A DNA stretch of 48,827 nt. Origin: Chloroflexota bacterium. GTDB lineage: Bacteria > Chloroflexota > Limnocylindria > P2-11E. Positions 1-48,827 of the stretch are shown in pieces. How positions within the stretch are numbered: position 1 is the stretch's first letter; each line of letters begins with the position of its first letter. Under the pieces are notes generated by a model that made no database searches, was not told where the DNA came from, and saw nothing but the letters and a program-made list of their open reading frames with translations. The position numbers were made by a program, and so were the translations under genes. Location of the stretch: contig JAJYLV010000009.1 of assembly GCA_021787445.1 (NCBI GenBank), forward strand, positions 1 to 48,827, given 5' to 3'.

Positions 1-231
1 CCGATGACCCTGCAGAGCGGCCGCGTCATGTACCGCGAGCTCTCCGTCATCGGGACGCTCGGCTCACGCCCCATCGACTTCCCCGTCGTCATGGACCTCG
101 TGAAGCGCGGGAAGCTGAACGCCGCGGCGCTCGTGACGCACCGCCACACGCTCGATCAGGTCAACGAGGGCTTCGACGAGCTGCGCAAGGGCGTCGGCAT
201 CCGTCACGTGGCGGTGATCGCGGCCGCTTAG
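1..231 (+). CDS. Zinc-type alcohol dehydrogenase (MDR family), C-terminal fragment
   Basis: The reading frame is open from the first base of the window and ends at TAG 229-231, so only the last 76 residues are seen. The sequence reads like the end of a medium-chain dehydrogenase: a GRVMYRELSVIGTLGSR stretch matching the strand-turn after the Rossmann domain, then a V-x-H-R-H-T-L-D-Q-V-N-E-G-F-D motif typical of the final helix in threonine/alcohol dehydrogenase-like proteins, and a short hydrophobic tail. The internal ATG at position 4 is not a real start because the family homology continues to its left. The substrate cannot be told from this piece. Its high GC matches the chromosome and not the island that begins just downstream. 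Confidence 0.8.
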   Translation, partial: PMTLQSGRVMYRELSVIGTLGSRPIDFPVVMDLVKRGKLNAAALVTHRHTLDQVNEGFDELRKGVGIRHVAVIAAA

Positions 232-408
232 CGCCTTGGCTCGGGCCTAACTGGGCGCGGCATCTCGACGATGCACGTTTCCCTATCTGCCCTGTGTCGC
301 CTATAGCGTCCTCGCGACGCCGTAAGGACGCATTCACCGACCCGTGGCGCTATTCCGTCGCGCTACCTATGCTTTGCAGTCACTCGTTGAGGGGGAAGTG
401 CTACGTGC
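232..408. other. Left border of the defence-like island; intergenic
   Basis: This 177-bp stretch separates the dehydrogenase from the island and holds no gene. A 7-bp inverted repeat (GCGTCCT 306-312 with AGGACGC 325-331, 12-nt loop) could be a weak terminator or operator. A possible -10 box, TATGCT at 368-373, has no convincing -35 partner at the right spacing. A purine-rich GAGGGGGAAG at 389-398 sits about 10 nt before the GTG at 409 and is a fair ribosome binding site. No integrase, att site or tRNA is seen. Confidence 0.4.
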
Positions 409-1794
409 GTGCACGAGGACAGTCCTCGTGAATTCGCGGCAGCGGGCGCGAGGAGAGAGGAAAAAGGCGCCGGCCTGCGCGTCGTGACCTCACCGATGAT
501 TTTTGTCCATTTGTCCGATCTGCACTTGGATCAACAGCCTCTCGGCAGCGTCTTCGACGTCGACGCAGATCTCAGAGCGATGGTTGAGAACGACATATCG
601 GAAGCACTCATGCAGATTGGGCGAGCAGACGGAGTCTTAGTAACCGGGGACATCGCCTTCTCGGGACATTCCGCCGAGTACGACAAGGCGCAGGTCTGGC
701 TCGACCGGCTTACCCAGACGATTGGCTGCGACAGCGAACGCGTCTGGACGGTGCCCGGTAATCACGATGTGGACCGTTCGGTCCTGTCCGCCTATCCGAC
801 AATTCGAGAACGCCATGATCGGGTTAGACGCTGCGATGTGGCCGGAATCCCAGCTGAGCTGAGGGTTGGATTGACCTCGGACACACCCACCGTCCTCGCT
901 CCGTTGGAGAACTATGTGGCGTTTGCGTCCGCGTATTCGTGCGAGATCACCCCTCAGCAGCCGTTCTGGCGGGTGGAGATGCCGCTAGGTTCCGGGCGCG
1001 CGTTGATTCTCTGTGGCTTGACCTCGCCCCTTATCTCTGGCGCGTCCGACGACAACAACGCCAATAGATTGGCGCTGGGCAAGTTCCAGGCGCTCATCCC
1101 CTATCGGCCGTCCGACGTCGTTGTCACGCTCTGTCACCACCCAACGGATTGGCTCCGTGACTACGAGGAGGTCGCCACCTACCTCGACGCGCGCGCTCGT
1201 CTTCAACTCTTTGGACATAAGCATGACTTGCGGATGCAGCGTGTTGACGACTCTGTCAAGGTTCACGCTGGCGCTCTACATCCCGAACGAGGCCCGGGGT
1301 GGGACCCCCACTACAACATCATTTCAATAGAGCCTTCGCAGATCGGCGCGACGATAACTATCTATCCTCGGAAGTGGTACCGCGAGACGTGCGCTTTTGG
1401 CGCCGACTACGCGCCTTCCGGGGAGCAGTGGCGACGATACGAACTTCCTCTTGCTCCCGTATCGGCGGCGCCGGCACTGCCACCAGCTCACCTCGAAGCG
1501 GCCGGGCTGCTACCGCAAGACGTAGAGGCAACGCAACCGCTCGTGGAGTCTCCTGTTCGTGTTCTCGCCAACGGGCTCGGGCGCTTGAGTTATCTCACAC
1601 TTCTTGCCCTCGGTTCGCGGCTGGGATTGACTGGCGCGGATGACCGTCGCCTCAGGTCGGTCGAGCTGCTGAATCTCTTGATTCGTAGGGCAGACGAAGC
1701 GGGGCAGCTTGGCGTGCTATGGGACGAGACCTCCTGCCACGTTGAGGGGATGGCGCTCAAGGCGAACCCATATCGGGGAGGGAAGGACCGATGA
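409..1794 (+). CDS. Calcineurin-like metallophosphoesterase with C-terminal extension; first gene of GTPase/GAP1 cassette
   Basis: 461 residues from GTG 409; GTG 484 or ATG 496 are alternative starts because the catalytic fold begins at residue 30. All metal-binding blocks of the calcineurin superfamily are present: DLHLD (37-41), GDIAFSG (80-86), GNHDVD (117-122), the HH pair (243-244) and GHKHD with His270 and His272. An intact di-metal hydrolase is therefore expected, probably cutting a phosphodiester in a nucleotide or nucleic acid. After the core (to about 330) comes a Pro/Ala-rich linker (about 345-385) and then a roughly 65-residue helical region with an ELLNLLIRRADEAGQL stretch. This resembles the small death-like effector-associated domains that tether effectors to NTPases; that reading is inference. 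The stop overlaps the next gene (ATGA, 1791-1794), so the two are translationally coupled. Context suggests it is the effector or output enzyme of the cassette. Confidence 0.85.
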   Translation: MHEDSPREFAAAGARREEKGAGLRVVTSPMIFVHLSDLHLDQQPLGSVFDVDADLRAMVENDISEALMQIGRADGVLVTGDIAFSGHSAEYDKAQVWLDRLTQTIGCDSERVWTVPGNHDVDRSVLSAYPTIRERHDRVRRCDVAGIPAELRVGLTSDTPTVLAPLENYVAFASAYSCEITPQQPFWRVEMPLGSGRALILCGLTSPLISGASDDNNANRLALGKFQALIPYRPSDVVVTLCHHPTDWLRDYEEVATYLDARARLQLFGHKHDLRMQRVDDSVKVHAGALHPERGPGWDPHYNIISIEPSQIGATITIYPRKWYRETCAFGADYAPSGEQWRRYELPLAPVSAAPALPPAHLEAAGLLPQDVEATQPLVESPVRVLANGLGRLSYLTLLALGSRLGLTGADDRRLRSVELLNLLIRRADEAGQLGVLWDETSCHVEGMALKANPYRGGKDR

Positions 1795-2876
1795 CTGACC
1801 CTCGTTTCGCAGACTGGTATCACGCAGCGGCCATCGACCCGAGGCAGGTGCCGCTGGATTTGAGATGGAGCGGGGTGGACGAAGCGGCCGCTAAGACGAA
1901 CGTCGCCGCTATTCCCGAGCTCGTCAGATCGGCGAGTCTCGAATCGTTCAATGACTCCGCGTCCAGAACGGCATTCCAGTCGAGATTCAAGACAAGCGAT
2001 CCGGCATTCTTGATGGAGAACAACGAGCAAGAACTCGCGGTGCTAGCGGCAGCAACTCTCATGCAGATGTTCTCGGCGCCGTCCCAACGTGCTGATTTCG
2101 CCGCATCTCTGCTCAGGACAGCACGTTTCAATCGCTGGCGCTCAGTCGTTCGTGATTTGCCTGCCACGGGCGAGCGTTATCTTGCGGCTCGCAGCGCTGA
2201 TCTCCGCAAGGTTACTGCGCCTCAACCGCCCGACGTTGACGGCGCGGGTTGGGCAGCGTCCGTGGCAGCAGCAAAGACCGAAGCAGCTGGTCAGACGGCA
2301 CTTGTGACGCTTTTGACCCGCCTCGAGGGCTATGTTCCCGCTGACGCCGAGTCCGCCAACAAGGCGCTGCAGGCGATGGCGATGGACGTGGGTCGGTTTG
2401 CTGGACGCATCGGCGAAGAGGTCAACATTCTCTGGTGGCTCTTCGGCGAGCGCAGCACGCTAGGCGGACGTCTCTGGCATGAGATGCCGCCGGCCTCTGT
2501 GCCGTTAACCGCTGCCGTCGAGCTGGACGGCCTAGTGACCGTCGTGCCCGGTCCCGTCGCGAGTTCGCAGTTCCTGGCGCGCGTGCTTGATTCGGCTGGA
2601 ATCGATTTGCGCGAGGAGGTCCCAATCGCCGACCTTCTGTCCGGTGGAGTTGATTTCGTCGCGGCGGAGGTCAAGGGTGATGACGGGTTGGGTTCACTAA
2701 CACCCCTGATATCCGGCATACGTTCGCGTCGGGAAGGGGATGAAGCTTGGGTCGGGTCTGCTGAGAGGGCGAGTGGGATTAGCCTCAGGCAGCCAAGAGC
2801 ACGTCTGGAGATTGCATCGCAGTTCATGAATGAACTCTGGAGTCTGCGACTCAGGCGGGTGCTCGCAAAGGAGTGA
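1791..2876 (+). CDS. GASH-like helical protein of GTPase-associated system
   Basis: 361 residues, almost entirely predicted helical, with no catalytic motif. The middle part carries EEVNILWWLFGERST (about residues 208-222), followed by a stretch reading VPLTAAVELDGLVTVVPGP. This pattern resembles, from memory, the GTPase-associated system helical domain (GASH), a scaffold found with double GTPases and GAP1 proteins; the match has not been checked by a profile search. The N-terminal 60 residues, with a Trp-Tyr pair and a TNVAAIPELVRSASL segment, could be a separate adaptor piece. It starts at ATG 1791 inside the preceding stop and ends in GTGA shared with the next gene (2873-2876). Likely role (inference): bridge between the phosphoesterase and the GTPases. 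Its base composition is lower in GC than the flanking chromosome, like the other four genes. Confidence 0.65.
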   Translation: MTDPRFADWYHAAAIDPRQVPLDLRWSGVDEAAAKTNVAAIPELVRSASLESFNDSASRTAFQSRFKTSDPAFLMENNEQELAVLAAATLMQMFSAPSQRADFAASLLRTARFNRWRSVVRDLPATGERYLAARSADLRKVTAPQPPDVDGAGWAASVAAAKTEAAGQTALVTLLTRLEGYVPADAESANKALQAMAMDVGRFAGRIGEEVNILWWLFGERSTLGGRLWHEMPPASVPLTAAVELDGLVTVVPGPVASSQFLARVLDSAGIDLREEVPIADLLSGGVDFVAAEVKGDDGLGSLTPLISGIRSRREGDEAWVGSAERASGISLRQPRARLEIASQFMNELWSLRLRRVLAKE

Positions 2877-3763
2877 CCGACGAAGCCGTCGCAACGCTGT
2901 CGAGTCCGGCCGGGTATCACGCTGCAGCTGGAGAAGCCCTTTCTGTTGCCGATTCATTCTCGATAACGCGCCGAGCCCCGACAATTGTTGTTGCGCCGCT
3001 CGGACCTCAAGGTTGCGGCAAGACGACGCTCATCACGACGATGTACGACCAATTCCAACTCGGGCCATTCGCCGGTCATCTATTCGCTGGTTCCGAATCA
3101 CTCATCGGGCTTGAGAATAGGAGCTTCCTGTCCCGCACTGTCTCAGGCGAGACGAACGCTCGCACCGAGCGGACGGAGGTCGGCGCGGGCGAGCAATACC
3201 TTCATCTTCGGCTGCAGGAAGAGCGACAGCACGAGCGGCCTCGCGATGTTCTGATCGCGGACATGTCGGGAGAGATATTTGAGAAGCTCAGAGATCAACC
3301 GGCTTTGGCTGCTCAATTCCCAGTCATACAGGCAGCCCACGCTCTGGCGGTGTTCGTTGACGGGGAACTACTGGCGTCGGCCAAACGGCATCACTCTGTT
3401 CTGTACGACGCACGGATGCTGCTCGCCGCCATAGTCCAGGAAGCTCCACCGAACCCGCATCGCATCTTCCAGATTGTCATCACGAAGTGGGACGTGCTCG
3501 CGAAGGTAGGTCGCGCGGAAAGCGAAGTCCGCAACGAAGTACTTCAAGTCGCGGACGGGCTGCTTCCTCGCCCTGCCAGCCAACCTGACCTCTTCGTGAC
3601 AGCTGCGCGGCCCGGCGGGAGTGCAGCGCCTTGGGCCTACGGATGCGCAGCATTGCTGTCTTCGTGGATGAAGTTGGACTCCGAGCAGGCTGCGATGGAT
3701 GAGCAATGGCAAGCGACTGCCGACAGATTCTTCGATCGATTCAAGGCGCACACGCGAACATGA
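2873..3763 (+). CDS. P-loop GTPase, double-GTPase type (DO-GTPase2-like)
   Basis: 296 residues from GTG 2873, which overlaps the previous stop. GTPase motifs are clear: P-loop GPQGCGKT (44-51); a beta-strand ending in ADMSGE (129-134), where a D-x-S-G-E box replaces the usual DxxG; TKWD (204-207) as the G4 guanine-recognition motif; and VTAARP (242-247) as a G5-like motif. A GPFAGHLFAGSESLIGLENRSF segment follows the P-loop, and a RTE...YLHLRLQ segment precedes the G3 strand, both as I recall them for the DO-GTPase2 family. There is no membrane segment. The family is placed by computational work in NTPase-driven conflict systems, where a GTPase pair is thought to sense or license the effector. 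It ends at 3763 inside the start of the second GTPase (ATGA 3760-3763). Confidence 0.8.
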   Translation: MTDEAVATLSSPAGYHAAAGEALSVADSFSITRRAPTIVVAPLGPQGCGKTTLITTMYDQFQLGPFAGHLFAGSESLIGLENRSFLSRTVSGETNARTERTEVGAGEQYLHLRLQEERQHERPRDVLIADMSGEIFEKLRDQPALAAQFPVIQAAHALAVFVDGELLASAKRHHSVLYDARMLLAAIVQEAPPNPHRIFQIVITKWDVLAKVGRAESEVRNEVLQVADGLLPRPASQPDLFVTAARPGGSAAPWAYGCAALLSSWMKLDSEQAAMDEQWQATADRFFDRFKAHTRT

Positions 3764-4596
3764 ACGAGCATCGGCTTGTAATGACTGGAATGCCAGCTGC
3801 CGGCAAGACCACGTTTCTTGCTGCGCTCTGGTCCTTAGGGATTAGTCCACATGCGAATGTTTCCTATCGCACTGAGTACATCGAAGGCGACGTCGGGTAC
3901 TTGAATAAGATTGGCCTTGCGTGGGCTGAATGCACGGAACTGGGTCATACGGAGTTCTCGCGAGTGGAATCCTGCGTTCTGAGACTCCGTGACGCTCGGC
4001 TAGGAACTTCGGAGCGGCTTGCCATTCCCGACCTCTCCGGTGAGGTCTTCGTGCATCTTCTGAAGGAACGCGCGTGGGACAGCCGCGTCGCCGGACCGCT
4101 GCTGGAGACGGAGGGGCTCTTGCTGTTCGTAAACTGCGAGAAGGTGCAGGAGCCCGCGTGGATATTCGAATCCGAGGCTCCCGCCGATACGCCGACTACT
4201 CCATGGTCGCCAGAACTGATTCCGACGCAGACACAGTTGGTGGACTTGCTGCAATGCATCTGTGACCTGCGTTCACATAGGGAGACGCGTCTTGCCATCA
4301 TGGTCTCCGCGTGGGACCGTGCTGCGTCCATCTATGCAGATCCTAGTCTTTGGATGAGTGATCACCTGCCGTTGCTTACGCAGTACCTGGTCGCCAATTC
4401 GCTCGTCTGGCCCAACAAGGCCTTCGGGATAAGCGCGCAGGGCGGGCCATTGCCTCAGGACGAAGCGAGGCTGCTCGCGATGAGCCCTGACGAGCGCCCT
4501 TTCATCGTTGAAGGTGCAGCGTCAACCTCGTCGGCGGACGTGGCGCTATCGCCGCACGATCTAGGCGCGCCCGTTCGCTGGCTCGTCGCGCGGTAG
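3760..4596 (+). CDS. Second P-loop GTPase of the pair (DO-GTPase1-like)
   Basis: 278 residues from ATG 3760, chosen because it overlaps the upstream stop as ATGA; an in-frame ATG at 3706 would bury 54 bp in the previous gene and lacks support. Motifs are P-loop GMPAAGKTT (10-18) followed by FLAALWSLG, a strand ending IPDLSGE (89-95) with the same D-x-S-G-E box as its neighbour, SAWD (183-186) at the G4 position in place of N/TKxD, and ISAQGG near residue 228 as a G5-like element. The protein is related to, but clearly diverged from, the preceding GTPase and not a recent duplicate. The N-terminus has the G-x-P-x-x-G-K-T-T-F-L-A-A-L-W pattern of DO-GTPase1 as I recall it. Five bases separate its stop from the GAP1-like gene. 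Confidence 0.75.
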   Translation: MNEHRLVMTGMPAAGKTTFLAALWSLGISPHANVSYRTEYIEGDVGYLNKIGLAWAECTELGHTEFSRVESCVLRLRDARLGTSERLAIPDLSGEVFVHLLKERAWDSRVAGPLLETEGLLLFVNCEKVQEPAWIFESEAPADTPTTPWSPELIPTQTQLVDLLQCICDLRSHRETRLAIMVSAWDRAASIYADPSLWMSDHLPLLTQYLVANSLVWPNKAFGISAQGGPLPQDEARLLAMSPDERPFIVEGAASTSSADVALSPHDLGAPVRWLVAR

Positions 4597-4601
4597 TCAC
4601 C

Positions 4602-6515
4602 GTGCCCATTGAACAAGCCATCTACGGCTACCGCGACGGACACCGCCTACTCGCTGCTTCCTTCGATATCCCGAAGACTTACGAGTTGAAGCTGTTAAGC
4701 CTGACGGACCCCATACTCGACAAGGCGAGCCCTATTCATCTCAGCGGAGTGGCGCTAGAAAGGCACTTCTTCGCCATTTCGAGGACGTGGCCGGCACCAG
4801 AAGAGGCGCGGCCTGGCGCCGTGTGGTCTCACGTCCTCTTTCTTCCGCCCGAAATGATTGAGAGTGCTTACCTGCCGAGCACGATTCTGTCGCTACTCGC
4901 CAGACCTCACGGACAACCATCCTCCGCCCGTCTCCCGACTCTCGCCCATGTTCGTCTCGATGAAGGTGAACCGCCGATTCCTCTTCCTGAACGACGGTTG
5001 CGAAAGGTCCTTGCACAGCTCTACGGAACCGAAGAGACAGTTGATGTCTCAGGGTCACTCGGTGAGCAGTGGGATTACGCACTCTGGCGAATCTGGGCTC
5101 AACTCTGGCCGGCGATGCGTTGGAACTTCGCATTCGTCGTCGGCTCGCGTCAGCCATCATCGATGACTCGATTCGATCTTCAGGTCGACTTTCGACTTCG
5201 CTCAACGACAGACGCAAGCGCGACCTCCGACCGCGAAGAATCGTTATGGGTGCAGTGGCTAGCCAATGACCTCCGGTCGGGAGACAAGCGCCTCAGTCGA
5301 CTGCTGTGGAGATATGGGCCGAGCCTCCCCCCCGTCCGTCGCAGTGTGATGGAGTTGGTTACTGCCGTTTGTGCCGTCGAGCCAAGACCAGCCACCACTG
5401 AGAGCGCGTATCACGCGTTAGTCGTAGGCCTCGCAACCCTATTGCAGAGCCGTGAGACGACCTCAGTCGTGCGCGGATTCTTAGGTGGCGATGCCATTCG
5501 TGATCCAGATCTAGTTGACTTGAGTGATGATCGAGTCTTGCCAGTGCTGCTGCACTCAGCACCGTTGGTGCCGGTTGATGACATCGACTTCATAGGTCGC
5601 ATGGCGCGGTGGTGGGCGCAATCGCCCGATAAGGCTTTCAAGACGCTTGAAATGGCGATCCGCGATAGTTGGCCGTGGGCTGCTGACTTCGCCCACGCCT
5701 CTGCTCGAATCGCCGCGGACCCAATACTCACGCGCCTGCCGTCGTCCAGCATCGGCGTGGCGACGTGGTCGGAGGCAATGCCTCAGTTGGCAAGTCGCGT
5801 CGAATTGTGGACGCAGTTCGCTGACCGCGAATTGGAGATTGCCGAGTCCGTAATCGATGCGAACGAGACCGTCGTGAGTCGCGAGGAAGTCATATCGGCG
5901 GTCGTCCGATCGAACGCGGACCTAGCTGTACACGCTTTCGTCGCTAGTTGGGGTGTGGACGCTATCGAAGCAGCATTGCGGAGTGCTAAGAACGGTAGCC
6001 TCTCGCAGGGTTGGCTTGACGAGATTCGAGGTCACAGCAGCGAGTTGGCCGCAGCGGCCGACCGCATTGCGCATAAACCGGTCGAATTGGGGAATCTGAT
6101 TGGATCTGGCGCGATAAACATCGAAACGTGGGCGCGCCTCCTAGACCCGAAGGAAATGTCGGCGATGCTTGCACGAGGCGATGGATGCTCCGACTACTCG
6201 CGACGACTTCGTGTGACGTGCGGGTTCCTCAACGCGCTTAGGCACGAGGACGCGTCTACCTTGCCGCTATTGATTGACTGTTTCGTGCCGCTGCATGAGG
6301 AACTAGCTGATCGGGTGTACCCAGAACATCTCTGGTGGATTCTTGAGAGATATCTCGTAAGGCCCAAGCTCTTGCGGGATTGGGACAGGTGCGACCGCCT
6401 TCGCCGAACCGTCGCACTCGTCTTCAAAGAGCGGAATGGCGACGCCGCCCTCTTGCGGCGAGCCGCAGCGCGAATCAGGAATGGCAGCAGTCTGGAGCAT
6501 CTCGCCCAGACTTAG
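4602..6515 (+). CDS. GAP1-like protein (GTPase-associated protein 1)
   Basis: 637 residues from GTG 4602. The N-terminus shows QAIYGYRDGHRLLAAS (5-20), then a SLTDP box and a GAVWSHVLFL strand (about 72-81). This is the hallmark N-terminal module of GAP1 proteins that accompany double GTPases. The middle (about 170-330) and C-terminal (about 340-637) parts are mostly helical, with Trp-rich segments (WARLL, WWILERYL), and have no enzymatic motif I can recognise. Known context of the family (computational, not biochemical) is as an obligate partner of DO-GTPases in conflict systems; a role in modulating GTP hydrolysis or in sensing is inference, and the name does not mean a proven GTPase-activating protein. 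It closes the cassette; the next gene is chromosomal in composition and 71 bp away. Confidence 0.75.
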   Translation: MPIEQAIYGYRDGHRLLAASFDIPKTYELKLLSLTDPILDKASPIHLSGVALERHFFAISRTWPAPEEARPGAVWSHVLFLPPEMIESAYLPSTILSLLARPHGQPSSARLPTLAHVRLDEGEPPIPLPERRLRKVLAQLYGTEETVDVSGSLGEQWDYALWRIWAQLWPAMRWNFAFVVGSRQPSSMTRFDLQVDFRLRSTTDASATSDREESLWVQWLANDLRSGDKRLSRLLWRYGPSLPPVRRSVMELVTAVCAVEPRPATTESAYHALVVGLATLLQSRETTSVVRGFLGGDAIRDPDLVDLSDDRVLPVLLHSAPLVPVDDIDFIGRMARWWAQSPDKAFKTLEMAIRDSWPWAADFAHASARIAADPILTRLPSSSIGVATWSEAMPQLASRVELWTQFADRELEIAESVIDANETVVSREEVISAVVRSNADLAVHAFVASWGVDAIEAALRSAKNGSLSQGWLDEIRGHSSELAAAADRIAHKPVELGNLIGSGAINIETWARLLDPKEMSAMLARGDGCSDYSRRLRVTCGFLNALRHEDASTLPLLIDCFVPLHEELADRVYPEHLWWILERYLVRPKLLRDWDRCDRLRRTVALVFKERNGDAALLRRAAARIRNGSSLEHLAQT

Positions 6516-6586
6516 CCGCTGAGATGCGCGACAAGGCGTAAGGAATCAAGACAAGTAGGCCGCCCGATGCGCTACGTTGCGTCGGG

Positions 6587-7699
6587 ATGGCCCCTTTCGA
6601 TTGGCTGCGAACCGACCAGGTCGGTAGCCTTCTCCGTCCCGCGCGGCTGAAGGACGCGATCGGCGGGTACCAGCGCGGCGAGGTCGACGAGGCCGCGCTC
6701 GCGGCGGTCGGGGACGACGCGATCCGCGAGGCCGTCGCGGCTCAGGAGCGCGTCGGGATGCCCGTCGTCACCGACGGCGAGATGCGGCGCTTCAACTTCC
6801 AGGACTCCATGGCGCGGGCGATCTTCGGGTTCGACGCATGGCTCGACCGCTGGAAGCTGAAGCCGGCGGATCGCGGGGCGAAGACCCCGGGGCACGCTCC
6901 GCTCATCACGCGGCATCGCGCGAGCGAGCGCATCTCGCTGCGGCGCAACCTGCCGCTCGAGGAGTGGCGCTTCACATCGGCGCTGACGGCGCGACCGGTG
7001 AAGGTGACGCTCATCGGTCCCGACCGGATCTCGCAGGTGTTCGATGCGGCGGCATCGAGCGACGTGTATCCGACCGTCGACGCGTTCGTCGACGACGTCG
7101 TCGCCGTCGAGCGGCGGATCGTGAGCGAGCTCGCCGCGGCGGGCTGCCCGTACGTGCAGATCGACGCGCCCTCGTACACGGCGTACGTCGATGAGGGGTC
7201 GCTGGCGGACATGCGCGCGCGCGGGATCGATCCGGAGCGCGCGCTGGCACGGTCGATCGCGGCCGACAACGCCGTGATCGCGGGCATCGAGGGCGTCACC
7301 TTCGGGATCCACGTCTGCCGCGGCAACGAGCGGAGCATGTGGCACCGCGAGGGGCCGTACGACGCGATCGCCGAGCGGCTCTTCGCCGGGCTCGCGCACC
7401 GGCGGCTCCTGCTCGAGTACGACACCGAGCGCGCGGGGACGTTCGCGCCGCTGCGCTTCGTCCCGAAGGACAAGATCGTCGTTCTCGGCCTGGTGACGAC
7501 GAAGTCACCCGAGCTCGAGGGCGTCGACAGCCTCCTGGGGCGGATCGACGAAGCGTCCCGCTACGTCCCCGTCGAGCGCCTCGCGCTCTCACCGCAGTGC
7601 GGGTTCGCCTCCGACGTCACGGGCAACCTCCTCGACGAGGACGCGCAGTGGCGCAAGCTCGAGCGCGTGGTCGAGGTCGCGCGGCGGGTGTGGGGCTAG
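6587..7699 (+). CDS. MetE C-terminal-like (cobalamin-independent methionine synthase II) methyltransferase
   Basis: 370 residues from ATG 6587. The protein has the UROD/MetE-like barrel start LRTDQVGSLLRP, a TLIGPDRISQ strand, a YVQIDAPSYTAYV strand, an IHVCRGN strand with putative zinc ligands His242 and Cys244, and SPQCGFAS carrying Cys338 as a further ligand. These agree with the C-terminal catalytic domain of MetE. The usual N-terminal half of MetE is missing, as in the archaeal-type short enzymes and in many uncharacterised epoxyalkane:CoM transferase or demethylase relatives. The methyl donor and acceptor are therefore uncertain. High GC and codon use place it in the core chromosome, outside the island. 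It probably stands alone, with 240 bp before the next gene. Confidence 0.85.
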   Translation: MAPFDWLRTDQVGSLLRPARLKDAIGGYQRGEVDEAALAAVGDDAIREAVAAQERVGMPVVTDGEMRRFNFQDSMARAIFGFDAWLDRWKLKPADRGAKTPGHAPLITRHRASERISLRRNLPLEEWRFTSALTARPVKVTLIGPDRISQVFDAAASSDVYPTVDAFVDDVVAVERRIVSELAAAGCPYVQIDAPSYTAYVDEGSLADMRARGIDPERALARSIAADNAVIAGIEGVTFGIHVCRGNERSMWHREGPYDAIAERLFAGLAHRRLLLEYDTERAGTFAPLRFVPKDKIVVLGLVTTKSPELEGVDSLLGRIDEASRYVPVERLALSPQCGFASDVTGNLLDEDAQWRKLERVVEVARRVWG

Positions 7700-7720
7700 G
7701 CGAATGAGGTCGCTAAGAGG

Positions 7721-7738
7721 CCGGGCCGGGCCGGGCCG
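7721..7738. repeat. Short CCGGG tandem repeat
   Basis: Three perfect CCGGG units plus CCG lie 21 bp past the stop of the MetE-like gene. The run can fold on itself (GGCC/GGCC) and may act as a weak terminator, but there is no T-tract. The rest of the 240-bp gap before the reductase operon (7700-7939) shows no gene and no clear promoter. Confidence 0.45.
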
Positions 7739-7939
7739 TAGCGGGCGGGTCGTGCATTTCAGCCTGTTCGACGCGCGGGTCGGCCCTTCCTGGCAGCCAT
7801 CCAGCGCGGTCAGTCCCGCCTTCCGGCGCCGCTCGCGGGATCGTACCCTCATTCGTCCCCTCGATCGATCCCGACCGATGTCGCGTACCTCCCCCGTTCG
7901 GCCCTATGGGGTGATCCACGGCTCCACTCAAATGGCGAC

Positions 7940-8911
7940 GTGCCGACGGAAGGGCCCGACGCGGAAGAAATGCCGGACCCCCGTCCGCTCGCCGCGAACG
8001 ATTCGCCCACTGCACGCCGGGACTTCCTCCTCCGGACAGTAGCGGCGCTGGTCGCGGGAGCGGCCCTGCCGCTGGCGGGTCTCAAGAACGTCGCCAGCGC
8101 GGCACCGCCGGCAGCAGTGGCGGGCGGGCCGACCGGGCCGGTCCCGACACTGGACATCAGCCCACAGGCGGGCGAGGACGTGCTCATCCGCATGCAGCGG
8201 GAGCTCGCGCGTGCCCTGGTCAAGCCCATGGACGAGCGCAAGTGGGGGATGGTCATCGACACGCGCAAGTGCGTCGGGTGCGCCGCCTGCACCGTCGGGT
8301 GCTCCCTCGAGAACAAGCTCCCCCCGGGGGTGGTGTATCGGCCCATGACCGACACCGAGGTCGGCACGTACCCCAACGTGACGCGGCGCTTCATCCCGAG
8401 GCCGTGCATGCAGTGCGAGAACCCGCCCTGCGTCGCGGTCTGCCCGGTGGGCGCGACGTTCAAGCGCCCCGACGGCATCGTCGCGATCGACTACAACGCG
8501 TGCATCGGCTGCCGTTACTGCCTCACCGCCTGCCCGTACCAGGCGCGCACGTTCGACTTCGGCGCCGACTGGACCGACAACGCGGCCTCCGGTCGGCCCG
8601 CCGCCCTGGCGCTGGACGGCGCCACCGGATACGAGCACCTTGCGGGCTTCGAGTACGGCGAGAAGTGGACGCGCGCTGAGGGCGTCATCCCCCAGAGCCC
8701 GGTCGGGAACGCGCGCAAATGCACCTTCTGTGCCCACCGTCTGGAGAAGGGCATGTTGCCGATGTGCGCCACGACGTGTATCGGACGCGCGACCTTCTTC
8801 GGTGACCTCAACGATCCGACCTCGCTGGTCTCCGAGCTCGCCGCGAGCGCGAACGCGACGCGCCTCAAGGAAGAGCTGGGCACCGAGCCGAAGGTGTTCT
8901 ACCTGCTGTGA
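7940..8911 (+). CDS. Tat-exported 4Fe-4S electron-transfer subunit (TtrB/PsrB-like)
   Basis: 323 residues from GTG 7940; ATG 7970 is an equally good start because the signal peptide lies after it. A twin-arginine signal, ARRDFLLRT (Arg26-Arg27) followed by an Ala/Leu-rich stretch, indicates export as a folded protein. Four ferredoxin-type cysteine groups follow: [11 protein letters not shown] (from Cys111), [24 protein letters not shown] and [20 protein letters not shown]. This is the standard layout of the B subunit in complex-iron-sulfur molybdoenzymes. It would carry electrons between the NrfD-type quinol module and the molybdenum subunit encoded just downstream. AGGAGG after its stop serves the next gene. 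Confidence 0.9.
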
Positions 8912-8924
8912 GGAGGGACCGACC

Positions 8925-10157
8925 GTGACGGCGAACGCGCAGGTCCGCCAGCCGGCGACAGCGGCGGTCCTATCTGGACTGCGGTATGGCCTCTTCGCGA
9001 TATGGCTGCTCGCGGCGATCGCCGGCGGCTACGCGATCGCGCAACGGCTGCTGCTCGGTGAGCGTCTTGCGGCCTACTCCAGCTACATCCCCTGGGGGCT
9101 GTGGGTCAGTGCATACATCTTCTTCATCGGCCTGTCCGCCGGTGCGTTCCTGCTCTCGAGCCTGGTGTACGTCTTCAGGCTCCGCCAGTTCGAGCGGGTC
9201 GGACCGCTCGCCCTCTTCGTCGCGGTGGTGACCCTCGCGATGGCCCTGCTCTCCATCCTCTTCGACCTCGGCCACATGGAGCGCTTCTGGGAGGTGTACG
9301 TGCGGCCCCAGTGGCACTCGATGATGGCCTGGATGGTCTGGCTGTACACGGCCTACTTCGTACTCCTCGTCGCGGAGCTCGGCGTCGCCCTCCACCGCCG
9401 CTCGTCCGAACGGAGCTCCAGCCAGCTCCTGCGCGATGACCGCATCCTCCTCGTCCTCGGATCCATCGGCGTCCCGCTCGCGGTCGCCTTCCACGGCGGC
9501 GTCGGCGCTCTCTTCGCGACCGTGGTCGCTCGCGAGTACTGGAATACCGCCGTCTTCCCGATCCTCTTCCTGAGCGGCGCTCTCCTCTCGGGCAGCGGCC
9601 TGCTCATGGCCATCGTCGTCTTCCTGTGGCCGCGCCGGGACGCCGCCTGGCGTCAGCTCGTCGCCGACCTCGCGCGCGTCGTGGCCGGCCTTGTCCTCCT
9701 CGAGCTTCTGCTGGAGTTCGCCGAGTACTCGATCCCGGCCTGGTACCAGGTCGGTCCGCAGTCATCGCTCATCGTCTACGTCCTGTTCGGTCCGTACTGG
9801 TACGTGTTCTGGGTCGTGTATGGCCTCTTCGGCGTCGCCGTGCCTCTCGTCCTCCTCACCCGGCGCGACCCCTTCGTGAGGGGCATCGGCGCGGCGCTCG
9901 TCGCGGTGACGTTCTTCGCCGTGCGGCTGGATCTCGTGATCCCGGGACTCGTCACCCCGGAGCTCAGAGGGCTCGAGCGCGCGTACCTCGATCCCATCGG
10001 AGGCCGCCTCAGCTACCTCTACAGCCCCAGCGTCTTCGAGTGGCAGGTCACTCTGGGGGTCGTGGCCATCGGGGCCGCTCTGTTCTACCTCGGGCAGCGC
10101 TTCCTGCCGCTCATGACGGACGTGAGAGAAGACCGGTCCAAGGAGCGGGCAGGATGA
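8925..10157 (+). CDS. NrfD/PsrC/TtrC-type quinol-oxidising membrane subunit
   Basis: 410 residues from GTG 8925, chosen because AGGAGG at 8911-8916 lies 8 nt upstream; longer in-frame readings run back through the iron-sulfur gene. About nine to ten hydrophobic helices are visible, starting with LRYGLFAIWLLAAIAGGYAIA and including the SYIPWGLWVSAYIFFIGLS segment and the DLGHMERFWEVYV stretch typical of NrfD proteins. The subunit anchors the iron-sulfur and molybdopterin subunits and exchanges electrons with the quinone pool, without haem. Its stop overlaps the start of the catalytic subunit (ATGA, 10154-10157), which supports a fixed stoichiometry within one complex. Confidence 0.9.
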   Translation: MTANAQVRQPATAAVLSGLRYGLFAIWLLAAIAGGYAIAQRLLLGERLAAYSSYIPWGLWVSAYIFFIGLSAGAFLLSSLVYVFRLRQFERVGPLALFVAVVTLAMALLSILFDLGHMERFWEVYVRPQWHSMMAWMVWLYTAYFVLLVAELGVALHRRSSERSSSQLLRDDRILLVLGSIGVPLAVAFHGGVGALFATVVAREYWNTAVFPILFLSGALLSGSGLLMAIVVFLWPRRDAAWRQLVADLARVVAGLVLLELLLEFAEYSIPAWYQVGPQSSLIVYVLFGPYWYVFWVVYGLFGVAVPLVLLTRRDPFVRGIGAALVAVTFFAVRLDLVIPGLVTPELRGLERAYLDPIGGRLSYLYSPSVFEWQVTLGVVAIGAALFYLGQRFLPLMTDVREDRSKERAG

Positions 10158-13100
10158 GCAGCGGAACGAAGGGCCCCCGTATCTCCCGGCGACAGGTGCT
10201 GCAGGCGGGTGCACTCACGGCGGGCGGTGTCCTCCTCGGGGACTGCGGCTACCTGACGACGCGGTCCACGCAGCCCGGCCCGCAAGGCTCGTTCTATCCG
10301 CTGGACGATCCGAACGCCGTCATCCATACGACCTGCCTCCAGTGCAACACCCAGTGCACGCTCAAGGTGAAGCTGCAGGACGGCATCGTGGCGAAGATCG
10401 ACGGCAACCCCTATAGCCCGATGAACCTCCTGCCGTCCCTCCCCTACGCGCAGCCCTTGGCCGGCGCCGCGCGCGTGGACGGGTCGGTCTGCCCCAAAGG
10501 GCAGGACGGGGTGCAGACCCTCTACGACCCCTACCGGCTGCGCACGGTCCTGAAGCGCGCCGGCCCGCGCGGCTCGGGCAAGTGGCGGAGCATCCCCTTC
10601 GACCAGGCCATCCGCGAGATCGTGGACGGCGGCCCGCTCTTCGCGGACCTCGGGGAGGCGCGGAACGTCACCGGCCTCAGAGACATCATGGCGCTGCGCG
10701 ATCCGGCCCTGGCCAAGCAGATGGCCGCGGACGTGGGCGCCGTCCGATCGAAGACCCTCAGCGTCGCGGCCTTCCAGGCCAAGCACCGCGACCACCTGGA
10801 CGTCCTCATCGATCCCGACCACCCCGACCTCGGCCCCAAGAACAACCAGTTCGTCATGCTCGGCGGCCGGATCGCGCCGGACCGCGAGAAGATCACGCAG
10901 CGCTTCACCTTCGGCTCGCTGGGATCGGTCAACTGGTACGGCCACACCACCATCTGCGAGCAGGCGCATCACATCGCCTTCCTCTACGCGACAGCGCAGT
11001 GGGCCGGGAAGGACGGGTGGAAGCAGGGCACGAACCACATGAAGCCCGACTACACCCGATCGGAGTTCGTCATCTTCTGGGGCACCGGCTTCTCCGAAGC
11101 GAACTTCGGGCCGAACCCGATGTCCATCCGCGTCGCGCAGGCGCTCGTGGACGCCAAGCTCAAGGTCGCGGTCATCGACCCGCGCCTGTCGAAGAGCGCC
11201 GCGAAGGGCTGGTGGATCCCCGTGCGCCCGGGCGGCGACCTCGCGCTGGCCATGGGGATGATCCGCCGGATCATCGACGAGGGGCGGTACGACGGGGCCT
11301 TCCTGAGGAACGCGAACGCCGCGGCCGCGACCGCCGGAGGCGAGAGGTCGTGGACGAACGCGACGTGGCTCGTCGATCCAGCGACCGGCCGCTTCCTGCG
11401 CGCCGACGCCGCGGGCGTGGGCTCCCCGCAGCAGTTCGTCGCCCTCGTCGGCGGCGCCCCCACCGCGGTCGACCCCGGCGACAAGACGCACGCCGTCGTG
11501 GGCGACCTCGACGCCTCCGCGACCGTCGCGGGGGTGGCGGCCAAGACGAGCTTCCGCCTCCTGCGCGAGAGCGCGCAGCAGCACGACCTGGCCTTCTATG
11601 CGAAGGAGAGCGGCCTGGAGGAGAAGACGATCGTCGACCTCGCGACCGAGCTCACCGCCCACGGCAAGAAGGCGGCCATCGACTTCTACCGGGGGCCCAT
11701 CAAGCTCACGTACGGGTACTACTCGGCGCAGGCGATCATCACGCTCAACTACCTCATCGGGAACGTCGACCACGTGGGTGGCCTCGTGCCCGGAGGTGGA
11801 TCCTGGGACGGCCAAGGCGGGCAGAAGGGCCAGCCCTTCCCGCTCGACGCCCTGCATCCCGGAGCGCTCACGAAGTTCGGGGTCAAGCTCAACCGCGAGG
11901 CCAGCGGCAGCTACGAGTCGAGCACGCTCTTCTCGGGCTATCCGGCGAAGCGCCCCTGGTACCCGCTCACCGGCGACGTCTACCAGGAGGTCATCCCCGC
12001 CGCGTACGCCGGCTACCCCTACCCCATCAAGATGCTCTGGCTCCACTACGGGACGCCGGCCCTCGCGGCTCCGGCCGGCCATCTCCAGATCGCCATGCTG
12101 CGCGACGTCGACCGCCTGCCGCTCGTCATCTCGACCGACATCGTCATCGGCGAAACGAGCATGTACGCGGACTACCTCTTCCCCGACTTCGCGTACCTCG
12201 AGCGCTGGTCGAACGCGATCGGGACGAGCCCGGTCGTCCTCACGAAGATCACCAAGTTCCGCCAGCCCGCGGCCGCCCCTCTCACCGCGACGGTCAGGGT
12301 CGACGGCGCCGAGATGCCGCTCGGGATGGACACCGTGCTCATCGCGCTCGCCAAGGCCCTCGGGGCCTCTGGCTTCGGCAAGGACGCGCTGGGGCCCGGC
12401 CGGCCCCTCGACCGTCCTGAGGACTACTACCTGAAGATGGTCGCGAACCTTGCCGCTGGCGACGGTCCCGGCGACGAGGTCCCTCCCGCGAGCGACGCGG
12501 ACATGACCGTGTTCCGGGCGGCGCGCGCGCACCTGCCGGCTTCGGTCTTCGACGAGTCACGCTGGCAGGCGTCCGCCGGCGAGAGCTGGCCGCGGGTCGT
12601 CACCGTGCTCACGCGTGGGGGGCGTTTCGAGGACACGACCAAGGCCTACACGGGCGGCTTCGCGGCTCATTCGTGGGGCAAGCTCCTCGACCTCTACGCC
12701 GAGCCGGTCGCCACGACCACGGACTCGATGACCGGGGAGCGGTTCAGCGGGGTGCCCGTGTACCAGACGCTGCGGTCTTCGGACGGCCAGCCGGTCACCT
12801 TCCCGACCGAGTACGACCTCGACCTCTTCACGTACAAGGAGATCTGGGGTACCCAGTCGCGGACGGTGGGCAACTACGCCGCGCAGATGTCCTTGATGCC
12901 GGAGAACTTCGTGTACCTGAACGTCGTGGACGCGCGGCGCCTGGGATTCGCCGACGGCACTCCGGTGCGCCTCGAGAGCCCTGGGTTCGGCGGCTCCATC
13001 GACCTCGGCTCGGGGGCGCCGGTGGTCGTCCAGGGCAGGGTGAAGACGGTCCAAGGTGTGCGTCCCGGCAGCGTCGCGATCTCCTTCCATTACGGCCACT

Positions 13101-13510
13101 GGGCCTACGGCGCGCGAGACGTGACCATCGACGGTCAGGTGGTCCCCGGCGAGCCGGTCCGTGGCAAAGGCCTCGCCCCCAATCCCGCGATGAGCGTGGA
13201 CCGTCACCTCAAGGACGTGGCGCTCACGGACCCCATCGCGGGAGACAGCGCGTTCAACGGCACCAGGGTGCGGCTCGTGCGCGTCGGCGATCCCGACACG
13301 CGCGGCCTGCCGGGCGCCGGGAGCTACCTCCTCGTCCCGCCAGTGGTGGGCTCGGTGCCCGCGGATGACGCGCGATGGCTCCAGGAGCAGGGGCTCCGTG
13401 CGGCGCGCGGGGAACACGACCCCGGTGCGTTGCGGGCCGAGATAGAGGCACGGCTCGGCCGGGTGGACCGCGCTCGTGTGGTGCAGCCGCGGTCCCCCCG
13501 TGGTGCGTAG
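10154..13510 (+). CDS. ttrA: Molybdopterin oxidoreductase, tetrathionate reductase A-like
   Basis: 1118 residues from ATG 10154. A twin-arginine leader (ISRRQVLQAGAL) targets it to the Tat system. Cys61, Cys64, Cys68 and Cys113 form the N-terminal 4Fe-4S site. Cys271, in GHTTICEQAHH, is the likely protein ligand to molybdenum. The long catalytic body and the C-terminal dinucleotide-binding part (EIWGTQSRTVGNYAAQ, then DGTPVRLES) resemble TtrA within the DMSO-reductase superfamily, larger than formate dehydrogenase and close in size to TtrA and ArrA. Probable role: reduction of tetrathionate or another oxyanion (polythionate, arsenate, selenate) with quinol electrons, or the reverse. The substrate cannot be fixed from sequence. 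The FmdE-like gene starts inside its end. Confidence 0.8.
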   Translation: MSSGTKGPRISRRQVLQAGALTAGGVLLGDCGYLTTRSTQPGPQGSFYPLDDPNAVIHTTCLQCNTQCTLKVKLQDGIVAKIDGNPYSPMNLLPSLPYAQPLAGAARVDGSVCPKGQDGVQTLYDPYRLRTVLKRAGPRGSGKWRSIPFDQAIREIVDGGPLFADLGEARNVTGLRDIMALRDPALAKQMAADVGAVRSKTLSVAAFQAKHRDHLDVLIDPDHPDLGPKNNQFVMLGGRIAPDREKITQRFTFGSLGSVNWYGHTTICEQAHHIAFLYATAQWAGKDGWKQGTNHMKPDYTRSEFVIFWGTGFSEANFGPNPMSIRVAQALVDAKLKVAVIDPRLSKSAAKGWWIPVRPGGDLALAMGMIRRIIDEGRYDGAFLRNANAAAATAGGERSWTNATWLVDPATGRFLRADAAGVGSPQQFVALVGGAPTAVDPGDKTHAVVGDLDASATVAGVAAKTSFRLLRESAQQHDLAFYAKESGLEEKTIVDLATELTAHGKKAAIDFYRGPIKLTYGYYSAQAIITLNYLIGNVDHVGGLVPGGGSWDGQGGQKGQPFPLDALHPGALTKFGVKLNREASGSYESSTLFSGYPAKRPWYPLTGDVYQEVIPAAYAGYPYPIKMLWLHYGTPALAAPAGHLQIAMLRDVDRLPLVISTDIVIGETSMYADYLFPDFAYLERWSNAIGTSPVVLTKITKFRQPAAAPLTATVRVDGAEMPLGMDTVLIALAKALGASGFGKDALGPGRPLDRPEDYYLKMVANLAAGDGPGDEVPPASDADMTVFRAARAHLPASVFDESRWQASAGESWPRVVTVLTRGGRFEDTTKAYTGGFAAHSWGKLLDLYAEPVATTTDSMTGERFSGVPVYQTLRSSDGQPVTFPTEYDLDLFTYKEIWGTQSRTVGNYAAQMSLMPENFVYLNVVDARRLGFADGTPVRLESPGFGGSIDLGSGAPVVVQGRVKTVQGVRPGSVAISFHYGHWAYGARDVTIDGQVVPGEPVRGKGLAPNPAMSVDRHLKDVALTDPIAGDSAFNGTRVRLVRVGDPDTRGLPGAGSYLLVPPVVGSVPADDARWLQEQGLRAARGEHDPGALRAEIEARLGRVDRARVVQPRSPRGA

Positions 13511-14204
13511 CGCCTCCCGCATCGCACCGGCGCCCGAGGGGATCTCCCTAGACGCGCCCGCGCGATCCGGCGTTCTGAGGGCAGCGCGGGCCGCCGCGAT
13601 CCTGCCGGCGTCGCTCCTGGGATCGCCACGCACGTCGGCATGCCTGTCCCAGCTGACGGGGTCCCATCGCCATCTGTGCCCCCGTCAGGTGCTCGGGGTG
13701 CGCATGGGGCTCCACGCCGGCGAGCTCCTCGGGCTCGAGCTGCCCCGAACGGACAAGCGCCTCTTCGCGCTCGTGGAGACCGACGGCTGCCTCGCCGACG
13801 CGGTCTCGGTCGCGACGGGCTGCGCCCTGGGCCATCGCACATTGCGCCTCGTCGATCGCGGGAAGATCGCGGCCACGTTCGTCGACACGGCCACCGGCGC
13901 GGCCGTCCGGGTGTGGCCCGACGCCGGCGCCCGCTCGCGCGCACGCGAGCTCGTTCCCGCGGCGCACGACCGCTGGCATGCGCAGCTCGAGGGTTACCAG
14001 GTCATGCTGGTGTCGGAGCTGCTCCGCTCGGAGCCCGTGAGGCTCACGATCGACCTGGACGCGATCCGCAGCCGCCCGGGAAGACGGGTCGCGTGCGCCG
14101 GGTGCGGCGAAGAGGTGATCAACGAGCGCGAGGTCGTCGCCAGCGGTCGTTCCTACTGCCGTGACTGCGCCGGCGACGCCTACTTCGTGCCGGTCCTCGC
14201 GTGA
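13503..14204 (+). CDS. FmdE-family protein with C-terminal zinc ribbon
   Basis: About 233 residues from GTG 13503, which overlaps the reductase stop; the family-matching part begins at LTGSHRHLCPRQVLGVRMG. A cysteine-containing block follows (DGCLADAVSVATGC, then LGHRTLRLVDRGKIAATFVD). The C-terminus is a four-cysteine zinc ribbon (CAGCGEEV...CRDC). This is the FmdE layout, named after a formylmethanofuran dehydrogenase-associated protein. FmdE-like genes commonly sit beside molybdenum or tungsten enzymes, and a cofactor-handling or maturation role is inferred but unproven. Coupling to the TtrA-like gene suggests it serves that enzyme. The first 40 or so residues are low-complexity and the start is uncertain. 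Confidence 0.8.
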   Translation: MRSASRIAPAPEGISLDAPARSGVLRAARAAAILPASLLGSPRTSACLSQLTGSHRHLCPRQVLGVRMGLHAGELLGLELPRTDKRLFALVETDGCLADAVSVATGCALGHRTLRLVDRGKIAATFVDTATGAAVRVWPDAGARSRARELVPAAHDRWHAQLEGYQVMLVSELLRSEPVRLTIDLDAIRSRPGRRVACAGCGEEVINEREVVASGRSYCRDCAGDAYFVPVLA

Positions 14205-14235
14205 GGCTGCGGTCGTTCGACGCCGGCGCGCGAAG

Positions 14236-15492
14236 CTACGCGAGCGCGCGGAAGGCGGGGCACACTGTCCGGACCGCGGCGCCGGCAAAGACGATGATCC
14301 CGGCGAGGCCGACGGGGCCGCTGAGCGCGAGCGCGATCGCGGCGGGCGTCGACGAGGGGCCGGCGAGCTCGACCAGGGCGCGGAGCGCGGCCGCGATGTT
14401 CGTGAGGATCACCGCCCCGCGCACCGCGGAAGCGGGCAAGGCGGGTCCGCCGCTGAGCGTCGGGAGGAGGCGCGCGCCGACGCCGTAGGCCATCGAGCCG
14501 AGGAAGCCGATGGCGAGCGCGTGCCGCCCGGCGACGAGGAACCGATCGGCCCCGCCGGGCGTGAGCGCGTCGACGACGAGCAGCGCGAGCCCGATGACGA
14601 GCCAGACGTACGCGGCGCGCCACGCGAGCAGCGTCACCCGGGCGTGCTCGGGGAGCGGCCGTGCGGCGCGGCTGCGTCCGACGACGCCGACGGTCGCGAA
14701 GAGGAGGACCGCGGCGACGAGGAGCAGGGGCGCGCCGGCGCCGGCCCGGATGACGACGAGAAAGGTCCCGACCATCCACAGGGCCGTCGCCGCGAGGAGG
14801 ACGCCGTCGGGGACGAGCTTGGCGGCGATGAAGCCGGAGTTGAGCCGCACGGAGACACCGAGGATGTGGCCGCCGACCACGCCGACGAGGAACGCCGCGA
14901 CGGCCGCGGCGTCGGCGTCGGCCGCCGCGAGCGCGCCGCCGTGGAGGAGCGGGTCGAGCGAGACGAGGCTCCACGCCGCGGCGATGGGAAGCCATGCCGC
15001 TCCGCCGGCCATGAGGAGCTCGTCGGCGCGGTGGGCGTTGTCCCCCGCGGCGAGCGTGCGGATCGTCGTCGTCGCGTAGACGGTCGCGCCGGCGACCTCG
15101 AGCGCGCCGGAAAGGAAGAGGAGGGCGGACCGCGCGGCGGATGGCTCGGCGAGCTGCGCGACGCGAAGCGCGACGCCGGCCACGACGAGGAGGTACGTCG
15201 CGACGACGACCCGGCGCGCCGGCTCGGGCGCGCCGCGGAAGCGCGGCATGAGGCGGTAGCCGATGCCCATGACGAGGAGGCCGGCGAAGCCCATCAGCTG
15301 GAGGTGCCCGTGCACCTGCACGACGACGCCCCAGCCGCCCGCCGGCATGGGGACGCCGAACGCCTGAGCGAGGATGAGCCACCAGCCGAGCCCGAAGCCG
15401 GCGACGAAGGCGATGACGACGCTCGTCACGAGGAAGAGCGCGAGGACCGGGACGTCGCGCCGCTGGGCCGCGGTGGGGAGCGCGATCCTCAT
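14236..15492 (-). CDS. NnrS-family haem/copper membrane protein
   Basis: 418 residues from ATG 15492 (complement); a longer reading from 15564 adds a Pro/Arg-rich leader without support. About twelve hydrophobic helices are visible. Conserved histidine segments include VQVHGHLQLMGFAGLLVMGIGYRLMPR near the N-terminus, HILGVSVRLNSGF in the middle and GRHALAIGFLGSMAYGVGARLLP near the end, all typical of NnrS. The family is linked to nitric oxide or nitrosative stress and binds haem and copper; the exact reaction is unknown. It converges on the FmdE-like gene with a 31-bp gap, so it is not part of that operon although the regional theme of anaerobic respiration fits. Confidence 0.8.
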   Translation of the reverse strand: MRIALPTAAQRRDVPVLALFLVTSVVIAFVAGFGLGWWLILAQAFGVPMPAGGWGVVVQVHGHLQLMGFAGLLVMGIGYRLMPRFRGAPEPARRVVVATYLLVVAGVALRVAQLAEPSAARSALLFLSGALEVAGATVYATTTIRTLAAGDNAHRADELLMAGGAAWLPIAAAWSLVSLDPLLHGGALAAADADAAAVAAFLVGVVGGHILGVSVRLNSGFIAAKLVPDGVLLAATALWMVGTFLVVIRAGAGAPLLLVAAVLLFATVGVVGRSRAARPLPEHARVTLLAWRAAYVWLVIGLALLVVDALTPGGADRFLVAGRHALAIGFLGSMAYGVGARLLPTLSGGPALPASAVRGAVILTNIAAALRALVELAGPSSTPAAIALALSGPVGLAGIIVFAGAAVRTVCPAFRALA

Positions 15493-15591
15493 GACGATCC
15501 GATGTCTAACAGAGAGGCGAGGGAGATCCGGCTCCACCGGGCGAGCGAGCGGCAGACGATGCACGCGGCGCAGCCGCGAGCCTGAGCAGGC

Positions 15592-16359
15592 TCAGCGATG
15601 CGACCAGACCGGCTGTCTCTTCTCCAGGAACGCGCGGAGGCCTTCCTGCGCGTCCGCCATCTCCGGGATCGAGCGCACCTGCAGGTCCGTCGCCTCGACG
15701 ATGGCCTGGTGGAGGGGCATACGGTTCGCGCCGCGAAGCGTCCGCCGCGCGAGGCGCAGCGCCGATGCGGACAGGCCGCGGAAGCGCTCGACGATCTTCT
15801 CGGCCTCGGCCTCGAGCTGCTCGCGGGGGACGCTGCGCCCGAAGAGGCCGATGCGCGCGGCCTCGGCGCCGCTGATGGTGTCGCCGGTGAGGATGAGTGC
15901 GGCAGCGCGCTGCTGACCGATGAGGCGAGGGAAGTACGCGGCCGCCACCGGCGGCACGACGCCGAGGCGGATCTCGGGCACTCCGACGACGGCGTCGTCG
16001 GCGACGAGGCCGAGGTCGCAGAGGGCGACCAGCTCGCAGGCCCCGCCGAGGACGGCGCCATGCGCGACCGCGAGGGTCGGGACCTCGCTCGCGAGGAGGC
16101 GCGCCGAGGCGCGACTGAAGGCTTCGAGCATCGGCTGGAGGTCCTTGCCGAGGTGCTCGGCGACGCTCACGCCGCCCGAGAACGACTTGCCTTTGCCCGA
16201 GAGGACGATGAGACGCAGGTCCCGCTGCGCGCCGAGATCGTCGATGGCGTCGGCGAGGTCGTGCAGGAGCGCCATGTCGAGGACGTTGACGGGAGGACGG
16301 TCGAGCGTGAGCCGGGCAATGCCGTCTTCGACCGCAATGCGGAGGCCCAGGTCCGCCAT
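15592..16359 (-). CDS. Enoyl-CoA hydratase/isomerase family protein (possibly dienoyl-CoA hydratase)
   Basis: 255 residues from ATG 16359 (complement), chosen because CAGGA lies 8 nt before it and crotonase homology starts at once; an upstream in-frame reading to 16500 has no family match. Crotonase features are the RPPVNVLDMALLHDL start, KGKSFSGGVSVAEH as the CoA/oxyanion loop, GAVLGGACELVALCDLGLV with the first catalytic-type Glu, and GVPEIRLGVVPP with the second. The PPVNVLDMAML-like opening is one I associate with cyclohexa-1,5-diene-1-carbonyl-CoA hydratases of benzoyl-CoA breakdown, but the other pathway genes are absent here and a general 2-enoyl-CoA hydratase is as likely. It lies 222 bp beyond citrate synthase, separated by a strong terminator. 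Confidence 0.8.
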   Translation of the reverse strand: MADLGLRIAVEDGIARLTLDRPPVNVLDMALLHDLADAIDDLGAQRDLRLIVLSGKGKSFSGGVSVAEHLGKDLQPMLEAFSRASARLLASEVPTLAVAHGAVLGGACELVALCDLGLVADDAVVGVPEIRLGVVPPVAAAYFPRLIGQQRAAALILTGDTISGAEAARIGLFGRSVPREQLEAEAEKIVERFRGLSASALRLARRTLRGANRMPLHQAIVEATDLQVRSIPEMADAQEGLRAFLEKRQPVWSHR

Positions 16360-16504
16360 ATGGACATCCTGAGCAGGCGGGGCCGTCCGGAAAGGGTCTG
16401 TGGTCCTATCGGACCGTGCCATTGTGCCCCTCCAAGGGGTGGGGTCGAGGGTCGTCCGGAGGCGAAGCAGAGGGAACATGATCCCGCCCTTTTCGGACAA
16501 GAGA

Positions 16505-16534
16505 AAGGAGCGGGGTCTTGAGACCCCGCTCCTT
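16505..16534 (-). terminator. Perfect inverted-repeat terminator after citrate synthase
   Basis: A 14-bp arm at 16505-16518 pairs perfectly with 16521-16534 around a 2-nt centre. Read on the minus strand the stem is followed by CTCCTTTCTCTTGT, a pyrimidine- and T-rich tail, as expected for intrinsic termination of the malic enzyme-citrate synthase transcript. It lies 48 bp past the citrate synthase stop. Confidence 0.75.
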
Positions 16535-16581
16535 CGCGCGACGCCTTTTGCGACGACGCCGCTGCGGCGGGCCGGGCGCGC

Positions 16582-17872
<1,291 letters not shown>

Positions 17873-17886
<14 letters not shown>

Positions 17887-20188
17887 GGTGTGCTACCTCC
17901 CTAGGGCGCTCCGCCTTCTTCGTCCCTCTGCGTGCGGCGTGCTGGGCGTCGACGACCGCGATGGCCGCGATGTTCACGATGTCCTGGACCTCCGTCCCGC
18001 GGCTGAGCACATGGACCGGGCGCGCCATCCCCATGAGGATCGGCCCGATGACGGTGGCGCCGCTCAGGCGCCCCATGAGCTTGTACGCGGCGTTCGCGGC
18101 GTCGAGGTCTGGGAACACGAGGACGTTCGCCTCGCCGACGAGCGTGCTGAAGGGGTGGTCCCAGCGCCGGAGGTCGGGATCGAGCGCGAGATCGACGGAC
18201 ATCTCGCCGTCCACGTTGAGGTCGGGACGGCGGGCTTTGACCAGCTCGGTCGCGGCGGCGACCTTCGCCGACCGCGGGTCGCGCGTCGATCCGAAGCTCG
18301 AGAACGAGATCATCGCGACGCGGGGGACCAGGTCGAACCCCCGTGCACGGTCGGCGGCCATGAGCGCGATCTCGGCGAGCTGCTCGGCGGTGGGGTCGAT
18401 GTTCACCGTCGGATCGGTGAAGAGGTAGAGCTTGTTCTCGACGATGATCAGGTAGAGGCCCGCGACGCGCGTCACGTTCAGCGCGGGGCCGATGATCTGC
18501 AGCGCCGGGCGGATGACGTCGGCGTAGTGGTACGTGAGCCCGGCGACGAACGCGTCGGCCAGGCCGTCGCGGACGAGCATCGCGCCGAACTCGTTCGGCC
18601 GGCGGACGAGGTCGCGCGCTTCGCGGTGCGTCACGCCCTTGCGCTGCCGCAGCGCGGCGAGCTCCCGCGCGAAGCGCTCCTGGAGGTCGGAGGAGGCTGG
18701 ATCGATGACCTGCATCGGCGACCCGAGCCGCATCTCGGCCATGCGGTCGGCGATGCGCTTCGCGCTTCCGAGGAGGATGGGCTCGGCGATCCCCTCCTCG
18801 CGCAGCTGCGCGGCGGCCCGGATGATCTTCGGCTCCTCGCCCTCGGTGAGGACGACGCGCTTGGGGGAGGTCTGCGCCTTGCGGATGACGATGCTCATGA
18901 CCTCGTGCCCGCGCACGAGGCGCGACTGGAGCTCCTCGCGGTAGGCCTCCAGGCCGATCGAGCGCCGCGCGACGTGCGTCTCCATCGCCGCCTGCGCGAC
19001 GGCCGGCGCGACCCACAGCCCGACGCGGGGGTCGAGCGCCTTGGGGATGAAGTAGTCGGGCCCGAAGCTGACGGCGTCGATGCCGTACTTCCGGAGGACG
19101 GGCTCCGGGACCTCCTCCTTCGCGAGGGCCGCGAGGGCGCGAGCGGCGGCGACCTGCATCTGCTCGTTGATCGCCGTCGCGCGGACGTCGAGGGCGCCGC
19201 GGAAGACGTAGGGGAACGCCAGCACGTTGTTCACCTGGTTCGGGTCGTCCGAGCGTCCGGTCGCCATGATGACGTCCGGCCGCGCGTCCTTCGCCGCCGC
19301 GTACATGATCTCGGGATCGGGGTTGGCGAGGGCGAAGACGATGGGGTGATGCGCCATGGAGCGGACCATGTCGGGCGAGAGGACGTTCGGGGCCGAGAGG
19401 CCGATGAAGACGTCCGCTTCGCGGACGGCATCGGCGAGCGTGCGCGCGGTCGTCTGGTACGCGTAGCGCCGCTTGTACTCATCGAGGTCGGAGCGGCCAG
19501 CGTGCACGACACCCCGGCTGTCGACGAGCGTCACCCGCTCGCGCGGCAGCCCGAGCGTCTCGAGGAGCTGCACCGTCGCGATCGCCGCGGCGCCGGCGCC
19601 GGACACGACGAGGCGCACTCGCGCGACCTGTTTCTCCGCGATCTCGAGCGCGTTGAGGAGGCCCGCCGCGACGATGATCGCGGTGCCGTGCTGGTCGTCG
19701 TGGAAGACGGGGATGGACATCATCTGAGCGAGGCGCCGTTCGACCTCGAAGCATTGGGGAGCCTTGATGTCCTCGAGGTTGATGCCGCCGAACGTCGGCT
19801 CGAGCGCCTTCACGACGGTGACGATCTCGTCGGGATCGGTCGAGGCGATCTCGATGTCGAAGACGTCGACGTCCGCGAACCGCTTGAAGAGGAGCGCCTT
19901 CCCTTCCATGACGGGCTTCGCGGCGAGCGCGCCGACGTTCCCGAGGCCTAGGACGGCGGTCCCGTTCGTGACGACCGCGACGAGGTTGCCCTTGGCCGTG
20001 TAGCGGTATGCTGCGTCGGCGTCCTTGGCGATCTCACGCACGGGCTCCGCGACGCCCGGTGTGTACGCGAGCGAGAGATCGCGCTGCGTCGTGCCCGGCT
20101 TGGTGATCGCTATCGCGATCTTTCCGGGGCGTCCCTGGGCGTGATACTCGAGGGCATCGTCCCGGAGCACGTCCGCAGCATCCTGCAC
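17873..20188 (-). CDS. maeB: NADP-type malic enzyme fused to phosphotransacetylase-like domain
   Basis: 771 residues from ATG 20188 (complement), the MaeB architecture. The N-terminal half (about 1-425) is malic enzyme: [48 protein letters not shown] with metal-binding acidic residues, [10 protein letters not shown] and [11 protein letters not shown] as nucleotide-binding loop. The C-terminal half (about 440-750) matches phosphate acetyltransferase ([35 protein letters not shown]) and in known MaeB proteins senses acetyl-CoA, often without transferase activity. The enzyme turns malate into pyruvate, CO2 and a reduced nicotinamide. It is coupled to citrate synthase and divergent from the pyruvate:ferredoxin oxidoreductase-like operon, so product and consumer genes share one intergenic region. 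Confidence 0.95.
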
Positions 20189-20205
20189 AAGCGATGGGCC
20201 CCACA

Positions 20206-20240
20206 GGGTCCCGCGTCCCTAGAGGGACCGGCCCTTCGGC
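20206..20240. promoter_or_regulatory. Inverted repeats between divergent maeB and Por operons
   Basis: The 90-bp divergent gap contains nested dyads: GGTCCC 20207-20212 with GGGACC 20224-20229, TCCC-TAGA-GGGA at 20216-20227, and a GGCC-CTTC-GGCC hairpin right after. They may bind a shared regulator or overlap both promoters. No confident -10/-35 pair is visible on either strand. Confidence 0.35.
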
Positions 20241-20278
20241 CCTACTGACCCAGGCGACCGGACACGTACGGTCCTGAC

Positions 20279-21280
20279 ATGCAGCGTGGCCGGACCATCG
20301 ATCATGTCAACGACGGCATGCTCGAGATCCGGTACGAATCCATCGGTGGGTTGGGGGCGCACGCCGCGGGGCAAGTGCTCGCGACGGCCGCCGTGCTGCG
20401 GATGGGGATGAACGGGGCGCATTTCTCGAGCTACGGCTCCGAGAAGAAGGGGACGCGGATCCGCTCGTTCATCCGCCTGGGGCCGTCCGACCGGCCGATC
20501 CGGACGAACGCCCCGGTCGAGACGCCGAACGCGATCGTCGTCTTCCACGCCGCGCTCCTCCGCGACCCCACGACGTACGCGGGGCTCCGGAGCGACGGCG
20601 TCTTCATCTACGACGCGCCGCCGGGGCCCGTTCCGCCGCAGCTGACCGCTCTGCCGCGACACGCGCGAGCCATCCGCGTCGACGCTCAAGGCATCGCCGC
20701 CGCGGAGCGTTCGCGCCCCAACGCCGTCCTGCTCGGCACGCTCTGTGCGGCGATCCCGCTGCTCGACACCGACCTGGTCCTCGAGGAGCTGAACGCGACG
20801 TTCAGTGCGCGCCATCCCGAGGCCGTCGCCGCCAACGAGCGCGCGTTCCGTCGCGGCCGCGAGGAGTTCGAGGAGTACGCCGGGGTCGGCCGCGCCCAGG
20901 GTGACGTCCCTCCGTCGCGCCCCCAGCCCGCGTGGGGCTACACCACGCAGCCCCTCGGCGGCGTCATCCCGCTGCCCGGGAACACGGCCTGGAACGACCT
21001 CTCGTCGTCGCGCACGGGACACATCGCCGTGCTCGACCGCGACAAGTGTGTGCACTGCGGGGTGTGCGACCTCGTGTGCCCCGACCTCTGCTTCGTCTGG
21101 GGCGATGGTGAGCAAGGCTCCCCTTACGAGCGCGAGCTCATGGGCATCGACTACCGGTACTGCAAGGGCTGTCTGCGCTGCGTCGAATCGTGTCCGAGCG
21201 GCGCGCTTTCGAAGCAGGCGGAGACGCCGGGCCTCGCCGACTCCCTGCGCGTCCCGCTCTTTCCCGGGGTGATCCCGTGA
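20279..21280 (+). CDS. 2-oxoacid:ferredoxin oxidoreductase, fused gamma and delta (ferredoxin) subunits
   Basis: 333 residues from ATG 20279; ATG 20318 is also possible, since the gamma domain begins LEIRYESIGGLGAHAAGQVL there. Residues 14-205 are the gamma domain with the glycine-rich start and the GSEKKGTRIRSFIR block. After a linker, residues 250-310 hold two 4Fe-4S motifs, CVHCGVCDLVCP and CKGCLRCVESCP, which is the delta subunit. The protein would pass electrons from the thiamine centre of the next gene product to ferredoxin. The fused gamma-delta form is a lineage marker. Its stop overlaps the next gene (GTGA, 21277-21280). The substrate could be pyruvate, 2-oxoglutarate or an aryl or branched 2-oxoacid; the sequence alone does not decide. 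Confidence 0.88.
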   Translation: MQRGRTIDHVNDGMLEIRYESIGGLGAHAAGQVLATAAVLRMGMNGAHFSSYGSEKKGTRIRSFIRLGPSDRPIRTNAPVETPNAIVVFHAALLRDPTTYAGLRSDGVFIYDAPPGPVPPQLTALPRHARAIRVDAQGIAAAERSRPNAVLLGTLCAAIPLLDTDLVLEELNATFSARHPEAVAANERAFRRGREEFEEYAGVGRAQGDVPPSRPQPAWGYTTQPLGGVIPLPGNTAWNDLSSSRTGHIAVLDRDKCVHCGVCDLVCPDLCFVWGDGEQGSPYERELMGIDYRYCKGCLRCVESCPSGALSKQAETPGLADSLRVPLFPGVIP

Positions 21281-23571
21281 CGATGACGCTGCCCGGACGA
21301 TCGACGGCGGTGACCCCGCGGGCGCGGCAGAAGATGGACTTCCGCAGCGGGAACGAGGCGGCCGCCCTCGCCGCGCGCGACATCGCCTTCGAGGTCATGG
21401 GGTACTTCCCGATCACGCCCTCGACGGAGGTCGCCGAGGAGCTCTCGCGGATGCAGGCCGAAGGCGAGCACCAGATCGTCATGATCGCCGGCGACGGCGA
21501 GCACGGCGCCGCCGGCATCTCGTACGGCGCGGCGCTCGGCGGCGGCCGTGTCCTGAACGCAACGAGCTCGCAGGGGCTCCTCTATTCGCTCGAGCAGCTG
21601 CCCGTGCAGTCCGGCACGCGCGTGCCGATGGTGCTCGACATCGCGGCGCGGACGGTCTCCGGACCCCTCGACATCCGCGGCGACCACTCCGACGTGTACT
21701 ACGCGCTCAACACCGGCTGGATCATCCTGTGCGCCCGCGACCCTCAGGCGGTGTACGACCTCAACTTCGCGGCGGTCCGCATAGGCGAGCACCCCGACGT
21801 CCGCCTCCCCGTCATGGTCGTGTACGACGGCTTCTTCACGAGCCACCAGAAGCGGCGCATCAGCGTCTTCGACGACCCCGCGGCCGTACGCGCCTTCCTG
21901 GGGCAGCGGCCCGCGTACCCGACGCCGCTCGACCTCGAGCATCCCGCGACGTACGGGCCGTACATGAACGATCCCGATCTCATCAACAACAAGGTGCAGC
22001 TCTCGGAGGCGATGTCCGCCGCGCGGCGCGTCATCCCCGACGTCCTCGCGCAGCTCGCGGCGCTCACCGGCCGCTCGTACCCGGTCCTCGACGAGTACCG
22101 CGTGGGCGACGCCGAGGCGGCCGTCGTCCTCCTCAACTCCGCTGCCGAGACGGCAAAGGGAACGGCCGACCGGCTGCGCGACGCCGGCGAGCGCGTCGGG
22201 GTGCTCTCGCCGAACGTCCTGCGGCCCTTCCCGGCCGAGGAGTTCCGCTCCGCCCTGCGCGGCGTCCGCGCCGTGACGATCGGCGACCGCGCCGACTCCT
22301 ACGGCGCGGACGGCGGCAACCTCTCTCTCGAGATCCGTGCCGCGATCCAGGCCGATCCGGTCAACCGCACCCTCGTGGCCTCGCGCGTCTACGGCCTCGG
22401 CGGGAAGGACTTCTACGACACGGATGCCGAGGCGTTCTTCCGCGACGCCATCAAGGCCGCGCGCTCGCGGGTCGTCGCGACGCCGTTCGCCTACCACGGC
22501 GCGACGGCGGGCGCGCCCGAGCGCGCGCCGCGTCCGGGGCTGCCGCCGATCACCGGCCGCGACATCCCGACGGGGATGGCGACGGTCCGCTCGAACGGGA
22601 ACGGGAAGCTGTCCGTCGAGCTCGCGCCTCTGTGGAAGATGACGGAGGTCCCCAGCCGTATCGCGCCCGGACACGGCGCCTGCCCGGGGTGCGGGATCTT
22701 CCCGACGCTGCACCAGGTCTTCCGCGTCCTCGAGGGCGACGTCGTCGCGCTCTTCGCGACGGGCTGCGCGATGGTCGTGTCGACGGGCTACCCGACGACC
22801 GCGCACCGCATCAACTACGTCCACAACCTGTTCCAGAACGGCGCGGCGACGCTCTCGGGCCTAGTCGAGATGTACCACGAGCGCGTCCGACGGGGGCAGC
22901 TGCCGCCGGCCAACGAGCCCACGTTCGTGATGATCAGCGGCGACGGCGGGATGGACATCGGCATCGGGCCGGCGCTCGGCGCCGCGCACCGCGACCACAA
23001 GATGATGCTCCTCGAGTACGACAACCAGGGGTACATGAACACCGGCGCACAGCTGTCGTACTCCACGCCGCTCGGGCACCGCACCGCGACGAGCGAGGTC
23101 GGGAGCGAGCTCGCCGGCAAGAAGTACCACCACAAGGACACGGCACAGATCTTCGCCGCGTGCCACCTGCCGTACGTCTTCACCGCGAGCGAGGGTTACC
23201 CCGAGGACCTCATGCGCAAGGTCGCGAAGGCGCAGCGCTACGCGCGCACGGAGGGGATGGTCTACGGCAAGATCCTCTCGTACTGTCCGCTCAACTGGCG
23301 CACCGACGACGACCAGGCGCAGCCCGTCCTGCAGGCCGCCGTCGACTCGTGCTTCTTCCCGCTGTACGAGGTCGAGCACGGCCACACGACGATCACGTAC
23401 GACCCCGACGCCGTCGGCCGCCGCCGTCCCGTCGGCGACTGGCTCGGGCTCATGGGGAAGACGCGCCACCTGCTCCAGCCGAAGAACGCCGAGATCGTGA
23501 AGCTCGTCCAGCAGGAGACCGACCGCCGCTGGAAGCGGCTCCGTGCGATGCACGATCACCCGGAGCTGTAG
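21277..23571 (+). CDS. 2-oxoacid:ferredoxin oxidoreductase, fused alpha and beta subunits
   Basis: 764 residues from GTG 21277; ATG 21283 is an alternative with GGGGTGAT 9 nt upstream. The alpha part (about 15-430) starts FRSGNEAAALAARDIAFEV with the GYFPITPSTEVAEEL block and includes the SSQGLLYSLEQLP loop. The beta part (about 460-764) holds GHGACPGCG with cluster cysteines, FATGCAMV, and the thiamine diphosphate motif GDGGMDIG...DNQGYMNTG. Together with the upstream gamma-delta protein this makes a full enzyme that decarboxylates a 2-oxoacid to acyl-CoA while reducing ferredoxin, or runs in reverse. Fusion reduces the complex to two polypeptides. The next gene begins immediately after the stop. 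A phenylglyoxylate-type enzyme that also uses NAD through a GltD-like subunit is an alternative. Confidence 0.88.
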   Translation: MTMTLPGRSTAVTPRARQKMDFRSGNEAAALAARDIAFEVMGYFPITPSTEVAEELSRMQAEGEHQIVMIAGDGEHGAAGISYGAALGGGRVLNATSSQGLLYSLEQLPVQSGTRVPMVLDIAARTVSGPLDIRGDHSDVYYALNTGWIILCARDPQAVYDLNFAAVRIGEHPDVRLPVMVVYDGFFTSHQKRRISVFDDPAAVRAFLGQRPAYPTPLDLEHPATYGPYMNDPDLINNKVQLSEAMSAARRVIPDVLAQLAALTGRSYPVLDEYRVGDAEAAVVLLNSAAETAKGTADRLRDAGERVGVLSPNVLRPFPAEEFRSALRGVRAVTIGDRADSYGADGGNLSLEIRAAIQADPVNRTLVASRVYGLGGKDFYDTDAEAFFRDAIKAARSRVVATPFAYHGATAGAPERAPRPGLPPITGRDIPTGMATVRSNGNGKLSVELAPLWKMTEVPSRIAPGHGACPGCGIFPTLHQVFRVLEGDVVALFATGCAMVVSTGYPTTAHRINYVHNLFQNGAATLSGLVEMYHERVRRGQLPPANEPTFVMISGDGGMDIGIGPALGAAHRDHKMMLLEYDNQGYMNTGAQLSYSTPLGHRTATSEVGSELAGKKYHHKDTAQIFAACHLPYVFTASEGYPEDLMRKVAKAQRYARTEGMVYGKILSYCPLNWRTDDDQAQPVLQAAVDSCFFPLYEVEHGHTTITYDPDAVGRRRPVGDWLGLMGKTRHLLQPKNAEIVKLVQQETDRRWKRLRAMHDHPEL

Positions 23572-24411
23572 GTGGCGAAGATCCTCTCGACCCGGCAGCT
23601 GACGCCCATCACCAAGCTGTTCGTCGTCGACGCGCCGCTCGTCGCCGAGGCCGCGCGGCCCGGACAGTTCGTCATCCTGCGCGTACGCGAGGGCGGCGAG
23701 CGCATCCCGGTCACGATCGCGGACTACGACCGTGCCGCGAGGACGATCGCGATCGTGGTCCAGGAGGTCGGCGTCACGACCCGCCTCGTGAACCGGCTCG
23801 GCGCGGGAGACGACATCCTCGACGTCGTCGGGCCTCTCGGGACCCCCGTCGAGATCCCCGCCGGGGGGCACGTCGTCGGCGTCGGCGGCGGCTTCGGCGC
23901 GGCGGCGCTCCTCTGTCTCATGCGCGAGCTGACCGCGCGCGGCGACCGCACGACGTCCCTCCTCGGTGCGCGCACCAAGGAGCTGCTCATCCTCGTCGAC
24001 GAGCTGCGCGCGGTCTCGACGAACGTCGAGCTGTGCACCGACGACGGGTCCGCCGGCCACCACGGCCTCGTCACCGGCCGCCTCGCCGAGCTCATCGCCG
24101 GCCAGGGGCCCGGGCGGCCCGACCACGTCATCGCGATCGGCCCCGAGGTGATGATGCGCGCGGTCGCGGAGGCGACACGTCCGGAGAGGATCCACACGCT
24201 CGTCTCGATGGATCCGCTCATGATCGACGGTACGGGGATGTGCGGCGGCTGCCGCGTCATCGTCGGCGGCGAGTCGAAGTTCGCCTGCGTCGACGGTCCG
24301 TGCTTCGACGCGCACCAGGTGGACTTCACGGTCGCCATGCGCCGGGGGAAGGCGTACGCCGCCGAGGAGAAGCTCGCGGCCGAGCGCCTCGCGGCGGCGG
24401 GAGGACGCTGA
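23572..24411 (+). CDS. NfnA-like ferredoxin/NAD(P) reductase FAD and 2Fe-2S subunit
   Basis: 279 residues from GTG 23572, directly after the previous stop. The N-terminal barrel has PGQFVILRV and ERIPVTIADYD as flavin-binding blocks. A nucleotide-binding stretch, GGHVVGVGGGFGAAALLC, follows. The C-terminal motif MCGGCRV...FACVDGPCFD supplies the cysteines for a 2Fe-2S cluster. This is the small subunit layout of NfnA/SudB and of the PyrK-related family. With the next gene it should form an NADH-dependent ferredoxin:NADP oxidoreductase or a simpler ferredoxin:NAD(P) reductase. Its place behind the Por genes suggests it handles ferredoxin made there. The stop shares one base with the next start (TGATG at 24409-24413). 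Confidence 0.88.
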   Translation: MAKILSTRQLTPITKLFVVDAPLVAEAARPGQFVILRVREGGERIPVTIADYDRAARTIAIVVQEVGVTTRLVNRLGAGDDILDVVGPLGTPVEIPAGGHVVGVGGGFGAAALLCLMRELTARGDRTTSLLGARTKELLILVDELRAVSTNVELCTDDGSAGHHGLVTGRLAELIAGQGPGRPDHVIAIGPEVMMRAVAEATRPERIHTLVSMDPLMIDGTGMCGGCRVIVGGESKFACVDGPCFDAHQVDFTVAMRRGKAYAAEEKLAAERLAAAGGR

Positions 24412-25802
24412 TGCCGGTCAAGCGCGCGGACAAGACGCCGATGCCCGTTCGGCTCCCCGAGGAGCGCGCGCACGACTTCGGCGAGGTGAACGAGGGCTAC
24501 GCGCTCGAGCGCGCGATGTTCGAGGCCGAGCGCTGCCTGCGCTGCCAGGACCCCGTCTGCGTCGAGGGCTGCCCGGTGAGGATCCCCATCTCGGACTTCA
24601 TCCACGAGGTCGCGGCCGGCGACCTGGTGGCGGCGGCGCGGATCCTGCGCACCGCGAACCCGCTGCCCGCGATCTGCGGCCGCGTGTGCCCGCAGGAGAC
24701 GCAGTGCGAGGAGCGCTGCGTCATGGGCGGCCGCTTCCGGCCCGTCGCGATCGGCCACCTCGAGCGATTCGTCGCCGACCAGGAGCGCGCCCGCGGGATC
24801 AGCACGACGGCGGAGCGGACGCACAGCGAGAAGGTCGCCGTCATCGGCGCGGGGCCGGCCGGGCTCGTGTGCGCGGGCGAGCTCGCGCGGATGGGCTACG
24901 GCGTGACGGTGTACGAGGGCCTCCACGCGCCCGGCGGGGTGCTGCGCTACGGCATCCCCGAGTTCCGCCTCCCGAAGGCGATCCTCGACCACGAGATCGC
25001 CGTGCTCCAGGCGATGGGCGTCGAGATCGTGTGCGACGTCATCGTCGGACGGACGCTGCCCCTCGACCGTCTCTTCGAGATGGGCTACGCGGCCGTATTC
25101 GTGGGGACGGGTGCCGGCCTGCCGCAGTTCCTCGGCATCCCCGGCGAGGACCTGAACGGCGTGATGTCGGCGAACGAATTCCTCACGCGCGTGAACCTCA
25201 TGAAGGGCTACACCTTCCCCGAGGCCGACACCCCGGTGAAGATCGGAAAGCGCGTCGCCGTCGTCGGAGCGGGGAACACCGCGATGGACGCCGTGCGCAC
25301 CGCGCTCCGACTGGGGGCCGAGGAGGCGACGATCGTCTACCGCCGCAGCGACAAGGAGATGACGGCCCGCGTGGAGGAGCACGAGCACGCGATACAAGAG
25401 GGCGTCGTCTTCGACTGGCTGACGAGCCCCATCGAGGTCGTCGGCGACGAGACGGGCTGGGTCACCGGGCTGCGCTGCCAGAAGATGCGGCTCGGCGAGC
25501 CCGACGCGTCGGGGCGCGCGCGCCCGGTCCCGATCCCCGGATCCGAGCACGTCATCCCCGTCGACACCGTCATCGTCGCCATCGGGACGAGCCCGAACCC
25601 GCTGCTCGTCCGCACGACGAAGGGTCTGCAGACCGACCGCCACGGCTGCCTCGTGGCGAACGAGGCGACGGGGCTCACGTCGAAGCCGCTCGTCTTCGCC
25701 GGCGGCGACGCCGTGACCGGGACGGCGACCGTCATCCTCGCGGCCGGCGCGGGCAAGCGCGCCGCGCACGCCATCGCCGAGGCCCTCAGCCCAGCGGCAT
25801 GA
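24411..25802 (+). CDS. NfnB/GltD-like FAD-dependent NAD(P) oxidoreductase
   Basis: 463 residues from ATG 24411. The N-terminal cysteine-rich domain has CLRCQDPVCVEGCPV and ICGRVCPQETQCEERC, which bind two 4Fe-4S clusters. It is followed by a dinucleotide-binding domain with VIGAGPAGLVCAGELARMGY, the PGGVLRYGIPEFRLPK block, and a second nucleotide-binding loop, VVGAGNTAMDAVRTALRLGA. The C-terminal ATG box-like segment is TVIVAIGTSPNP and the end FAGGDAVTGTATVILAAGAG binds FAD. This is the standard architecture of NfnB, homotetrameric glutamate synthase small subunit and PadH. As no glutamate synthase large subunit is near and NfnA lies next to it, an Nfn-like role is favoured. The stop overlaps the next start (ATGA, 25799-25802). 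Confidence 0.9.
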   Translation: MPVKRADKTPMPVRLPEERAHDFGEVNEGYALERAMFEAERCLRCQDPVCVEGCPVRIPISDFIHEVAAGDLVAAARILRTANPLPAICGRVCPQETQCEERCVMGGRFRPVAIGHLERFVADQERARGISTTAERTHSEKVAVIGAGPAGLVCAGELARMGYGVTVYEGLHAPGGVLRYGIPEFRLPKAILDHEIAVLQAMGVEIVCDVIVGRTLPLDRLFEMGYAAVFVGTGAGLPQFLGIPGEDLNGVMSANEFLTRVNLMKGYTFPEADTPVKIGKRVAVVGAGNTAMDAVRTALRLGAEEATIVYRRSDKEMTARVEEHEHAIQEGVVFDWLTSPIEVVGDETGWVTGLRCQKMRLGEPDASGRARPVPIPGSEHVIPVDTVIVAIGTSPNPLLVRTTKGLQTDRHGCLVANEATGLTSKPLVFAGGDAVTGTATVILAAGAGKRAAHAIAEALSPAA

Positions 25803-28486
25803 GCGCGCTCGCGTACCCCGCCGACGTCGTCCTCCGGGACGGCTCGACCGTACGCATCCGCTCCGCCGAGAGGCGCGACCGCGACGCGATCCTCGCGATG
25901 CTCCGCTCGCTCTCGGGCCGCTCGCGCGAGCTGCGCTTCTTCTCGCGCGCCACCGACCTCGCGGCGGAGGCGGACCGCGCCGTGGACTGCGACGGAACGT
26001 GCCGTGTCGGCCTCGTCGCCGTCACCGGCCTCGACTCGCGGATCGTCGCGCACGCGGGCTACTACGGGCGCGCCGGCGGGAGCGCCGAGGTCGCGTTCGC
26101 CGTCGCCGACGAGCTACAGGGCCACGGGATCGCGACGATCCTCCTCGGCCAGCTCTCCGAGATCGCCGAGCGCAACGCGGTCGGGCCGTTCGAGGCCCTC
26201 GTCGCTCCCGAGAACGCCCGGATGATCGAGGTCCTTCGCGAGAGCGGCCTCCCCGTCCGCACGCGCCCCGAGCCGGGCTGGATCCGCTTCGAGTTCCCGA
26301 CGTCCATCTCGGAGACGGCGATCGCGCGCTACGAGCAGCGCGAGGCGCTCGCCGCGCGCGCGGCGCTGGCGAGCTTCCTCGCGCCGAACGCGGTGGCGGT
26401 CATCGGCGCTTCGCGCGAGCGGGGGACGATCGGCGGCGCGATCCTCCACGGCCTCGTCGAGTACGGCTTCAGCGGCGCCGTCTACCCCGTGAATCCGAAG
26501 GCGTCCTCCGTCGGTTCCATCCGCGCCTACCCCTCGGTCCTCGACGTGCCGGGGCCGGTCGACCTCGCGGTCGTCGTCGTCCCGGCCGCCGTGGTCGCGC
26601 AGGTCGCTCGGGAGTGCGCGGAGAAGCACGTCCGGGCGCTCGTCATCATCTCGGCGGGCTTCTCCGAGGTCGGGGAGGCCGGTGTCGCGCGTCAGCGAGA
26701 GGTCCTCGAGATCTGCCGCGCCGCCGGCATGCGCGTGATCGGGCCGAACTGCATGGGGATCATGAATACCGCTCCCGCGGTGCGGCTGAACGCGACGTTC
26801 GCTCCGCTCACGCCGCCCGCCGGGCGGATCGGCTTCCTCACCCAGAGCGGCGCGCTCGGCATCGCGATCATCGACCACGCGGTCCAGCGCGACCTCGGCC
26901 TGTCCTCGTTCATCTCGGTCGGGAACAAGGCGGACATCTCGGGGAACGACGCGCTGCAGTACTGGGAGTCGGACCCGCGGACCGACATCATCCTTCTCTA
27001 CCTCGAGTCGTTCGGGAATCCGCGCAAGTTCGCGCGGATCACGCGCCGCCTCACACGGACCAAGCCGATCGTCGCGGTGAAGAGCGGGCGATCCGTCGCC
27101 GGATCGCGCGCGACCTCCTCGCACACGGGCGCGCTCGTCGCCACGAGCGACGTGACGGTCGACGCTCTCTTCCGCGACGCCGGCGTCATCCGCACCGACA
27201 CGCTCGCGGAGCTCTTCGACGTCGCGGAGCTGCTGGTCGATCAGCCCCTGCCGGGGGGGCGCGGGGTAGCGATCCTCACGAACGCGGGCGGACCGGCGAT
27301 CCTCTGCGCCGACGCGTGTGAGGCCCGCGGCCTGCGCGTTCCGGCGCTCTCGGCCGCGACGCAGGCCGAGCTGCGGAGCTTCCTCCCCGCCGACGCCGCC
27401 GTGTCCGGCCCGGTGGACATGATCGCGTCGGCGACGCCGGAGCAGTACGCCCGGGCGATCCACGCCGTCGCGTCGGACGGCGCCATCGACTCGCTCATCG
27501 TCCTCTTCACCCCGCCGCTCGTGACCCGCCCGGAGGAGGTCGCCGCGGCGATCCGCGACGCGGTCCGGACGCTCCCGCGGCGCATCCCCGTGCTCAGCGT
27601 CTTCCTCTCGGCGAAGGGTGTCCCCCGGGAGATGCGCGAGGACGGCGTCCGCATCCCCGCGTACACCTACCCCGAGGACGCCGCGCGCGCGCTCGCCCAC
27701 GTCGCGGCGTACGCAGAGCGCCGCGCGCGGCCGCAGGGCGCCGTCCCGCCGTTCGCGGAGGCTCGGCGCGATGCGGCGTCGAGCATCCTGGCGCGGGCGC
27801 TCGCGCGTGGCTCCGGCTGGCTCGAGCCCGACGAGGTGCGCGCGCTCTTCCTCTCCTGGCGGCTGCCTCTCGTGCGCACGGAGGTCGTGGCCACGGCGGA
27901 GGAGGCCGCGCGCGTCGGCGCCGCGATCGGCGCGCCGGTGGCGCTGAAGGCCGTCGCCGCGGGTGTCATCCACAAGACGGAGGCCGGCGCCGTGCGGCTC
28001 GGCGTCGCGCCCGCCGAGGTCGCCGCCGCGGCGGCCGAGATCGCCGAGCGCGTCGCGTCGGCGGGCTCCCGCCTCACGGGATTCGTCGTTCAGCCGATGG
28101 TGGCGAGCGGCGTCGAGATGCTCGTCGGCGTCGCGCACGACCCGCTCTTCGGCCCTGTCGTCGCGTGCGGCGCGGGCGGCACGGCGGTCGAGCTGCTCAA
28201 GGACGTGAAGGTGCACCTGACGCCGCTCACGGACCTCGACGCGTCGGAGATGATCCGCTCGCTCGCGACGTTCCCGCTCCTCGACGGCTACCGCGGGTCG
28301 GTAAAGACCGACGTGGCGGCGCTCGAGGAGGTCGTTCTGCGCATCGCCGCGATGGCCGACGAGCACCCGGAGATCGCCGAGCTCGACGCCAACCCCGTGA
28401 TCGTCTCGGCGTCAGGCGCGACGATCGTCGACGCGCGTGTACGCGTCGCCTCTCCCGTCGCGGTCAGGCCGCTCGCCGCGCGCTGA
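25799..28486 (+). CDS. GNAT-fused ADP-forming acyl-CoA synthetase / Pat-type acyltransferase
   Basis: 895 residues from ATG 25799. Domain order is: GNAT acetyltransferase (about 8-175, with the acetyl-CoA loop LQGHGIATILL); CoA-binding Rossmann domain (about 190-290, VAVIGASRERGTIGG); two succinyl-CoA-ligase-like domains (about 300-640), with SSHTGAL holding His442, the expected phosphohistidine position; and an ATP-grasp domain (about 665-895, with VALKAVAAGVIHKTEAGAV and FGPVVACGAGGTAVELLKD). The synthetase part could make ATP from acetyl-CoA and ADP. With intact GNAT it may instead, or also, be a Pat/PatZ-like lysine acetyltransferase. Known PatZ carries GNAT at the C-terminus, so the order here is the reverse. 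It closes the Por operon. Confidence 0.88.
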   Translation: MSALAYPADVVLRDGSTVRIRSAERRDRDAILAMLRSLSGRSRELRFFSRATDLAAEADRAVDCDGTCRVGLVAVTGLDSRIVAHAGYYGRAGGSAEVAFAVADELQGHGIATILLGQLSEIAERNAVGPFEALVAPENARMIEVLRESGLPVRTRPEPGWIRFEFPTSISETAIARYEQREALAARAALASFLAPNAVAVIGASRERGTIGGAILHGLVEYGFSGAVYPVNPKASSVGSIRAYPSVLDVPGPVDLAVVVVPAAVVAQVARECAEKHVRALVIISAGFSEVGEAGVARQREVLEICRAAGMRVIGPNCMGIMNTAPAVRLNATFAPLTPPAGRIGFLTQSGALGIAIIDHAVQRDLGLSSFISVGNKADISGNDALQYWESDPRTDIILLYLESFGNPRKFARITRRLTRTKPIVAVKSGRSVAGSRATSSHTGALVATSDVTVDALFRDAGVIRTDTLAELFDVAELLVDQPLPGGRGVAILTNAGGPAILCADACEARGLRVPALSAATQAELRSFLPADAAVSGPVDMIASATPEQYARAIHAVASDGAIDSLIVLFTPPLVTRPEEVAAAIRDAVRTLPRRIPVLSVFLSAKGVPREMREDGVRIPAYTYPEDAARALAHVAAYAERRARPQGAVPPFAEARRDAASSILARALARGSGWLEPDEVRALFLSWRLPLVRTEVVATAEEAARVGAAIGAPVALKAVAAGVIHKTEAGAVRLGVAPAEVAAAAAEIAERVASAGSRLTGFVVQPMVASGVEMLVGVAHDPLFGPVVACGAGGTAVELLKDVKVHLTPLTDLDASEMIRSLATFPLLDGYRGSVKTDVAALEEVVLRIAAMADEHPEIAELDANPVIVSASGATIVDARVRVASPVAVRPLAAR

Positions 28487-28493
28487 GGGCCCG

Positions 28494-28871
28494 CTACAGG
28501 GCGGTATCGAAAGCGTCGCCGCGCGGCCGGCGCCGGAGCACGACGCTGGGCCGGTGCTGTCCGCGAACGACACGATCGCGGACGAGCACGACCTCCGCCG
28601 CGCGGTGCGCACGCAGGAGCAGGGCCAGGAAGGAGGGGGTCGTTGCGTCGAAGTCGTACAGAACGACGTCGCAGTCGGCGACGAGGGGGCACGACCCCAG
28701 GCCCCGCAGCAGGACGCACTGGTCGGTCGGGCCCGAGCACGTCGCGACCGTCGTCCGCCCGTCCTCGACGACGCTCGACCAGTCGACGCGCCGCGTTTCC
28801 GAGGGGCTGACGACCAGCACTCTCCGCGTGCCGCCCGGCGCGGGCGTGACGGACATCGTGCCGATCGTCAT
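28494..28871 (-). CDS. Small cysteine-containing receiver-like protein, unknown function
   Basis: 125 residues from ATG 28871 (complement); ATG 28856 is also possible. The pattern of alternating strands and helices (RRVLVVSPSETRRVDWSSVV, then DVVLYDFD, then AAEVVLVRD) suggests a response-regulator-like or Rossmann fold. A cysteine pattern sits in the middle: C45, C52 and C61 in ATCSGPTDQC and LGSCPLVADCD with C67. The usual acidic pocket and phosphorylatable Asp of a true receiver are not convincing. Such short proteins with C-P-L and A-D-V-V-L-Y-D blocks occur in high-GC bacteria without known role. It converges on the acyl-CoA synthetase with a 7-bp gap and would be transcribed from the structured region at 28908-29042. 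Metal or redox sensing is speculation. Confidence 0.5.
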   Translation of the reverse strand: MTIGTMSVTPAPGGTRRVLVVSPSETRRVDWSSVVEDGRTTVATCSGPTDQCVLLRGLGSCPLVADCDVVLYDFDATTPSFLALLLRAHRAAEVVLVRDRVVRGQHRPSVVLRRRPRGDAFDTAL

Positions 28872-28907
28872 GTCAGGCGGCGATACCAGGTAGGGCCGAA
28901 CGTAACT

Positions 28908-29042
28908 CCAGGAGAGGCCAGTTTCCTCTCCCGGCAGAAATGCCTGGTGACTACGGTTCCCGCTGTACTCACGTCCATCCCCTCTGTTCCGGGAACGTGG
29001 GCCCGTCGGACCCGCCGCAGGAGCCGACGAGGCCCACGTTCC
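28908..29042 (+). ncRNA. Structured region upstream of SDR gene (candidate leader RNA)
   Basis: Three stems occur in order. GGAGAGG 28911-28917 pairs with CCTCTCC 28925-28931. GGCA and TGCC close a GAAA tetraloop (28934-28945). Both are enclosed by CCAGG 28908-28912 and CCTGG 28943-28947 as alternative partners. Further on, GGAACGTGGGCCCGTCGG 28992-29009 pairs with 29024-29042 over 18 bp with a single bulged A and a 14-nt loop. The GNRA loop favours RNA made from the plus strand, leading into the SDR gene at 29154. No known riboswitch consensus was recognised. A terminator or a protein-binding dyad for either strand is the simpler alternative. Confidence 0.4.
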
Positions 29043-29153
29043 ATTTCTACCCACAGGTCCCCCCTTCGCCGGTAGGGTCGCTCCGCTCGGCCTGGGCCGC
29101 TCGGCACTGTCCCGGCCTTGGTCGCCGCGTGAGCGTGGCGTCGGAGGTGTCCC

Positions 29154-29906
29154 ATGAGCGGTGAGATCGTTCTCGTGACCGGAGCGGCGTCCGGGATCGG
29201 CCGTGCCTGTGCCGTGGCGTTCGCGAACGCCGGCGCGAAGGCGGTCGTGCTCGCGGACCTCGACGAGGCCGGGGGCCACGAGACCGCGCGCGAGGTCGCG
29301 CGGGCCGGCGCGCAGGCGGAGTTCGTGCCGACGGACGTCAGCCGTCCCGGCGACGTGGAGCGGCTCATCCAGCGCGTCGTCGAGCTGTACGGCAGGCTCG
29401 ATGTCGCGGTGAACAACGCCGGCATCGAGGGACGGTCGGCGCGTCTGGTCGACCAGACGGAGGCGGACTGGGACCGCGTCCTCGACGTCAACGCCAAGGG
29501 CGTCTTCCTCTGCATGCGCGCCGAGCTCCCGCAGATGGTCCGCCAGAGCTCGGGGGCGATCGTGAACATGGCCTCGATCGCCGGGATCGTCGGCTTCACG
29601 TGGGCGGCGCCGTACGTCGCGAGCAAGCACGCCATCATCGGTCTCACGAAGACGGCCGCGATCGAGGTCTCGAAGAAGGGCGTCCGCGTCAACGCGGTCG
29701 CACCGGGGATCATCAAGACGCCGATGATCGACCGCGTCACGAAGGGTGACCCGCAGGCCGAAGCGGGGATGGTCGAGCTCGAGCCCGTCGGGCGTCTCGG
29801 GACGCCGGACGAGATCGCGAACGCGGTCCTCTGGCTGGCCTCCGATCGGGCGTGCTTCGTGACGGGCGAGACGCTCGTCGTCGACGGAGGCTACGTCGCG
29901 CGCTAG
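29154..29906 (+). CDS. Short-chain dehydrogenase/reductase (classical SDR)
   Basis: 250 residues from ATG 29154, with GGAGGTG upstream. All classical SDR marks are present: nucleotide-binding VTGAASGIGRACAVAFA (8-24), the adenine-side DVS acidic block, NNAGIEG (about 84-90), catalytic Ser in NMASIAGIVG, and the YVASK block with Tyr and Lys spaced four apart. The C-terminal LASDRACFVTGETLVVDGGYV matches the FabG-like subgroup end. The Asp after the second strand (VLADLDEAGG) predicts a preference for NAD(H). The substrate is not evident; names like 3-oxoacyl-ACP reductase or glucose dehydrogenase would be guesses. It is preceded by a 282-bp gap with strong hairpins. Confidence 0.92.
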   Translation: MSGEIVLVTGAASGIGRACAVAFANAGAKAVVLADLDEAGGHETAREVARAGAQAEFVPTDVSRPGDVERLIQRVVELYGRLDVAVNNAGIEGRSARLVDQTEADWDRVLDVNAKGVFLCMRAELPQMVRQSSGAIVNMASIAGIVGFTWAAPYVASKHAIIGLTKTAAIEVSKKGVRVNAVAPGIIKTPMIDRVTKGDPQAEAGMVELEPVGRLGTPDEIANAVLWLASDRACFVTGETLVVDGGYVAR

Positions 29907-29966
29907 GCGAGGAGCGCGGCGGCGGCGACGATGGTCGCGACCAGCTCTATCCGCAGGCTCGATCGA

Positions 29967-30185
29967 TCAGGGCGCGTCGCGCCCCGCGATCGCGTACGCG
30001 ATCGGCTGCCCCAGGAACCGATCGCGGCAGGCCGCGCCGCAGAATGCGTACTGGCGGTCCGCGAACTCGCTGACGAGGTCGTTCTCGCGCGCGACCTCGA
30101 GGTCGACCGGCATGCCGCACACGGGGTCGACGCCGATCTCGTCCGGCGTCTCGACGTCGGCGGTGTTGACGGTCTCGTCGCTCAT
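29967..30185 (-). CDS. Small YHS-domain protein
   Basis: 72 residues from ATG 30185 (complement), preceded by GGGAGGTG. The YHS signature is present: DPVCGMPVD (about 20-28) followed by YAFCGAACRDRF (about 46-57), giving the usual cysteine set for metal or metal-cluster binding. The domain is normally seen in copper-transporting ATPases, metallochaperones and some monooxygenases. Here it stands alone 48 bp downstream of a P-type ATPase gene on the same strand, so the two are probably co-transcribed and it may deliver or sense the metal handled by that pump. That link is inference. Confidence 0.85.
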   Translation of the reverse strand: MSDETVNTADVETPDEIGVDPVCGMPVDLEVARENDLVSEFADRQYAFCGAACRDRFLGQPIAYAIAGRDAP

Positions 30186-30233
30186 GACGCACCTCCCGCT
30201 CGAACTCGGGAGGGCGACCCTACGGCCGCGCGG

Positions 30234-32711
30234 CTACGTGCGGGAGGACCGAACGAACGAGATCTTGAGGACCTCCGGCGCGAGAACGGCGACGACCGCC
30301 ACGGCCACGGCGACGAGCCACCCGGCCGGGTCGAGGGGGCGCATGTGGAAGACGTGGGACAGCTGCGGGACGAGCGGGACGATGGCGACGCTGAGCACGC
30401 TCGCTCCGAGGACGAACGGCATGACGCGGTTCCCGCGCGGGCCGTGCCACAGCGCGCGCATCCCGGCGCGCGCGGTGATGACCAGGAGCGTCTGGCCGAG
30501 GATGAGCGCGGTGACGGCGAGCCCGCGCGCGAGCTCTTCGTCCACCCGCAGCGACGATAGGAAAAGCGCGAGGACCCCGGCGGTCAGCATGAGACCGCGT
30601 AGCACGGCGAGCGACGTCTCGCGCTTGCCCGGCAGGAGCGACGCCGCGGAGCGCGGCGGACGCCGCATGAGGTCGGGCGCCGGTGGATCGGCCTCGAAGA
30701 TGAGCGACGAGGTCGGATGCACGATCACCTCGAGCCACACCAGGTGGAGCGGAAAGAGCAGCAGCGGGGCGCCGACGAGCGGGACGATCAGGGCGACGAG
30801 GACGAGCGGGATGTGGAAGGCGATGAGATACGAGACCGCCCGTCCGAGGTTGTCGAAGATGCGGCGGCCGTCGGCGATGCTGCGGACGATGGTCGTGAAG
30901 TCGTCGTCGAGGAGCACCAGCGTCGCCGCCTCTCGCGCGACCGCCGTGCCGCTCTGCCCCATGGCGACGCCGATGTGCGCCTCGCGCAGCGCGGGCCCGT
31001 CGTTGATGCCGTCGCCCGTCACCGCGACGACCTGTCCCGCCTCGCGGAGCGCGCGGACGATACGCAGCTTCTGCTCGGGGCGGGTGCGCGCGAACACGCT
31101 CGTCGTGCGGAGCATCTCCGCGATCTGGGCGTCGTCGGCCCCGTCGAGCTGGGCTCCCGTCGCGACGGCGGCGTCCGGTCCGATGAGGCCGAACGACCGC
31201 GCGACGGCGGCCGCGGTCGCGGGATGGTCGCCGGTGACGATGACGACGCGCACGTGCGCCCGGCGGCACTCGGCGATCGCCTCGCGCGCGCCCTCGCGAA
31301 CGGGGTCGGCGAACGCGAGCAGCCCCGCGTACCGCAGGTCGCGCTCGTCCGCCGTGCGCGTGCCATCTTCGGGGTCGGCGGGTCCTGACGCGACGGCGAT
31401 GAGGCGCCGCCCCTGACGCGCGAGCTCTTCCGTCCGAGCCAGCACGCCGTCGCGCTCGGAGCCCGCGGGGAGGCCGAGGTGCGCGATCGTTTCGGGCGAG
31501 CCCTTCGCGAACGTGACGAGCGACGAGCCGACGCGCCACACGTGCGACACGTACTTGCCCGAGGGGTCGAAGGGATGCTCGCGGACGAGCACTCCGCGCG
31601 ACCGGCCCAGGTCGATCCCGCGCTCCGCCGCGCTCGCGACGATCGCGCGCTCCAGCGGGTCGAACGGCTCGACCTCGCTCGCGAGCACCGCCGCTTCGAG
31701 GACGTCCTTCTCGCTCGTCCCCTCCGCGGGCAGCACGTCCACGAGCCGGATGCGGCCCTCGGTGAGCGTCCCCGTCTTGTCCGTGCACACGACCGTCGTC
31801 ATCCCGAGGGTCTCGACGCCGGAGAGGCGGCGGATGAGCGCGTGGTCGCGCGCCAGCCGCCACGCGCCGAGTCCCAGGTAGAGGGTCGTGACGACGGGGA
31901 TCTCTTCGGGGATCGCGGCCATCGCGAGGCCGATGCCCGCGATGAGCGCCTCGGTGAGCGGTGTCCCGCGCGCCAGCTCGAGCCCGACTACGGCGATGCA
32001 GACGACCGCGGCGACGCCGGTGAGGATGAGAAAGAGCCGGCGGATGACGACCTGGAGCGGCGTCGTCGGCGGACGCACCTTCGCGAGGAGCTCCGCGATC
32101 GCGCCGTACCGGCTCGCCATGCCCGTCGCGGATACGAGCATCCGTCCACGGCCGGAGAGGACCCGCGTGCCGGCGAAGACCTCGGCGTCGCCGCCGCGCG
32201 ACTTCGCGATCGCCTCGGACTCGCCTGTGAGCGGCGACTCGTCGACGTGGAGCGGCGATCCGGTCGCGAGGTGACCGTCCGCCGGGACGACGTCGCCCTC
32301 GCGGATCTCGAGGACGTCTCCGGGCACGACCTTGTCGGCACCGATCTCGTGCAGCTCGCCGTCGCGGACCGCGCGCGCCGTCGGCGCGCTGAGGCGGCGC
32401 AGCTGCTCGAGCGCTCGTTCGGTGCGAAGCTCGAGGAGGATGTCGAGGAGGGCGATGGGCGCGACCGCGATGAGGGCGGCGATGGCGTCCGTCGTGTCGC
32501 CGATCCAGAGGTAGATCGCCGCGGCCGAGACCAGGAGCAGGACCATGGGGTCGAGCGCGATGTGCCCGAGCCACACGAGGGGAGCGGGGAGGTGGCGCTC
32601 GACGCCGTAGACGTTCGGGCCGAAGCGGCGGAGGCGGTCGCTGGCCTCGGCCGAGGTGAGGCCGCGCGGCTCCGCCGGCGCGGCTTCCGGAGCGACCTCG
32701 ACGACGGCCAC
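30234..32711 (-). CDS. Cation-transporting P-type ATPase (P2-like, PEEIP variant)
   Basis: About 825 residues from GTG 32711 (complement), the last plausible start before the cation-ATPase N-domain (GLTSAEASDRLRRFGPNV). A longer frame to 33308 is open but covers a divergent gene. Features in order: two N-terminal helices, actuator domain with LTGESEA, helices with AAIPEEIPVVTTLYLGLGAWRLA, phosphorylation motif DKTGTLTEG (Asp311), KGSPE in the nucleotide domain, TGDGINDGPALR, and a C-terminal bundle with LVWLEVIVHPTSSLIFEADPP. The membrane motif is PEEIP, where Ca-ATPases have PEGLP and metal pumps have CPC. It thus belongs to a poorly studied P2-related group; transported ion unknown. Co-oriented with the YHS gene. 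Confidence 0.88.
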   Translation of the reverse strand: MAVVEVAPEAAPAEPRGLTSAEASDRLRRFGPNVYGVERHLPAPLVWLGHIALDPMVLLLVSAAAIYLWIGDTTDAIAALIAVAPIALLDILLELRTERALEQLRRLSAPTARAVRDGELHEIGADKVVPGDVLEIREGDVVPADGHLATGSPLHVDESPLTGESEAIAKSRGGDAEVFAGTRVLSGRGRMLVSATGMASRYGAIAELLAKVRPPTTPLQVVIRRLFLILTGVAAVVCIAVVGLELARGTPLTEALIAGIGLAMAAIPEEIPVVTTLYLGLGAWRLARDHALIRRLSGVETLGMTTVVCTDKTGTLTEGRIRLVDVLPAEGTSEKDVLEAAVLASEVEPFDPLERAIVASAAERGIDLGRSRGVLVREHPFDPSGKYVSHVWRVGSSLVTFAKGSPETIAHLGLPAGSERDGVLARTEELARQGRRLIAVASGPADPEDGTRTADERDLRYAGLLAFADPVREGAREAIAECRRAHVRVVIVTGDHPATAAAVARSFGLIGPDAAVATGAQLDGADDAQIAEMLRTTSVFARTRPEQKLRIVRALREAGQVVAVTGDGINDGPALREAHIGVAMGQSGTAVAREAATLVLLDDDFTTIVRSIADGRRIFDNLGRAVSYLIAFHIPLVLVALIVPLVGAPLLLFPLHLVWLEVIVHPTSSLIFEADPPAPDLMRRPPRSAASLLPGKRETSLAVLRGLMLTAGVLALFLSSLRVDEELARGLAVTALILGQTLLVITARAGMRALWHGPRGNRVMPFVLGASVLSVAIVPLVPQLSHVFHMRPLDPAGWLVAVAVAVVAVLAPEVLKISFVRSSRT

Positions 32712-32865
32712 GTGGCGACGATGCGGTGCCGGAGGTCGGTCTCGCTGCGGCGGAGCGACGGTGATCCTCGGGTCGTTCGGCCTCTTAGCGACCGTTCGGT
32801 CCGAACCCCCTGGCACGGGACTCGCGGGGTGCAGGCGCACGAACGCAGAAAGAGGAGGTGCTCGG

Positions 32866-33054
32866 ATGCCACCTCGTGGAGTGAAGAGCCCGAAGAGGGA
32901 GCGCCAGTACGAGCACATCAAGAAGAGCGAGCTCGCGCGCGGACGCAGCAGCAGGACGGCGGAGCGCATCGCCGCCGCGACGACGAACAAGACGCGGCGG
33001 AAGAAGGGCGAGACGCAGAGCAAGCGCACCAGCAGCCGCTCGGAGAAGGGCTGA
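32866..33054 (+). CDS. Small highly basic protein (often annotated plasmid stabilization protein)
   Basis: 62 residues from ATG 32866 with AGAGGAGGTG 5 nt upstream. The protein is rich in Lys, Arg, Ser and Thr and has the pattern KRERQYEHIKKSELARG then RTAERIAAATTNKTRR and KGET. This matches a widespread small family in high-GC bacteria that often carries the name plasmid stabilization protein without evidence. The basic charge suggests nucleic acid binding, in line with its frequent association with DNA repair or nucleoid genes elsewhere. It is divergent from the P-type ATPase. The 154 bp between them (32712-32865) hold no other gene. Confidence 0.75.
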   Translation: MPPRGVKSPKRERQYEHIKKSELARGRSSRTAERIAAATTNKTRRKKGETQSKRTSSRSEKG

Positions 33055-33099
33055 TCGCCCGCGGGAGGGCCCGGGAGGCGGCGTTCCCGCGAGTTGGCT

Positions 33100-34428
33100 A
33101 TGGTCCGCGTCGTGGCGCCGAACGTCGACATGAAGCGGGTCCGCGGCGAGCTCGGGCAGCTCGTCCGCATCCCCTCCGTGAGCCATCCGGGACACGATCC
33201 CGAGCAGGTGCGCCGCTCCGCGGCCGAGACCGCGCGGATCTTCCGCGAGGCGGGGCTGGACGCTCGGGTCGAGACGGTCGACGGCGCACCCCCCGCCGTC
33301 ATGGGCACGATCCCCGCGCCGGCGGGCGCGCCGACCGTCCTCCTCTACGCGCACCACGACGTGCAGCCGACGGGTCCGCGCGAGCTCTGGAGGACCGATC
33401 CGTTCGAGGCGGTCGAGAAGGGCGGTCGTCTCTACGGCCGCGGTACGTCCGACGACAAGTGCGGGATCGTCATCCACGCCGCGGCGCTCCGTGCCTACGG
33501 CGGCAAGCCGCCCGTGGGCATCACGCTCTTCATCGAGGGTGAGGAGGAGTGGGGGTCCGAGAACATCGGGACGTATCTCGATCGATACCGCGACCAGCTC
33601 CGCTGCGACGCCGTGATCCTCGCGGACTCGGGGATGTGGCGCGCGGGACAGCCCGGCCTCACGGTCTCGCTGCGAGGCGTCGTCTCCTGCGACGTCGAGG
33701 TGCGCACGCTCGAGCACGCCGTGCACAGCGGCGAGTTCGGCGGCCCGGTGCCCGACGCGCTCACCGTCCTCGCGAAGACGCTCGCGAAGCTGCACGACGA
33801 CCGCGGGAACGTCGCGGTGCCCGGGCTCGCCCGCGGGACGGCGAAGCCGCTCGACCTGAGCGAGACGGAGCTGCGCGAACAGGTGGGCATGCGCCCCGGC
33901 GTGAAGCTCACCGGCGACGGTGGCCTCACCGACCGGATGTGGATGAAGCCGGCGGCGAGCGTCCTCGGGATCGACTCGCCGCGCATCGAGGGATCGACGA
34001 ACCAGCTCGTGCCCTCGGCGCGGGCGCGTGTGAGCCTCCGCATCCCGCCGGGGCAGGACGCGGCCGCGGCGACGACGGCGCTCGTCGAGCATCTGAAGGC
34101 GAGCGTGCCGTGGGGCGCCGAGGCGACCGTGACTCCGCGCAACAGCGGACAGCCGTACGCCGTCGATGCGTCGGGACCGGCGTACGACGCGATGAAGCGC
34201 GCGATGCGCGAGGCGTGGGGGGCCGACGCCGTGCTCATGGGCCAGGGAGGGTCGATCCCCTTCGTGTTCGACCTCGCGAAGGCCTTCCCGGGCGCCGCGA
34301 TCCTCCTGACCGGAGCGGGCGACCCGACGTCGAACGCGCACTCGGAGAACGAGAGCGTGTCGCTCGGGGACCTCGAGCGGAGCTGTGCCGCGGAGGCGCT
34401 CTTCTTCAGCTACCTCGCGGGTCGGTAG
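33100..34428 (+). CDS. M20-family metallopeptidase (dipeptidase-like)
   Basis: 442 residues from ATG 33100; TTG 33094 adds two residues only. Zinc-ligand blocks of the M20 family are present: LLYAHHDVQP with the first His and Asp, GRGTSDDKCG with the bridging Asp, FIEGEEEWGSE with the catalytic Glu pair, ILADSGMW with the next acidic ligand and NAHSENE with the final His. The lid-domain His sits in VHSGEFGG. The arrangement fits carnosinase/CPG2-like dipeptidases that cleave short peptides in the cytoplasm. No signal peptide is seen. Its 3' end overlaps the convergent DUF1232 gene by 23 bp. Confidence 0.92.
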   Translation: MVRVVAPNVDMKRVRGELGQLVRIPSVSHPGHDPEQVRRSAAETARIFREAGLDARVETVDGAPPAVMGTIPAPAGAPTVLLYAHHDVQPTGPRELWRTDPFEAVEKGGRLYGRGTSDDKCGIVIHAAALRAYGGKPPVGITLFIEGEEEWGSENIGTYLDRYRDQLRCDAVILADSGMWRAGQPGLTVSLRGVVSCDVEVRTLEHAVHSGEFGGPVPDALTVLAKTLAKLHDDRGNVAVPGLARGTAKPLDLSETELREQVGMRPGVKLTGDGGLTDRMWMKPAASVLGIDSPRIEGSTNQLVPSARARVSLRIPPGQDAAAATTALVEHLKASVPWGAEATVTPRNSGQPYAVDASGPAYDAMKRAMREAWGADAVLMGQGGSIPFVFDLAKAFPGAAILLTGAGDPTSNAHSENESVSLGDLERSCAAEALFFSYLAGR

Positions 34429-34846
34429 GCGGGCTCCCCGGCGGAGGCGACCCGCCGCGCGCGACGAAGGAGAACAGCCGGGCCAGGATCCGCGGATCGC
34501 CGTGCCAGTGACGTTCGATGGGAGCTCGTCCGCTCGCGCGCGCGACGTATCCGAGGACGAGCGACGCGACGATCGCGTCGTCGAGCGGCCCGATCACCGG
34601 GATCACCTCGGGGATGAGGTCGAGCGGGAAGACGATGTACCCAAGGCCCGCGGCGACGACGGCCTTGGCGTGCCAGGGCACGTCGGGATCCCGCAAGAGG
34701 CCGTGGAAGAGGCGCGCGATATTCGGGAGGAGCAGGGCGATCTCGCGCGCGTGCGAGCGCCGGCCGGTCACAAAAAGGACCGCAAGTGCCGCGAGGTAGA
34801 GGAGAACGACGATGACGAGGGCGACGACCCACCCCGGCAGGCTCAC
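34406..34846 (-). CDS. DUF1232 (YkvA-like) membrane protein
   Basis: 146 residues from ATG 34846 (complement). An N-terminal hydrophobic helix (WVVALVIVVLLYLAALAVLFV) is followed by a loop and the DUF1232 signature VPWHAKAVVAAGLGYIVFPLDLIPEVIPVIGPLDDAIV (as consecutive blocks at about 56-93). The C-terminal 40 residues are Pro/Gly-rich and cytosolic in character. The family is widespread and of unknown function, with scattered links to membrane homeostasis. It overlaps the M20 peptidase 3' end convergently, which may give antisense transcripts but no operon. Confidence 0.85.
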   Translation of the reverse strand: MSLPGWVVALVIVVLLYLAALAVLFVTGRRSHAREIALLLPNIARLFHGLLRDPDVPWHAKAVVAAGLGYIVFPLDLIPEVIPVIGPLDDAIVASLVLGYVARASGRAPIERHWHGDPRILARLFSFVARGGSPPPGSPPTDPRGS

Positions 34847-34899
34847 GCGCGGATCCTAGGCCGCGACGCCAGGCGGAGGCGGCCGGTACAGTGGCGGCG

Positions 34900-35130
34900 A
34901 TGCGGCCGGTCAGCGTGCTTTTCGTCCTCCTCGGGATCGCGCTCCTCGTCGTCGCCGTCGTGTACGCGACGACGGAGGCCCGCTACCTGCCCGTCTTCTT
35001 CCCCGGATACGACACGGCCATCACGCGCGCTCACCTCAAGCACGCGGTCGCGGCCGTGCTTCTCGGCCTCGGCTGCCTCGTCCTCGCGTGGTTCTCGACC
35101 GGGCCGCGTTCAGCGCGTCAGCAGCACTAG
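34900..35130 (+). CDS. Small two-helix membrane protein, unknown
   Basis: 76 residues from ATG 34900, with GTG 34891 as alternative. Two hydrophobic segments are visible: SVLFVLLGIALLVVAVVYA (about 4-22) and AVAAVLLGLGCLVLAWFS (about 51-68), with a short loop containing FFPGYDTAITRAHLKHA. The pattern YLPVFFPGYD...HLKH recurs in small predicted membrane proteins of actinobacteria and relatives as far as I recall, with no known function. The last 21 bp overlap the convergent uppP end. Confidence 0.6.
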   Translation: MRPVSVLFVLLGIALLVVAVVYATTEARYLPVFFPGYDTAITRAHLKHAVAAVLLGLGCLVLAWFSTGPRSARQQH

Positions 35131-35985
35131 CAGCGACACGCCGCCGGCCGCGACGCAGTACGCCCCGAAGGGGATGAGCGTGTCCGTCCGGAAGTAGCGG
35201 TCGAGGAAGCGGACGGAGAGGTAGGCGGCGCCGCCCGCCGCGGCCATGCCGAGACCCATCGCCGTGAGCGTCGCGGGGTCGCCGGCGACCGCGACCTCCG
35301 GGAGCTTGAGGACCGCCGCCGCGGCGATGATCGGCGTTGCCATGAGGAACGCGAAGCGCGCGGCGTCGATGTGCGAGAGGCCCGCGAGGAGCGCGCCGCC
35401 CATCGTCGCGCCGGTGCGTGAGATGCCCGGGAGGAACGCGAACGACTGCGCGACGCCCACGCCGACCGCGCGTGTCCAGCCGAACCGGACGGGCCACGCG
35501 GGGTCGGGCGCCATCGCGCGACGCCGAAGGACCTCGATGCCGAGGAGCCCGAGGCCGTTGACCGCGAGGAGCGCGGCCGCGATGCGCGGGGTCGCGAGGA
35601 GCTCCTGGATGCGCTGCTGGAAGAGCAGCCCGATGAGGCCCGCCGGCACCGTCGCGACGACGATGAGCCACCCGAGCTTCGCCTCGGCGTCGTGCGGCCC
35701 GATCTCCCGGTCGCGGAGCGAGCGGAGCATGCCGGCGACGATCCCGATCCAGAGGCGCGCGTAGAAGCCGAACAGCACGATGGCCGTCGCGAGGTGCGTC
35801 GCGATGAGGAACGCGAGGAAGCGCGGGTCGTGCTGGTCGAGCTGCCAGCCGAGGACCGCGGGGAGCACGACGCTGTGGCCGAGGCTCGAGATGGGGAAGA
35901 GCTCGGTGACGCCCTGGAGCGCGCCGAGCGCGATCGCTTCCCACGGCTGCACGCGCCCATAGTGACCGCTCCCCGAGAGGCACAT
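35110..35985 (-). CDS. uppP: Undecaprenyl-diphosphatase (BacA type)
   Basis: 291 residues from ATG 35985 (complement); GTG 35952 begins nearer to the family start (VQPWEAIALGALQGVTELFP). Signature blocks are GALQGVTELFPISSLGH, with the catalytic Glu and Ser region, and FLPGISRTGATMGGALLAG with the second conserved Arg-Ser-Gly-type loop (here R-T-G, while SRSG is more usual). About eight membrane helices are predicted. It recycles the undecaprenyl carrier for peptidoglycan synthesis by removing a phosphate outside the cytoplasm, and confers bacitracin resistance when abundant. It diverges from pstS across about 100 bp. Confidence 0.93.
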   Translation of the reverse strand: MCLSGSGHYGRVQPWEAIALGALQGVTELFPISSLGHSVVLPAVLGWQLDQHDPRFLAFLIATHLATAIVLFGFYARLWIGIVAGMLRSLRDREIGPHDAEAKLGWLIVVATVPAGLIGLLFQQRIQELLATPRIAAALLAVNGLGLLGIEVLRRRAMAPDPAWPVRFGWTRAVGVGVAQSFAFLPGISRTGATMGGALLAGLSHIDAARFAFLMATPIIAAAAVLKLPEVAVAGDPATLTAMGLGMAAAGGAAYLSVRFLDRYFRTDTLIPFGAYCVAAGGVSLLVLLTR

Positions 35986-36000
35986 CGAAGCGACATCGCG

Positions 36001-36033
36001 CGATCACGATCCGATCACACGCCCACACGCGCC
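36001..36033 (+). promoter_or_regulatory. PHO-box-like 11-bp direct repeats before pstS
   Basis: CGATCAC occurs at 36001-36007 and again at 36012-36018, an 11-bp repeat step, followed by a weaker third unit around 36023. Tandem 11-bp repeats in front of pstS are the usual form of PhoP/PhoB binding sites in high-GC bacteria. The sequence of the unit differs from the Streptomyces consensus, so only the spacing and context support this. Confidence 0.4.
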
Positions 36034-36085
36034 GTCCACGACCATCCCCGAGGGTGGGGTCGAACACGACAAGGGGTAGGTGGAT

Positions 36086-37168
36086 ATGTCACGCACATCA
36101 CTGCTGACGGCGGGCGCCGTCTCCGTAGCGCTCCTCGCGTCGGCGTGCGGCGGATCGGCGGTCCCGCCGTCCGCCGCGAGCGCCTCCGGCTCCGCCGCGC
36201 CGGGCGGCACGGTCCAGCTCACGGGCGCGGGCTCGACCTTCGACTTCCCGCTCTTCAGCAAGGTCTTCAAGGACTATCAGACGAAGACCGGGGTCCAGGT
36301 GAACTATCAGTCCGTCGGGAGCGGCAGCGGCGTCACGCAGCTCACGAAGAGGACCGTCGACTTCGGCGCGAGCGACTTCCCGCTCAACGACGAGCAGACG
36401 AAGGCGGCCGAGGCCGCCGGCGGACCCGTCGTCCACGTGCCCATCACGATGGGCGCGGTCTCCGTCGGGTACGACCTGCCGATCGACGGCCTCACGCTCG
36501 ACGGGCCGACGCTCGCGGGCATCTACCTAGGCACGATCACGAAGTGGAACGACCCGCGCGTCGCGGCACTCAACCCCGGCGTGACCATGCCGAGCACACC
36601 GATCGCCGTCGTGCACCGCTCCGACGGCAGCGGTACGACCTTCATCTTCACCTCGTACCTGTCGGCCGTCAGTCCCGAGTGGAAGTCGAAGGTCGGCGCC
36701 TCCGGCACCGTCAACTGGCCTGTCGGCATCGGCGCCAAGGGCAGCGAGGGCGTCTCCGGCCAGGTCACGAACACGCCTGGCAGCATCGGCTACTTCGAGC
36801 TGGCCTACGCGAAGCAGAACAACATCAAGTCGGTGACCATGAAGAACGCCGCCGGGAAGCTCGTCGAGCCGAGCGTGAAGGGCGCGTCGGACGCCGGCGC
36901 CGGCGCGGCGGCGAACATGCCCGCCGACCTCAAGGCCGTGTTCGTCAACGCTCCGGGCGACACCAGCTACCCGATCGCGGGCTTCAGCTGGATCATCGTG
37001 TTCAAGCATCAGAAGGACAAGGTCAAGGGCCAGGAGCTGATCGACCTGCTGAAGTACGTCGTCACCACGGGGCAGCAGTCCGCGGAGCCCCTCTACTACG
37101 CCCCGCTGCCGAAGGCCGTCCAGGACCTCGACCTGAAGGCGATCTCGACGATCACCGTCGGGCAGTAA
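36086..37168 (+). CDS. pstS: Phosphate-binding lipoprotein
   Basis: 360 residues from ATG 36086, with AAGGGG 9 nt upstream; GTG 36080 is less likely. A signal peptide ends in a lipobox (LLASAC) with lipidated Cys near residue 22. A Ser/Ala/Gly linker follows. Phosphate-binding blocks are LTGAGSTFDFPLFSKVF, SVGSGSGVTQLTKRTVDFGASD, VVHRSDGSGTTFIFTSYL and TNTPGSIGYFELAYA, all typical of PstS. It captures phosphate outside the membrane and delivers it to PstCA. First gene of the pst operon; the next gene starts 6 bp after its stop. Confidence 0.97.
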   Translation: MSRTSLLTAGAVSVALLASACGGSAVPPSAASASGSAAPGGTVQLTGAGSTFDFPLFSKVFKDYQTKTGVQVNYQSVGSGSGVTQLTKRTVDFGASDFPLNDEQTKAAEAAGGPVVHVPITMGAVSVGYDLPIDGLTLDGPTLAGIYLGTITKWNDPRVAALNPGVTMPSTPIAVVHRSDGSGTTFIFTSYLSAVSPEWKSKVGASGTVNWPVGIGAKGSEGVSGQVTNTPGSIGYFELAYAKQNNIKSVTMKNAAGKLVEPSVKGASDAGAGAAANMPADLKAVFVNAPGDTSYPIAGFSWIIVFKHQKDKVKGQELIDLLKYVVTTGQQSAEPLYYAPLPKAVQDLDLKAISTITVGQ

Positions 37169-37174
37169 GCGTCG

Positions 37175-38155
37175 GTGGCGACGACCGCTCCGGAGAGCCG
37201 GCCGAGGAGGCCGCCGACGCGCGGCCTCCTCGGGGGCGCGAGCGTGCCGGATGCGGCCTTCCGCGCGGTCGCGCTCGCCTTCGGCGCGCTCGTCCTCGCG
37301 CTCATCGCGGCGATGGTCGCGGTGATGGTGCAGGGCTCGGTCCATGCGATCCAGCGCTTCGGCCTGGGCTTCCTCAGCGGCACGCTCTGGAGCCCCAACG
37401 ACCGGATCTTCGGGGCCCTCCCCTTCATCTACGGGACCGTCGTCTCGAGCCTGCTCGCTCTCCTCATCGCCACGCCGATCGGCCTCGGCGTCGCGATCTT
37501 CCTCGTGGAGATGGCGCCGCACCACGTGAGCAACGCGATCTCCGTGCTCGTCGAGCTGCTCGCCGCCATCCCCTCGGTCCTCCTCGGCCTGTGGGGGATC
37601 TTCGTCATGGTCCCCTTCCTCCAGCGCACGGTCGAGCCGGCGCTCCAGGCCGTCTTCCCGGGCGTGCCGCTCTTCGAGGGCGCTCCCTACGGCGTCGGCC
37701 TGCTCGCGGCCGGGCTGATCCTGGCGATCATGATCGTCCCGACGATCGTCGCGATCTCGCGCGACGTCATGGCGACGGTCCCGGTCGCGCAGCGTGAGGC
37801 GATGCTCGCGCTCGGGGCGACGCCGTGGGAGACCACGCGCCGCGCGGTCCTTCCGTACGCCACGTCCGGGATCCTCGGCGCGGTGGTGCTCGGCCTCGGG
37901 CGCGCGCTCGGCGAGACGATGGCGGTCACGATGGTCATCGGGAATCGCCCGGTCATCTCGCCGTCGCTCCTCGAGCCCTCGTACACCATGGCGAGCGTCC
38001 TCGCCAACGAGTTCACCGACGCGACGTACGACCTGTACGTCTCGGCGCTCATCGAGATCGGCCTCGTCCTCTTCGGGATCACGATCCTCATGAACGTCGC
38101 GGCGCGACTGCTCGTGCGGCGCACGGCTCGCGTCTCGGGGCGCGGCGAGAGGTAG
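37175..38155 (+). CDS. pstC: Phosphate ABC transporter permease
   Basis: 326 residues from GTG 37175. Six membrane helices are visible after a basic N-terminus. The EAA loop that contacts the ATPase is present as AQREAMLALGATPWETTRRAVLP. Other family marks are GFLSGTLWSPNDRIFGALPFIYGT and GLGRALGETMAVTMVIGN. With PstA it forms the channel for phosphate uptake. It lies between pstS and pstA with 6 bp and 3 bp gaps, and takes part in the PhoU-dependent signalling to the kinase encoded downstream. Confidence 0.96.
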   Translation: MATTAPESRPRRPPTRGLLGGASVPDAAFRAVALAFGALVLALIAAMVAVMVQGSVHAIQRFGLGFLSGTLWSPNDRIFGALPFIYGTVVSSLLALLIATPIGLGVAIFLVEMAPHHVSNAISVLVELLAAIPSVLLGLWGIFVMVPFLQRTVEPALQAVFPGVPLFEGAPYGVGLLAAGLILAIMIVPTIVAISRDVMATVPVAQREAMLALGATPWETTRRAVLPYATSGILGAVVLGLGRALGETMAVTMVIGNRPVISPSLLEPSYTMASVLANEFTDATYDLYVSALIEIGLVLFGITILMNVAARLLVRRTARVSGRGER

Positions 38156-38158
38156 CGG

Positions 38159-39034
38159 GTGGCCTCGCCGGCGCTCGCCGTGCGTCCCGCTCTCGCGCTC
38201 GGCCGCCGGCGCGTCGTCGACCGCGCCATGAGCGTTCTCTTCGTCGCGGCGACCGTCGCCGCCGTCACGCCGCTGCTCCTCGTCGTCGGCTACATCGCCG
38301 TGCAGGGCGCGCATGGCCTGAGCATCGCGCTCGTGACGCAGCTCCCGGCTCCGGTGGGTGAGCCGGGCGGAGGGATGGGCAACGCCTTCGTCGGCAGCGC
38401 GATCCTCATCGCCGTCGCGTCGGCCATCGCGCTACCGGTCGGGATCCTCTCCGGCGTCTACCTCTCGGAGTTCGGCGGCGGTCGCTTCGGCGACGTGCTT
38501 CGCTTCTTCACCGACGTGCTGACGGGCGTCCCGTCGATCGTCGTCGGGATCGTCGCGTACACGATCCTCGTCGTGCCGCTGCGCAGCTTCTCCGCGCTGT
38601 CGGGCGGCTTCGCCCTCAGCATCATCATGATCCCGACCGTCGCGCGCACCACCGAGGAAGCGCTGAAGCGTGTCCCCCTCACGATCCGCGAGGCGTCGCT
38701 CGCGCTCGGCGTCCACGAGTGGACGACGATCCTCCGCGTGGTGATCCCGACGGGGCTCGCGGGGATCGTCACCGGCGCGATGCTCGGCATCGCGCGCATC
38801 TCCGGCGAGACCGCTCCGCTGCTGTTCACCGCGTTCGGCAGCGCGTTCTGGCAGCAGGGGCTGCTCAAGCCGATCGCCGCGGTGCCGCTGCAGATCTTCC
38901 AGTACGCCATCTCGCCCTACACGGACTGGCACGAGCAGGCCTGGGCCGCCGCGCTCATCCTCATGCTCCTGGTCCTCGGCCTCAACGTCGCCATCCGCGC
39001 CGTCACCCGGACGGGTTTCCGGACGGTACGCTGA
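38159..39034 (+). CDS. pstA: Phosphate ABC transporter permease
   Basis: 291 residues from GTG 38159. It has six predicted helices and an EAA loop reading IREASLALGVHEWTTILRVVIP. The region VYLSEFGGGRFGDVLRFFTDVLTGVPSIVVG is typical of PstA, as is the GIARISGETAPLLFTAFG block in the penultimate part. It pairs with PstC to form the translocation path. The stop lies directly before the ATG of pstB (no gap), indicating coupled translation. Confidence 0.96.
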   Translation: MASPALAVRPALALGRRRVVDRAMSVLFVAATVAAVTPLLLVVGYIAVQGAHGLSIALVTQLPAPVGEPGGGMGNAFVGSAILIAVASAIALPVGILSGVYLSEFGGGRFGDVLRFFTDVLTGVPSIVVGIVAYTILVVPLRSFSALSGGFALSIIMIPTVARTTEEALKRVPLTIREASLALGVHEWTTILRVVIPTGLAGIVTGAMLGIARISGETAPLLFTAFGSAFWQQGLLKPIAAVPLQIFQYAISPYTDWHEQAWAAALILMLLVLGLNVAIRAVTRTGFRTVR

Positions 39035-39904
39035 ATGACGAGCACCATGGACAGGACCGGAGCGCGTCCGCCCGAGGCTCTCCTCGAAGCCGCGGCGCCG
39101 GCGCGAGGCGCCGCGGTCGCCGCGCCGGCGGCGTCCGCCGTCCGGATCGACTCGCTCGGCGCGTGGTACGGCGCGCGCAAGGCAATCGAGGGCATCTCCC
39201 TGGCCATCGCTCCGCGGACGGTGACCGCGGTCATCGGGCCGTCGGGCTGCGGCAAGTCGACGCTCATCCGCTGCGTGGACCGGCTGCACGAGGTGACGCC
39301 GGGCGCGCGCGTCGAGGGCCGGGTACACGTCGGCGACGTCGACATCTACGCCCCCGGCACCGATCCGGTCGCCGTCCGGAGCATGGTCGGGATGGTCTTC
39401 CAGAAGCCGAACCCCTTCCCGACGATGTCGGTCTACGAGAACGTGGCGGCGGGGCCGCGGCTGCGCGGGTCGCGCATCCCGCGCGGCGCACTCGACGACC
39501 TGGTGGAGCGGAACCTCCGGCGGGCCGCCCTGTGGGACGAGGTCAAGGACAAGCTCGGGCGGCCGGGCGCGGACCTCTCGGGCGGCCAGCAGCAGCGCCT
39601 CTGCATCGCGCGCGCGCTCGCGACCGATCCCGCCGTCCTGCTCATGGACGAGCCGTGCTCCGCGCTCGACCCGATCTCCACCTACCGCATCGAGGAGCTC
39701 ATGCGCGAGCTCGCGGGCGACGTGACCATCGTCATCGTCACGCACAACATGCAGCAGGCCTCCCGCGTCTCGGAGTGGACCGCGTTCGTGCTCGCCGGCG
39801 ACGACGGGATCGGCCGGCTCGTCGAGTTCGACGCGACGGAGCAGCTCTTCACCAAGCCCGCCGACCCGCGCACCGAGGCGTACATCACCGGGCGGTTCGG
39901 CTGA
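39035..39904 (+). CDS. pstB: Phosphate ABC transporter ATP-binding protein
   Basis: 289 residues from ATG 39035. Walker A is GPSGCGKST (68-76), the Q-loop region is [20 protein letters not shown], the signature is [16 protein letters not shown], and Walker B is [13 protein letters not shown]; the switch His lies in [15 protein letters not shown]. The Ala/Pro-rich N-terminal extension of about 36 residues is unusual for PstB and may be an over-long start or a real linker, though no internal ATG fits better. The last codon overlaps phoU by one base (TGATG). Confidence 0.97.
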
Positions 39905-40590
39905 TGCACACGCTCCATTCCCGCGCCGCGCTCGACGACGGCCTCACGCACCTCCAGCGCGACGTCCGTTCCCTCGCGAGCCTCGTCGACGTCGCGATCG
40001 AGCGTTCCATGGCCGCGCTCGAGCACCTCGATCAGGCCCTCGCGCGGCAGGTGATCGAGGAGGACGCGAAGGTGAACGACCTCCGCTACGGGATCGAGGA
40101 GCGCGGCATCCACCTCATCGCGACGCAGCAGCCGATCGCGGGGGACCTCCGCTTCATCATCTCCGTCCTCTACATCGCGGTGGAGCTCGAGCGGATGGGC
40201 GACTACTGCGCCGGGATCGGCAAGATCGTGCAGCTCCACGAAGGCAAGGGTCTGCTCAAGCCGCTCATCGACCTCCCGCGCATGCGCGACGTCGTGCGGG
40301 ACATGCTGCGCGACGCGGTCGACGCGTTCATCGCTCGCGACGCGGCGAGGGCCGTGGCGGTGGCCAAGCGCGACGACGAGGTGGACGCGCTCTACGAGCA
40401 GATCTACCGCGAGCTGCTCACCTTCATGCTCAACGACCCGCGCACGATCGACCGGGCGACCTGGCTCATCTGGGTCGCGCACAACTTCGAGCGGATGGGC
40501 GACCGCATCCAGAACATCTGCGAGCGTACGGTCTTCGAGGTCCGCGGCGTCCTGAGCGAGTTCCGCAGCAGCTACCGCGGCGGGGGATAG
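39904..40590 (+). CDS. phoU: Phosphate signalling protein PhoU
   Basis: 228 residues from ATG 39904. Two related three-helix repeats are visible. The first has RSLASLVDVAIERSMAALEH and ISVLYIAVELERMGDYCAGIGK; the second has EVDALYEQIYREL and WVAHNFERMGDRIQNICE. The E-R-M-G-D motif in each repeat is the metal-binding signature of PhoU. The protein links the Pst transporter with the PhoR-type kinase and represses the regulon when phosphate is plentiful. It ends one base before the convergent response regulator gene, so any terminator must lie within coding sequence. Confidence 0.96.
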   Translation: MHTLHSRAALDDGLTHLQRDVRSLASLVDVAIERSMAALEHLDQALARQVIEEDAKVNDLRYGIEERGIHLIATQQPIAGDLRFIISVLYIAVELERMGDYCAGIGKIVQLHEGKGLLKPLIDLPRMRDVVRDMLRDAVDAFIARDAARAVAVAKRDDEVDALYEQIYRELLTFMLNDPRTIDRATWLIWVAHNFERMGDRIQNICERTVFEVRGVLSEFRSSYRGGG

Positions 40591-40591
40591 G

Positions 40592-41299
40592 TCAGACCTC
40601 GGCGGCGGTGCCCTCCCGGAAGCGGTAGCCGACGCCGCGCACCGTCTCGATCCAGTGCGGCCGTGCGGCCGTGTCGCCGAGCCGGGCGCGCAGGCCCTTC
40701 ACGTGCGTATCCACCGTGCGTTCGTCGCCGCCGAAGTCGAAGCCCCACACCCTCTCGAGGAGCTGCGAGCGGCTGAACGCCTGGCCGGGGTGCGCGACGA
40801 AGAAGGCGAGGAGGTCGAACTCCTTGGGCTTGAGGTCGAGCTCGCGGTCGCCGAGCCGCACGCGGTGCCGGACGGTGTCGACGGCGAGGTCGGCGAGCGT
40901 GAACACGCCTTCGTGCGTCGCCGCGGGTGCCTCTCGGCGCGCCGCGCGGCGCAGCAGAGCGCGCACGCGCGCGATGAGCTCGCGCACGGAGAAGGGCTTC
41001 GCGATGTAGTCGTCTGCCCCGATCTCGAGACCGACGACCTTGTCGAGCTCCGTGTCGCGCGCGGTGAGCATGAGGATCGGGACGTCGCTGTCGCGGCGGA
41101 TGCGCCGGGCGACATCGAAGCCGTCGATCGTGGGGAGCATGACGTCGAGGACCACGAGGTCGGGGTCGACGCGGGGCATCGCCTCGAGCGCCTGCTCGCC
41201 GTCCTCCGCCGTCGCGACCTCGTAGCCCTCCTGGCGCAGCGCGTACCCCAGCGTGTGCCGGAGGTCCGCGTGGTCGTCGACGATGAGGATGCGGGCCAC
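40592..41299 (-). CDS. phoP: OmpR-family response regulator of phosphate regulon (PhoB/PhoP type)
   Basis: 235 residues from ATG 41299 (complement). The receiver domain starts ARILIVDDHADLRHTL, with the phosphate-accepting Asp52 in VVLDVMLPTIDGF and the conserved Lys in YIAKPFSVREL. The C-terminal winged helix has LDLKPKEFDLLAFFVAHPG and ends with RTVDTHVKGLRARLGD and GVGYRF. Location beside pst-phoU makes it the regulator of phosphate genes. The gene is convergent with phoU and lies 9 bp upstream of the kinase gene stop in the order regulator-kinase on the minus strand; the kinase is upstream. Confidence 0.9.
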   Translation of the reverse strand: MARILIVDDHADLRHTLGYALRQEGYEVATAEDGEQALEAMPRVDPDLVVLDVMLPTIDGFDVARRIRRDSDVPILMLTARDTELDKVVGLEIGADDYIAKPFSVRELIARVRALLRRAARREAPAATHEGVFTLADLAVDTVRHRVRLGDRELDLKPKEFDLLAFFVAHPGQAFSRSQLLERVWGFDFGGDERTVDTHVKGLRARLGDTAARPHWIETVRGVGYRFREGTAAEV

Positions 41300-41308
41300 A
41301 CCAAGAGG

Positions 41309-42712
41309 CTACGGCGCCGGAGCGATCGGCACCGTGAAGCGGAACGTCGAGCCGCGACCGGGCCCCTCGCTCTCGGCGTGGATCTGCCCGCCGTGCGCGA
41401 GGACGATGTGCTTCGCGATGGCGAGGCCGAGTCCTGTGCCCTCACGGCTACGCGACGCATCGGCCTTGTAGAAGCGCTCGAAGATCCGCTCGAGGTCGGA
41501 GCGCGCGATCCCGCCGCCCGTGTCGCGCACCGCGAACGACACGTGCCCGTTCGCCCGCGACGCGCCAAGGACGATGGAGCCCCCCGGGGGCGTGAACTTC
41601 ACCGCGTTGTGGATGAGGTCGGCGAAGACGGTCGCGATCTTCTCGCGGTCGACGCTCACCCGCGGAAGGGCGGGCAGCGGCGCGACCGAGAGCGTGACGC
41701 CGCCCCGCCTCGCGAGCGCGCGCATGCGGTCCGCGGCAGAGCGCAGGAGCTCGGCCGGATCCGTCGCGGCGAGGTCGAGCGGCTCGGCCCCCGACTCGAT
41801 GCGGGTGAGCGACAGGAGCTCGGTCACGATCTGCGCGAGGTCGTCGACCTCGCGGTGGATGCGCGCGAGGAAGTCCGGCGCGGCCCGCTCGTCGCGGAGG
41901 CCGCCCGACTCGAGCGTCTCGACCATCGCTTTGATCGACGCGATGGGTGTGCGCAGCTCGTGCGACACGTTCGCGACGAAGTCGCTCCGGACCGTCTCCA
42001 GGCGGCGCATCGAGGTGAGGTCCTGCGCGGTCACGAGGACGTCGCCCCCGGGGAGGAGCCGCGCCACGACACGCACCGACCGCCGCGGCTCCGACCGGTC
42101 GATCTGTGCGCCCGCGGATCCGGAGCGGCGCGCCTCCTCGACGGCGGTGAGCAGCTCGTGGTCCCGCGCGACCTCGGCGAGGTAGCGCCCGGTGACCCCC
42201 GCCGAGCCGAGCAGGCGCTCCGCCGCGGGGTTCGCGAGGTCGATGCGGTCGTCCGGCGCTGCGATGAGCACGGCGTCGCCCATCTCGTGCAGCAGCGTCG
42301 CGAAGCGATCGCGCTCGCTCTCGGCGGCGGTCTGCCGTTCGGCCGCCGCGGCCGCGAAGCCGCGCATCGCGGTCGCGAGGTCGGAGAGCTCCCGGGGCCC
42401 GCCTCCCGGCGACCAGCCCGTCACGGTGACGCTCCCGGCGCGCGCACGGTCGGTGAGACGCCGCAGCGGGATACCGATCGACCGCGCGGCGAGCGACGCG
42501 AGAGCGATGCCGGCGATCGCCGCGATCACGCCGCCCAGCACGACGGCCGTGACGAGGGCCGCGCGCGCGGCGGCGAGCGGCACGACACCTCCCTCCGAGC
42601 GTCCGGTCACAATGACCGCGGCGAGCCCGGCCGACGCGAGGACCTCGATGGCCAGCGCGACGACGGCAGCCGCCGTCACGCGGCCGCCGATCGAGCGCGG
42701 CACGAGCGGCAT
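41309..42712 (-). CDS. phoR: Sensor histidine kinase of phosphate regulon (PhoR type)
   Basis: 467 residues from ATG 42712 (complement); a further upstream frame to 42787 is Arg/Cys-rich and overlaps the divergent peptidase start. Two N-terminal membrane helices (VTAAAVVALAIEVLASAGLAAVIV and the VVLGGVIAAIAGIALASLAA stretch), a HAMP-like linker, a PAS-like segment (LLHEMGDAVLIAAPDDRIDLANPAAERLLG), then HisKA with VSHELRTP (His251) and HATPase blocks NAVKFTPPGGS, DTGGGIA and GTGLGLAIAKHIV. The layout matches PhoR. The PAS domain has no obvious ligand residues; signal input probably comes through PstCAB-PhoU. Regulator follows 9 bp downstream. Confidence 0.92.
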   Translation of the reverse strand: MPLVPRSIGGRVTAAAVVALAIEVLASAGLAAVIVTGRSEGGVVPLAAARAALVTAVVLGGVIAAIAGIALASLAARSIGIPLRRLTDRARAGSVTVTGWSPGGGPRELSDLATAMRGFAAAAAERQTAAESERDRFATLLHEMGDAVLIAAPDDRIDLANPAAERLLGSAGVTGRYLAEVARDHELLTAVEEARRSGSAGAQIDRSEPRRSVRVVARLLPGGDVLVTAQDLTSMRRLETVRSDFVANVSHELRTPIASIKAMVETLESGGLRDERAAPDFLARIHREVDDLAQIVTELLSLTRIESGAEPLDLAATDPAELLRSAADRMRALARRGGVTLSVAPLPALPRVSVDREKIATVFADLIHNAVKFTPPGGSIVLGASRANGHVSFAVRDTGGGIARSDLERIFERFYKADASRSREGTGLGLAIAKHIVLAHGGQIHAESEGPGRGSTFRFTVPIAPAP

Positions 42713-42741
42713 CAGGGCACAGGCTAGAGGCAGGTGGACAC

Positions 42742-44700
42742 ATGGCCGGCATCGACGTCTCGCAGATGGACACCGCGGTCTCGCCATGCGACGACTTCTT
42801 CCGCTACGCGAACGGCACGTGGCTCGACCGGACGGAGATCCCTCCCGAGGAGGCGACCTGGGGCGGCTTCATCGAGGTGCGCGAGCGCAACCTCGCCATC
42901 CTCCGCGTCGCCGCCGACGAGGCCGCCGCCGCGGCCGCGCCGAAGGGGTCGGTGGAGCAGAAGGTCGGGGACTACTGGGCGAGCGGGATGGACGAGGCGG
43001 CCATCGAGGCGGCCGACATCGGACCGCTCGACCGTGAGCTCGAGCTCATCGGCGCCCTGACGGAGCGCGCCCGCCTGGCCGGGACGCTCGCGCGGCTGCA
43101 CCGCGAGGGCGCGGGACAGGCGGGCATGGTCGTCTCCGTCCGCCAGGACCCGGGCGACAGCTCGCGCAACGTGGTCTGGCTCCAGCAGGGCGGCCTCGGC
43201 CTTCCCGACCGCGACTACTACGTGAAGGACGACGCGCGCTCCCGCGAGATCCGCGTCCGCTACGTCGCGCACGTCGCGCGGATGCTCGAGCTCCTCGGCG
43301 ACGACGCGGACGACGCGCGCTACGGAGCCGCGACCGTCCTGGGGATCGAGACGCGCCTCGCGCGCGCATCGATGACGCGGGTGGACCAGCGCGACCCGTA
43401 TCGGACGTACAACAAGCTGACCCTGGCGGAGCTCGACGCGCGCGCCGTCGGCTTCGACTGGCGCGCCTACTTCGTGGCGCTCGGCGCGCCGGAGCCCGGC
43501 GACCTCAACGTGCGCCAGCCCGCCTTTGCCAGCGAGCTCGCCGCGGCGCTCGGCGACACGCCGCTCGAGCAGCTCCGAACGTACCTGCGCTGGCACCTCG
43601 TCCTCTCCGCCGCGTCCGCGCTGCCGAAGCGCTTCGTCGACGAGCTCTTCGACTTCTACCAGCGCGAGCTCATGGGTGTCCGCGAGCAGCGGCCGCGCTG
43701 GAAGCGGATCCTCGAGTCGATGGACGCTCACATCGGCCAGGAGCTCGGGCAGCTGTACGTGCGCCGCGCCTTCTCGCCGGAGGCGAAGCGGCGCGTCCTC
43801 GAGCTCGTCGACGACCTCCGGAGCGTGCTCCGCGACCGCATCGGGACGCTCGAGTGGATGGGAGAGGAGACGAAGGCGCTCGCGCGGACGAAGCTCGACG
43901 CGTTCGGGGTGAAGATGGCGTACCCCGACACGTGGCGCGACCACTCGGCGCTCGAGGTCGTGCGCGGCGAGCACCTCCGCAACGTCTTCCGCGCGCGAGA
44001 GTGGCACCTCGCGCGCGACCTCGCGAAGCTCGGCCAGCCCGTGGACCGGACCGAGTGGCTCATGAGCCCACAGACGGTGAACGCGTACTACAGCCCGCTC
44101 ATGAACGAGATCGTCTTCCCCGCCGGCATCCTCCAGCCGCCGTTCTTCGACCCCGAGGCCGACGACGCCGTCAACTACGGCGCGATCGGGATGGTCATCG
44201 GACACGAGATGAGCCACGGTTTCGACGACCAGGGGAGCAAGTACGACGCGAGGGGCGACCTCAAGGAGTGGTGGACGCCCGAGGATCGCGCGGCCTACGC
44301 GTCGCGGCAGGACCTCGTGGTCTCACAGTACGAGGGGTACGAGCCGCTCCCCGGCCAGCGGATCAACGGCCGGCTCACGCTCGGCGAGAACATCGGCGAC
44401 ATCGGCGGGATCCGCGTCGCCTGGGCGGCGTTCCAGCGGATGCTGTCGCGCAAGGGTCCGCGACAGCGTATCGACGGCTTCACGCCCGAGCAGCGCTTCT
44501 TCCTCGGCATGGCGCAGAGCTGGCGCAACAAGATCCGCGACGAGGCGCTGCGAGTGCGGCTCAGCGTCGACCCGCACTCGCCCTCCGTGTACCGCGTCCT
44601 CGGACCGCTCTCGAACATGCCCGAGTTCCACGAAGCGTTCGGCTGCACGGCGGGATCGCGCATGTGGCGCGAGGAGAAGCTGCGGCCGGCGATCTGGTGA
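42742..44700 (+). CDS. M13-family metallopeptidase (neprilysin/PepO-like)
   Basis: 652 residues from ATG 42742, the usual size of bacterial M13 enzymes. Signature parts are SPCDDFFRYANGTWL at the start, NAYYSPLMNEIVFPAGILQPPFF, the zinc motif VIGHEMSHGFDDQG (HExxH), and LGENIGDIGGIR with the third zinc ligand Glu; the end CTAGSRMWREEKLRPAIW resembles the C-terminal W of the family. No signal peptide or N-terminal membrane anchor is seen, unlike eukaryotic neprilysin, so it likely acts in the cytoplasm on oligopeptides or is exported by an unusual route. It diverges from the kinase gene with 29 bp between. Confidence 0.94.
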   Translation: MAGIDVSQMDTAVSPCDDFFRYANGTWLDRTEIPPEEATWGGFIEVRERNLAILRVAADEAAAAAAPKGSVEQKVGDYWASGMDEAAIEAADIGPLDRELELIGALTERARLAGTLARLHREGAGQAGMVVSVRQDPGDSSRNVVWLQQGGLGLPDRDYYVKDDARSREIRVRYVAHVARMLELLGDDADDARYGAATVLGIETRLARASMTRVDQRDPYRTYNKLTLAELDARAVGFDWRAYFVALGAPEPGDLNVRQPAFASELAAALGDTPLEQLRTYLRWHLVLSAASALPKRFVDELFDFYQRELMGVREQRPRWKRILESMDAHIGQELGQLYVRRAFSPEAKRRVLELVDDLRSVLRDRIGTLEWMGEETKALARTKLDAFGVKMAYPDTWRDHSALEVVRGEHLRNVFRAREWHLARDLAKLGQPVDRTEWLMSPQTVNAYYSPLMNEIVFPAGILQPPFFDPEADDAVNYGAIGMVIGHEMSHGFDDQGSKYDARGDLKEWWTPEDRAAYASRQDLVVSQYEGYEPLPGQRINGRLTLGENIGDIGGIRVAWAAFQRMLSRKGPRQRIDGFTPEQRFFLGMAQSWRNKIRDEALRVRLSVDPHSPSVYRVLGPLSNMPEFHEAFGCTAGSRMWREEKLRPAIW

Positions 44701-44746
44701 CGAAGCCGTTCGACCGCCGGCCGCACGACCTCAACGCGCTCCGTCG

Positions 44747-45319
44747 TTGGCTCGAGTAGTCGCGGATCGGCGTCGCCCGACACGCGAGGAGGTCGAGGCG
44801 GCGTACGGGAAGAGCGTCCGCGACGTCATCGCGCCCGGGCTCCGCGTCCTCTTCTGCGGGATCAACCCCGGCCTGTACACCGCGGCGATCGGCCATCACT
44901 TCGGGCGCCCCGGCAACCGCTTCTGGACGGTGCTCCACACCTCGGGCTTCACGCCGCGCCTCCTCGCGCCGTACGAGGAGCGCGAGCTGCTCGCCCTCGG
45001 CCTCGGGATCACGAACGTGGTGAACAAGGCGACGCGCGTCGCCGAGGAGCTCGCGCGGGCCGAGCTGCGCGCGGGGGGTGCCGCCCTCGAGCGGAAGGTG
45101 CTGCGCTACCGGCCGCTCGCCCTCGCGGTGCTCGGCCTGGGCGCTTACCGAACGGCGTTCGAGCGCCCGAAGGCGGGCGTGGGGGAGCAGGACGAGAGGA
45201 TCGGGTCGACGCGGATCTGGGTGCTGCCGAATCCCAGCGGGCGAACGGCGTCGTACCAGCTCGACGCGCTCACCCGCCTCTTCCGCGAGCTCCGGCTCGC
45301 CGTCGGTGGATCGAGGTGA
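44747..45319 (+). CDS. mug: Mismatch-specific uracil-DNA glycosylase (Mug/TDG family)
   Basis: 190 residues from TTG 44747; other start codons are scarce in the first 25 residues. Catalytic block is LFCGINPGLYTAAIGHHFGRPGNRFW, with the G-I-N-P-G motif of Mug/TDG. The second conserved block, VLPNPSGRTASYQ, holds the N-P-S-G motif that grips the strand opposite the flipped base. The family removes uracil or thymine mispaired with guanine, important in high-GC DNA where deamination of cytosine is costly. It follows the peptidase by 46 bp. An arginine-rich tail (residues 170-190) has no special feature. Confidence 0.9.
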   Translation: MARVVADRRRPTREEVEAAYGKSVRDVIAPGLRVLFCGINPGLYTAAIGHHFGRPGNRFWTVLHTSGFTPRLLAPYEERELLALGLGITNVVNKATRVAEELARAELRAGGAALERKVLRYRPLALAVLGLGAYRTAFERPKAGVGEQDERIGSTRIWVLPNPSGRTASYQLDALTRLFRELRLAVGGSR

Positions 45320-45416
45320 CCGTGTCGTTCAGCGTCGTGAAGACCCGCCACTCCCGCGCGTCGTCCGTGTGGTCGCGCATGAGGTAGACGTCGAAGGTGC
45401 CCTTCGTGCTCGTGCC
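45320..45416 (-). pseudogene. Possible coding remnant between mug and MFS gene
   Basis: On the minus strand, in the same frame as the MFS gene and directly behind its TAA, the sequence reads GTFDVYLMRDHTDDAREW followed by RVFTTLNDTVTSIH. This looks like natural protein composition, not random GC-rich translation. There is no start codon with ribosome site, and the frame runs on into mug antisense. It may be the trace of a lost gene or, alternatively, an earlier C-terminal end of the MFS protein. The evidence is compositional only. Confidence 0.25.
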
Positions 45417-46550
45417 TTACGCGCGCGGGATGAGGGTGTACAGGGAGACGACCGAGACGATCATGAAGGCGAGGCCGCCCGCGAGCGCGAGCTCGGGGCC
45501 GGCCGCCGCGAGCGTGCCGCCGATGGCGGAGCCGATCGGGTAGCCGACGAAGTTCGCGGACATCGATACCGCGAACGCGCGCCCGAGCCAGGCCGGGTCG
45601 GTGCGGCGCTGCCGCAGGGTGAACATCGGGACGTCGTACATGCCCTCGCCGATCCCACGCACCAGCATCGCCGCGACGAGCGTCGCGAGCTCCATCCGCA
45701 GCAGGAGGATCGCGACGGCGACCGCGCCGATGCTCGCGGCGGCGATCATGAGCGACCTCTCGCGCCCCTCCGTCTGGATCCGTCCGACGAGGAGGACGGA
45801 CACGAAGGCGACGACGCCGCTGAGGGCGAAGAGCTCCCCGACGAGCGTGCTCGTCCCGCCGAGCCGCTGCAGCACGATGACCGGGATGGTGATGAAGACG
45901 ATGCCGTTCGCGAGGTTGCCGATCGACACCGCGACGGCGAGACCGCGCAGCGTGGGGTGACGCGCGACGTGCACGACGCCGTCCCACGCGGCGCGAAGGA
46001 TGTGCCCGTGGTCGACGCCCTCCCGCGGCGGATCGGGGACCCCGCGCGTGACGCCGACGGCGAGCGCGAACACCGTGGCCGCCGCGAGGAGGCCGCCCTC
46101 GCCGCGCACCGCGGCGACGACCGCGCCGGCTAGCGCCGGGCCGAAGATCGTGCTCACCGCGTAGCCGTTGCTGTCCATCGCGTTCGCGCGCTCCCACAGC
46201 GGACGGGGGACGACGAGGGGGAAGAGCGTCCGCAGCCCGACGGACGAGAGCGGGAACGTGAGCGACTGCGCGAAGACGATGGCGAGGAACAGCGGGATGG
46301 GGAGGAGATCCGCGATCGACAGAGCGGCCAAGAGGCAGAGTGCACAACACGCGACGCCGTAGTCGACGAGGATCAGCCGGCGTCGTCCGAACCGGTCGAG
46401 GAGCGTGCCCGCGATGGGGCTGACGAGCAGTCCCGGCATGATCGAGAGGAACGTCGTGACGCCCGCGAGCGCGGGAGAGCCGTAGCGCTGGAGGACGAGG
46501 AGGACGAGGACGAGCGACACCATCTGCCCGGCGAGGCGTCCGAGGAGCAT
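45417..46550 (-). CDS. MFS transporter (probable efflux permease)
   Basis: 377 residues from ATG 46550 (complement). About eleven to twelve hydrophobic helices are seen. The MFS loop between helices 2 and 3 reads GTLLDRFGRRRLILVDY, the standard D-R-x-G-R-R motif. The ATG is probably inside the first helix region: upstream codons in frame read LERLSYRVLFEIRGFTRLVVG, which resembles the usual MFS N-terminus (L-x-R-N-x-x-F-x-x-L-x-x-G), but no ATG, GTG or TTG is available there; CTG 46613 or 46604 could serve. Substrate is unknown, with similarity of layout to macrolide-efflux-type or enterobactin exporter-like permeases. Divergent from the lipoprotein gene. Confidence 0.85.
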   Translation of the reverse strand: MLLGRLAGQMVSLVLVLLVLQRYGSPALAGVTTFLSIMPGLLVSPIAGTLLDRFGRRRLILVDYGVACCALCLLAALSIADLLPIPLFLAIVFAQSLTFPLSSVGLRTLFPLVVPRPLWERANAMDSNGYAVSTIFGPALAGAVVAAVRGEGGLLAAATVFALAVGVTRGVPDPPREGVDHGHILRAAWDGVVHVARHPTLRGLAVAVSIGNLANGIVFITIPVIVLQRLGGTSTLVGELFALSGVVAFVSVLLVGRIQTEGRERSLMIAAASIGAVAVAILLLRMELATLVAAMLVRGIGEGMYDVPMFTLRQRRTDPAWLGRAFAVSMSANFVGYPIGSAIGGTLAAAGPELALAGGLAFMIVSVVSLYTLIPRA

Positions 46551-46672
46551 GCCGACGACGAGGCGCGTGAAGCCGCGGATCTCGAAGAGGACTCGATAGC
46601 TCAGGCGTTCCAGGGTAGAGTCCGCGCGGGGAACAGGAGATAGGAGGCAGCCGAACAGGGAGGAGACCGGAC

Positions 46673-47815
46673 ATGGGGGATAGGCCCATCATTCGCGTCC
46701 TCGCGGCCATGTCGGCGACCGCGCTCCTCGCGGGCGCGTGCAGTCAGGCCGCCGCGCCGGCGGCGCCCTCGGCGACGGCGGCGGCGACCGTCGCCGCGAC
46801 CACCGCGCCCACCACGGCGCCCAGCCCCACCAAGGCGCCCGCCGCGTACAGCGTCACCGGTACGATCCACCTGCCGAAGGAGACGACGAGCTTCGACGTG
46901 ATGCTCGTCGATCCCGCGACGCACACCCTCTACATCGCCGACCGTACGAACAAGGGCGTCGACGTCATCCAGAACGAGAAGTACGTGAAGACGATCGGGC
47001 CGATGGTCGGGCCGAACGGGCTCATCCTGCTGCCGGACAAGCAGCAGCTCTGGGCCGGAGACAACGACGGCACGATCAAGGTGGTGGACCTGAAGACGGA
47101 CACCATCACGGCGACGCTCCCGACCGGCGGTAAGAAGCGCGCCGACGAGGGCTCGTACGACCAGAAGGACGGTATCGTGATGATCGGGAACGGTGACGAC
47201 AAGCCGCCGTTCATGACCTTCTGGGACGTGAATACCGACAAGATGCTGGGCAAGCTCGACCAGCCCGACGCGAGCGGCATCGAGTACAGCTTCTTCGACG
47301 ACTCGTCCGGGATGTTCGTGCAGTCCATCCCCAGCACGAAGGAGGACCCGCAGGGCGAGTACGTGACCGTCGACCCGAAGACGATGAAGATCGTCAAGAC
47401 CATCCCCGAGAAGGAATGCATGTCCAACGGGATGGCCGTGGGTCCCGGTGGCGACCTGCTCCTCGTCTGCAACGGCGACGCGATCAAGGCCGGCTTCAAG
47501 GCGCAGACGCAGATCGTGAAGCAGAGTGACGGTAGCCTGGTCGCCTCGATCCCGGTCGGCGGCGGCGACATCGCGGTCTACGACCCCAAGCTCAACGCGT
47601 ACTTCGTCGCCGACAGCAACATGACCAGCGACGGGACCAAGGCGGGTAAGGCCGCGGCCGCGCTGCTGATCGTCGACGCGACGACCAACAAGGAGATCCA
47701 GACGATCCCGACGGCGAAGAGCGCCCACGTCGTGACGTACGATCCCGGGAACGACCACATCTACGTGATCATCCCGGGCAAGGGCATCGACATCGTCAGC
47801 AAGAGCGGCATGTAA
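46673..47815 (+). CDS. Beta-propeller lipoprotein (YncE/NHL-like), unknown ligand
   Basis: 380 residues from ATG 46673 with GGGAGGAG upstream. A signal peptide ends in a lipobox (LLAGAC), followed by an Ala/Thr/Pro-rich linker (about 25-58) as for surface-exposed lipoproteins. The rest consists of repeated four-strand blades, recognisable by [43 protein letters not shown] and [14 protein letters not shown], each about 45-55 residues apart, giving six or seven blades. This is the YVTN/YncE-like propeller class, which in other bacteria binds proteins or ligands outside the cell. No catalytic residues are evident. Divergent from the MFS gene, it is followed by typA. Confidence 0.85.
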
Positions 47816-47843
47816 GCAGCGGATCAGTGGGGGTCCCGGTGGA

Positions 47844-47862
47844 CCGCGGCGTGACGCCGCGG
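47844..47862 (+). terminator. GC-rich hairpin after lipoprotein gene (weak)
   Basis: CCGCGGCG at 47844-47851 pairs perfectly with CGCCGCGG at 47855-47862 around a TGA loop, 29 bp after the lipoprotein stop and 9 bp before typA. There is no T-tract, so it could equally reduce access to the typA ribosome site. Confidence 0.3.
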
Positions 47863-47871
47863 CCCGCCGGG

Positions 47872-48827
47872 ATGACCGACACTGATGAGGTGCAGCGCTC
47901 CGACATCCGCAACGTCGCGATCATCGCCCACGTCGACCACGGCAAGACGACGCTCGTCGACGCCATGCTCCGGCAGAGCCGCATCTTCCGCGAGGACCAG
48001 CAGGTCGCGGAGCGCGTCCTCGACTCGAACGCGCTCGAGCGCGAGCGCGGGATCACGATCATGGCGAAGAACGTCGCCGTCACGTACCGCGGGACCAAGA
48101 TCAACATCGTCGACACGCCCGGCCACGCCGACTTCGGCGGCGAGGTCGAGCGGGTGATGAACATGGTCGACGGCGTCCTCCTCCTGGTGGACGCCGTCGA
48201 CGGCCCGATGCCGCAGACGAAGTTCGTCCTGCGGCAGGCGCTACGGCGCGGCCACCGCGCGATCGTCGTCATCAACAAGATCGACCGCGCGCAAGCCCGC
48301 CCGGTGCACGTGCTCAACGAGACGTTCGATCTCTTCCTCGATCTCGGAGCGAGCGAGGAACAGGCCGAGTTCCCGACCGTCTACACCAACGCGCTCACGG
48401 GGGCGTCCGGCACCGACCACCGCCACATCGGGGCGTCGCTCGAGCCGCTGTTCGACGCGATCGTCGAGCACATCCCAGCGCCGACGGTGGAGGACGCCGC
48501 GCCGGCGCAGCTCCTCGTGACGGCCACGTCGTACGACGACTACAAGGGAAAGATCGCCGTGGGGCGGCTCCACAGCGGCACGCTGCGGCAGGGTCAGCCG
48601 GTAGCGCGCATCGACCACTCCGGAGCGGTGGCGCCCGCGAAGGTCGCGCAGCTCTTCACCTTCCAGGGGCTCGGCCGCGTCGAGGTCGAGGAGGCCCTCG
48701 CCGGTGACATCGTCGCGGTCGCCGGGGTCGCCGACGTCGCGATCGGCGACACGCTCGCCGACGCGGCCGATCCGCGGCCGCTTCCGCCGATCCGCGTCGA
48801 GGAGCCGACGGTCCGCATGAGCTTCGG
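47872..48827 (+). CDS. typA: TypA/BipA translational GTPase, 5' part (truncated by window end)
   Basis: The first 318 residues are present from ATG 47872; the gene continues beyond the window. GTPase motifs are [10 protein letters not shown] (G1), [11 protein letters not shown] (G2/switch I, with the A-K-N form typical of BipA), [14 protein letters not shown] (G3) and VINKIDR (G4), followed by a [10 protein letters not shown] segment. From about residue 205 the EF-Tu domain II-like barrel begins ([23 protein letters not shown]), again as in BipA and not in EF-G or LepA. The protein assists ribosome assembly and stress or cold adaptation. It could start at GTG 47829, but the ATG gives the family length. 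Confidence 0.95.

Follow-up and report, generated by a model that had tools for sequence, protein, structure and literature searches.

What are the five tightly coupled genes at the start of this Chloroflexota contig, and do they serve in conflict with invading DNA? The window, meaning the whole 48,827-nucleotide stretch that was analysed, runs from the first base of contig C11 onward in an assembly of 2.5 Mb (185 contigs, 95% complete). A sequence-only reading had proposed an uncharacterised defence cassette of five genes on one strand, led by a metallophosphoesterase (MPE). As claimed there, all of the open reading frames were found on the plus strand, joined by overlaps (ATGA at 1791-1794, GTGA at 2873-2876 and ATGA at 3760-3763) and by one 5-bp gap (4597-4601). 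The list of reading frames was borne out, with a correction to the first start: because the proteins of relatives begin (MxLLHLSDIHF) at the residue matching ATG 496, GTG 409 probably lies 29 codons upstream of the true start. All five proteins matched the expected families, with GASH, DO-GTPase2, DO-GTPase1 and GAP1-N1 above their Pfam cut-offs (27 bits each) and the MPE scoring 36.1 bits against Metallophos (PF00149; cut-off 21.5 bits). The features are as follows, with GAAD denoting the GTPase-associated adaptor domain.

Positions 1 to 231, plus strand: left flank, the 3' end of a host gene within which the contig begins, dehydrogenase-like by eye
Positions 225 to 6566, no strand: span of the insertion that carries the cassette (left edge 221-231, right edge near 6565), from alignments of the flanks to empty sites
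Positions 496 to 1794, plus strand: calcineurin-like MPE effector with a C-terminal adaptor (PF00149 and motifs; reading frame open from GTG 409)
Positions 1549 to 1752, plus strand: diverged GAAD at the C-terminus of the MPE (HMM of relatives, E = 5.8e-4)
Positions 1791 to 2876, plus strand: GASH, all-helical (PF19994, 48.4 bits)
Positions 2873 to 3763, plus strand: DO-GTPase2 (PF19993, 137.5 bits; motifs)
Positions 3760 to 4596, plus strand: DO-GTPase1 (PF19975, 175.7 bits; motif census)
Positions 4602 to 6515, plus strand: GAP1-N1, with a beta-rich domain at the N-terminus and a helical solenoid after it (PF20012, 67.6 bits)
Positions 6587 to 7699, plus strand: right flank, a host gene resembling cobalamin-independent methionine synthase (PF01717, 57.2 bits)

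Because 92 loci from many phyla carry this gene set, almost all in the same order, the association is far beyond chance. Kaur, Burroughs, Iyer and Aravind (eLife 2020; PMC7159879) described the GAP1-N1 systems computationally and predicted that they serve in immunity. Each unites GAP1 and GASH with two DO-GTPases and an effector that varies; the effector is most commonly a calcineurin-type phosphoesterase and often bears a C-terminal GAAD. Layout and effector are identical here, so the window cassette is a member of this published, predicted kind, and the label 'uncharacterised' does not hold in the sense of undescribed. It shares with those systems both DO-GTPases, GASH, the N1-type GAP1, the phosphoesterase, the GAAD and the predicted logic, and differs from them in the lack of a zinc ribbon in its GTPases, in its diverged GAAD and in its long branch. 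The GAP1-N2 systems of the same study also combine a DO-GTPase with GAP1, but they have another GAP1 N-domain, FNIII repeats in place of GASH, and membrane and zinc-ribbon features that are unseen in the window. In the literature searched, no paper beyond Kaur et al. 2020 was found to mention these components in this sense, and no phage-protection experiment on a DO-GTPase/GAP1/GASH system turned up.

The cassette is a clean insertion from outside, acquired horizontally. In a congener (G001, contig C50), the site is empty: the left flank is 94.5% identical to that of the window, the right-flank gene is 88% identical, and 35 bp separate the flanks. A second cassette-free site is present in the same metagenome-assembled genome (contig C115, bases 1-453, locus L018), matching window positions 1-224 and 6565-6714; its left flank (99.1% identity) is followed by a spacer of about 80 bp and then by the beginning of the right-flank gene, which matches the window exactly from about position 6619 to 6714, where that contig ends. 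The simplest reading is that C11, with the cassette, and C115, without it, represent two strains of one population, separated as an assembly bubble; alternatively, the site may be present twice within one genome. Composition is also foreign, with a GC content of 0.60 in the cassette versus 0.71 downstream, and a third-position GC of 0.63-0.68 versus 0.90-0.94 in the two host genes examined alongside it. At the borders of the insertion, neither an integrase nor direct or inverted repeats were found; promoter or terminator signals and repeats did not rise above chance, and the left-flank fragment (1-231) gave no Pfam match. Downstream, the cassette adjoins a host respiratory operon (7940-13510) encoding a 4Fe-4S subunit and a molybdopterin oxidoreductase, and a pyruvate:ferredoxin oxidoreductase lies further along (20279-23571).

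Conservation of the genes across the phylum, as expected of a housekeeping operon, was looked for and did not occur. None of 150 relatives had GASH, and none of 399 further genomes from the phylum had GAP1-N1, placing the cassette in 1 of 151 relatives and 1 of 400 genomes of the phylum, and in a second phylum, that of one surveyed locus, 3 of 398 other genomes carried it. When GTDB species genomes were scanned for DO-GTPase1, 116 loci were returned, of which 80 were kept, in Pseudomonadota, Bacteroidota, Planctomycetota, Acidobacteriota, Chloroflexota, Spirochaetota, Bacillota and others, many of them on large chromosomal contigs. Most carrier genomes searched had one GAP1-N1 match (37 of 40); three had two, which in G535 are pieces of one broken gene. 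Using tblastn with GAP1, we found 21 plasmid records, 15 of them predicted to be conjugative. Searches with DO-GTPase1 came up empty in viral contigs and in 50,697 phage records, and no E. coli genome searched held a near-identical version of the Klebsiella copy.

Plasmid copies occur near RADAR (L030), a CBASS-like patatin/nucleotidyltransferase pair (L032), an Abi gene (L021) and restriction-modification or nuclease genes (L022 and L029), and several lie beside toxin-antitoxin genes. In the Aliivibrio plasmid copy that RADAR genes adjoin (L030, 3889-6120), an IS30 element splits the GASH gene. A PADLOC scan (E <= 1e-25) compared the flanks of 22 chromosomal copies with 22 control regions taken from those genomes. 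The flanks yielded 14 models in 130 ORFs and the controls 8 models in 108, with no clear enrichment for defence islands.

A survey of gene neighbourhoods revealed effector swapping among relatives. Over the 92 loci, some of them cut by contig ends, the order effector-GASH-DO-GTPase2-DO-GTPase1-GAP1 is near-constant, and an MPE is the usual head, occupying the effector slot in 75 of the 94 scored sequences (the window and L033 included). In other loci it is replaced by an alpha/beta-hydrolase (L026 and L055), a nucleoside phosphorylase (L040, L041, L099 and L104), a SEFIR/TIR domain in which no GAAD was detected (L105), an unrecognised head (L070) or a large P-loop NTPase of 1,234 residues with a C-terminal GAAD (L106, 3331-7032), which may be a combined sensor and effector. 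Upstream of GASH, L039 and L068 encode a small predicted membrane protein and then a short protein that has a GAAD but no recognised head; both are Chloroflexota cassettes and the closest to the window on the tree, where the window cassette forms a long branch. The slot is cut or empty in seven scored sequences, and L101 shows no effector. At least seven changes of head fall on the tree built from 85 cores, and GAAD terminates nearly all effectors in relatives. The clearest pair is L055 (alpha/beta-hydrolase) and L051 (MPE), in which core identity ranges from 65% (GASH) to 80% (DO-GTPase1) and the GAAD tails are 82% identical; because the heads are unrelated while core and tail are shared, the point of exchange lies between head and GAAD. 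Thus, a near-constant four-gene core (GASH, the two GTPases and GAP1) is combined with an effector whose catalytic head is exchangeable and whose GAAD is retained. In the EAD1 version of the system, also described in PMC7159879, an EAD1-tagged nucleoside phosphorylase (L157, 11119-12153) or caspase (L158, 12776-13879) lies downstream of an EAD1-tagged GAP1.

The phosphoesterase of the window is intact by motif, as first proposed, with DxH, GD, GNHD, HH and GHxH all in place. Its head is homologous to those of DS-8 and DS-9 (DefensePredictor, Science 2026; PMC13092281), systems that no longer defend E. coli against phage once the phosphoesterase site is mutated: residues 34-311 score 88.7 bits against the NCBIfam model DS8_antiphage (NF053861; full-length cut-off 790), and the match to DS9_1 is 55.7 bits (full-length cut-off 420). 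DS-8 differs in being a single protein with a NACHT domain and DS-9 in having a HAD phosphatase as its partner; no DO-GTPase, GASH or GAP1 figures in the description of either, and Pfam searches found no NACHT domain or HAD partner gene in the window cassette. The closest solved structures to the head are those of Rv0805 and other small class III phosphodiesterases, and of related phosphohydrolases. By sequence comparison, the predicted GAAD of the window is a diverged, weak match: it was detected with an HMM built from 12 relatives, the window being left out (E = 5.8e-4, 19.3 bits), and the Pfam model PF19976 matches 12 of 13 members, with the window copy, the thirteenth, below its reach.

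The two P-loop GTPases are indeed distinct. DO-GTPase2 (PF19993) has the P-loop GPQGCGKT followed by DMSGE and TKWD, and DO-GTPase1 (PF19975) has GMPAAGKT, DLSGE and, where NKxD is expected, SAWD. These features are family-wide: the DO-GTPase1 P-loop is intact in 94 of 94 copies and SxWD replaces the NKxD guanine motif in 93 of them, whereas DO-GTPase2 keeps [T/S]KxD in 91 of 94. An N-terminal zinc ribbon is given in PMC7159879 as typical of one DO-GTPase; it is absent from DO-GTPase2 of the window, which has no cysteine cluster ahead of the P-loop. Because 32 of the 94 surveyed cassettes, clear members among them, also fail the zinc-ribbon pattern test, the ribbon is a common feature of the family and not a strict one.

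The AlphaFold2 model of GASH is helical and confident (pLDDT 91.1), and the EEVNILWWLF block closes a long helix (186-219); a fold search with it returned no solved match at E <= 0.001 (best E 0.65), so the function of GASH cannot be read from its fold. In GAP1 (pLDDT 84.9), a conserved, beta-rich domain at the N-terminus (GYxxGH...S, D, TWxA, RPGxVWxH) precedes a helical solenoid, for which the fold matches were weak, ARM/TPR-like and generic to helical repeats, with low TM-scores. Searches of PDB sequences with GASH, GAP1 and DO-GTPase1 profiles gave no credible relative; a match of GAP1 to AncD1D2 (E 0.0066) covered only a short part of the solenoid and was rejected. GAP1 is also not to be taken for a GTPase-activating protein: the name is short for 'GTPase-associated protein 1', and homology to GTPase-activating proteins was not found.

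Effector linkage in PMC7159879 is through GAAD, EAD1 or GAP1 fusion, with GAP1 guessed to be the dock. Mirror-tree partial correlations over 69 MPE cassettes were strongest for DO-GTPase1 with DO-GTPase2 (0.42), GASH with the C-terminal part of GAP1 (0.36) and DO-GTPase2 with the N-terminal part of GAP1 (0.33). GAAD correlated with GASH at 0.22 (bootstrap s.d. 0.07) and with the C-terminal part of GAP1 at 0.02 (s.d. 0.04). Adjacency alone fails to account for the GAAD-GASH signal, because GASH and DO-GTPase2 give 0.03 although their genes adjoin. Such co-variation hints at GASH as the dock, against the published guess. We put forward, tentatively and as a doubtful proposal, that GASH and not GAP1 docks the GAAD-tagged effector, and that the GTPases are asymmetric: DO-GTPase1, carrying SxWD family-wide, would no longer recognise guanine in the normal way and would serve DO-GTPase2 as a regulatory partner.

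Taken together, we consider the locus to be, with fair probability, a DO-GTPase conflict system of the GAP1-N1 type and GAAD/MPE subtype that was acquired horizontally and has a GTP-switched mechanism, and we infer a role in defence. In this proposed mechanism, the two GTPases would pair as a heterodimer and so set a threshold, GAP1 would serve as a scaffold and perhaps as a sensor, and the effector would be held through its GAAD by GASH and GAP1. Phage or plasmid invasion would flip the GTP state and switch on the phosphoesterase, which would cut nucleotides or nucleic acid, stopping replication and probably costing the cell. The release of the phosphoesterase upon sensing of infection, as the sequence-only reading had it, is likewise a conjecture. 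Family matches, the precedent of PMC7159879, near-constant gene order, head swaps on a kept GAAD and their EAD1 counterpart, foreign GC, rarity, empty sites, plasmid carriage and the DS-8/DS-9-like head all make a conflict system the probable reading. Against it, the MPE is kept in most loci, which suggests more constancy than an arms race alone would produce; DO-GTPase1 was not found in phage records or viral contigs, where many defence systems occur too; and PADLOC enrichment is not clear and the GAAD of the window is weak.

Some of the same evidence could be read otherwise. The phosphoesterase might remove a regulatory nucleotide, as SMPDL3A degrades cGAMP, with the GTPases coordinating such an off-switch with a further immune pathway; the proximity of the head to class III phosphodiesterases such as Rv0805 and the similarity to SMPDL3A noted by the DS-8 authors (PMC13092281) favour such a role. 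We regard it as unlikely, because a nucleotide cyclase never travels with the cassette and the heads that share its slot (alpha/beta-hydrolase, nucleoside phosphorylase, SEFIR/TIR and, in the EAD1 version, caspase) are effector-like and have no signal-erasing chemistry in common. The cassette could instead be a plasmid-borne competition or maintenance system that excludes or destroys other plasmids in place of anti-phage immunity, an idea to which the plasmid records, most of them predicted to be conjugative, and adjoining toxin-antitoxin genes lend weight. With many loci on large chromosomal contigs, and with the window copy inserted bare between host genes and free of plasmid genes, we hold this to be decidedly unlikely.

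A housekeeping or stress-signalling operon with no tie to conflict would fit the PADLOC flank test, which was not positive; it is very improbable given the scarcity of the cassette in its own and the second phylum, its foreign composition, the empty site in the same genome and the swapped effectors.

Beyond the published description, what is new here is the insertion with its empty sites, the swapping of heads on a constant GAAD, the DS-8/DS-9-like MPE head and the SxWD motif of DO-GTPase1. Compact five-gene cassettes on plasmid and chromosome, together with a cassette-free allele of the same site, make the prediction of 2020 directly testable, and L055 and L051 provide a natural pair that differs mainly in the effector head. 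If the conflict reading is true, these cassettes would represent a GTP-switched form of bacterial defence with plug-in effectors.

Follow-up and report, generated by a model that had tools for sequence, protein, structure and literature searches.

What does the inverted repeat between the two divergent genes of this Chloroflexota locus do, and which of the two genes does it serve? The window, by which we mean the whole stretch of DNA that was analysed, is 48,827 nt long and is contig C11 of a 2.5-Mb genome that is 95% complete. The gap in question is flanked by the gene of a 120-aa protein on the minus strand (28494–28856) and by an SDR oxidoreductase gene on the plus strand (29154–29906). A preliminary description had proposed that a multi-hairpin element, made of two small stems and a long bulged stem, fills most of a 282-bp gap and may be a new leader RNA for the SDR gene or a bidirectional regulatory structure. 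The figure of 282 bp is right if the minus-strand gene is counted from a second in-frame ATG upstream, at 28871, but the start that is conserved in all three genomes with the locus is the ATG at 28856. On its other side, just beyond the 3' end of the 120-aa gene, lies the end of a gene (25640–28486) in which an acetyltransferase (GNAT) is fused to an acyl-CoA synthetase-type protein with CoA-binding, ligase and ATP-grasp parts.

The long hairpin, at 28992–29042, is present much as first described. Its outer arms, 28992–29003 and 29031–29042, are each 12 nt long and 100% complementary, and the stem continues inward past one unpaired base by pairing of 29004–29009 with 29024–29029, giving 18 bp with one bulge. 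When read on the minus strand, the hairpin consists of a 12-bp stem, a 1-nt bulge, a 6-bp stem, a 3-bp inner stem with one bulged base, and the loop CUGCGGC. Compared with 200 dinucleotide shuffles, the folding of a 55-nt hairpin segment has a z of -5.54 on the minus strand and -6.56 on the plus strand, with no shuffle as good, and the hairpins of two relatives fold comparably (z -5.06 in genome G004 and -5.21 in genome G001). Is such a stem unusual? Plain perfect 12-bp stems are not rare, being found at five places in the window, against 0 to 8 records in first-order Markov controls. The fuller form, a perfect 12-bp stem that is followed, past no more than one bulged base, by five or more further pairs, has a single example in the window and none in 30 Markov controls, a count to be read with the fact that this stem form was chosen after the hairpin had been seen. 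Elsewhere in the window, at 16505–16534, two perfectly inverted 14-nt arms (AAGGAGCGGGGTCT/AGACCCCGCTCCTT) enclose a loop of 2 nt.

Do the two small stems at 28908–28947 belong to the same element? Their letters are indeed there: CCAGG at 28908–28912 and CCTGG at 28943–28947, a small stem with a GGAGAGG/CCTCTCC core at 28908–28934, and a GGCA-GAAA-TGCC stem on the plus strand at 28933–28944. Two C's are claimed both by the GAAA stem and by the pairing of CCAGG with CCTGG, and further pairings compete with the small stems as well. Within a piece of 70 nt, pair probabilities are 0.86–0.92 for the GAAA stem and 0.37–0.43 for three of the five CCAGG/CCTGG pairs, but in a 161-nt context these values fall to 0.32–0.34 and to at most 0.003, respectively. 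Neither relative has the GAAA stem in the matching stretch, and the GGAGAGG/CCTCTCC stem is kept in G004 and lost in G001. The small stems and the GAAA loop are real as letters, but the GAAA stem folds weakly in context and is not conserved, and the element had been drawn too wide. From sequence comparison, the conserved unit is better taken as the 73 nt that run from 29042 to 28970 on the minus strand, that is, the 51-nt hairpin and a 22-nt 3' flank.

How strongly is this unit kept? The gap sequence is matched in three of the five genomes of the genus that were searched, the window genome itself (G000), G004 and G001, and these three form the comparison set. The hairpin is identical to that of the window at 50 of 51 positions in G004 and at 47 of 51 in G001, and the nearly invariant flank (28970–28991; minus-strand reading CGGAACAGAGGGGATGGACGTG) at 22 of 22 and 21 of 22; the inner loop positions are conserved at 11 of 14. 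Taken as a whole, the 73-nt element agrees between the window and G001 at 68 of 73 positions (93%). For the remaining spacer between element and minus-strand gene the count is 53 of 113 (82 of 113 with G004), and for the 144 nt upstream it is 43 of 144, an ungapped figure that understates similarity where indels occur. The 120-aa gene is identical at 216 of 294 positions between the window and G001 (codon positions 0.85, 0.88 and 0.48) and at 252 of 294 between the window and G004 (0.98, 0.97 and 0.62), and the best 73-nt stretch within it reaches 60 of 73 with G001, against 68 for the element. Among the stretches compared at the locus between these two genomes, the element is the best kept of its length. 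One might think that a recent transfer of element and gene together would account for this, but such a transfer fails to explain the conservation because the gene of the same unit has diverged. Strong constraint is implied where a noncoding block keeps 93% identity and the adjoining gene agrees at 48% of its third codon positions. The conserved block extends past the hairpin solely toward the minus-strand gene.

To which neighbour, then, does the element belong? In G004 both neighbours are the same as in the window. In G001 the element again lies upstream of the 120-aa gene, with a response regulator gene beyond that gene and a multicopper oxidase gene on the other side of the element, and no homologue of the SDR gene is found at E 1e-60 in this genome, which is 90% complete. 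Because the neighbours differ in G001, element and 120-aa gene behave as a unit, and since G001 has the element without an SDR homologue, we assign the element to the minus-strand gene. In all three genomes 135 nt separate the hairpin from the ATG (28857–28991 in the window); this spacer is diverged beyond its first 22 nt. A search of 177 genomes of the class (E 1e-5, with the stricter filters used above 40 genomes) gives strong element matches in three, all of one genus, and only in those three does a homologue of the 120-aa gene reach 72% identity; three further genomes of the 177 have relatives of the gene at E 1e-12 with identities of 33–42%. The two other members of the genus, G002 and G003 (70% and 88% complete), give no match to the 120-aa protein at E 0.001 and one weak match each to the element model. 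When 400 genomes sampled from the phylum are searched at the DNA level, the same three are returned. The element probably serves in the control of the minus-strand gene (28494–28856).

The idea of a new leader RNA for the SDR gene had in its favor that the hairpin lies 111 bp before the SDR ATG and that the plus strand folds too (z -6.56). It is weakened by G001, which keeps the element without an SDR homologue. The spacing is constant on the side of the minus-strand gene, whereas on the SDR side there are large indels even between the window and G004, and little is conserved between the window and G001. In addition, the window and G004 have an inner U-G pair, described below, that has no plus-strand counterpart. 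We regard a leader serving the SDR gene as highly improbable, and a bidirectional role of the element, which had also been proposed, may be entertained.

Is the element kept as RNA or as DNA? In the alignment of the three sequences, 18 of the 21 stem pairs are invariant, one is compensatory, one has a one-sided (wobble) change, and one, at the bulge, is broken in G001. On the minus strand the inner stem is CUC/GGG in G004 and the window and CCU/AGG in G001, a difference of C-G against U-A at one pair and of U-G against C-G at another. These changes give a hint in favor of the minus strand as the RNA, if the comparison of inner pairs is a guide. Covariance across relatives had been set beforehand as the test, with a lack of compensatory changes to count against an RNA, and the outcome comes close to such a lack: there is one compensatory pair, one wobble change and one broken pair, and the covariation score, from three sequences, is not significant, being reached by 156 of 500 shuffles. 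A set of three sequences that holds a single compensatory pair is no proof of an RNA structure.

The invariance of 18 of the 21 stem pairs, where an RNA would allow compensatory changes, is the main point for the leader's chief rival, a protein-binding site in the DNA; constraint acting on the letters of the DNA accounts for the stem no less well than an RNA fold. Here the inverted arms GGAACGTGGG/CCCACGTTCC, together with the adjoining GGAAC (forming GTTCCCGGAAC), would serve as half-sites for a regulator that acts on the promoter of the minus-strand gene, downstream of the site, and perhaps on both divergent genes. The junction GTTCCCGGAAC is itself a palindrome, and the divergent arrangement of the genes suits an operator. 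But most of the 73 nt are conserved, the 11 of 14 inner loop positions included, and this goes beyond half-sites. G001 shows no conservation on the SDR side. With up to three mismatches, the junction motif is found in the genome 50 times forward and 59 times in reverse, against 46 and 46 for a backward control, and within one mismatch this site is the sole occurrence genome-wide; a regulator with one site is possible. We hold a DNA site to be a possible reading, and on balance a doubtful one.

Could the block be conserved because it is translated? It begins at an ATG in all three genomes (29044, minus strand in the window), and the frame from this ATG is open across it. The frame of the 120-aa gene is likewise open through the block in all three, with 51 + 135 nt in frame with its ATG, so that the block might encode a small protein of its own or extend the 120-aa protein at its N terminus; in the remaining minus-strand frame GC3 is 0.88, near that of the neighboring genes. 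Open frames are, on the other hand, common in DNA of 72% GC, and the GC3 of the small ORF (0.68) and of the extension (0.56) falls below the 0.91–0.94 of three neighboring genes, from 25 codons only. The six differing positions are third positions in 3, 2 and 1 cases in the three frames (two frames counted by hand). For the third frame this leaves five of six differences at first or second positions, and that frame meets a stop within the flank in the window and G004, absent in G001. The three genomes have no recognizable ribosome-binding site in common ahead of this ATG. A coding block is accordingly very improbable.

Does the element have relatives elsewhere? There is no second full copy in the 2.5-Mb genome; the best other hit covers 34 query positions, and a partial hit in contig C74 lies inside an open frame that we read by eye as homoserine acetyltransferase-like. 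A dispersed repeat of REP or MITE-like type was considered and rejected, the window itself being the sole full-length match in the 95% complete assembly. The preliminary description had also allowed that the stem might be found after many genes as a simple terminator; this is contradicted by the absence of any other full copy and by a scan of 28700–29300, with loops of 3–8 allowed, which gives no terminator-like site. The hairpin is stable and GC-rich and it stands in a gap, as a terminator or a dispersed hairpin repeat might, but the genes are divergent, so that neither neighbor ends here, and the hairpin holds the same position before the gene in three species. Such an origin is the least probable of those weighed. 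The statement that no known riboswitch is matched was borne out: no Rfam family reaches its gathering score in the window, and the five matches in 28850–29170 at E up to 10 are all far below gathering scores (best mir-4857, 22.8 of 70 bits). Among the paper titles listed by a literature search, none names this element.

Weaker matches are met further afield. A DNA search of 28 genomes of the family gives partial matches of 24–35 nt in G012, G013 and G020, and a second one in G004 (E 0.001–0.005). A model of the element, R1, run on 29 genomes, gives weak matches (20–29 bits) in seven additional genomes, of which two belong to the genus of the window, and weak second places in G001 and G004. None of the weak matches of either search lies on a contig bearing the 120-aa gene or a paralogue. 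The best of the weak model matches outside the three loci, L049 (28.5 bits), has no broken pair, a loop that is partly alike, and a z of -2.45; an alpha-2-macroglobulin MG10-domain gene and a PEP carboxylase gene converge on it from either side, and in our judgement it is a hairpin at gene ends rather than a relative of the element. Another, L056, overlaps long open frames. Phages give no match, and plasmids two weak ones (E 0.02 and 0.06). A pattern scan finds nothing in viral contigs and nine stretches in genome contigs; two of these are the contigs of G004 and G001, and seven have the anchored arms in common and different cores. We note that long hairpins are seen in Acidobacteriales (L062, 707–773), Coriobacteriia (L061, 2803–2856) and Sphingopyxis (L058, 2178–2220); they share the outer arm GGAACGTGGGC/GCCCACGTTCC, which the search pattern demanded, their cores differ, and L062 scores 28.4 bits with model R1.

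A block of about 73 nt that is very highly conserved beside diverged flanks is also what one might expect of an independent small RNA gene. Such a gene would be read from the minus strand, would carry the hairpin close to its 5' end and would precede the 120-aa gene by coincidence. The 135-nt spacing and the co-occurrence with the 120-aa gene in three of three genomes speak against it, there is no terminator-like site and no Rfam match at gathering score, and we think it improbable. The spacer by itself shows no unusual structure: 28857–28993 alone has a z of -0.37, with 71 of 200 shuffles as good. A DosR-like operator near 28891–28906 was suggested by a motif, seen by eye in loci L037 and L028, that resembles a DosR box. 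It was dropped, because the genome has the motif 24 and 17 times and the backward control of the motif about as often (21 and 20).

The reading that we favor is a cis-acting structured 5' leader of the mRNA of the minus-strand gene, to which we give a probability of roughly 45%. A leader is favored because most of the loop and the 3' tail are conserved, the spacing is equal, and the pair changes point to the minus strand. We infer that the element is transcribed, that the minus-strand RNA is its active form, and that it takes part in regulation; a scan for promoters of the sigma-70 type found none. The hairpin would lie at or near the 5' end of the mRNA of the 120-aa gene. Hairpin and G-rich tail might be bound by a protein or a small molecule, or might protect the transcript, and such binding or protection would set the expression of a small, cysteine-bearing, receiver-like protein.

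What is this protein? The window member has three cysteines in the spacing C-x6-C-x8-C, and it aligns with 15 other family members with W26, C40, C47, C56, Y67 and L80 invariant in all 16. The window protein matches no Pfam model, none of the 16 members matches an NCBIfam model, and a sequence search of solved structures gives one hit only, at E 0.93. The predicted structure (pLDDT 84.6) has its best VIA-align match in RcsB (Z 7.6, 84 residues, 2.7 Å), with many receivers among the 50 rows, though a Z under 8 may reflect no more than a common arrangement. Foldseek with the same model gives nothing at E 0.001, the lowest E being 0.013 for a KaiC domain and 0.037 for the best receiver. The 120-aa protein may be said to resemble receiver domains at middling scores in its predicted fold. 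The element was not found in 13 paralogue loci (best 11.4 bits, E 0.14). At nine of these 13 (L026, L027, L029 and L031–L036, picked by eye) the receiver-like ORF follows an apparent DoxD-like gene; two loci were scanned for DoxD, and one matched, below the curated cut-off. At the junction that immediately precedes the receiver-like ORF, each of the nine has a short G-rich hairpin of the GAGAGGGGCG..CGCYCCTC type. Of its eight inner pairs, seven form in nine of nine loci and one in seven of nine, with A-T/G-C exchanges at two pairs.

What would a leader mean for this lineage? In this uncultured lineage the element marks a probable point of control, and it shifts the focus from the SDR gene to the cysteine-bearing receiver-like family. 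A bolder proposal is that the element represents a new class of regulatory leader RNA, confined to this lineage and almost frozen in sequence, which governs the three-cysteine receiver-like family, the protein itself possibly binding the hairpin in a redox-dependent feedback loop. Taken in full, we think this proposal unlikely. If the element is a leader RNA it is one more orphan motif, and three species are too few for naming a class.

Several known systems invite comparison. The orphan structured leader RNAs of comparative genomics are alike in that a noncoding block before one gene is conserved beyond its surroundings and combines a stable hairpin with a conserved single-stranded part; the present element differs in being known from three sequences of one genus, with almost no covariation and no Rfam match at gathering score. 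Intrinsic terminators share the GC-rich hairpin, but here there is no terminator-like site and the element is not at a gene end. Dyad-symmetric operators sit in divergent promoters, and the inverted repeat between divergent genes is of that kind; the arms of the element, however, are 27 bp apart, most of the middle is conserved, and the junction motif is near background elsewhere. The 5'-terminal hairpins of the ompA type stabilise bacterial mRNAs, and the long stable stem upstream of a gene recalls them. In the present case the letters of the stem and the 22-nt tail are conserved as well, beyond the need of mere stability.
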